Both the position numbers and the translations under genes were made by a program. Below, piece by piece: positions 1 through 40,691 of a stretch of DNA of 40,691 nt. The notes under the pieces are model-generated. The model made no database searches, was not told the origin of the DNA, and saw only the letters and a list, made by a program, of their open reading frames with translations. The stretch's first letter is position 1. Every line of letters begins with the position of its first letter. The DNA is from Deltaproteobacteria bacterium (lineage in GTDB: Bacteria; Desulfobacterota; GWC2-55-46), in NCBI GenBank assembly GCA_016235365.1, contig JACRLF010000037.1, positions 1 through 40,691 on the forward strand, given 5' to 3'.

Positions 1-135
1 TTTGTCGTCTCGGCGTTCGTCACTGCGGCGTACGGACAAAGTACGCCTCATTCCTCACTTTCTCGACTCCTCGCATCTGTAACTTTTTGAGCAACCTGTT
101 CTATTTTGAGTTTTTCCGCATCCTGCTATAAGGTC
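1..135. repeat. Dispersed palindromic repeat family R1, copy A (truncated by window edge)
   Basis: Shares 'gttcgtcactgcggcgtacgga.aaagtacgcctcattcctcact' and 'ctttttgagca.cctg' with copies at 10744-10869 and 37788-37917. Confidence 0.75.
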
Positions 136-213
136 CGGCATCCGCTCCATCATGGAGAGAATCTCCTCCGTCACTCGCGGCAAGCCGCGTATTTATTACG
201 CCAGCATAAAACA

Positions 214-1059
214 TTAAATCTTCCTGTATATCGAAGAGGCGACCTTGACGAGCGGGAGGTCGAGCCCGTTGAGCGTCTCGGAAAGCCCGATGCAGAGATA
301 CCGGCCGGGGCCGAGGCACTCGCAGAACTTCTCGAAGAGCCTCTTCTGGGTCTCCTTGTCGAAATAGATTATAACGTTCCTGCAGAAGATGATGTCGAGC
401 TGCTCCCTGAAGCCGAAGTCGTCGTCCATGAAGTTGAGCCTGCGGAACCTCACGCGCTCCCGTAGCTCCGGGGATATCCTCACCAGCCCGGCGGAATTGT
501 CCCTGCTCCTGAGCAGGTGCCTCCTTCTAAGCTCCACAGGCACCGGCGTGATCCGTTCTTCATGGTATATGCCTTTGCTTGCCGCCTGAAGCACCCTTGT
601 GGATATGTCCGTAGCGATGATGGAGAAGTCGAAGCCGAGGCCCGGGTGGCGCTGCGCGAACTCGCTTAAGACCATAGCCAGCGTATACGGCTCCTCGCCG
701 GAAGAGCACCCGGCGCTCCATATGACGAGGCTCTTTTTCAAGCCCGCGCCCCAGGTCCTGACAAGCTCCGGGAGCGCGTAGTTGAGGAGATATTCGAAGT
801 GCTGCGGCTCCCTGAAGAAATCCGTCTTGTTCGTGGTCACCAGGTCGATCATGTGCACCAGCTCCGCGTTGAGGCCGTCGGGGCTGAAGAGAAAATCGCA
901 ATATTCCCCGAAAGACCCCATCCCCAGCGAGCGCAGCCGTTTCTGTAGACGTGACTCCAGGAGCGGCCTCTTCGACCCTGGCATCTTTATGCCGAGCTCG
1001 GACTGGATGAAGGCGCTCAACCGGTTGAAGTCTTTTGGGGACATCTGCGTAAGTCTCAT
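214..1059 (-). CDS. cheR: Chemotaxis protein methyltransferase CheR
   Basis: 281 aa ORF with CheR N-terminal domain and SAM-methyltransferase motifs (IWSAGCSSGEEPYTLAM, DIIFCRNVIIYFD); chemotaxis gene context. Confidence 0.95.
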   Translation of the reverse strand: MRLTQMSPKDFNRLSAFIQSELGIKMPGSKRPLLESRLQKRLRSLGMGSFGEYCDFLFSPDGLNAELVHMIDLVTTNKTDFFREPQHFEYLLNYALPELVRTWGAGLKKSLVIWSAGCSSGEEPYTLAMVLSEFAQRHPGLGFDFSIIATDISTRVLQAASKGIYHEERITPVPVELRRRHLLRSRDNSAGLVRISPELRERVRFRRLNFMDDDFGFREQLDIIFCRNVIIYFDKETQKRLFEKFCECLGPGRYLCIGLSETLNGLDLPLVKVASSIYRKI

Positions 1060-1306
1060 GATCGTTGCTCAGGACTGAAAAGAGGCACGTCTGTTAATCC
1101 CCTGCAACAGGCTGGCCGGGGGTTTGAATATACACAGCGAGCGGCACGGCCCGCGGCTTGGGGCTGGGGGGCTTCAAGGTTTGTCAGGCGGCGCGACGCA
1201 CTGCCGGCGTTACGGCCTCTTCCGGAGCGGGGTGCGGACGCGGGTGCGCCCTTCATGCCCGTCCACCGGCTCGGCGCGCCGCGCATGGAACCCGGGCAAT
1301 CTCCCT

Positions 1307-1807
1307 TCAGGAAGCTTCCCTGCCGCGCTGCATGTCCTGGACGATGGCCAGCTCGTCATCCGAGAAGATCTTGTCTATATCGAGGATGATTATGAACTGG
1401 TCGTCGCGCTTGCCCATGCCCTTGATGAAATCGGTATGGAGCCTGGTCCCCAGCCTCGGCGCAGGCTCTATCTGGTTCGGTTCCAGCTCGATGACCTCCT
1501 GGACCGAGTCCGCCAGCGCGCCGAGCACGAGCTTTTCTCCGTCAATGGTTATCTCCACTATTATGCTGCACGTGTTCACGGTCTTCATCGTCTTCGACAT
1601 CCCGAACTTGAGCCGCATGTCGATGACCGGCACGACGCTGCCGCGCAGGTTTATCACCCCGCTCATGAAATCGGGCGTCCTCGGCACTTTCGTCACCGAG
1701 GTGTAGTCCAGCACCTCGCGCACCTGGGTTATATCGAGCGCGAATACCTCGTCGTCGAGCTTGAACGTAAGGTACTGCGTTGTATTGGTTATCGTAGAGA
1801 CGCTCAT
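1307..1807 (-). CDS. cheW: Chemotaxis coupling protein CheW
   Basis: 166 aa; YLTFKLDDEVFALDITQVREVLDY...VPRTPDFMSGVINLRGSVVPVIDMRLKF is a classic CheW sequence. Confidence 0.95.
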   Translation of the reverse strand: MSVSTITNTTQYLTFKLDDEVFALDITQVREVLDYTSVTKVPRTPDFMSGVINLRGSVVPVIDMRLKFGMSKTMKTVNTCSIIVEITIDGEKLVLGALADSVQEVIELEPNQIEPAPRLGTRLHTDFIKGMGKRDDQFIIILDIDKIFSDDELAIVQDMQRGREAS

Positions 1808-1819
1808 CTCGTCCTCCGC

Positions 1820-3446
1820 TTAATATTTTACGAACTCGTTGTCTTCCGCGTCGGCGCCGACCGCCAAGTCGAGCGCGACCCCGCCGCCGGCGGCCGCGGC
1901 CCTGGGCCTGGCCAGTTCGTGGGGAATGTGCCCCACCCTGGCCTTGGGCGCCTGCCTTACGGTCCTGGCCGGTTTTAACTGCCTGACGTTAGATTCGCTC
2001 CCGGACGCCTTGAAGAAGGCGATGGTCTGCTGGAGTTGTTCCGACTGCGAGGAAAGCTCCTCGGACGTCGAGGCGAGCTCCTCGGCGGCGCCGGCGTTCT
2101 GCTGGATGACCTTGTCGAGCTGCTGCAGGGCCTTGTTTATCTGCTCCGCGCCGCTATTCTGCTCGCCGCTCGCCGCGGTTATCTCCTGGACGAGCTCGGA
2201 GGTCTTCTGGATGTCCGGCACAAGCCTCGTGAGCATATCCCCGGCCTTCTCCGCTATCTGGACGCTCGTCGAGGACAGATGGCTTATCTCCCCGGCGGCG
2301 GTCTGGCTCCTTTCGGCGAGCTTCCTCACCTCGGAGGCCACGACGGCGAACCCCTTGCCGTGCTCGCCTGCCCGCGCCGCCTCTATGGCCGCGTTCAGGG
2401 CCAGGAGGTTGGTTTGCCTGGCTATCTCCTCTATTATGGATATCTTGCTCGCTATCTCCTTCATGGCGCTTACGGTCTCGGCCACCGCCTTGCCGCTCTT
2501 TCTGTCTGATGTTGGAGGTCATCTCCTCCATGGACGACGAGGTCTCCTCTATCGACGCGGCCTGTTCCGTCGCGCCGTGCGATATCTGCTGGGCGCCGGA
2601 GCTCAGTTCCTGGCTCCCGGACGCGACGTTGTCGGAGACGGTGCGCACGTCCGTGACCACGCTCCTGAGCTTATCGACCATGTTCTTCATCGCGGAGAGA
2701 AGCTGGCCCGTCTCGTCCTTGCCCTTTACCTCTATCTCGGCCGTGAGGTCTCCCTGAGAGAGCCTGTCGGCCACCCCCGTGAGGACGGCCAGCGGCCTGG
2801 CTATCATGCTCGTAAGGAGGATGATGAGGCCGGCGGCGATGAGTATCGCTATGATGGTGGCCACTATTATCACGGCCGTGATCCTGCGGTACATGGCGTC
2901 GCTGTCCTTATAGAGCTGCTTGGCCACCTCGTCCTGTATCGCCAGGAGCCTCTGAAGCTTCGCGTCGGCGGCCTTGAACTTGACGGCCGCGTCGGTGGCG
3001 GCGTTCTGCTTCGCGTACTCGAAGTTGCCGTCGAGCGCGGCCTTGTAGGTGCGTGTCCTCGACTCGTCGTACTCCCTCCACGCCGGCTTGAACTCCTCGA
3101 ACACCTTCTTTTCTTCGGGGACGAGGTAAGTGGCCCCGTACTTGTCGATAAGGGCGTTTATCTCGGCCTCTTCCTTGTTGGCCTCGCTCCAGATCGCCTG
3201 CCTCCTGGCAACGTCGGCCTCGTTCACTATCTTGAGGGCGCCCATCCTCAGGCCCGAGAGGGCCGTGTTTATCTTGCCGAGGTCCACCAGGGGCACGAGC
3301 CTGTCGTCGTAGATGGACTGTATCATCCCCTTCATCGCCATTACGCGGGTTATGCTGAGGGCGCCGAGGCCGACAAGGAAGATTATGACCACGGCGAAGC
3401 TCGCCATAAGTTTTGTCTTTGTTTTCAAGTCCCTGAAAAAATTCAT
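1820..3446 (-). pseudogene. Methyl-accepting chemotaxis protein, frame-disrupted (ORFs 2154-3446 and 1820-2485)
   Basis: N-terminal ORF has TM-sensor-TM-HAMP and '[13 protein letters not shown]' then leaves frame; second ORF continues with '[60 protein letters not shown]' in another frame. Confidence 0.85.
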
Positions 3447-3585
3447 GATGTCCTCCTGTTTTTTTGTGACTCCCCGTGGCTAAAGTTGTTTTCTAAGCCC
3501 CTTTCCGTAGCCTTGACGGGCCGCGGATGTCCGCGTCCGGCGTTTGACGGCGCATCCCGCCCTTTTATGAGACAGCGTTTGAGGT

Positions 3586-5742
3586 TCATGCCGCGTCCAC
3601 CGTCTGTACAAGCCTCGGCACGTCTATTATGAGAGCGACCCTGCCGTTGCCCATTATAGTGGCCCCTGATATGCCCTTTACGTCCCTGTACACCTTGCCG
3701 AGCGATTTTATGACCGTCTGCACCTCTCCGTACAGCTCGTCGACGACGAGCCCGGTCTTCTGTCCGGCGTACTGGACGATCACGACGTTTTCGTGGCTGG
3801 CCGCCGCGCCCTCCGCCGAGAAGTACTCCCTCAGCCGGATATACGGCAGGACCTCGCCCCTCAGGTTCATGTAGCTCCGCCTGTTGGCGGCCTCCCTGTC
3901 GGCCTCCGAAAGCTCGACGCACTCGACCACCATGTCGAGCGGGATGACGTAGAAGGAATTGTCCACATCCACCATGAACCCGTCGATTATCGCGAGGGTC
4001 AGCGGAAGCCTTATGCGGACCGTCGCGCCCCTGCCATCCTCGCTTTCCACCTCGACGGTGCCCCTGAGACCCTCGATGTTCCGCTTCACCACGTCCATGC
4101 CCACGCCCCTTCCCGAGAGCTTCGTTACCTCCTCGGCCGTAGAAAAGCCCGGCTCGAATATCAATCCGAAGAGCTCCCTGTCCGAGAGCGTCTGCCCCTG
4201 GCTTATGAGCCCGGCATTGAGCGCCTTTTCCGTTATCCTCCCGCGGTTGAGGCCCCTGCCGTCGTCGGAGACCTCTATGACGATGGACCCGGCGTCGTGG
4301 TACGCGTTCAGGCGGACAATGCCCTTTGGCGGCTTCCCGGCCTCCACCCTGGCCTCGGGTTTTTCGATGCCGTGGTCGGCGGCGTTCCGCACCAGGTGCA
4401 TAAGCGGGTCGTTTATCTTCTCCACCACCGTCTTGTCGAGCTCGGTGTCGCCCCCGGATACGGCAAGCTCTATCTCCTTGCCGAAGTCGCGGCTTATGTC
4501 GCGCACGACCCGGTTGAACCTGCTGAACGTGTCGCCTATGGGCACCATGCGGATCTTCATGGCGCTGTCGCGTATCTCCTCCACGAGGCGCAGCATCCCG
4601 GAGGACGATTCCATCAGCGCGCCGTCCTTTATCCTCTGCGAGTGCTGTTCCATGTTGGCGCTCGATATGACAAGCTCGCCCACCAGGTTCACCAGGACGT
4701 CGAGCTTGGCGGCGTCTATGCGGATGGTGAGCGCCTCCCTGGCTTTCGCCACGAGGTTTTTCTTCTGCTTTTCGAGGGCGGCGTCCACCATCTCCGGGTA
4801 GACCATGCCCGCATTGACCATTATCTCGCCTATCAGCGCTTTTCCCCGGTGGTCCTCGTCCGCACCGGCCTTCTGGAGCTTAAGCGCCTGCTCAAGCTCC
4901 GACTGCGTCAGCGCCTTGCCCCTGACAAGGATCTCTCCCAACATGGTGTCGGACTCCGGCAGGCCCCTGATCAGCTCCACGTAATCGTCTATCCTGCTGT
5001 GGGGCGGGAGGATATGTATCGCGCAGTCGTCTTTCACGAACTCGAAGACGTCGCTTATGGCCTTCTTGTCGAGGTCGCTCCTGAGGTCTATCTCAAAGCC
5101 CAGGTAGCAGCTCTCCGGGTCCATTTCAGCCTGGGCCGGCATCGCGTCGCACAGGGTGGAGAGGCTTGTTATCTCGCCGAGCTTGCCGAGGTAGTTGAGG
5201 AAGGATATCGGGTCCATGCCGTTGCGCAGGACGTCCCTGCCGAACCGCAGGGATATATGCCAGGCGTCGGTCTCGGCCTTATCACCCTCCGGCCGCGGCC
5301 CCGCGGCCTTCGGGGTTTGCGCCTTTTCCTTCGGCTCGTTGCCCGCGGCGGCCCCGTTCAGGAGCGAGTTGACCTTTGCGGTGAGCGCCCGGTCCCTCTG
5401 CGCGACCCCGGCCGGGAGTTCGGCCTCTCCCGCGGACGCGAATTCGAGAAGGCTCGATATATGGTCCCTGCATTCGAGCATCAGCTCTATTATGCCGCCC
5501 GTTATCGGGATAGCCCCGTCGCGCGCCTGCGAGAGCAGGTTCTCTATCCCGTGCGTGAACTTCTCGACGGATTCGATGCCGACTATCCCGGAGGAGCCCT
5601 TGATGGTGTGGACCGACCGGAAAAGCGAATTTATCCTGTCCTGGTCGTTGGGCGAGTTCTCCAGGCTCAGGAGCGAGTCCTCCATCTCCTGGAGCAGCTC
5701 CACGCTTTCAGATAGGAATGTCTGTAAGATTTCCGTTTCCAT
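3586..5742 (-). CDS. cheA: Chemotaxis histidine kinase CheA (Hpt, dimerisation, HATPase, CheW-like domains)
   Basis: 718 aa; HTIKGSSG Hpt motif, LVGELVI, HLVRNAADHGIE, DDGRGL, GRGVGMDVVKRNI, C-terminal CheW-like domain. Confidence 0.95.
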   Translation of the reverse strand: METEILQTFLSESVELLQEMEDSLLSLENSPNDQDRINSLFRSVHTIKGSSGIVGIESVEKFTHGIENLLSQARDGAIPITGGIIELMLECRDHISSLLEFASAGEAELPAGVAQRDRALTAKVNSLLNGAAAGNEPKEKAQTPKAAGPRPEGDKAETDAWHISLRFGRDVLRNGMDPISFLNYLGKLGEITSLSTLCDAMPAQAEMDPESCYLGFEIDLRSDLDKKAISDVFEFVKDDCAIHILPPHSRIDDYVELIRGLPESDTMLGEILVRGKALTQSELEQALKLQKAGADEDHRGKALIGEIMVNAGMVYPEMVDAALEKQKKNLVAKAREALTIRIDAAKLDVLVNLVGELVISSANMEQHSQRIKDGALMESSSGMLRLVEEIRDSAMKIRMVPIGDTFSRFNRVVRDISRDFGKEIELAVSGGDTELDKTVVEKINDPLMHLVRNAADHGIEKPEARVEAGKPPKGIVRLNAYHDAGSIVIEVSDDGRGLNRGRITEKALNAGLISQGQTLSDRELFGLIFEPGFSTAEEVTKLSGRGVGMDVVKRNIEGLRGTVEVESEDGRGATVRIRLPLTLAIIDGFMVDVDNSFYVIPLDMVVECVELSEADREAANRRSYMNLRGEVLPYIRLREYFSAEGAAASHENVVIVQYAGQKTGLVVDELYGEVQTVIKSLGKVYRDVKGISGATIMGNGRVALIIDVPRLVQTVDAA

Positions 5743-5786
5743 GCGGCCTCCCGTTCCCCTCCGCCGCCTTCACGGCGGCCCCGACG

Positions 5787-6092
5787 CTATGCCCCCAAGT
5801 CCTCGAAGTGATGGGCCAGATTGTAAAGCTCGTATACGGAGCGCGTCGCCTGGCTGTGCGATACTATCTTCAAACCCCTCTTGAGCCTGCGCGCCTCGCG
5901 TTTTGCGAGCAACAGGAGCTGCACGCCGGACGTGTCCATCTCGATCACCTGCGAGAGGTCTATACGTATCTCTCCGGCGCTCCCCAGGCATTGGCCGAGG
6001 CCCCTTTTTATGTCAAAGGCGTTATAGATGGTCATCTCCCCCTCTATCCGGACCATGCACGCCCCTTTTTCAATCGTTGCGTCGATATTCAT
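5787..6092 (-). CDS. STAS-domain protein (anti-sigma factor antagonist-like)
   Basis: MNIDATIEKGACMVRIEGEMTIYNAFDIK...IRIDLSQVIEMDTSGVQLLLLAKREA; STAS pattern with D-T/S-G-V motif; start at internal ATG. Confidence 0.85.
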   Translation of the reverse strand: MNIDATIEKGACMVRIEGEMTIYNAFDIKRGLGQCLGSAGEIRIDLSQVIEMDTSGVQLLLLAKREARRLKRGLKIVSHSQATRSVYELYNLAHHFEDLGA

Positions 6093-6109
6093 CAGCGCGC
6101 CTCCGCGTT

Positions 6110-6478
6110 TCAGGGCAGTATCAGTTTCGAGACCGCCTCGAGCATCTGCTCCGGCTTGAAAGGCTTCACCACCCATGCCCTGGCCCCGGCGAGCCTGCCT
6201 TCCTGCTTCTTGGCCTCCTGGGACTCCGTCGTGAGCATGATAACGGGCGTGAATTTGTGGCTTGGCAGGGACTTCAGGTTCTTAAGGAACGAGATGCCGT
6301 CCATGTTGGGCATGTTCACGTCGCACACTATCAGGTTTATCCTCTGGCCGATGAGCTTGTTCAGGGCGTCCTTCCCGTCGCAGGCCTCTATGACGCCGTA
6401 CCCGGCCGTGGAGAGGGTGAATTTCACCACCTGCCGTATGGAGGCGGAATCGTCTATCACCATTACCGTCTTGGACAT
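6110..6478 (-). CDS. cheY: CheY-like single-domain response regulator
   Basis: 122 aa; VMVIDDSASIRQVVKFTL, CDVNMPNMDGISFLK, MLTTES, KPF. Confidence 0.93.
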   Translation of the reverse strand: MSKTVMVIDDSASIRQVVKFTLSTAGYGVIEACDGKDALNKLIGQRINLIVCDVNMPNMDGISFLKNLKSLPSHKFTPVIMLTTESQEAKKQEGRLAGARAWVVKPFKPEQMLEAVSKLILP

Positions 6479-6505
6479 CTAAGACCTCCCTTTGGTCCCC
6501 GGACG

Positions 6506-7852
6506 TTAAAAGAACGTGACCCCGCCTTCGGCGGCCTTTTTCCCGGTGGCCGCCCTAGCGGCTGTGCCGCCGTTTTTGACGGAGCCGACGGCCTCTCTGT
6601 GGATATCGCGCTGTTTTTCCATGACATAGCGTTGCATCACCTCGCCGGTATTGAATTCGGGCAGCTTGCACGGCGGGGCGCACTTGACGGTGTCGTGCAT
6701 GCATTTGCTCAATGAATCCACGAACCCGTCGGCCGACGCAAGCGTGCCGGTAACGAGCTCTATCTGCTGGCGCGTTATGTCCTGGAACTGCACGTCCGCC
6801 AGAAGCTCCCTTGCGTGGCCGGACACCTCCCGGCCGCTTGTGTGCACCTGTTCGATAGTGCGGCTGTTGAGGTCGTTAAGCTGCTTGTAGCTTTCGCCGA
6901 GCCTCGCCAGCTGCGCTTCCAGGCTCATAAGGATGCCGGCCTCCTGTTTCTGGTTCCGCTGGTCGAGCTTTGAGGAGAACTGCGTCTCCACTTCATTGGC
7001 CATCTGCGCGATGGCGTGCCCGATCTTCGACGCCGCCTTTTCCGACTGGCCGGAGAGCTTGCGCACCTCGTCGGCGACTATGGCGAACCCTCTGCCGTGC
7101 TTGCCGGCCCTGGCCGCCTCTATCGCCGCGTTGAGGGCGAGCAGGTTGGTCTGGTCGCTTATCTCACGCAGGAGGTCGACGAGCGACGTCATGGACTTCG
7201 ACCTCTCGGCGAGAGTGATGACTATCCTGTAGTCCTGCTCCATATCGTAGCGGCGCTTCTCTATGTATTCGCGGAGGTCGTCGATGGTCTTCTCATTCGC
7301 CGTTATCGTCTCGTTGGACCTGTCCGCCAGCGACTCGCTCTGGGCGTGGAGAGAGTTCAGCATGTCGTTGAGCGAGTTTATGGAGCCGTATATCTCCTGC
7401 GCCTGGCCTATTATCCTGTGCGCCGCGCTGTCGGTCTGTTCCGTGACGTTGCCGAGATGGGCGGACGTCAGCCTGTTCACTTCCTTGAAGGCGCCGAAGA
7501 AACGCAGTGTCTTTTCCTGCCGGAGCTGGAAGTGCTCGCTGCCCCCGATAATCTCATCCACGAGCGCCTGTTCGTTCCTCGCTATCTCCATCAAGGGCTT
7601 CGAAGACCATTTCAGCGTCATAAAGAGGACTATCGACACTCCGAGCACGACCCAGAACGCGTCTTTTATCCAGTGCGAGTACGGCTGAGAGATTATTCCA
7701 TAACTGAAGAAATCTATCTGCGCGCCGAAAAGGACCTCTATCACGCCGGGGATTATGAGCGCCGCAACGGCCGATACGATCATCGTCTTCTTGTAGGCCG
7801 GAAGATAGATGAAAAGGAATTTATCCGATCCGTGTTTCTTCTGGTCTTTCAT
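6506..7852 (-). CDS. Methyl-accepting chemotaxis protein (short sensor, HAMP-less), paralog 1
   Basis: Start at [12 protein letters not shown]; two TM segments, then [46 protein letters not shown] signalling tip. Confidence 0.9.
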
Positions 7853-8166
7853 GGGGAGTTCAATCTTTTCATGAGACGGCGCAAAGGCATCTGTTTTAAC
7901 GTTCCACACCGGTATGACAGGAAAATATCTCCCAGCGGACACCCGGCGGCTCGCCGCGGCGCGGTTCATCCGGTTTTCAAAATACTTGAACCGCCATGGG
8001 CGCGGTCCTGGCGTCCATGCGGTCATTTTTTCTGCGTAGCTGTCCTGCGGCGGGCGATGCCGCTCACCACCTTCTTCGTTAGAAAAAAAGGCGAATTTTA
8101 GCGTTTTCTCACAATACATATCGAGGCTTATGCTCGGGGTCAAGGCCCTTTCGCCCGCCCGTCCCG

Positions 8167-9519
8167 TTAAAAATAGGTGACCTTGCCTTCCGCCGCCGCG
8201 CCTCCGTTGCCGGGCGTGCGCCTGGTATGTTTCAGGTTGACGACCGTGTTGTGGATGTCGCGCTGCCTCTCCATCACGTAATGGTCGGCGATGGAGTCCA
8301 CGTCGAAGTCGGGGAACCGGGAGGGGTCCGCGCACATCGGCTCGCCGCCGATGAACCGGCTGAGCGAACCCATATAGCCGCCGACCCCGTCAAGGGTCTT
8401 GAGGACAAGCTCCATCTGCTGGCGCGTGATGTCCTGGAACTGTATGCCGGCCAGAAGCTCAAGGGTGTTTTTGCTGACGTTCTGCCCGCTTGCGCTTATC
8501 TGTTCCGTGATGTTGTTATTGAGGCCGTTAAGCTCCTCGTAGCCTTTGCCGAGCCTTGCGAGCTGGGCCTCGAGGTTGGCGAGTATCCCGGCCTCCTGCT
8601 CGTAGTTCTGCTGGTCGAGCTTTTTGCTGAACTGGGCCTCTATCTCCCCGGCCATCCGCGCCATGGCCTCGCCTATCTGGGAGGCCGCCCTTTCGGAGTG
8701 GAACGAGAGTTTCCTCACCTCATCGGCCACCACCGCGAAGCCCCTGCCGTATTCGGCGGCCTTGGCGGCCTCTATGGCGGCGTTCAGCGCAAGGAGGTTC
8801 GTCTGGTCGCTTATGTCCCTGAGGATGTCCGCCAGCTTTATCATCGATTTGGCCTTGTCGGCCAGCGTTATGACCGTGTTGTGGTCGTTCTTGACCTCCT
8901 GCCTGCGCCTCTCTATATACCCGCGGAGGTCCTCGATGGTATTCTCGTTGGCGGTGATCGTGGCGCTCGACCCGGCGGAAAGAGCCGTGCTCTGGCTGCG
9001 GATGGAGGCGATCATGTCCTGAAAGAGCCCCATCGATTGGCTTATCCGTTGCGCCCGGTCTATTATCTTCCCGGCGGCCGCCTCGGTTTCCTTTACGATG
9101 TTTTCGATGTGCGCGCGCGTAAGCGAGTTGAGTTCGTCCTGCGAGCCGAGGAAACGCAGGGTCCTCTCCTCCCTCAGCCGGTTGTGCTCGCTGGTGGAGT
9201 ACAGGTCTTCGAGGAGTTTCTTTTCGTCGCCGGCGATATTCATCATCGGCTTTAAAGACCACTTCAGCGTTATAGCGAATACTATCGCGACCCCAAGGAT
9301 CACCCAGAACGCATCTTCAGCCCACATCGAATATGGCGGGCTCAGGATGACCGCGACGTATGAGTCTATCCAGTCGCCGATGGTTACCTGCACCACGCCG
9401 GGGATTATTACGGCCGCCAGCGCGCTAAAGAGGACAAGCCGCTTATATGCCGGCAGATGGAGGAATTTGAAGCCGGCGTATTTCTTTTTGACGTTGTTTT
9501 TGTTTGAATGGCCTGCCAT
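8167..9519 (-). CDS. Methyl-accepting chemotaxis protein (short sensor, HAMP-less), paralog 2
   Basis: Start at [13 protein letters not shown]; collinear with 6506-7852, shares YLPAYK/HLPAYK, IIPGV.., [16 protein letters not shown] and the QDITRQQ tail. Confidence 0.9.
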
Positions 9520-9807
9520 GTAAGCTCCGTCCGGATTTCGTAGCCCGTCCTTTGAAAACGGCCGTAAAGCCCCGGGAGGTTTCATCGGGGCTGAGACTAC
9601 GACATCGCGGTCGTCACGCTTAACCATTATTTCGGAGAGACCCCAAAGCGCCTGAATAGTCCAAAAGATTGATTTCAGGCCGTCCAGAGGGTTGATTTTC
9701 AGAGGGGGGTGATTTTGGTTGAAACGGGGGTTTAGCGCTTATTCAAGGTGCGTGGAGAGCGCGGGGCCTGATGGAAAAGCCACGGGGAATCTTTGGCGCG
9801 GGGGATA

Positions 9808-10455
9808 TCAATCCTTGTACAGCACCTCTTTTATCTTCAGCTTGAGGTCTTCGGACCAGAACGGGTTGCCCTTCTGTATGAACCCCTTCACATGGAGCTG
9901 GAACCACTTCGGGTCAAGGACGAGGTCGTCTATTATGTCCTTTCCGGTGGTTATTATCGCGGGTATATGGATGCCGGAGTCGGTTATCCTCCTGAGGAGC
10001 TCTTCGCCGTCGAGCTTGGAGTCCGGGTCTTCGGAGTTCTTGAGGTAGAGGTCCGTCACGATAAGGCTTACCTTGCCCTTGCGCAGGATATTCAACGCCT
10101 CGGTGGAGTTCTTTACCGCGAAGAGCTTCAGGTCGATGTCCTTCAGGGCGTTCTCCACCATGCGCCTGGCCAGCATGTCGTCCTCTATCAGGAGTATGGT
10201 GTCCTGGGCGGGGGCGGCATGGATTGCCTCGGCAACCGGCTTCATTGCAACGGCCGGCCTGGCGGCCGCTGCGGTTACAGCCTCGGTCTCGAACCCGGCC
10301 TCCCCTTTTCTCAGGAAGTGCTGCGCGCCGCACCGTACGCAGTTTATCCGGATGCCCTTTTCCCACTCCGGGAGGATTTCGGCCGGGACCCAGAGCCTGA
10401 ACCTGGTGGAACACTCCGAGCAGCTAACCTCTATGGGCTCTTTTTTCTTGGCCAT
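9808..10455 (-). CDS. Response regulator with N-terminal zinc-ribbon (MJ0042-like) domain
   Basis: MAKKKEPIEVSCSECSTRFRL...INCVRCGAQHF Zn-ribbon, then ILLIEDDMLARRMVENAL...LIVTDLYL receiver domain. Confidence 0.85.
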   Translation of the reverse strand: MAKKKEPIEVSCSECSTRFRLWVPAEILPEWEKGIRINCVRCGAQHFLRKGEAGFETEAVTAAAARPAVAMKPVAEAIHAAPAQDTILLIEDDMLARRMVENALKDIDLKLFAVKNSTEALNILRKGKVSLIVTDLYLKNSEDPDSKLDGEELLRRITDSGIHIPAIITTGKDIIDDLVLDPKWFQLHVKGFIQKGNPFWSEDLKLKIKEVLYKD

Positions 10456-10743
10456 CTTGGTCTCTTTCAGGGCGCCGGTCTGCACTTTTTCTCCGTCTTT
10501 TATCTCCCGCGCCTGATCCGCCGGAAGCAGGCGCGGCGCGGTCATGGAGCGCAATAGCCGCCGGATGCCTTTGGGGTGGCTTCCGGTGGAGGCAGGGTCC
10601 TTTTATAGCCCGTTTTTCACGCCTAACTACGCAAATTCTCAGTTTAACTTAATAAGACAGCGGTGTCAATAATTCTATGGAAAGGCGCGGCGCGGCTTCA
10701 AGGAGTATGTTGTAATGGACTGTTATTATGGGTTATTATTTTA

Positions 10744-10869
10744 GCAGGCTGCTCAAAAAGCCCCATCTGCGGTGTCGTCATCGTCGTTCGTCACTGCGGC
10801 GTACGGAAAAAGTACGCCTCATTCCTCACTCCTCGACTCCTTGCATCTGGAGCTTTTTGAGCAGCCTGC
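10744..10869. repeat. Dispersed palindromic repeat family R1, copy B (complete)
   Basis: Perfect 17-bp terminal inverted repeat GCAGGCTGCTCAAAAAG / CTTTTTGAGCAGCCTGC; inner hairpin GCGTAC...GTACGC. Confidence 0.9.
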
Positions 10870-10945
10870 GAGAATTTCGAGTTTTTCGGCAACCTGTTAG
10901 AGGCACCCTTAAATCCATATAGCCAGGCTCAACGGAACTCCAGAT

Positions 10946-13765
10946 ATGAGCAAAGAAATGCTTGAGGAGACCGTCTCCCATATAAAAAGAGGCGTCCCTG
11001 TCCTTACCGTAAACGCGCGGCTCTCTCGCCATATCGCAAGGGCGTACGATTTGAGGATGAGGCAGGAGGGCAACTCGCTATGGCAGACCCCCATGATACT
11101 CCCGCTTGCCTCATGGTTGGAGAGGCTCTGGGAGTCCGCCGCATCCGGCCAGCCGCTCCTCGACGGCTTGAGGGCCGGTGTCCTCTGGGAAAAGGCGGTC
11201 CTTGGCGCCGTTAGGGCCCTGCCCGGCGTGCTCATCACGCGCGGTGTGGCTCAATCGGCTTATGAGGCGTATTCGCTCCTCAAGGAGTACTCCGTAACAC
11301 TCCCTCAAGGGGGGATATATCTGACCGAAGAGGCCAGGGCCCTCTGGAAGTGGGCCGGGATATACGAGGCGGAGATAAAGAGGCTCGGCTTCATCGACGG
11401 GCCCTCTCTATTCAAGGCGGTTATTGACCTTATGGACAGGGGCAGGGTCTGCCCCCCTCCTTCGTTGGTCATGGCCGGGTTTGACGAGCTTACGCCAATG
11501 ACGGCCCGCCTTGTCGCGGCCCTTGAAAAAAGGGGGACTGAGGTCATATTCCGGCCATCGCCTTTGCTCGGGCCTGATTCCGCAATAAGCCTGCCTGATA
11601 TGTCCGGCAGGCTTATTGTAAGGCCGTGCGCGGATGAGACGCAGGAGGCTGTCCAGGCCGCGAGATGGCTTAGGTCTATCGCCGCCTTAGGGGTCAGGGC
11701 AGGGGTGATAGTCCCGGACATGAAGCGGTACAGGGATATCATAAAGAGGGAGTTCAGGGCGGAGCTTACGCCGCGGCGGATACTCGTGGACGGGGAAGGC
11801 GACGATATATTCAACAAGCATAGCGAGCGGATTCCCCGCAGCTTGCTGCGGGGAGGAACGAGCGAATTACAAACGATAAATTCCTTACTTGAAAATTCTC
11901 CGCGGCTTGCTGCGGAGAATTTTAATATCTCGCTCGGCGTGCCGCTATATGAGGAGCCGCTTGTGAACTCCGCGCTCGTGGTGCTCTCTATCGGAGGCTG
12001 GAGGGAGGATATCTCCAGGCTCGGCTCCGTTTTGCTCTGTCCGTACTTCGCCTGCGCCGACGCAATGGCGCTCGCCGGGGTCGATGTCGCGCTCAAGGAG
12101 GCCAACAGGCTCAAGGCCGGGCTTGAGGACGCCAGGGCGCTCGCTGGAGGCGGGGCGTTGAAGGCGCGCTTCGGCGAATGGATAGCCGCCTTGAGAGAGG
12201 CGCCGAAAAAAGAGCTGCCCGGCTTCTGGGCCAAAAGTTTCAGCAGGTTCTTGAAAAGGGTCGGCTGGCTCGGCTCCATAAAGCTTAGTAGCCGCGAGTA
12301 CCAGGCGTTTGCCGCATGGAACGGGCTGCTTGAGGGGCTCTCCGGCCTCGACGACCTGCTCGGCAGGATAAGCCGGGCCGAGGCCGTATCGAGGCTCGCG
12401 TCCATGGCCAAAGACAGGATACACCAGCCGGAGAACCCGGATTGCGGGATAGAGGCGCTCGGCCTGCTTGAGTCCGCCGGCATCCGCTTCGACCACGTAT
12501 GGATAATGGGGTGCCATGAGCGCTCGTTCCCGTCCCAGCCCTCGCCGAACCCCTTCATCCCCCTCTACCTTCAGAAGATGCACGGCCTCCCGCACTCGAG
12601 CCACGAAAGGGAGTTGAGGTTCGCTAAGTCCGCCCTCAAGAGGGTGTTCGATGGCTCAGGGGCGATAACGGCGAGCTACCCGCTGAACTCCGACGGGAAA
12701 GAGGCGAGGCTGAGCCCGCTTCTGAGCGGTTTGAACGGCCGTATCGCGGACTCCGGGTTCGCCGCCACGAGCCGTCTCAAGGACCTGAGCCGCAACGTCT
12801 GCGCGCTCGAAGAGATGCCGGCGGAGCCCCCCATCCCCGTGCCGCCGGAGGAACGCGGGCGGTTGACGGGCGGCACCGAGATAATAAAGAACCAGTCGCT
12901 CTGTCCGTTCAAGGCCTTTGCCACGCATAGGCTCAATGCCAGGGCCATAGCGATCCCCGACTTCGGTTTGAGCGAAAGGGAGCGGGGCGGCATACTCCAT
13001 ATAGCGATGAAGCTCTTCTGGGAGGCGCTCGGCGGGTCTGAGGGATTGAAGGGGCTCAAAGATGGCGGCGGCCTCGACGGCTTCATACACGATCTCACGC
13101 TCCGGGCCTTCACGCAGGTCAACCTGTACCCGCCGTTCTCGGACCGGTTCTTAGAGATGGAGCGGGAACGGTGCGAGGCGCTCCTCAAGGAGTGGGCCGG
13201 AATCGAGTCCGGAAGGGAGCCTTTCGTGGTAAAGATGGTCGAGCGGAGGGCGGAGATAGATATAAACGGGCTCAGGATAAAGGGGCGGCTCGACAGGGTG
13301 GATACGGTTGGTGGCAAGGGCGACGTGGTCATCGACTACAAGAGCGGGGTCGTAAATAGGAAAGACTGGCTCACGGGGCGCCCGAAAGACCCTCAGCTCT
13401 TGATCTACAGCCTCTCCGGGAGGTTCGACGCGATATCCTTTGCGAGGGTCGTGCCAGGGGAGTGCAGGTTCATAGGGATATCAAGGGCAGGGGACCTCCT
13501 GCCCGGGGTTAGAGCGCTTGAGCGGGACAGGATAACGGGCGCCTTCGGTGGGGACTGGGACGGGCTCATGGCCTTCTGGAAAAAGACCGTGGAGGACCTC
13601 GCCGCCGCCTTTCTCTCAGGCGTTGCGGACGTAGACCCCGTGGAGGCGAGAGGCCGGAACGGCACATGCGTGCATTGCGACATGGCGCTCCTTTGCAGGG
13701 TCGTGGAGATGGACGTTTCAGGAGACGCGGACGACGGCAACGGGGACGGAGACGGCGATGATTGA
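10946..13765 (+). CDS. Probable DNA repair nuclease, AddB-like (PD-(D/E)XK family)
   Basis: 939 aa; inactivated-helicase-like N-terminus, C-terminal nuclease motif GRLDRVDTVGGKGDVVIDYKSG; 8-bp overlap with downstream AddA/RecB-like gene. Confidence 0.85.
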   Translation: MSKEMLEETVSHIKRGVPVLTVNARLSRHIARAYDLRMRQEGNSLWQTPMILPLASWLERLWESAASGQPLLDGLRAGVLWEKAVLGAVRALPGVLITRGVAQSAYEAYSLLKEYSVTLPQGGIYLTEEARALWKWAGIYEAEIKRLGFIDGPSLFKAVIDLMDRGRVCPPPSLVMAGFDELTPMTARLVAALEKRGTEVIFRPSPLLGPDSAISLPDMSGRLIVRPCADETQEAVQAARWLRSIAALGVRAGVIVPDMKRYRDIIKREFRAELTPRRILVDGEGDDIFNKHSERIPRSLLRGGTSELQTINSLLENSPRLAAENFNISLGVPLYEEPLVNSALVVLSIGGWREDISRLGSVLLCPYFACADAMALAGVDVALKEANRLKAGLEDARALAGGGALKARFGEWIAALREAPKKELPGFWAKSFSRFLKRVGWLGSIKLSSREYQAFAAWNGLLEGLSGLDDLLGRISRAEAVSRLASMAKDRIHQPENPDCGIEALGLLESAGIRFDHVWIMGCHERSFPSQPSPNPFIPLYLQKMHGLPHSSHERELRFAKSALKRVFDGSGAITASYPLNSDGKEARLSPLLSGLNGRIADSGFAATSRLKDLSRNVCALEEMPAEPPIPVPPEERGRLTGGTEIIKNQSLCPFKAFATHRLNARAIAIPDFGLSERERGGILHIAMKLFWEALGGSEGLKGLKDGGGLDGFIHDLTLRAFTQVNLYPPFSDRFLEMERERCEALLKEWAGIESGREPFVVKMVERRAEIDINGLRIKGRLDRVDTVGGKGDVVIDYKSGVVNRKDWLTGRPKDPQLLIYSLSGRFDAISFARVVPGECRFIGISRAGDLLPGVRALERDRITGAFGGDWDGLMAFWKKTVEDLAAAFLSGVADVDPVEARGRNGTCVHCDMALLCRVVEMDVSGDADDGNGDGDGDD
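11816..11926. repeat. Palindromic repeat family R2 inserted in frame within the addB-like CDS
   Basis: GCATAGCGAGCG.ATTCCCCGCAGCTTGCTGCGGGG...CTCCGCGGCTTGCTGCGGAG aligns with intergenic copy at 36651-36765; 111 bp = 37 codons. Confidence 0.85.
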
Positions 13766-16700
13766 GCATATCGAGGACTTGAGGGAGAGGGAGCGGGCCA
13801 TAGACCCGTCCGCTTCATTTATCGTGCAGGCCCCGGCCGGCTCCGGCAAGACCGAGCTTCTGATGCAGAGGTATCTGGGGCTACTCTCAATCGTGGAGCG
13901 GCCCGAGGAGGTACTCGCCCTTACCTTTACGAGGAAGGCCGCCGGGGAGATGGAGCAGAGGATATCCGGCGCGCTCGTCAAGGCGCGGGAGGGCAAGGCC
14001 CCGGCAACGACGCACGAGGAGAAGACCCTGGGGCTCGCGCAAAAGGCCCTTGAGAGGGACGCTCTGCTTGACTGGGGGCTTATCGAGAACCCAGGCAGGC
14101 TCAAGGTGCAGACCATAGACTCCTTCTGCTCCTCGATAGTCAGGCAGACGCCGCTGACCTCGGCCATAGGCGCCCACCCGCTCATCAGCGACAACCCCAG
14201 GGAGCTTTACAATGAAGCGGCGAAGAGGACCGTGGAGCTTGTGGACGAGGACTCGGCTGACGGCGAGTCCGTCAGAAAGGCGCTCAGGCACCTCGACAAT
14301 TCGGTAGGCGCGCTCACCAGGAGGCTCGTCATCATGCTCGCCAAAAGGGACCAGTGGTTAAGACACGTCAGGCCGGGCGCTCCTGAGGCGCCGTTGCGGA
14401 ATAACCTCGAAGGCTCGCTCCAAAGGATAGTCGAGGATTACCTCGGCCGCGTCCTCAAGGCGTTCCCGAAGGACCTCCCCGGAGAGATCAACGCGTTCAT
14501 CGAGTGCGCCGGGTACGCCGCAGGCAACCTCAACGACGGCTCTCCGATAAGCGCCCTTGCCGGGATAACCGGGCTCCCTGCCGCGTGCGCGCGGGACCTC
14601 CCTCTGTGGAAGGGGATAAGGCAACTGCTGCTTACGGATAAAAATACCTGGAGGAAGACGGTAAACAAGAATACCGGCTTCCCGCCGGATAAGACCGATG
14701 AGGCAAAGGGCATGAAGGGGCTAATCATGCAGGTGATCGAGTCCTTTGAAGTGCGCGACGGGCTTTTAAATGAGCTTTCCAGCATCCAGTACCTGCCTGA
14801 GCCGCGTTACAGCGATGAGGAATGGGAGATATTGAGCGCCTTGCTCCATCTCCTCCCGGTCGCGGAAAGAGAGCTTGCCGGGGTCTTTGCCGAAGAAGGG
14901 TCGGCCGACTTCCAGTCGATATCGATGGCGGCGCTCTCCGCCCTCGGGAGCGAGGATGAGCCCACCGACCTGATGCTCGCCCTCGACATGAGGATCAGGC
15001 ACATCCTTGTGGATGAATACCAGGACACGTCGCGCACCCAGCTAAAGCTCCTTGAGGCCCTTACGCGCGGGTGGGAGAGGGGGGACGGCAGGACGCTCTT
15101 TGTTGTGGGGGACCCGATGCAGTCGATATACCTCTTCAGGGAGGCGGAGGTCGGGCTCTTCCTCGACGCCAGGGAGAACGGCGTCGGCACGGTCGAACTT
15201 GCCCCGCTCACCTTAAGGAGCAACTTCAGGTCCGGCGCTAAGATAGTGGAATGGGTGAACGGCTCCTTTGAGGCGGCGTTCCCCGTTGAAGAGGATATAT
15301 TCATGGGCTCAATCAGGTACTCCCCTTCGAGCGCGGTCAGGCCCTCCTCCGGCCCGGCCGTCGGCGTCGTCGTCACCGAAGGCAGGGACGGCATTGAAGA
15401 GGCGGCAAGGGTGGCTTCTATAATAAAGGGCGTCGGCGGGGATGAGAGCGCGGCAATACTGTGCAGGTCGCGCGGCCATCTTATCGAGATAATAAAGGCG
15501 CTCAAGGCCGAACGTCTCAAGTACAGGGCGCAGGAGATGGACGCGCTCTCGGATAAGCCGGCGGCGAGGGACCTCCTTGCGCTCCTGCGCGCCATAAGCC
15601 ACCCATGCGACAGGGTGGCGTGGCTTGCGGTATTGAGGGCGCCGTGGTGCGGGCTCGGCCTCGGCGACCTCTACGCGCTTTGCGCCGGGGACAGGACAAG
15701 CCCCCTGCCGGCGCTCCTAAATGATGAAAGCCGGTTGTCTTTGCTCGGCGATGACGCGAGGGCACGGCTCCTGCCGGTATATGAAAAGATGAGGAGGGCG
15801 GCGGCTCTGCGGGGCAGGGTGGAGCTGCGGGACCTGCTTGAAGGGTTGTGGGTGGAGCTCGGCGGCCCCTCCTGCGTTACCGAGGAGTCCTCCATGAAGG
15901 ACGCCGAGGCGTTCTTCGACATAGTCGGCTCCGTGAGCGTCGCCGGCGGGGTGGACCCGCTGAAGGACGTGGAGGCGCGCGTCCAATCGTTCCGTTCGCC
16001 GGAGAGCGGCGCGATGGAGGCCAACGTTGAGCTTATGACCATACACAAGGCAAAGGGCCTTGAGTTCGACCACGTCATCATCCCCGGGGCCGGGAGCCCG
16101 CCAAGGAGAGAGGAAGAGAGCCTGCTCATGTGGCTTGAGAGGGGGGACGACCTCCTGCTGGCCCCGGTCAGGAAAAAGACAGGCGGCATGGAGAGCCCCA
16201 TATACGGCCTCCTTAGAAAGATAGACAGGGATAAGAGGGAGATTGAAAAGACCCGCCTCCTCTATGTCGCGGCGACAAGGGCGAAGAAGAGGCTATATAT
16301 CTTCGGGCACGTCAGGGGTGCGGCGGAAGGCGGGTTCTCGATAAACCGGCAGTCGCTCCTCTCAACGATAGGGCACGTGATTAAGGACGATATGATAACG
16401 AGGCGGACCGGCCCTGTGGATAACGACGCGGACGAGGGCGCGGGGCAGAGGCGGACGCTGCGCCTAAAAAGGCTCCCGTTGTCGTGGAGGCTGCCTGACG
16501 CCGCTCCGCCGGTACGGACTGACATGGGCGCTATCGAGAGGACAGCCGGTCAGGAGCCGCTATTTTACTGGGCCGGGGAGGAGATAAGGCACTTAGGCAC
16601 TATCGTCCACAGGTACCTCTGCAGGATAGCCGGGGAGGGGTTGGCCCTATGGGACAGGGACAGGGTCGTCGCGGAGAAAGGCAGGATGGAGGCGTCGCTT

Positions 16701-17093
16701 TGCGCGCTCGGCCTCGGACGCCGCAAGGCGAAAGAGAGGGGGGCGGAGGCCGCGGATATACTCCTTAAGGCGTTGGATGACGAGCGCGGCAGGTGGGCGC
16801 TCGAGGGCCATGACGAAGGCTCGGTGGAGCTGGCCCTGACCGGGGTAGTGGACAACGAGATAGTGCGCGTTGTCATAGACAGGACGTTTGTGGAGGAGAA
16901 CGTCCGGTGGGTGATTGACTATAAGACGAGCCGGCACGAGGGCGGGTCGCTCGAAGGGTTCCTGCAAAGCGAAAAAGAGAGGTACACGGCCCAGCTTGAA
17001 AAATACGCTGAACTGCTCAAGGCCGGTGGCGAGACAAGGGAGATAAGGAAGGGGCTGTACTACCCGGCCCTATCCGCGTGGGTGGAGTGGTAG
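13758..17093 (+). CDS. UvrD/Rep-type helicase-nuclease, AddA/RecB-like
   Basis: 1111 aa; Walker A QAPAGSGKTELLMQRYL, DEYQDTSRTQ, VGDPMQSIYLFREAEV, TIHKAKGLEFDHVI, LYVAATRAKKRLY, C-terminal VIDYKTS nuclease motif. Confidence 0.95.
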   Translation: MIEHIEDLRERERAIDPSASFIVQAPAGSGKTELLMQRYLGLLSIVERPEEVLALTFTRKAAGEMEQRISGALVKAREGKAPATTHEEKTLGLAQKALERDALLDWGLIENPGRLKVQTIDSFCSSIVRQTPLTSAIGAHPLISDNPRELYNEAAKRTVELVDEDSADGESVRKALRHLDNSVGALTRRLVIMLAKRDQWLRHVRPGAPEAPLRNNLEGSLQRIVEDYLGRVLKAFPKDLPGEINAFIECAGYAAGNLNDGSPISALAGITGLPAACARDLPLWKGIRQLLLTDKNTWRKTVNKNTGFPPDKTDEAKGMKGLIMQVIESFEVRDGLLNELSSIQYLPEPRYSDEEWEILSALLHLLPVAERELAGVFAEEGSADFQSISMAALSALGSEDEPTDLMLALDMRIRHILVDEYQDTSRTQLKLLEALTRGWERGDGRTLFVVGDPMQSIYLFREAEVGLFLDARENGVGTVELAPLTLRSNFRSGAKIVEWVNGSFEAAFPVEEDIFMGSIRYSPSSAVRPSSGPAVGVVVTEGRDGIEEAARVASIIKGVGGDESAAILCRSRGHLIEIIKALKAERLKYRAQEMDALSDKPAARDLLALLRAISHPCDRVAWLAVLRAPWCGLGLGDLYALCAGDRTSPLPALLNDESRLSLLGDDARARLLPVYEKMRRAAALRGRVELRDLLEGLWVELGGPSCVTEESSMKDAEAFFDIVGSVSVAGGVDPLKDVEARVQSFRSPESGAMEANVELMTIHKAKGLEFDHVIIPGAGSPPRREEESLLMWLERGDDLLLAPVRKKTGGMESPIYGLLRKIDRDKREIEKTRLLYVAATRAKKRLYIFGHVRGAAEGGFSINRQSLLSTIGHVIKDDMITRRTGPVDNDADEGAGQRRTLRLKRLPLSWRLPDAAPPVRTDMGAIERTAGQEPLFYWAGEEIRHLGTIVHRYLCRIAGEGLALWDRDRVVAEKGRMEASLCALGLGRRKAKERGAEAADILLKALDDERGRWALEGHDEGSVELALTGVVDNEIVRVVIDRTFVEENVRWVIDYKTSRHEGGSLEGFLQSEKERYTAQLEKYAELLKAGGETREIRKGLYYPALSAWVEW

Positions 17094-17099
17094 AAACAA

Positions 17100-17133
17100 C
17101 CGTGCCGTCAGGAGGAAACTCCTGACGGCACGG
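17100..17133. repeat. Perfect 15-bp-stem palindrome (family R3) with GAAA loop
   Basis: CCGTGCCGTCAGGAG-GAAA-CTCCTGACGGCACGG just after the AddA-like stop; related palindromes at 17283-17312 and 18078-18107. Confidence 0.85.
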
Positions 17134-17200
17134 GAAATAAGGCCATAGGATGAGCTGAGGAACGAAGCGCATCGTTCGAGTTGCGTGGGCCGCTTCTTTT

Positions 17201-17282
17201 TTAAAGTCTCTCCTTCACGAGCTGATCCACCACGCCGGGGTCGGCGAGCGTTGAGGTGTCGCCGAGGTCATCGGTATTTCCC
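17201..17282 (-). pseudogene. acs: Remnant of acetyl-CoA synthetase C-terminus
   Basis: Minus-strand tail ...NTDDLGDTSTLADPGVVDQLVKERL* resembles the conserved Acs C-terminus (LGDTSTLADPSVV...); interrupted by R3 palindrome at 17283. Confidence 0.65.
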
Positions 17283-17312
17283 GTGCAGTCAGGAGTTTCC
17301 TCCTGACTGCAC
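17283..17312. repeat. R3 palindrome
   Basis: GTGCAGTCAGGAG-TTTC-CTCCTGACTGCAC. Confidence 0.85.
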
Positions 17313-17330
17313 ACTTCATCAGCAAGCCGC

Positions 17331-17420
17331 TCACTTCCCCTCCAGCCGCTCCAGGATGAACCGTATCTGTCTGTCGCCGGGGGCCTCCCTGAGCGCGGCC
17401 TTTGCCGGGCCTTCCCGCCT
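17331..17420 (-). pseudogene. Duplicated 3'-terminal fragment of the lipoprotein/TPR gene at 18111
   Basis: Encodes REGPAKAALREAPGDRQIRFILERLEGK*, versus EGPARAALREALRLNPGDRQIRFILERLEGK* at the C-terminus of 18111-20414. Confidence 0.85.
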
Positions 17421-17549
17421 CTTTCCGGGGGGAGTCCTTCGCGCTCCGGCGGCCTGTTCGGGTACGCGGTCGGCGGGGTCATCCGCGGTTCTTTTGATAT
17501 TTACCATAGTCAATGTTTTGTGGTATAGTTCCGCGAGGAGGTGATTCCC

Positions 17550-17756
17550 ATGCGTCAGGTTATTCTTTCTCAGGATGAAGACGGCAGGTGGGTTGCCGAG
17601 TGTCCAAGCCTGCCCGGCTGCGTAAGCGACGGCGCAACGAGAGATGAGGCCGTCGAAAATATCAAAGAGGCTATCGGGCTTTGCATCGAGGCCCTCAAGG
17701 AAGAAGGCAGGCCGGTCCCGGAGGAACGTTTCAACACGCTCCTTGTCGCCGTATGA
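17550..17756 (+). CDS. hicB: HicB-family antitoxin
   Basis: MRQVILSQDEDGRWVAECPSLPGCVSDGATRDEAVENIKEAIGLCIEAL; preceding GAGGAGGTG RBS. Confidence 0.88.
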   Translation: MRQVILSQDEDGRWVAECPSLPGCVSDGATRDEAVENIKEAIGLCIEALKEEGRPVPEERFNTLLVAV

Positions 17757-17974
17757 GCAAGCTCCCTCAAGTCTCAAGCCGTGAATGTATCTCCGCCCTC
17801 GAACGCGCCGGCTTCCGTGTTGTCCGTCAAAAAGGCAGCCACGTCGTGCTTCACCGCAACAACCCTTTTGCTCAGACCGTGGTGCCGGAACGTAGAGAGA
17901 TCGGCAAGGGTCTGCTCCGTTCCATCCTGCGTCAAGCCGGTCTCTCCGCCGATGAGTTCCTGAAGCTCCTTTAA
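17753..17974 (+). CDS. hicA: HicA-family mRNA interferase toxin
   Basis: MSKLPQVSSRECISALERAGFRVVRQKGSHVVLHRNN...; ATGA overlap with hicB stop. Confidence 0.88.
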   Translation: MSKLPQVSSRECISALERAGFRVVRQKGSHVVLHRNNPFAQTVVPERREIGKGLLRSILRQAGLSADEFLKLL

Positions 17975-17984
17975 TATTTCCTTC

Positions 17985-18107
17985 GGGTATAATTCCCCGC
18001 ATCTTGCTGCGTATAATAAAAACAGATACTCCTTCGGATACCCCGTAGCTTGCTGCGGGGTTGTTCATCTCCTTATTGCGCCGTCAGGTGTTTCCTCCCG
18101 ACCGCGC
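17985..18107. repeat. Cluster of palindromic repeat pieces (R2-like and R3-like)
   Basis: 'ccttcgggtataattccccgcatcttgctgcg', 'tccttcggataccccgtagcttgctgcgggg' and 'gcgccgtcaggtgtttcctcccgaccgcgc'. Confidence 0.65.
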
Positions 18108-18110
18108 CGC

Positions 18111-20414
18111 TCACTTCCCCTCCAGCCTCTCCAGGATGAACCTTATCTGCCTGTCGCCGGGGTTCAACCTCAGGGCCTCCCTGAGCGCGGCCCTTGCCGG
18201 GCCTTCCTCATTGAGCTGGTAGAGGAGGAGGCCGTATGACTTTGCGAGGTTCGAGTCGTTGGGGAACTTTTCTACGCCTTTTTTAAGATACTCAAGCGCC
18301 TTTTTGTTATCATCCATGGACTGGTACGAAAGCGCAAGGTAGTAGTACGCCGTAGGGCCCTCTTCTATCTTCAACGCCTCCTCAAAGGCGGAGGCCGCCC
18401 CGCCGAAGTTCCTCTCCCGGTAGTACTTCCCGGCCTTTATGTTAAGCTCCGCGAGCTTCTCTTTCCGCGCCTCAGGGGTTAGCGTTGAATAGGGGTTTAT
18501 GATGACGTCCACAGGCTTGCCGGAGGGGTAGGGGGAGTCAAGGGTCTTTGATATCCTGATATCGCCCTTGAGCCTCATCTCATCGAGGTTCACGGAGCCT
18601 AAGTAGTTGTTGCCGGGCGTGAGAGTCGCGCCTGATGAGTCGATGTTCACCCCGTTGCCGTAGACGTTGTTCTCAATCATCTCGGGGCTTGAGCTAAGGA
18701 CGACAAGGGCAATAGTGTTCTGGGTTATGTCGTTCCTTTTAATCGAGGGCATTGAATTGTCGACGCGCACGCCCTCGGAGTTATGCCAGATGGTGGAGCC
18801 CGTGATAGATGGGGACGGCGCCCCGTAGGAGACCAGGCCCGCCCCGTTGTACTCTATGATGGAGTCTGATATCAGCGTATCGCTGTTCCTTATGGAGACC
18901 CCGGCGTCCGCGCCCCTGACCCTTGCGAAACGGAGGCTACTCTTGCCGCCCTCGATCGATACGCCCTTGAACCTCTCTTCAGGCGTCTTTGGCAGGAACT
19001 CCACCATGAGGTCCTTTTCGCCGTTGGCGGCCAGCGCCCCCATGACCCTTAAAGACGCGCCCCTTTCAAAGAACACCTTCACGTCCGGCATGGCCGTGAG
19101 GGTGACGCCGTTTTCAACGACAATATCGCCCTTGACGAGGTATGAGCCAGCGTTCAGGGTGGTGTCCTTTTTTATCCTTTCAGGGAGCACGACTATCTCG
19201 CGCTCCCTCAATGCAAGCCTTATCGCCTCCGACCTCTCGCCGAGGTTGCCGGCAGAGTCCACAGCCGCGACCCTGTAGTAATAGCCCTGTTTGGGCTCAA
19301 GGCCCTTGTCGGTAAAAACGGGCTCCTCCGTAAACCCCGCTTCCTCGAACTCCGAAAGCGGTTTTGTGCCCTTGAATATCCTGTAGCCCTTGAGGTCGCG
19401 GGCCGATACCGCGACCCACGCGAGCTCCACCCTGTCGGTAAAGGCCCGGCCCTTGAGCCCTCCCACGGCGGGCGGGGGCGTGGTGTCTATCGTCAGGAAT
19501 CCGCTTATGTCGAGCCACCTCGACTCCTCCCCGCCCGGCCTCCTTAAATATACGATGACGGGGGCCTCATTGACGTTGTCTCCGGGCAGGGCCGTGTACT
19601 CTCCGAGGTACTCGCCTGGGGAGACCTCCTTCATGGGGAGCGCCTTCTTGAACCCGCCTATCTCAAAGAGCCCGATGAGGCCCTTTTCGCCCTCCATCGC
19701 CGCTTTCACGGTCTTGCCCTTGCCAAAGGGGCTTTCCTTCGCGTTCGACATGGCGTTTTTGATCACGGGCGCGTCCTCGACCTTGAACCCCTCCGGCGCC
19801 GGCACCTTTTCGTTCAACTTCCAGCCGAGCTCGTTTATAACCCTTATCCGCTGGATATCCCGCAGGTTCATGGCGGTGGAAACTATCGTCATAACGGCCC
19901 CGATCGGAGAGAGCGGAAGCCCTCCCTCGTGGTACCTCGCCGCCTCCTTTATCCTCCAGAGCTCCTGCCCTGTCCGGGCGTCCACCATCCAGACCTCGGC
20001 CTCCACCCCCATCTGGGAGTAGGCCACGGCAAAGACCTTCTTGTAATCCGTCACCCTGCCGTAGATGAGCCCCTGCGCCCCCACCGCCTCTGCGACGTCC
20101 TTTGGCGGGATATCAAAGACGGTCTTTCCGGACGACCTTTCGAGAAGCGCTGTCTTTTCGTCCACTACCGAAGGCTCTATGTCCCCGAAGGGCTTGGAGC
20201 TGAAGTGGTTGAAGAAGCTTTTGCGCACCGGGGAGGCGAGCCCTATCTCGTCGGTGTCGTTTCCGAACGGAAGGACGGCCACGACCTTCGGGTACCCTGC
20301 CGCGGATATTGGAACATCTTCCTTTGCCTTGACCGTCTGTTGCGTTGGCGCGCAACCGTAGAATACGCAGGATATCAGGAGGAAGACGGAGACGTAAAAG
20401 GTTCTTCGGTGCAT
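18111..20414 (-). CDS. Large lipoprotein: DUF799-like/FnIII/right-handed beta-helix/TPR protein
   Basis: Start MHRRTFYVSVFLLISCVFYGCAPTQQ (lipobox-like Cys); FnIII-like YYYRVAAVDSAGN; repeated SSSPEMIENNVYGNG beta-helix turns; C-terminal TPRs. Confidence 0.8.
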   Translation of the reverse strand: MHRRTFYVSVFLLISCVFYGCAPTQQTVKAKEDVPISAAGYPKVVAVLPFGNDTDEIGLASPVRKSFFNHFSSKPFGDIEPSVVDEKTALLERSSGKTVFDIPPKDVAEAVGAQGLIYGRVTDYKKVFAVAYSQMGVEAEVWMVDARTGQELWRIKEAARYHEGGLPLSPIGAVMTIVSTAMNLRDIQRIRVINELGWKLNEKVPAPEGFKVEDAPVIKNAMSNAKESPFGKGKTVKAAMEGEKGLIGLFEIGGFKKALPMKEVSPGEYLGEYTALPGDNVNEAPVIVYLRRPGGEESRWLDISGFLTIDTTPPPAVGGLKGRAFTDRVELAWVAVSARDLKGYRIFKGTKPLSEFEEAGFTEEPVFTDKGLEPKQGYYYRVAAVDSAGNLGERSEAIRLALREREIVVLPERIKKDTTLNAGSYLVKGDIVVENGVTLTAMPDVKVFFERGASLRVMGALAANGEKDLMVEFLPKTPEERFKGVSIEGGKSSLRFARVRGADAGVSIRNSDTLISDSIIEYNGAGLVSYGAPSPSITGSTIWHNSEGVRVDNSMPSIKRNDITQNTIALVVLSSSPEMIENNVYGNGVNIDSSGATLTPGNNYLGSVNLDEMRLKGDIRISKTLDSPYPSGKPVDVIINPYSTLTPEARKEKLAELNIKAGKYYRERNFGGAASAFEEALKIEEGPTAYYYLALSYQSMDDNKKALEYLKKGVEKFPNDSNLAKSYGLLLYQLNEEGPARAALREALRLNPGDRQIRFILERLEGK

Positions 20415-20599
20415 GGGGAGCGCTCCATTTCTTACATGCGCGTGTAGAGCCAACAGGCCGGGACGGCCGCCGGGTTTCCGGGCGGGCCGCGTCAAGCGAA
20501 GGTGGGGAAAACTGAGGGTATTTTAGCGGGCGGCAGGTGCGTTGTCAAAATAAATATTCCGGGCGCGGACGGGGCCTTTTCAGGTTATCTTCTATGCCA

Positions 20600-20820
20600 T
20601 CGTGGGACAAAGGACGGACAAGGTGGATTCCCTAATATTTGGACTGATATCCAAATCGTTTCGGGTGGCGAAACACTCGGCTATCCTACTCAAAAGCCCC
20701 TTGCCCTTTTGGAAAGAATCATTCAGGCTTCCAGTAATGAAGGCGACGTTGTCTTAGACCCTTTCTGCGGTTGCGGCACGGCTGTCCATGCGGCGCAAAA
20801 ACTCAATCGTCAGGGGCGCG
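20600..20820 (+). pseudogene. Truncated DNA (adenine/cytosine-N4) methyltransferase remnant
   Basis: [58 protein letters not shown] carries methylase motifs ([12 protein letters not shown]), without a full N- or C-terminal domain; lies inside ORF 20502-20948. Confidence 0.8.
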
Positions 20821-20993
20821 GGGGGTTGACTTTCAAAAAAGCAAAGGTAGAAGAAAAACAGCATATTCAGAAAGATTTTTTTAAGAATATTTTTGCCGCG
20901 CGGACGGCGGCGCGGGTTTGCCATACTGCTTTTGGCCAGGGCTGTTGAAAAAGAACCTTTACTGTAGTACAGTAGCTTTACGGAGGTGATACC

Positions 20994-21203
20994 ATGAGGC
21001 ACGTTATACTTGAGTCAGCCGAGGAGGGCGGCTACACGGTATATTGCCCTTCTCTGCCGGGTTGCGTGAGCGAGGGTGAGACGGTAGAGGAGACCCTTGA
21101 AAATATCAAAGAGGCTATTGAGCTTTACATCGAAAGCCTTGTGGAGCACGGGGAGCCTGTCCCGCCGGATGTTGATTTGAAGGTCTATTCAGTCGCCGTA
21201 TGA
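20994..21203 (+). CDS. hicB: HicB-family antitoxin (second module)
   Basis: MRHVILESAEEGGYTVYCPSLPGCVSEGETVEETLENIKEAIELYIESL; GGAGGTGATACC RBS. Confidence 0.88.
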   Translation: MRHVILESAEEGGYTVYCPSLPGCVSEGETVEETLENIKEAIELYIESLVEHGEPVPPDVDLKVYSVAV

Positions 21204-21421
21204 CCAAGCTCCCGGTCGTCTCGGGCAACGAGTGCGTTAAAGCCCTCATACGCGCCGGTTTTGATATAGACCGCCAGAAAGGTAGCCATGTAATCTTGTA
21301 TAAAGACAACCCCAAAGCCCGCGCCGTAGTCCCCAACCATAAAACCATCAAAAAAGGCACACTCCGGCAGATAATCACAGACTCCGGCTTGACAATCGAA
21401 GATTTCTTGAAATGCCTTTAA
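21200..21421 (+). CDS. hicA: HicA-family mRNA interferase toxin (second module)
   Basis: MTKLPVVSGNECVKALIRAGFDIDRQKGSHVILYKDNPKARAVVPNHKTIKKGTLRQII; overlaps hicB stop. Confidence 0.88.
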   Translation: MTKLPVVSGNECVKALIRAGFDIDRQKGSHVILYKDNPKARAVVPNHKTIKKGTLRQIITDSGLTIEDFLKCL

Positions 21422-21512
21422 TGTTTCCTTCGGATACGCCGTTGCCTGGCACGCGGGTGGTTAAGTATTTTCATTCCTTGCGTCTCTTGCGTCTTTGGGG
21501 GAGGGTAAATCA

Positions 21513-21589
21513 TGGCGCGCCTGGCTGGGCTCGAACCAGCGGCCTACTGCTTAGAAGGCAGTTGCTCTATCCTACTGAGCTACAGGCGC
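21513..21589 (-). tRNA. tRNA-Arg (anticodon TCT), CCA encoded
   Basis: Reverse complement GCGCCTGTAGCTCAGTAGGATAGAGCAACTGCCTTCTAAGCAGTAGGCCGCTGGTTCGAGCCCAGCCAGGCGCGCCA folds as cloverleaf. Confidence 0.95.
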
Positions 21590-21624
21590 GTATCGATTGG
21601 ATAATTAAGGTCTATTGATTTCGA

Positions 21625-21642
21625 TGGTCGGGGCGAGAGGAT
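21625..21642 (-). repeat. Duplicate of the tRNA-Pro 3' end (18 bp exact)
   Basis: TGGTCGGGGCGAGAGGAT identical to 21981-21998. Confidence 0.9.
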
Positions 21643-21765
21643 GGATAGCCCTTCGGGCTATCGCCGGCAGGGAATTTGTCTCTTCCATTGCCCGCCGCGC
21701 CTACGGCTACGCCGGGCTCCCGGTCGGCTTCCGCTCGTCGCCTTCCTGGCTCCTCGCTCCAGCCG

Positions 21766-21908
21766 CGCCGCCTCACTTCCGGACGCGTCCATGCGTCCTC
21801 TTCCTCGCTCCGCTCGGCCTCTATTCCTCGGCATCCTGCCTCGTCATTCCGGCCACGCGCCTTCACTTACGGCCGCATCCCTGCGTCCTTATCCTCGCTT
21901 CGCTCGGC
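21766..21908. repeat. Imperfect tandem repeat, ~90-bp period, between tRNA-Pro and its 3'-end duplicate
   Basis: 'cctcacttccggacgcgtccatgcgtcctcttcctcgctccgctcggc' vs 'cttcacttacggccgcatccctgcgtccttatcctcgcttcgctcggc'. Confidence 0.75.
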
Positions 21909-21980
21909 GTTCAGGCGTTGCGACTGCGTCGCCGCTCGGCGTCTTTCGAATCCTCATCGAATCCTTGTCTATATTTAAAC

Positions 21981-22057
<77 letters not shown>

Positions 22058-22283
22058 GACATGAATATGATTAATTAGCACATCGCACCATATTTTTCAA
22101 CTCCTTTGTTCAAGGATATTGTGATAGGAATTATAGGCGGCCGGGAAAAGGCGGGCGTGCAGACCCCGCACACGACCGACCGGCCTCCCGTCTTGCCGGA
22201 CGTATCGACCCGTTGGCCGTTCATGCCGCGTCATTGCCTTCTCAGGCCCCTTGTGGAGCGGGGATTCCGGGGATACAATTCCC

Positions 22284-22318
22284 TTGACACGAAAATCTTT
22301 TTTGTATACTGTATACAA
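22284..22318 (+). promoter_or_regulatory. Sigma70-type promoter with overlapping palindromic operator upstream of the TCA operon
   Basis: TTGACA (22284-22289), 15 nt, TATACT (22305-22310); -10 lies inside perfect 17-bp palindrome TTGTATAC-T-GTATACAA (22302-22318). Confidence 0.7.
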
Positions 22319-22473
22319 TACATCGGGCAGAACGAACCGTGAGATTCCGGGCGTCATCGATTACGCCTTTTTGCAACCCCGGTACGCTCCGCATCTTTTA
22401 TTTTCAGACAGATACGATCCGGATAAAAGAACGGCCTGTGCAGGATAAAAAACCCTTTTCAAGGAGGTCTGAA

Positions 22474-23406
22474 TTGGCCAGGAAAAAGATATCGGTAATC
22501 GGCGCGGGTCATGTAGGCGCGCATACCGCGCTCTGGTTGGCCCTTAAGGAGTTAGGAGATGTCGTCCTTCTCGACATAGTGGAGGGGGTGCCGCAGGGCA
22601 AGGCCCTGGACCTCATGGAGGCCTCCCCGATAGAGGGTTTTGACTCGAATATCATCGGGACGAACGACTATAAGGACACGGCGGGCTCGGACGTCGTCGT
22701 GATAACCGCCGGCATCCCCAGGAAGCCGGGGATGAGCAGAAGCGACCTCATAAACACGAACGTAGGCATATTGAAGGCGGTAGTGGAAGGGGTGGCCAAA
22801 TACTCCCCCAACGCGCACATCCTCGTGGTGACGAACCCGCTCGACGTGATGGTGTACGCCGCGTGGAAGATGAGCGGGATGGAGCCGCACAAGATAATGG
22901 GCCTCTCCGGGGCGTTAGACGGATCGAGGATGCGCGCGTTCATAGCGATGGAACTCGGGGTCTCGGTGGAGGACGTCCACGCAATGGTCATAGGAGGGCA
23001 CGCCGACGAGATGGTCCCTCTACGGAGGTACGCCACCGTCTCCGGCATACCCGTGGCCCAGCTCTTGAGCCCTGAGAAGATGGACGCCGTCATCGCCAGG
23101 ACCAAAAAGGCCGGCGGAGAGATCGTGGCGCTCCTGAAGACCGGCAGCGCCTACTACGCCCCGTCCGCGGCCGTGGCCGAGATGGCCGAGGCCATCATAA
23201 GGGACAAAAAGAGGATTATTCCGTGCGCCGCCTACTGCAACGGCCAGTACGGGGTCGACGGCCTCTTCATAGGGGTCCCCGTGATGGTGGGCGCCGGCGG
23301 CGCTGAAAAGATAATAGAGGTGGAGCTCGACAATGACGAGAAAAAGGCGTTCATGGGGTCGGTTGCCGCGGTAAAGGGACTGATAGCGGATCTGAAGATC
23401 GGTTGA
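22474..23406 (+). CDS. mdh: Malate dehydrogenase (NAD-dependent, LDH-like MDH)
   Basis: KKISVIGAGHVGAHTALWLALKELGDVVLLDIVEGVPQGKALDLMEASPI...VVITAGIPRKPGMSRSDLI...VVTNPLDVMVY; TTG start after AAGGAGG RBS. Confidence 0.95.
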   Translation: MARKKISVIGAGHVGAHTALWLALKELGDVVLLDIVEGVPQGKALDLMEASPIEGFDSNIIGTNDYKDTAGSDVVVITAGIPRKPGMSRSDLINTNVGILKAVVEGVAKYSPNAHILVVTNPLDVMVYAAWKMSGMEPHKIMGLSGALDGSRMRAFIAMELGVSVEDVHAMVIGGHADEMVPLRRYATVSGIPVAQLLSPEKMDAVIARTKKAGGEIVALLKTGSAYYAPSAAVAEMAEAIIRDKKRIIPCAAYCNGQYGVDGLFIGVPVMVGAGGAEKIIEVELDNDEKKAFMGSVAAVKGLIADLKIG

Positions 23407-23439
23407 GGCGCTGTAAATAACACCAGAGGGTTTGACGTC

Positions 23440-24276
23440 TTGAGAAAGATTAAGGCTTCGGATATAACGGATAAGGTCAGGGACCTCTGCATAAGCGCGG
23501 CCTACGACCTCGAGGAGGACGTGGCCGCCGCCCTGAAGGCCGCGTGCGTCAGGGAGGCGTCCCCGCTCGGCAAAGAGGTGCTCGGCCAGATAGTCGAGAA
23601 CTTCGAGATAGCGCGCAGGGAGTCCCTCCCCATGTGCCAGGACACCGGGATAGCCGTATTCTTCGTGGAGGTCGGCAGGGAGGTCGAGCTCGACGGGTCC
23701 CTTGAAGACGCCATAAACGAGGGCGTGCGCCGCGGCTACAGGGACGGGTACCTGAGAAAATCCGTATGCCACCCCCTCAAGAGGGTGAATACGGGAGACA
23801 ACACCCCGGCGATAATCCATACCTCGATAGTGGAGGGGGACAGGCTCAGGATAAAGATAGCCCCAAAGGGCGCGGGCGGCGAGAACATGAGCAGGCTCAA
23901 GATGCTCAAGCCGGCGGAGGGCGTCCCCGGCATCAAAAAATTCGTCGTCGAGTCGATAAGCGAGGCCGGCGGCAACCCGTGTCCGCCGATAGTGGTGGGC
24001 GTGGGCATAGGCGGGAGCTTCGAGAAGTGCGCCATGCTCGCAAAGAAGGCGCTCCTTCGGCCCGTCGGGAGCGCGAACCAGGATGCGGAACTGGATGCCC
24101 TTGAAAAAGAGCTTCTCGATATGGTCAACGGCCTGGGCATTGGGCCTATGGGCTTCGGCGGCACAACCACGGCTCTCGCCGTCCATATAGAGACCTACCC
24201 ATGCCATATCGCAAGCCTCCCGGTGGCCCTGAACATACAGTGCCACGCGGACAGGCATAAAGAAGCAGTGATTTAA
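23440..24276 (+). CDS. fumA: Fumarate hydratase class I, alpha subunit
   Basis: LPMCQDTGIAVFFVEVG, NTGDNTPAIIH, APKGAGGENMSRLKML, GIGGSFEKCAMLAKKAL. Confidence 0.93.
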   Translation: MRKIKASDITDKVRDLCISAAYDLEEDVAAALKAACVREASPLGKEVLGQIVENFEIARRESLPMCQDTGIAVFFVEVGREVELDGSLEDAINEGVRRGYRDGYLRKSVCHPLKRVNTGDNTPAIIHTSIVEGDRLRIKIAPKGAGGENMSRLKMLKPAEGVPGIKKFVVESISEAGGNPCPPIVVGVGIGGSFEKCAMLAKKALLRPVGSANQDAELDALEKELLDMVNGLGIGPMGFGGTTTALAVHIETYPCHIASLPVALNIQCHADRHKEAVI

Positions 24277-24348
24277 AAAACGTCAACGGCTTATCCGTCA
24301 GGGCGATAACGGATGGGCATGACGCCAAGCGGAGCAAGGGATACGATC

Positions 24349-24909
24349 ATGACAGAGCCGATAAGGATAACCCCCCCGTTGATTGACGCGGACGTGGAGA
24401 GGCTCAGGGCCGGGGACAAGGTCCTGATAACGGGCGTGATATACACGGCGCGTGACGCGGCCCATAAGAGGCTCATCGAGCTCATCGAGAAGGGCGAAAA
24501 GCTCCCGATAGAGTTGAAGGGGCAGATAATATATTACGTCGGCCCCACGCCGGCCAAACCGGGTCAGGCTATAGGGTCCGCCGGGCCCACGACGAGCGGG
24601 AGGATGGACGCGTATACGCCAAGGCTCCTGGAGTTAGGGCTCAAGGGCATGGTCGGCAAGGGCGGCCGGAGCAAAGAGGTGATAGAGGCGATAAAGAAGT
24701 ACAGGTGCGTCTACATGGCCGCCGTGGGCGGGGCCGCGGCGCTCATTGCCAGGTCGATAAGGAAGGCCGATATAGTCGCGTATGAAGACCTCGGCCCCGA
24801 GGCGATAAGAAGGCTTGAGGTGGTGGACTTCCCGGCCATAGTGGCGAACGACGTGCACGGCGGGGACCTCTTCGCCCAGGGCGTCGAGAAGTACAGAAGG
24901 GTATCATAG
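24349..24909 (+). CDS. fumB: Fumarate hydratase class I, beta subunit
   Basis: GDKVLITGVIYTARDAAHKRL, YVGPTPAKPGQAIGSAGPTTSGRMDAYTP, MVGKGGRSKEV. Confidence 0.93.
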   Translation: MTEPIRITPPLIDADVERLRAGDKVLITGVIYTARDAAHKRLIELIEKGEKLPIELKGQIIYYVGPTPAKPGQAIGSAGPTTSGRMDAYTPRLLELGLKGMVGKGGRSKEVIEAIKKYRCVYMAAVGGAAALIARSIRKADIVAYEDLGPEAIRRLEVVDFPAIVANDVHGGDLFAQGVEKYRRVS

Positions 24910-24950
24910 GCGTCGCTGATATTACGGCGGAGGGCAGGGGTGCAATCGAT

Positions 24951-25358
24951 ATGAAGCTAAAACTTTCTCAAGCCGATATAGACGGGGCTGAAGTCCAGCT
25001 CATAGAGCGCGTCAGCGGCGAGGAGATGAAGAGGTGCTACCAGTGCGGCAACTGCTCCGGCGGCTGTCCGGTGGCCTACGCCATGGAGGTCCCCCCGAGC
25101 CAGATAATGAGGTTCCTGCAGTTGGGCATGGTGGATGAGGTGATGGGCGCAAACTCGATGTGGGTGTGCGTGGGTTGCCTTCAGTGCTCATCGCGGTGCC
25201 CGCAGGGCGTAAGTGTGGCCAGCGTGCTCGAGGGGCTTAGGCAGATAACCCTGAGAAAGGGCACGGACAAGACCAGGGTCGCGGACATCCCGGCCCGGTT
25301 CCTTGAAAAGGCCCCGCAGCAGGCGATAGTGTGCGGGTTCAGGAAGTTCGTAAGCTGA
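24951..25358 (+). CDS. hdrC: Heterodisulfide reductase subunit C-like 4Fe-4S protein
   Basis: CYQCGNCSGGCPVAYAMEVPPSQIMRFLQLG...CVGCLQCSSRCPQGVSVA. Confidence 0.9.
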   Translation: MKLKLSQADIDGAEVQLIERVSGEEMKRCYQCGNCSGGCPVAYAMEVPPSQIMRFLQLGMVDEVMGANSMWVCVGCLQCSSRCPQGVSVASVLEGLRQITLRKGTDKTRVADIPARFLEKAPQQAIVCGFRKFVS

Positions 25359-25383
25359 AAAAAGCCCATTGAAAATGCAGACA

Positions 25384-25404
25384 CCCAGGGTTGAAACCCC
25401 TGGG
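25384..25404. repeat. Hairpin/palindrome between hdrC and hdrB
   Basis: CCCAGGG-TTGAAAC-CCCTGGG. Confidence 0.8.
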
Positions 25405-25422
25405 TTACGGAACGATAGAAAA

Positions 25423-26292
25423 ATGAAGATACCATACTACCCGGGGTGCACCCTCAATACGGTAGCCAAGGGCTTCGACGCCTCGGCGCGGGACTCGGCC
25501 CTGGCAATCGGGTTTGAGATGGCGGAGCTGCCGCAGTGGAACTGCTGCGGGGCGACGTTCCCGCTTACGCCGGACAACCTCATAGCCCTCTGCGCCCCGG
25601 CCAAGGTCTTATCCAATGCGCGCAAAGAGGGGGACACGCTTACGACCCTGTGCTCCGTGTGCTACAACGTCCTTAAGAGGACGAACAAGGTCTTGAGGGA
25701 CGACAGGGAAAAAAGGGGCGTCATAAACGGCTTTATCGAGGAGGAGTACGACGGGTCCGTCAACGTAGTCCACTTCCTCGAGGTGTTGAGGGACAGGATA
25801 GGTTTTGATAAGGTGAAGGAGGCCGTAAAAAGGCCGCTCAAGGGGATTAAGGCCGGCGCGTACTACGGGTGCATGCTCCTGCGCCCATTCGAGGATATCG
25901 GCATAGACAGGGTGGAGAGTCCGACGGTATTCGAAGACCTCTTGAGGGCCATCGGGGCCGAGCCCGTGGAGTTCCCGAACAGGATAGAGTGCTGCGGGGC
26001 CCACCTCGCCATGAATAACGGGGAGATAGTTGAAAGGCTCTCCGGCAACGTGATGACCTCGGCGGTCGCCTGCGGCGCGGAGCTTATCGTAACGACCTGC
26101 CCGCTCTGCCAGTATAATCTGGAAAAGAGCCAGGGCGGCGTGGCGCAAAACACCCCCGGATACAACGAGGTGCCGATAATCTACTTCACACAGGCGCTGG
26201 GGCTTGCCCTGGGCCACGATATCGAAAAGCTCGGTTTTGAGAATAACGCCTCTGACGTGATGGGGCTCCTTAAGAAAAAGGGGATAGTCTGA
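25423..26292 (+). CDS. hdrB: Heterodisulfide reductase subunit B-like (CCG domain) protein
   Basis: MKIPYYPGCTLN, WNCCGATF, CSVCYNVLKR, YYGCMLLRP, RIECCGAH, CPLCQYNLE. Confidence 0.93.
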   Translation: MKIPYYPGCTLNTVAKGFDASARDSALAIGFEMAELPQWNCCGATFPLTPDNLIALCAPAKVLSNARKEGDTLTTLCSVCYNVLKRTNKVLRDDREKRGVINGFIEEEYDGSVNVVHFLEVLRDRIGFDKVKEAVKRPLKGIKAGAYYGCMLLRPFEDIGIDRVESPTVFEDLLRAIGAEPVEFPNRIECCGAHLAMNNGEIVERLSGNVMTSAVACGAELIVTTCPLCQYNLEKSQGGVAQNTPGYNEVPIIYFTQALGLALGHDIEKLGFENNASDVMGLLKKKGIV

Positions 26293-26324
26293 CAGAATAA
26301 GGCAACCCCTAAGAAATAATTATT

Positions 26325-26700
26325 CCGTCATTGCGAGGCTGTTTTGTAGCCGAAGCAATCTCCCGGCGCGCCCCTATGTCTTATGAAAGACAATACTTAT
26401 GTCTACATAATGACGAACAAATGGAATACGGTCGTTTATACGGGCGTAACGAACGATCTGAAAAGACGCGTTTTTGAGCACAAGGAAAAGCTGGTAGAAG
26501 GTTTTACAAGGAAATACAACATAGATAAGCTTGTTTATTATGAAGTCTTTAACGACCCAGAAAACGCCATCGCGAGGGAAAAACAGATTAAGGGCGGTTC
26601 CAGGGCCGGTAAGATAGACTTAATAAATAGTCTTAATATGTCCTGGAGGGATTTGTACGACGAAATATGAGATTGCTTCGCCTCCGGCTCGCAATGACGG
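26325..26700 (+). mobile_element. Candidate repeat-framed GIY-YIG element between hdrB and hdrA
   Basis: CCGTCATTGCGAG...CGAAGCAATCTC (26325-26362) is inverted as GAGATTGCTTCG...CTCGCAATGACGG (26669-26700); encloses one GIY-YIG ORF whose stop overlaps the right arm. Confidence 0.65.
26383..26670 (+). CDS. Single-domain GIY-YIG endonuclease superfamily protein
   Basis: YVYIMTNKWNTVVYTGVTNDLKRRVFEHKEKLVEGFTRKYNIDKLVYYEVFNDPENAIAREKQIKGG is the COG2827-type GIY-YIG pattern. Confidence 0.92.
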   Translation: MKDNTYVYIMTNKWNTVVYTGVTNDLKRRVFEHKEKLVEGFTRKYNIDKLVYYEVFNDPENAIAREKQIKGGSRAGKIDLINSLNMSWRDLYDEI

Positions 26701-26767
26701 AAGGCGTCCGTAGCAAAACGGGTTTCGATGCAATAAACATCTTTATGAGCAACCATAGAGGTCTACC

Positions 26768-28741
26768 ATGCCGAGAATAGGCGTTTTTGTCTGCCAGTGC
26801 GGCAACAACATAGCGGCCACGGTCGATACCAAAAAGGTAGCCGAGGAGATGGGCAGGCTCCCTGGCGTCGTATACACGTGCGACTACAAGTTCATGTGTT
26901 CCTCGCCGGGGCAGGAGATGCTCAAGCAGGCCATCAAGGAGAACAACCTCGACGGCGTCATCGTCTCCGCCTGCTCTCCCCACATGCACGAGAAGACATT
27001 CAGGAAGGCGAGCGAGGCCGCGGGGCTCAACCCCTACCGGTGCGAGATAACGAACATCCGCGAGCAGTGCTCATGGGTCCACCACGACAGGACAAAGGCC
27101 GTGGGCACGGTCAAGTCCATGGACCTGACCAGGATGACCATACAGAGGCTCAAGAAGAACAGGCCCCTTGACAAGATTAGGATACCGGTCAGGAAAAGGG
27201 CGCTTGTGATAGGCGGCGGCATAGCAGGGATACAGGCGGCCCTCGACATAGCCGAGGGCGGGAGGGAAGTGATACTCGTTGAGAAGGAGCCCTCCATCGG
27301 CGGCAACATGGCCCGGCTTTCCGAGACCTTCCCGACCATGGACTGCTCGCAGTGCATCCTTACGCCAAAGATGGTCGAGGCCGAGCTGAACGAGAACATA
27401 AAGCTCTATACGTACTCCGAGGTGGAGAAGGTCGACGGCTATATCGGCAACTTCACCGTCCGGATAAGGAGAAAGTCCAAGTACGTGGACGAGGAGAGGT
27501 GCACCGGGTGCGGTGAGTGCATCGAGAAGTGCCCGTTCAAGGTGGAGAGCCGGTTCGAGTTAGGGCTCGCCAAGCGCAAGGTGATATATACGCCCTTCCC
27601 GCAGTCAGTGCCCAACGTCCCTGTTATAGACGCGCCGAACTGCCCGAAGATACAGAAGGACAGGTGCGGCGTCTGCGCCCTGGTCTGCGGCCCCAAGTGC
27701 ATAGACTTCAAGATGGAGGATAGGATAGAGACCGTGGAGGTCGGGGCCATCGTGGTCGCCACCGGCTACCAGCTCATGCCAAACGCGCGCTTCGGGGAGT
27801 ACGGCTACGGGAGGATCAAGGACGTCATAAACGGCATGCAGTTCGAGAGGCTCGCCTCCTCGTCCGGGCCCACGGGCGGTGAGATAAGAAGGCCCTCGGA
27901 CGGCAAGGTCCCGGATAGCGTGGTCTTTATCCAGTGCGTCGGTTCCAGAGACGAGAAAAAGGGGGTCTCGTACTGCAGCAAGGTCTGCTGCATGTACACA
28001 GCCAAGCACACGATGCTCTACCACCACAAGGTGCACGGCGGCAAGGCGTACGTATTCTACATGGACATACGCTGCGCCGGGAAGCGCTACGAGGAGTTCG
28101 TGAGGAGGGCGATAGAGCACGACGGGGCGATGTACCTGAGGGGCAGAGTGTCGAGGGTATACGAGAGGGACGGCAAGGTCATAGTCCAGGGCGCGGACAC
28201 CCTGAGCGCGAGCCAGGTGGAGATAGAGGCGGACATGGTGGTGCTGGCAACCGCCATAGTTTCAAGGGACGGGGCCGACACCCTCGCCCAGAGGCTCGGC
28301 ATAGGGTACGACAGGCACAGGTTCTACAACGAATACCACCCGAAGCTCAAGCCCGTTGAGACTGTCACGGCCGGCATCTACCTCGCAGGCACATGCATAG
28401 GCCCGATGGACATACCGGAATCCGTGGCGCAGGGGAGCGCGGCGGCGAGCAAGGTGCTGGCCCTCTTTTCAGCGGATGAGATGTCGAGGGAGCCGATAAC
28501 GGCCCTCGTCAACAAGGCCACCTGCAACGCCTGTTGGGACTGCGTCACCGCGTGCCCGTACTCGGCGATAGAGAAGGACGCCGTCAAGAACAGGCAGGGC
28601 GAGATAGTGAGGCGGCTCGCCAGGGTAAACGACGGGGTGTGCCAGGGCTGCGGGGTGTGCGTCGCCGCGTGCAGGTCAAAATCGATAGACCTCAAGGGGT
28701 ATACCGACGAGCAGGTCTTCGCGGCGATAAACGCGTTTTGA
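26768..28741 (+). CDS. hdrA: Heterodisulfide reductase subunit A-like (FAD, multiple 4Fe-4S)
   Basis: 657 aa; GVFVCQCGNNI, VIGGGIAGIQAALDIAEGG, CTGCGECIEKCP, C-terminal CNACWDCVTACP and CQGCGVCVAAC. Confidence 0.94.
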   Translation: MPRIGVFVCQCGNNIAATVDTKKVAEEMGRLPGVVYTCDYKFMCSSPGQEMLKQAIKENNLDGVIVSACSPHMHEKTFRKASEAAGLNPYRCEITNIREQCSWVHHDRTKAVGTVKSMDLTRMTIQRLKKNRPLDKIRIPVRKRALVIGGGIAGIQAALDIAEGGREVILVEKEPSIGGNMARLSETFPTMDCSQCILTPKMVEAELNENIKLYTYSEVEKVDGYIGNFTVRIRRKSKYVDEERCTGCGECIEKCPFKVESRFELGLAKRKVIYTPFPQSVPNVPVIDAPNCPKIQKDRCGVCALVCGPKCIDFKMEDRIETVEVGAIVVATGYQLMPNARFGEYGYGRIKDVINGMQFERLASSSGPTGGEIRRPSDGKVPDSVVFIQCVGSRDEKKGVSYCSKVCCMYTAKHTMLYHHKVHGGKAYVFYMDIRCAGKRYEEFVRRAIEHDGAMYLRGRVSRVYERDGKVIVQGADTLSASQVEIEADMVVLATAIVSRDGADTLAQRLGIGYDRHRFYNEYHPKLKPVETVTAGIYLAGTCIGPMDIPESVAQGSAAASKVLALFSADEMSREPITALVNKATCNACWDCVTACPYSAIEKDAVKNRQGEIVRRLARVNDGVCQGCGVCVAACRSKSIDLKGYTDEQVFAAINAF

Positions 28742-28787
28742 TCGTTCCCCGCTTTTCTAAAGGGGGCGAGGGGGATTATAAGGGATA

Positions 28788-29267
28788 ATGGAACGGATAA
28801 TGGGCGAACATACTGAACATACGCAGACAACGGGCAACTCCTCCGAGCCCAGGATAATGGCCTTTGTCTGCAACTGGTGCACCTACGCCGGGGCTGACCT
28901 CGCCGGCACCAGCAGGATGGAGTACAGGCCGAACGTCAGGGTAATAAAGTTGCCGTGCACCGGCAGGATAGACCCGCTCTTCATAATAAAGGCCTTCGAG
29001 AACGGGGCCGACGGGGTGCTCGTCTCCGGGTGCCATCCCGGCGACTGCCACTACACGACCGGGAACTACCACGCCAGGAGAAGGTGGATAGCGTTCAAGA
29101 ACCTGATGGAGTTCGTGGGTATAGACATGAGGAGGCTCCACTTCTCATGGGTGTCGGCGTCCGAGGCGATAAAATGGGTCGATCTCATAAATAACGTTAC
29201 CGAAGAGGTCGGGAAGCTCGGCCCCTTCATGGAATACAAGGGCCTCGGAGCCCAGGCGGTCGAGTAG
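28788..29267 (+). CDS. mvhD: MvhD/FlxD-like hydrogenase-type iron-sulfur subunit
   Basis: FVCNWCTYAGADLAGTSRMEYRPNVRVIKLPCTGRIDP...SGCHPGDCHYTTGNYHARRR. Confidence 0.92.
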   Translation: MERIMGEHTEHTQTTGNSSEPRIMAFVCNWCTYAGADLAGTSRMEYRPNVRVIKLPCTGRIDPLFIIKAFENGADGVLVSGCHPGDCHYTTGNYHARRRWIAFKNLMEFVGIDMRRLHFSWVSASEAIKWVDLINNVTEEVGKLGPFMEYKGLGAQAVE

Positions 29268-29348
29268 GCAAATCTGACGCCGTTCAGGGCGCAGGCGGAC
29301 CGACTCCGCGGCGCCTTGAGGCAGTGGTAGACAAAAGAGCATATCAAA

Positions 29349-30242
29349 ATGGAAAACGCGGTAAGAGAGAAGGCAAAAGGGCTTCTAACCTCCGGGGAGG
29401 TCAAGGTCGTGATAGGGTGGGGGTGGAACAGGAATGGGACCCGGACGACCCCGGTCTTCATAACAAGGCCCGAGGACGCTGGAAGGCTCGTATGGAACCC
29501 GCTCTGCGTCAACAACCTCTCCGTCTACCTGACGAGGAAGTTCAAGGACATCCAGGCCCTCGGAAGGCCCGCGATAGTGGCCAAGGGGTGCGACATAAAA
29601 AACATCGCCGTGCTTGTCTCCGAGGCCCAGGTAAAGAGGGAGGACGTATACATAATCGGGGTGACGTGCGACGGGGTGGTATACAGGCAGGAGCTGTGGA
29701 AGGGGGAGCTGACCCCCAACATCATGCCGACCAAGTGCCATAACTGCGACGTCAGGAACCCGCACATAGCCGACTGCGTGATAGGGGACAGGAGCGGTTT
29801 TGTCCCGCCGGAGGCCCCCGCAGGCATGGTATTCGACAGGATAAAGGCCCTTGACGCCAAGGAGAGCGCGCAGAGGTGGGAGTTCTGGATTAAGGAGTTC
29901 TCCAGGTGCGTAAAGTGCTACGCCTGCAGGCAGGTCTGCTCCCTATGCTACTGCGAGAGGTGCATAACCGAGAAGAACATGCCGCAGTGGATAGAGACCT
30001 CGGCGCACCCGAGGGGCAACCTGTCGTGGAACCTCACGAGGGCGATGCACCTCGCTGGCAGGTGCACGTTCTGCGGCGAGTGCGAGAGGGCGTGCCCGGT
30101 CAACATCCCGCTCAACCTGGTGAACCAGAAGCTTATAACGGTCGTAAAGGACGCGTTCGACTACCGTTCGGGGTATGACGCATCGGCCCATCCGCCGATG
30201 ATAGTATTCAGCCCCGAGGACAAGGAAAACTTCATAAAATAG
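29349..30242 (+). CDS. FlxC-like 4Fe-4S dicluster protein
   Basis: 297 aa; CVKCYACRQVCSLCYCERC and CTFCGECERACPVNIPL; position between mvhD and flxB-like genes. Confidence 0.75.
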   Translation: MENAVREKAKGLLTSGEVKVVIGWGWNRNGTRTTPVFITRPEDAGRLVWNPLCVNNLSVYLTRKFKDIQALGRPAIVAKGCDIKNIAVLVSEAQVKREDVYIIGVTCDGVVYRQELWKGELTPNIMPTKCHNCDVRNPHIADCVIGDRSGFVPPEAPAGMVFDRIKALDAKESAQRWEFWIKEFSRCVKCYACRQVCSLCYCERCITEKNMPQWIETSAHPRGNLSWNLTRAMHLAGRCTFCGECERACPVNIPLNLVNQKLITVVKDAFDYRSGYDASAHPPMIVFSPEDKENFIK

Positions 30243-30476
30243 GATGCTCTGAAAAATTCTACCGATGGTGTCATTCTGAGCCCTTCGCTCTGTCATTCTG
30301 AGCGTAGCGAAGAATCTTGGTTTTTCGCGCAGGATAAACTCCGCGAAGAATCCCGCTCTTTCGCTCAGGACAGGCTCCGCGAAGAATCTTGTCTCCATGA
30401 AAATCAGCAGGCCATGAGATTCTTCGTCGCTTCGCTCCTCAGAATGACAGAAAGAAAGTGAATTTTTCAGAGCATC
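30243..30476. repeat. Non-coding 234-bp TIR element (MITE-like) between flxC-like and flxB-like genes
   Basis: Perfect 17-bp TIR GATGCTCTGAAAAATTC / GAATTTTTCAGAGCATC; interior carries TGTCATTCTGAGCGTAGCGAAGAATCTT and its inverse. Confidence 0.85.
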
Positions 30477-30499
30477 TATAGGACAAGCACGGCGCTTAT

Positions 30500-31516
30500 A
30501 TGGCGGATAAATTCCTTAAAAGAGAGAATTTGGGCAGGCTCATCGACTCCGTAAGGAACGGGGGCGCCCGTTTCGTGGCCCCTGCTATCGACGCCCGTCA
30601 GGCCGTTTACAGGGCAATATCGGGCGCGGATGAGGTGACATGGGATTATATCCTACCGCGCAACTCCTTCAAGGACTACCTATTCCCGCAGACCGAGGTG
30701 GTGGCCGAGTACTCCATAGGGGAGGGGGGCGTGGAGATAAGGGGCCGGGAACTCTCCCCTAAGGATACGGTGGTATTCGGCTCGCGGCCATGCGAGGCCG
30801 CAAGCCTCGCTTCGCTGAGGTCTGTATTCACCTGGGACTCCGTGGACGAGTTCTACACCGCGAGGGAGGATAAGACCACGGTGGTGACGGTCGCCTGCAC
30901 GAACGGGGACGAGGCCTGCTTCTGCACCACTGTGGGGCTCTCTCCGGAGTCCGTTGCCGGGTCCGACGTGATGCTCAGGGAGACGGCAGACGGGGACTTC
31001 AGCGTGACCGCCATTACCGGCAGGGGCAGGGGGTTTCTCTCCGCGCACTCCGCGGCCTTTGAAGACAGCGGTAGCGGCTCTGCCCAAAAACCCCTCTTCG
31101 TGCCGGAGAAGATAGAGGGCGTGGACATAAGCAGGATAAAAGAGAGGCTCGCGCGGAAGGAGCACTACGACGACCCCGTCTGGGCCGGGCTTACGAGGAA
31201 GTGCATAGGGTGCGGCGCGTGCACGTTCGTGTGCCCCACCTGCCACTGCTTCGATATAATAGACGAGGGCACGGCCTTCGAGGGCGAGAGGAGGAAGAAC
31301 TGGGACGCCTGCCAGTTCGACTCCTTCACACTCCACGCAAGCGGCCACAACCCGAGGGACGCGCAGTTCAAGAGGTGGCGCAACAGGTTCATGTGCAAGT
31401 TCAACTTCTATCCGAACAAGTTCAACTCAAGGGGCTGCGTGGGCTGCGGCAGGTGCATCCGGGTCTGCCCGGTGAGGCTCGATATAACTGAAGTGATGGA
31501 GGAGATGTCCAGGTAG
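30500..31516 (+). CDS. FlxB-like 4Fe-4S protein (sulfite reductase A / hydrogenase beta-like)
   Basis: 338 aa; CIGCGACTFVCPTCHCFDI and CVGCGRCIRVCPVRLDITEV. Confidence 0.8.
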   Translation: MADKFLKRENLGRLIDSVRNGGARFVAPAIDARQAVYRAISGADEVTWDYILPRNSFKDYLFPQTEVVAEYSIGEGGVEIRGRELSPKDTVVFGSRPCEAASLASLRSVFTWDSVDEFYTAREDKTTVVTVACTNGDEACFCTTVGLSPESVAGSDVMLRETADGDFSVTAITGRGRGFLSAHSAAFEDSGSGSAQKPLFVPEKIEGVDISRIKERLARKEHYDDPVWAGLTRKCIGCGACTFVCPTCHCFDIIDEGTAFEGERRKNWDACQFDSFTLHASGHNPRDAQFKRWRNRFMCKFNFYPNKFNSRGCVGCGRCIRVCPVRLDITEVMEEMSR

Positions 31517-31597
31517 CCGGGCTCAAGAGCGCCGCTCCCCGGGGCCGCGTCCGTCTTATTTGCAGCGGACGGCGGCGGCAAGGACCGTTAACAGACA

Positions 31598-32431
31598 ATG
31601 AACAACCTGTATCTGCCGCATCTTGCTACAATCGAGGACATATACGAGGAGGCCCCTGACGTAAGGAGCTTCAGGCTTGTATTCAAGGATGAAAGGCTCA
31701 GGGACACCTTCGACTTCAAGGCCGGCCAGTTTGCCCTCTATTCGGCGTTCGGCCTCGGGGAATCGACCTTCTGCATAGCGTCACCCCCCACGCGCAAGGG
31801 GTACGTACAGTGCACGTTCAGGAGGACGGGCAGGGTCACCGGCGGGCTCGCCGAGATGTCCATAGGGGACGTGATAGGCTTCAGGGGCCCTTACGGCAAC
31901 CACTTCCCGGTCGACGATTGGAAGGGCAGGAACATGGTCTTCATAGCCGGGGGCATCGGGCTTCCTCCGGTGCGCTCCCTCATATGGAATGTGCTCGACA
32001 GGAGGGAGGACTTCGGCAATATAACGATAGTCTACGGGGCCAGGACCGCAGCCGATCTTGTCTATAAAAATGAGCTCAAGCACTGGGCGGGCATGGGCGA
32101 TGTGAGGGTCGTTGAAACCGTGGACCCGGGCGGGGAAACGCCGGACTGGAAGGGTAAAATCGGCTTTGTCCCCACGGTACTCGAGGAGGCGGCGCCGTCG
32201 TCGAAGGACGCCGTCGCCGTGACGTGCGGGCCCCCTATAATGATAAAGTTCGTGATAAACGCCCTCGGCAAGCTCGGCTTCGCGGATGGGAGCATCTATA
32301 CCACGCTTGAGAACAGGATGAAGTGCGGGATAGGCAAATGCGGCAGGTGCAACGTCGGCGATATCTATATATGCAAGGAAGGCCCGGTCTACACGGCCGC
32401 CGAAGTGAAGAGGATGTATAACGACTTTTAG
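31598..32431 (+). CDS. FlxA-like FAD/NAD(P)-binding oxidoreductase (ferredoxin reductase fold)
   Basis: 277 aa; MVFIAGGIGLPPVRSLI, VTCGPPIMIKFV, C-terminal MKCGIGKCGRCNVGDIYICKEGP iron-sulfur motif. Confidence 0.88.
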   Translation: MNNLYLPHLATIEDIYEEAPDVRSFRLVFKDERLRDTFDFKAGQFALYSAFGLGESTFCIASPPTRKGYVQCTFRRTGRVTGGLAEMSIGDVIGFRGPYGNHFPVDDWKGRNMVFIAGGIGLPPVRSLIWNVLDRREDFGNITIVYGARTAADLVYKNELKHWAGMGDVRVVETVDPGGETPDWKGKIGFVPTVLEEAAPSSKDAVAVTCGPPIMIKFVINALGKLGFADGSIYTTLENRMKCGIGKCGRCNVGDIYICKEGPVYTAAEVKRMYNDF

Positions 32432-32511
32432 CGTTGCGGGCCGACGCCGCGCCGGTCAGCCGTGCCGCCGGGTTAGAGTCGAATTATACACAACGTCATA
32501 AATAAATGCGC

Positions 32512-32668
32512 ATACGGGGTGTCAGAACAAACTTCCACTTGCATAGCTTCGCGGCAAGTGGAGCCTGCCGAGGCGCGACGAAGGCACGGCGTGAGGCGCA
32601 CTTTTGCCGTGCGCCGCAACGACGAGCCGAGGAGCAACGAAGGTATGCAAAGTTATGACACCCCGTAT
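32512..32668. repeat. 157-bp TIR element between flxA-like and frdB-like genes
   Basis: ATACGGGGTGTCA / TGACACCCCGTAT perfect 13-bp TIR; inner imperfect IR ACTTGCATAGCTTCG / CGAAGGTATGCAAAGT. Confidence 0.85.
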
Positions 32669-32694
32669 AGCTTGAAAACGCGGGAGAATGCGCC

Positions 32695-33483
32695 ATGTCA
32701 GAAGATAAGAAGCCGTTAAAGCCGCTCGCCACCGGCGACAGGACCATACCGCCGGAGGGCGCGAAGATGATACCCATATACATAATGGGGAGGGAGTACA
32801 TGGTGCCGGAGACCCTCACCATAATGAAGGCGGTGGAGTACGCGGGCTACACATATATCAGGGGATGCGGCTGCAGGGGCGGGATATGCGGCGCGTGCGG
32901 CACGTTCTACCGTTTCCTCGGCGACTACAGGCTCCGCTCCGGGCTCGCGTGCCAGACCGTGGCCGGGCCCAACATGGTCATCATGCAACTCCCGTTCTTC
33001 CCGTTGAACAGGCCTGACTACGTCCTTGACGAGATAAAGGGCAACCCCCACGAGGAGCTGAGAAGGCTCTACCCGGAGGTATTCAAGTGCATAGGGTGCG
33101 GCACGTGCACCAGGACCTGCCCGATGGACATAGACGTGATGGACTATATAGCCCTTATGAAACGCGGGGACCTGAAGGGCGCGGCCCACAAGAGCTTTGA
33201 CTGCGTCATGTGCGGCCTGTGCGCGTCGCGCTGTCCGGCGCAGATAACGCAGTTCATGGCCGCCATGTTCGTCAGGAGGGTGTACGGCAAGTACATCCTG
33301 CCCAGGGCCGGCCACCTGGAGAGGCGCGTTTCCGAGGTGAAGGGCGGCAAGTACGAAAAGGCCCTCAAAGGCCTCGCCGCGATGAAGCAGGACGAGGTTA
33401 AAAAGCTCTACGTCGAGAGGGAGAGGGAGCCGGACCTCGCGGAGCCGGGCAAGTGGATGCCCAGGGACGTGACGAACCTGTAG
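32695..33483 (+). CDS. frdB: Fumarate reductase/succinate dehydrogenase-type iron-sulfur subunit
   Basis: 2Fe-2S motif CGCRGGICGACGTFYR...C and CIGCGTCTRTCPMDIDVMDY, CVMCGLCASRCPAQI. Confidence 0.82.
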   Translation: MSEDKKPLKPLATGDRTIPPEGAKMIPIYIMGREYMVPETLTIMKAVEYAGYTYIRGCGCRGGICGACGTFYRFLGDYRLRSGLACQTVAGPNMVIMQLPFFPLNRPDYVLDEIKGNPHEELRRLYPEVFKCIGCGTCTRTCPMDIDVMDYIALMKRGDLKGAAHKSFDCVMCGLCASRCPAQITQFMAAMFVRRVYGKYILPRAGHLERRVSEVKGGKYEKALKGLAAMKQDEVKKLYVEREREPDLAEPGKWMPRDVTNL

Positions 33484-33612
33484 CGCCCTTTTTAACGTTC
33501 TGAAACCGCCGTGGTTTTTTAAACCCCTGTGGTTTCATTGATGACGCGGCGGACGGTCTTGACAGGCTGCTGATGGGCTTTTTCAGCGGCCTGCTAAAAT
33601 TACGGAGGCAAG

Positions 33613-35262
33613 ATGAGCGGATATACGCCGGAACTCAAGGAGCTTATAAGGAAGGTGGAGGCCACAAGGCCCGCAAGGGTGGAGAAGGCCAGGAAGGGAG
33701 AGCACTTCCCGGCCCTCACTCTCGAGCAGAGGCAGGAGTGGCTCAGGAAATACCACCCGGACTATAAGAACGACGGCAGGAGGAAGGTGCTGGTCGGCCC
33801 CAACAGGGGCGCTGAGCTTCCCGAAGAGATAGCCGCGCTCCTTGAGTCCAAAAGCAGGATAGACCCGTTGGCGATAGACCTCAAGAGGACGGACTACGAG
33901 GCCGACCTCCTGGTGATAGGCGCCGGAGGGGCCGGCACCGCGGCGGCTCTCGCCGCGCAGGAGGCCGGGCTCAAGGTGCTCGTCTCAACGAAGCTACGCC
34001 ACGGGGACTCAAACACCGTAATGGCCGAGGGCGGCATACAGGGTGCCACGCAGGAGGGCGACTCCCCCTACCTCCACTACCTCGACGTCATCGGCGGCGG
34101 CCACTTCAGCAATGTCCCGGAGCTTGTGGCCGCGCTCACCAACGACGCCCCCCTCATCATCCACTGGCTCGAGGGCCTCGGCATGATGTTCGATAAGATG
34201 CCGGACGGCAGGATGAAGGTCAGGCACGGCGGCGGGACATGCAGGAAGAGGATGCACTCATCCGGGGACATGACCGGGGCCGAGATCATGAGGGTCGTGA
34301 GGGACGAGGCGCGCAACCGCTCGGGGGACATAAAGATACTGGAATTCTCCCCGGCCGTTGAACTCATCCTCGACGAGGAGGGGCGCGCCGCCGGGGCGGT
34401 CCTATATAACCTTGAGACCAAAGAGTACTACGTGGCGCGGGCCAGGGCGGTGCTGATTGCCACGGGCGGCTTCGGGAGGCTCCACATCCAGGGGTTCCCG
34501 ACCACCAACCACTACGGCGCCACCGCTGACGGGTGCGTCATGGCCTACAGGGCCGGGGTCAGGCTCCAGGACATGGACTCCACCCAGTACCACCCGACCG
34601 GCGCGATATTCCCGGAGCAGAACGTCGGGCTCCTTATCACCGAGAAGGTCAGGGGCCTCGGGGCGCAGATACTGAACGCCGAGGGCGAGCAGTTCTGCTT
34701 CCCGCTCGAGCCCAGGGACGTGGAATCGGCCTGCATAATAAGGGAGTGCCTCGATATCGGCAAAGGCGTGGCCACCCCCACCGGCAGGTCCGGCGTCTGG
34801 CTCGACTCCCCGATGATAGACATGCTCCACGGGGAGGGGACCGTAAGAAAGGAGCTACCGGCCAAGTACATACAGTTCAAGCGCTACGACATGGACATAA
34901 GCAAGTCGCCGATGCTCATATACCCGACGCTCCACTACCAGAACGGCGGCATACTGATAAACGAATGGGCCGAGACGGGCGTAAAGGGGCTCTACAGCGC
35001 CGGAGAGGTGGCCGGAGGGGTCCACGGCAGGAACAGGCTCATGGGCAACTCCCTGCTCGACGTCCTTGTCTTCGGCAGAAGGGCCGGGCTCAGGGCCGCC
35101 GAGTACGCGAAGTCGAATAGACCCGGCGTCAAGCTGACCCTGAGGCACGTCGAGGCGTTCAACAGGGAGGTCGAGGAGGCCGGGATAGATGGTGCCCGGA
35201 CGGCCCCGATACTCCTGCCCGACTACTCGCCGGACCACGTGAGGGCAAGACAGGTCGGATAG
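33613..35262 (+). CDS. frdA: Fumarate reductase/succinate dehydrogenase-type flavoprotein subunit
   Basis: 549 aa; LLVIGAGGAGTAAALAAQEAG, NTVMAEGGIQGA, ATGGFGRLH, QYHPTGAI, GLYSAGEVAGGVHGRNRLMGNSLLDVLVFGRRAG. Confidence 0.9.
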   Translation: MSGYTPELKELIRKVEATRPARVEKARKGEHFPALTLEQRQEWLRKYHPDYKNDGRRKVLVGPNRGAELPEEIAALLESKSRIDPLAIDLKRTDYEADLLVIGAGGAGTAAALAAQEAGLKVLVSTKLRHGDSNTVMAEGGIQGATQEGDSPYLHYLDVIGGGHFSNVPELVAALTNDAPLIIHWLEGLGMMFDKMPDGRMKVRHGGGTCRKRMHSSGDMTGAEIMRVVRDEARNRSGDIKILEFSPAVELILDEEGRAAGAVLYNLETKEYYVARARAVLIATGGFGRLHIQGFPTTNHYGATADGCVMAYRAGVRLQDMDSTQYHPTGAIFPEQNVGLLITEKVRGLGAQILNAEGEQFCFPLEPRDVESACIIRECLDIGKGVATPTGRSGVWLDSPMIDMLHGEGTVRKELPAKYIQFKRYDMDISKSPMLIYPTLHYQNGGILINEWAETGVKGLYSAGEVAGGVHGRNRLMGNSLLDVLVFGRRAGLRAAEYAKSNRPGVKLTLRHVEAFNREVEEAGIDGARTAPILLPDYSPDHVRARQVG

Positions 35263-35459
35263 GTTGACGATCGGCTCAGGCGGGGTTGCGGTAAACCCCG
35301 CCTTTTTCATGGCGGCGGAACCTTAAAAAATATTGTTTTTATCCCGGCAAGAGTGTAAATTTAGTCTTCCTGGCGATATCCCGTAAAAACGGCCGGCATA
35401 CGACTTTATACGGCTTCGGTTCCAAGCACAAATATCCTTATAAGCGGGGGGGCTGACAG

Positions 35460-36635
35460 ATGAACATCCACGAGTACCAGGCGAAGCAGATACTCGCCAA
35501 GTACGGGGTCGTTGTGCCAAAGGGCAAGATCGCCTTTACGCCGGCCGAGGCCGAGGAGGCCTCGAACGAGCTCTTTAGGGAAGGCAACAGCGTATGCGTC
35601 GTAAAGGCGCAGATACACGCGGGCGGCAGGGGCAAGGCCGGCGGCGTCAAGCTCGCAAAGAGCAGGGAAGAGGCGGGCGCGTTCGCAAAGGAGCTTTTGG
35701 GCAAGGTGCTCGTGACCCATCAGACCGGGCCGGCGGGCAAGGAGGTCAAGAAGGTATTGATAGAGGAGGGCTGCCAGATAGCAAAGGAGCTCTACCTCGG
35801 GCTCGTGGTCGACAGGGCCACGCACAGGGTCGTGGTGATGGTCTCTACCGAGGGCGGTGTGGAGATAGAGGAAGTGGCCGCCAGGAGCCCGGAGAAGATA
35901 CTGAAGGAGTTCATCGACCCGGCCGTGGGCCTTATCCCGTTCCAGGCGCGCAAGCTCGTCTTCGGGCTCGGGCTCGACAAGGGGCTCGTAAACAAGGCGG
36001 TCAAGTTCATGACCGGGCTCTATAACGCCTTCGTAAGCTCGGACTGCTCCATGGCGGAGATAAACCCGCTCGTCATCACGAAGTCCGGCGATATCATCGC
36101 CCTTGACGCCAAGATGTCCTTTGACGACAACAGCCTCTTCAGGCACAAGGACATCGAGGGGATGAGGGACCTCGACGAGGAAGACCCGAAGGAGGTTGCG
36201 GCGTCGCGCTACAACCTGAACTACGTCTCCCTTGACGGCGACATAGGCTGCATGGTCAACGGCGCGGGGCTCGCCATGGCGACGATGGACATGATAAAGC
36301 TCTCGGGGGGCAGCCCGGCCAACTTCCTGGACGTGGGCGGCGGGGCGAACAAGGAGCAGGTGACGGCGGCCTTCAAGATAATAATGTCGGACCCGAACGT
36401 CAAGGCCATGCTCGTGAACATCTTCGGCGGCATCATGAGGTGCGACATCATCGCCGAGGGCATCATCGCCGCCGCGAAGGACGTGGGCATCAAGGCGCCG
36501 CTCGTGGTAAGGCTCCAGGGCACGAACGTCGAGCAGGGCAGGAAACTCCTTGCGGACTCCGGGCTCAACATATTGACGGCCGAGCGGATGGACGAGGCGG
36601 CCGAGAAGGCCGTTGCGGCCTCAAAGAAGGCTTAG
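35460..36635 (+). CDS. sucC: Succinate-CoA ligase beta subunit
   Basis: [22 protein letters not shown]...[18 protein letters not shown]...[16 protein letters not shown]. Confidence 0.96.
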
Positions 36636-36650
36636 CGCGCCGCGCCGTGA

Positions 36651-36765
36651 ACATGCATAGCGAGCGCATTCTCCGCAGCTTGCTGCGGGGTCAAGCGAGC
36701 GAATCGGATATGGATACTTCCTTACATGTCGAAGATTCCCCGCGGCTTGCCGCGGGGAGCTTCAA
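36651..36765. repeat. Palindromic repeat family R2, intergenic copy between sucC and sucD
   Basis: GCATAGCGAGCGCATTCTCCGCAGCTTGCTGCGGGG...CCCCGCGGCTTGCCGCGGGG; aligns with 11816-11926. Confidence 0.85.
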
Positions 36766-36907
36766 CCACCCCGGAGCAAGCTCCGCTGTATCCGAAGGAA
36801 TTTACGTTAATGGCTTGCCAAGCCCAAGCTTCGGGGAAGTATACCAGAAGGAAACATTAAATTACCTTAAATTACAAAAAATGAAAAACCCGCGGAGGTT
36901 TTGACCG

Positions 36908-37783
36908 ATGAGCGTATTGGTTGACAGGGACACAAGGGTTATCTGCCAGGGCATAACCGGCGAGCAGGGCACGTTCCATACCCGGCAGATGGTCGCCTAC
37001 GGCACGAAGATGGTCGGCGGCGTGACCCCCGGCAAGGGCGGCGCCGAGGTGGACGGCATACCGGTATTCGACACGGTGGAAGGGGCTGTAAAGGGGACGG
37101 GCGCTAACGCCTCCGTCATATACGTCCCGGCCCCGTTCGCGGCCGACGCGATAATGGAGGCCGTGGACGCCGGCATCGGGCTCGTCATCTGCATAACCGA
37201 GGGCATACCGGTGCTCGACATGGTCAAGGTCAGGAGGTTCATGGAGGGCAAACCCTCAAGGCTCGTAGGCCCCAACTGCCCTGGCGTCATAACCCCGGGG
37301 CAGTGCAAGATAGGGATAATGCCGGGCCATATACACAAACCGGGCGCGGTCGGCGTCGTTTCAAGGAGCGGGACCCTCACCTACGAGGCGGTGGACCAGC
37401 TCACGAGGCTCGGGCTCGGCCAGTCGACCTGCGTCGGCATCGGCGGGGACCCGGTGAACGGCACCAACTTCATCGACGTCCTCAAGCTCTTCCAGGAAGA
37501 CCCCGGCACCGAGGCCATCGTGATGATAGGCGAGATAGGCGGGGGCGCCGAGGAGGAGGCCGCCCTTTACATAAGAAAGAACGTGACAAAGCCGGTAGTG
37601 GGCTATATAGCCGGGGTCACGGCGCCCAAGGGTAAGAGGATGGGGCACGCCGGGGCCATCATATCCGGCGGCAAGGGCACGGCGGATGAGAAGATGGAGG
37701 CGATGGCCGTGGCCGGCGTCAGGGTCACCAGGAGCACGGCCGAGATAGGAAAGACGGTCATGGAGGCCCTCCAGAGGGCGTGA
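36908..37783 (+). CDS. sucD: Succinate-CoA ligase alpha subunit
   Basis: [31 protein letters not shown]...[26 protein letters not shown]...[21 protein letters not shown]. Confidence 0.96.
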
Positions 37784-37787
37784 CTAT

Positions 37788-37917
37788 CAGGCTGTTGAAA
37801 AAGTCCATCTACTGCGTTGTCATCGTCGCTCTGCTACGGCGTATGGACAAAATACGCCTCATTCCTCGCTCCTCGACGCCTCCCACGCCAAGTGGCGTGG
37901 GTCGGGAGCTTTTTGAA
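37788..37917. repeat. Dispersed palindromic repeat family R1, copy C (right tip missing; contains extra 9-bp-stem hairpin)
   Basis: CAGGCTGTTGAAAAAG...CTTTTTGAACA; interior GCGTATGGACAAAATACGCCTCATTCCTCGCTCCTCGAC matches copies A and B; extra CCCACGCCA-AG-TGGCGTGGG. Confidence 0.88.
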
Positions 37918-37922
37918 CATGC

Positions 37923-38072
37923 ATGGGGTGCAGCATCTGCGTGGACTTCTGCCCGACCAACGTGCTGGAGATGAGGGGCACGGTAGTGGCCGTGAAGGAC
38001 CTTGCGGCCTGCACCAGGTGCCAGCTCTGCGATCTCAGGTGCCCTGACTTCGCGATACAGGTCTTCGACTGA
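37923..38072 (+). pseudogene. korD: 2-oxoglutarate:ferredoxin oxidoreductase delta (ferredoxin) subunit, 5'-truncated
   Basis: Frame reads TGA-ACA-TGC-ATG: (C)MGCSICVDFCPTNVLEMRGTVVAVKDLAACTRCQLCDLRCPDFAIQVFD*; normal N-terminus absent, replaced by repeat R1 copy C. Confidence 0.85.
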
Positions 38073-38199
38073 GGGGATTGGTTGTGTTAGCGGACGTTTC
38101 CAGCCCAGGTCGCGGGGGGGCGCATCCGAAGGAAACCGGACACCTTGTGTTGTGTCAAGCCGAGGGCTATTCGAAGGAAACGCTAAAGGGGGTTTTGAA

Positions 38200-39330
38200 A
38201 TGGCTGAGAAGAAGAAAAAGCTCCTACAGGGCAATGAGGCTTGCGTTGAAGGGGCTCTCTACGCCGGCTGCAGGTTCTACGCCGGCTACCCCATAACGCC
38301 TTCGACCGAGATAGCCGAGGGCATGAGCGTAAGGCTCCCGAAGATCGGCGGCAAGTTCATACAGATGGAGGACGAGATAGGCGGGATAGCCGCGGCCATA
38401 GGGGGCTCTCTTGCCGGGCTCAAGTCCCTTACCGCCACGTCCGGGCCGGGTTTCTCGCTCAAGCAGGAGTGCCTGGGGTACGCCTGTCTGACCGAGATAC
38501 CCCTTGTCATAGTGAACGTGATGAGGGGAGGCCCGTCCACGGGATATCCGACCGGGCCGTCGCAGGCCGACATCATGCAGGCCAAGTGGGGGACGCACGG
38601 AGACCATCCCGCCATAGCCCTTACCCCGTCTTACGTGCAGGAGATACTCTCGGAGACCGTCAGGGCGTTCAACCTTTCAGAGAAGTACAGGACCCCGGTC
38701 ATAGTGCTCTATGACGAGATAATAGGGCATATGAGGGAGCCGATTACGATACCCGCGCCAGGGGATCTCGAGGTGGTGGACAGGGCCAAGCCGACGTGTC
38801 CGCCCGAGGAGTACTTCCCATACGACGACAGGTACGACGTGGCCCCTCTCGCGCCGTTCGGGAGCGGCTACAGGTTCCATGTGACCGGGCTCAACCACAA
38901 GAAAGACGGTTTCCCGACGAACGACTCGAAGATCATCCGCGAGAACAACGAGCGGATAATGAGGAAGGTGGACAAGAACCTCGAAGAGATATGGAAGAAC
39001 GAGGAGACATATCTCGACGACGCCGAGATAGCCGTCTTTGCCATAGGATCGACCGCGAGGTCGGCCAGGTTCGCGGTAAACGAGGCGCGGAAGGCCGGCA
39101 TCAAGGCGGGTCTATTGAGGCCGCTTACGATATGGCCGTTCCCGGACAAAGCTGTCAAGGAGCTTGCCAAAAAGGTGAAGGTAATAATAGTGCCGGAGCT
39201 CAACCTCGGCCAGATGGTCAATGAGGTCGAGCGCTGCTCCAAGAACGCCGAGGTCATCGGCATCCACAGGGTGGACGGCGAGCCGATAAACCCGGCCCAG
39301 ATACTCGATGTCATAAAGAAGCATAAGTAA
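38200..39330 (+). CDS. korA: 2-oxoglutarate:ferredoxin oxidoreductase alpha subunit
   Basis: GNEACVEGALYAGCRFYAGYPITPSTEIAEGM...FIQMEDEIGGIAAAIGGSLAGLKSLTATSGPGFSLKQE; start at internal ATG. Confidence 0.95.
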   Translation: MAEKKKKLLQGNEACVEGALYAGCRFYAGYPITPSTEIAEGMSVRLPKIGGKFIQMEDEIGGIAAAIGGSLAGLKSLTATSGPGFSLKQECLGYACLTEIPLVIVNVMRGGPSTGYPTGPSQADIMQAKWGTHGDHPAIALTPSYVQEILSETVRAFNLSEKYRTPVIVLYDEIIGHMREPITIPAPGDLEVVDRAKPTCPPEEYFPYDDRYDVAPLAPFGSGYRFHVTGLNHKKDGFPTNDSKIIRENNERIMRKVDKNLEEIWKNEETYLDDAEIAVFAIGSTARSARFAVNEARKAGIKAGLLRPLTIWPFPDKAVKELAKKVKVIIVPELNLGQMVNEVERCSKNAEVIGIHRVDGEPINPAQILDVIKKHK

Positions 39331-39391
39331 GGTACATAACCCCCCCGGTCCGTTCACGCGCGCCGGGATAACAACAGCCACGGAGGTCTGT

Positions 39392-40255
39392 ATGTCGTCG
39401 CCCGCCGTAACGGAAAAAAAGCAGAAGGTCAGCGTCCCGTTCGATTACAATAAATACCTGAGGCCGAACAAGCTGCCGCACATATGGTGCCCCGGTTGCG
39501 GCCACGGCATAGTCCTCAAGGCGATGCTCAGGGCCATACACGACAGCGGCATCGAGAAGGACAACATCTGCATGGTGTCCGGCATAGGGTGCTCGAGCAG
39601 GACCCCCGGCTATGTGGACTTCAATACGCTCCATACCCTGCACGGCAGGGCCATCGCCTTCGCCACCGGGATAAAGCTTGCAAAGCCCGAGCTCAAGGTC
39701 ATAGTCGTCACCGGGGACGGAGACGCCCTCGCCATCGGGGGCAACCACTTCATCCACGTCTGCCGCAGGAATATCGACATGACGATACTCGTCATGACGA
39801 ACGCGACCTACGGGATGACCGGGGGGCAGTACTCTCCGACCACCCCGATGGACTCCATATCCACGACGAGCCGCTACGGCAACATAGAGCCTCCGTTCGA
39901 CGCCTGCGGCATGGCGAAGGCCGCCGGGGCATCGTTCGTGGCCAGGGGCACGGCCTACCATACCATCGAGCTTGAGAAGACCATACTCGAGGCCATAGAG
40001 CACAAGGGGACGTCGGTAGTTGACATAATAGACGCCTGCCCGACGTACTTCGGAAGGGCGAACAAATACAAGAGCGCGAGCCAGATGATGGAGACGATAG
40101 AGAAGGACGGCACCGTCTCCGTGAAACAGGCCGACAAGCTGCCCCCGGAGAAGATCGAGGGCAAGGCATTAAGGGGCGTGCTCCACAAGATAGACAGGCC
40201 CGAGTACTGCGAGCAGTACTCGAATTTGATAGTTGAAAAAGCGAAGGGGAAATAG
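39392..40255 (+). CDS. korB: 2-oxoglutarate:ferredoxin oxidoreductase beta subunit (TPP-binding)
   Basis: LPHIWCPGCGHGIVLKAMLRAI...VSGIGCSSRTPGYVDFNTLHTLHGRAIAFATGIKLA...VVTGDGDALAIGGNH. Confidence 0.95.
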   Translation: MSSPAVTEKKQKVSVPFDYNKYLRPNKLPHIWCPGCGHGIVLKAMLRAIHDSGIEKDNICMVSGIGCSSRTPGYVDFNTLHTLHGRAIAFATGIKLAKPELKVIVVTGDGDALAIGGNHFIHVCRRNIDMTILVMTNATYGMTGGQYSPTTPMDSISTTSRYGNIEPPFDACGMAKAAGASFVARGTAYHTIELEKTILEAIEHKGTSVVDIIDACPTYFGRANKYKSASQMMETIEKDGTVSVKQADKLPPEKIEGKALRGVLHKIDRPEYCEQYSNLIVEKAKGK

Positions 40256-40290
40256 CCTGGCGTCCACCCCATTCAAGGAGGGTTTCAGAG

Positions 40291-40691
40291 ATGAGCGGCA
40301 GATATGAGATACGTTTCAGCGGCTCCGGCGGCCAGGGCATGATACTGGCCGGGATAATCATGGCGGAGGCCGCTTCAATCTACGGCGACAAGAACGCGGT
40401 GCAGAGCCAGTCCTACGGCCCGGAATCCAGGGGCGGGGCGAGCAAGGCCGAGGTCATAATAAGCGAACAGCCGATAGACTACCCGAAGGCCACGGCGATA
40501 GACTGCATGCTGGCCATGACCCAGGAGGCGTGTACCAAGTACTACTACGACATCAAGGACGGCGGCATCCTCCTCGTGGACTCCGAAGAGGTCAGGGAGG
40601 TCCCTCAGGGCAAATTCAAGGTCATAAAATTCCCGATAACCGGCACGGCGAGGGAATATCTCGGCAAGACCATCGTCGCCAACATCATCTC
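40291..40691 (+). CDS. korC: 2-oxoglutarate:ferredoxin oxidoreductase gamma subunit (runs off window)
   Basis: MSGRYEIRFSGSGGQGMILAGIIMAEAASIYGDKNAVQSQSYGPESRGGASKAEVIIS...; open to end of window. Confidence 0.92.
   Translation, partial: MSGRYEIRFSGSGGQGMILAGIIMAEAASIYGDKNAVQSQSYGPESRGGASKAEVIISEQPIDYPKATAIDCMLAMTQEACTKYYYDIKDGGILLVDSEEVREVPQGKFKVIKFPITGTAREYLGKTIVANII

Follow-up and report, generated by a model that had tools for sequence, protein, structure and literature searches.

In two-cluster ferredoxins, the ligands of cluster I are the first three cysteines of motif I together with the final cysteine of motif II. Among described systems, the closest to the locus reported here is the KorD/OorD delta subunit of 2-oxoglutarate:ferredoxin (acceptor) oxidoreductase, represented by the family models NF007205 and NF042987 and by a solved relative (8ys5 chain D). 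Relatives were collected via korA and by whole-genome search. Their KorD proteins are about 67-68 amino acids long in the same class and about 58-83 further away, and share the N-terminal pattern MxEAAKKLPRIxINEKLCKGCSICVDFCPTNVLEM... In an alignment of 30 relatives Cys19, Lys20 and the other seven cluster cysteines are invariant, and the first-strand positions nearly so. The genes are preceded by GGAGG-type ribosome sites at the usual distance before the start, with sucD upstream.

A korD match was found in 50 of the 58 relatives; seven of the eight without one also lack a korA match, and in the eighth the contig start cuts korA. Among relatives with readable context, korD accompanies korA with no clear exception. 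Two short candidates were rejected, one being cut by a contig end (L039 in G013) and the other carrying frame errors (L041 2787-2945 and G027:C3, L192); neither is of the short MGCSIC form described below. The frame errors in the latter are probably sequencing errors.

Gene context

The window, that is, the whole stretch of 40,691 nt analysed, is contig C99 of the draft genome G000 (144 contigs, 1.99 Mb, 88.5% estimated completeness). G001, the other genome of the same genus, belongs to a different species and is the sole same-genus comparison. At the right end of the window lie sucC, sucD, the korD frame, korA, korB and the start of korC (Table 1), and the linkage of the korD frame to korA, korB and korC is that of a KorD/OorD delta gene. 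The sucD stop (TGA, 37781-37783) touches the left tip of a repeat, R1; in G001 the corresponding letters are GCG-TAA. Over about 39,870-40,691 (end of korB, korC) the identity of the window to G001 reaches 100%, versus ~94% further left; either the species have recently exchanged DNA or the assembly has merged variants.

Table 1. Features at the right end of the window
Feature	Position	Strand	Remarks
sucD (succinyl-CoA ligase alpha)	36908..37783	+	Intact, 291 aa; 93.7% nucleotide identity to G001
Repeat R1, left part (plain-form positions 1-145)	37784..37919	+	CTATCAGGCTGTTGAAAAAG...GGGAGCTTTTTGAACA; right terminal section missing
GGGAG	37904..37908	+	Only nearby Shine-Dalgarno-like string; inside R1, 14 nt before ATG
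TGCAT	37920..37924	+	Probable first five bases of nested R2 (elsewhere TGCATAGCGAGCG...); alignment with G001 korD, CTCTGCAAGGGGTGC
korD remnant	37923..38072	+	49 aa; ATG apparently from repeat AT plus korD G, then native codons 21-68
korA (2-oxoacid:ferredoxin oxidoreductase alpha)	38200..39330	+	Intact; PF01855/PF17147; NF006412 above cut-off
korB (beta)	39392..40255	+	Intact; PF02775; best match NF007207, below its cut-off
korC (gamma)	40291..40691	+	Runs off contig; best match NF006323

The korD junction

An earlier sequence-only reading had given the korD frame as TTT TGA ACA TGC ATG GGG TGC AGC ATC TGC, and direct reading agrees, with TTT at 37911-13, TGA at 37914-16, ACA at 37917-19, TGC at 37920-22 and the ATG at 37923. 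No start codon lies between the in-frame TGA and the TGC. After the ATG the frame is MGCSICVDFCPTNVLEMRGTVVAVKDLAACTRCQLCDLRCPDFAIQVFD, up to the stop TGA at 38070-38072, and the sequence across the R1/R2-korD junction (within 37,850-38,000) is GAACATGCATGGGGTGC. Translation yields the 49-amino acid product that had been proposed. Its motif II has all four cysteines but its motif I only three, so that it does not contain two complete C-x2-C-x2-C-x3-C motifs. The GGGAG is indeed the nearest candidate ribosome site.

The korD sequence proper begins at GGGGTGC: five bases into a nested repeat, R2, the contig jumps to the final base of codon 20 (Lys20). Nothing of what separates the sucD stop from korD codon 20 in G001 is present on the contig, so that the Shine-Dalgarno sequence and codons 1-20 are missing on the korD side. 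TGCA is common to korD (CTCTGCAAGGGG) and R2 (CATGCATAGCG; also given as ACATGCATAGCG), and the next base, T, is that of R2. The TGC and the AT of the ATG would be explained at least as well as the first five bases of R2. The first cysteine codon, described earlier as retained, is therefore present as a TGC, while the origin of the first four bases of TGCAT, in R2 or in korD, appears ambiguous. The in-frame ATG would have arisen by accident, from the AT of the repeat and the last G of the Lys20 codon.

From codon 21 onward, korD is 99.3% identical to the G001 gene, with no amino acid change and one synonymous change in 48 codons; decay was not seen. By comparison, dS relative to G001 is 0.15-0.24 in the neighbouring sucC, sucD and korA. 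A very recent loss of korD would also show an undecayed remnant, and the low divergence is not unique in the operon, since korB and korC likewise differ unusually little from G001. NF007205 is the best family model both for the remnant (43.6 bits) and for the full G001 protein (51.8 bits), its cut-off being 93. We take the 49-codon frame to be the remainder of an ordinary korD, encoding the two-cluster ferredoxin (delta) of 2-oxoglutarate:ferredoxin oxidoreductase.

No sigma-70 promoter and no plus-strand terminator were found at the junction, and no known RNA families within 36600-38300. Folded as RNA, R1 plus the junction exceeds shuffled sequences in stability only slightly (z -1.6); immediately ahead of the break there is a strong hairpin. 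Literature searches returned nothing bearing on the korD/R1 case.

The draft genome was searched for an intact korD, and no second copy was found, nor was an orphan korD 5' end. A query with the 5' region of G001 korD matched only the remnant and chance-level hits, so the missing piece, whose presence elsewhere in the assembly would have pointed to a mis-join, was not located. The short MGCSIC form, which would speak against a lost 5' end if it were shared, was not found in any readable relative. That korD lacks its 5' end here, as first proposed, is thus upheld by the full gene in all readable relatives and by the single copy in this genome. The nearest other delta gene, on C35, was rejected as a second korD, being a complete porD-type gene with its own operon. 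An R1-like repeat lies between the gamma and delta genes of this second 2-oxoacid:ferredoxin oxidoreductase operon (C35 5111-5382, L183), and neither gene is clipped.

Repeats R1 and R2

The R1 tip (CTATCAGG) starts at 37784, directly after the sucD stop. R1 matches 44 places in the genome, and its 16-nt tip (up to 1 mismatch) occurs 226 times in 2.0 Mb versus 0 for the reversed control; the 226 tip copies form a very large family of short inverted-tip elements, the tips being CAGGYTGTT(G/C)AAAAA. The plain R1 measures 182 nt in its long form and about 172 nt with the short loop; the long form reads TA-n-CAGGCTGTTGAAAAAG ... GGGAGCTTTTTGAACA-GCCTGAACGGACGCGAGGGTTTTTCAACAACCTG-n-TA. Plain copies run TA-n-CAGGCTGTTGAAAAAG ... 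GTTTTTCAACAACCTG-n-TA, with inverted tips and TA at both ends.

Six other R1 copies have R2 (TGCATAGCGAGCG... about 110 nt ...GGGGAGCTTCAACA) nested precisely where GAACA ends, with the remainder of R1 beyond it. The window copy matches the R1+R2 composite through GAACATGCAT, where it ends without the right terminal repeat, and then jumps to korD. The loss of the right tip noted earlier holds relative to the plain form (...GAACAGCCTG), but these six copies leave at GAACA too, because R2 sits there and the rest of R1 comes ~110 nt later. Nested R2 has an AACA-like repeat at both ends, as if inserted at GAACA. R2 (AACATGCATAGCGAGCG..., with hairpins of the CCGCAGCTTGCTGCGG type) is also found alone between sucC and sucD (window 36648-36770).

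R1-like elements occupy the same sucD-korD spacer in the related genera G011 and G009, where korD is whole, and a divergent R1-like element can be seen by eye in the G001 spacer, where korD is intact. It is thus normal for this spacer to hold an element, but not for korD to be clipped.

The assembly of R1 in this genome is irregular and unreliable. One copy contains a 12-N gap (C28 4240-4500), partial tandem copies occur at C95 616-794 (L024), C41 1229-1404 (L025) and C85 8614-8813 (L033), and contigs C18, C69, C80 and C110 end in or at R1 (contig ends surveyed in part), C69 doing so at R1 position 142. The copies with an N gap or partial tandem duplication are likely scaffold joins or slippage. 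The window R1 is identical (132/132) to the copy on C18, which ends inside R1.

Of the R1 copies examined, just two were found to run into identified genes, namely the window copy and one on C90 (G000:C90:3516-3660; L022, L185). In the latter, the last 10 residues of a peptidyl-prolyl isomerase (PPIase), RVEMKVRVIE in G001, where the protein is whole, are replaced by repeat-encoded residues. Both junctions leave R1 at plain-form 144-145, where R1-only and R1+R2 copies part; neither is more than 5 nt from the R1/R2 branch point. The korD break lies inside an imperfect overlap, TGCATAGCGAGC / TGCAAGGGGTGC (8/12 equal, counted by hand), and the C90 junction has no overlap.

Predicted properties of the 49-amino acid product

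In the AlphaFold2 model of the full G001 KorD, the mean pLDDT is 88.7 and strands span 11-14 and 64-67. For the 49-amino acid form the mean pLDDT was 79.9, the first strand was absent and the last strand was lost, the last-block pLDDT falling from 92 to 66. Since Cys19 is lost, cluster I is predicted to be left with three ligands. Perhaps the repeat has been adopted as a new start region, yielding a functional 49-amino acid protein, a changed ferredoxin whose first cluster has three cysteines (3Fe-4S or open-site). The in-frame ATG at the junction, remaining codons that are almost perfectly conserved relative to G001, and a complete cluster II motif would fit such a protein. Against these stand the invariance of Cys19 in all 30 aligned relatives and the near-invariance of the first-strand positions, the lost strand and reduced confidence of the model, the 14 nt between GGGAG and the ATG, and the absence of this form from the relatives. 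In our judgement a functional short ferredoxin is accordingly very unlikely. Slighter still is the chance that the nested repeat supplied a start codon and that this lineage runs its 2-oxoglutarate:ferredoxin oxidoreductase with a 49-amino acid, three-cysteine-first-cluster subunit.

Origin of the junction

The clipped korD is an ordinary broken junction, produced either by an assembly error or by a deletion of recent date; it does not represent a novel type of protein. That the repeat had simply inserted into korD was rejected, for the missing codons and ribosome site are not found across the repeat, where there is only the sucD stop. Collapse of two R1 copies, or a mis-join inside the repeat, was rejected by logic, as neither can remove single-copy korD DNA; the junction itself must therefore be wrong or real. 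Of what the sequence-only reading had offered (an insertion, a deletion next to it, or a faulty join across the repeat), there survive the deletion on the one hand and an imprecise join or trimming at the branch point on the other. We favour, with low certainty (probability about 0.53), an imprecise join at the R1/R2 branch point, which would place the error in the contig and not in the cell. In the cell, a complete R1+R2 element would be followed by an entire korD; the jump into korD codon 20 would come from the trimming or imprecise joining of short contigs that stop at the branch point. This is suggested by the full length of korD wherever it is readable, next to korA in every clear context, by the genome having no other korD or orphan 5' end, and by a remnant that shows no decay beside its more diverged neighbours. 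It is also suggested by the poor assembly of R1 here (N gap, contig ends, partial tandems), by the exit of both gene-clipping copies at the branch point, near which C69 ends, by the identity of the window and C18 copies, as expected of a shared graph segment, and by the position of the break in an imperfect overlap. On the other side, a de Bruijn assembler normally needs junction-spanning reads, so that gap joining or end trimming must be assumed. The N runs could be masking, partial tandem copies can be real slippage products, the large-scale order of sucD then korD is correct, the PPIase case lacks a junction overlap, and korB and korC share the unusual closeness to G001. A biological hotspot could also account for the shared branch-point exits and the overlap at the break.

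A real recent deletion in the cell, running from inside R1/R2 beside sucD to korD codon 20, is a serious contender of somewhat lower probability. It would have taken away the remainder of R2, R1's right end, intergenic DNA, the ribosome site and 20 codons. korD would then be a fresh pseudogene, and the enzyme would have to work with a different ferredoxin or with no delta subunit at all. Deletions adjoining repeats are a common occurrence. In keeping with such an event, repeat collapse cannot explain the junction, which reads or a gap-joining step must have made; the same spacer carries R1-like elements in related genera (and visibly in G001) with korD intact; the pattern recurs where an R1 copy replaces the PPIase end; TGCA on both sides of the break fits a microhomology-assisted deletion; and the strong hairpin lies just before it. 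A deletion sits less easily with the absence of any decay, the constant company of korD and korA in relatives and the location of both breakpoints at an assembly branch point, and a plain microhomology product would read TGCAAGGGG, not TGCATGGGG. The imprecise join is favoured over the deletion, although sequence alone cannot separate the two. If the mis-join is correct, the left flank would continue into AGCGAGCG and the right flank into upstream korD sequence.

The consequences are mainly for annotation: it would be a mistake to record the 49-amino acid protein as a short KorD variant, or to conclude from this contig alone that the pathway has no delta subunit. The R1-bounded junctions in this genome (korD, and PPIase on C90) need read support. 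Were the deletion real, it would provide a natural test of whether the enzyme needs its delta subunit.

Comparison with known systems

Both likely explanations of the clipped korD, a core metabolic gene, are of known kinds. As in repeat-associated mis-joins of short-read assemblies, the locus has a high-copy repeat, an N gap, contig ends and a breakpoint at a branch point; it differs from them in the absence of unique gene DNA, for which repeat collapse would not suffice. R1 resembles MITE-like or palindromic intergenic repeats, which are short and non-coding, in its inverted tips, TA at both ends, many copies and nested R2; the window copy departs from them in having no right end. In comparison with KorD/OorD, the window remnant is without the first 20 residues, Cys19 and the native ribosome site, but it matches that system in its sequence from codon 21 on, in its place in a sucCD-korDABC cluster and in its cluster II motif.
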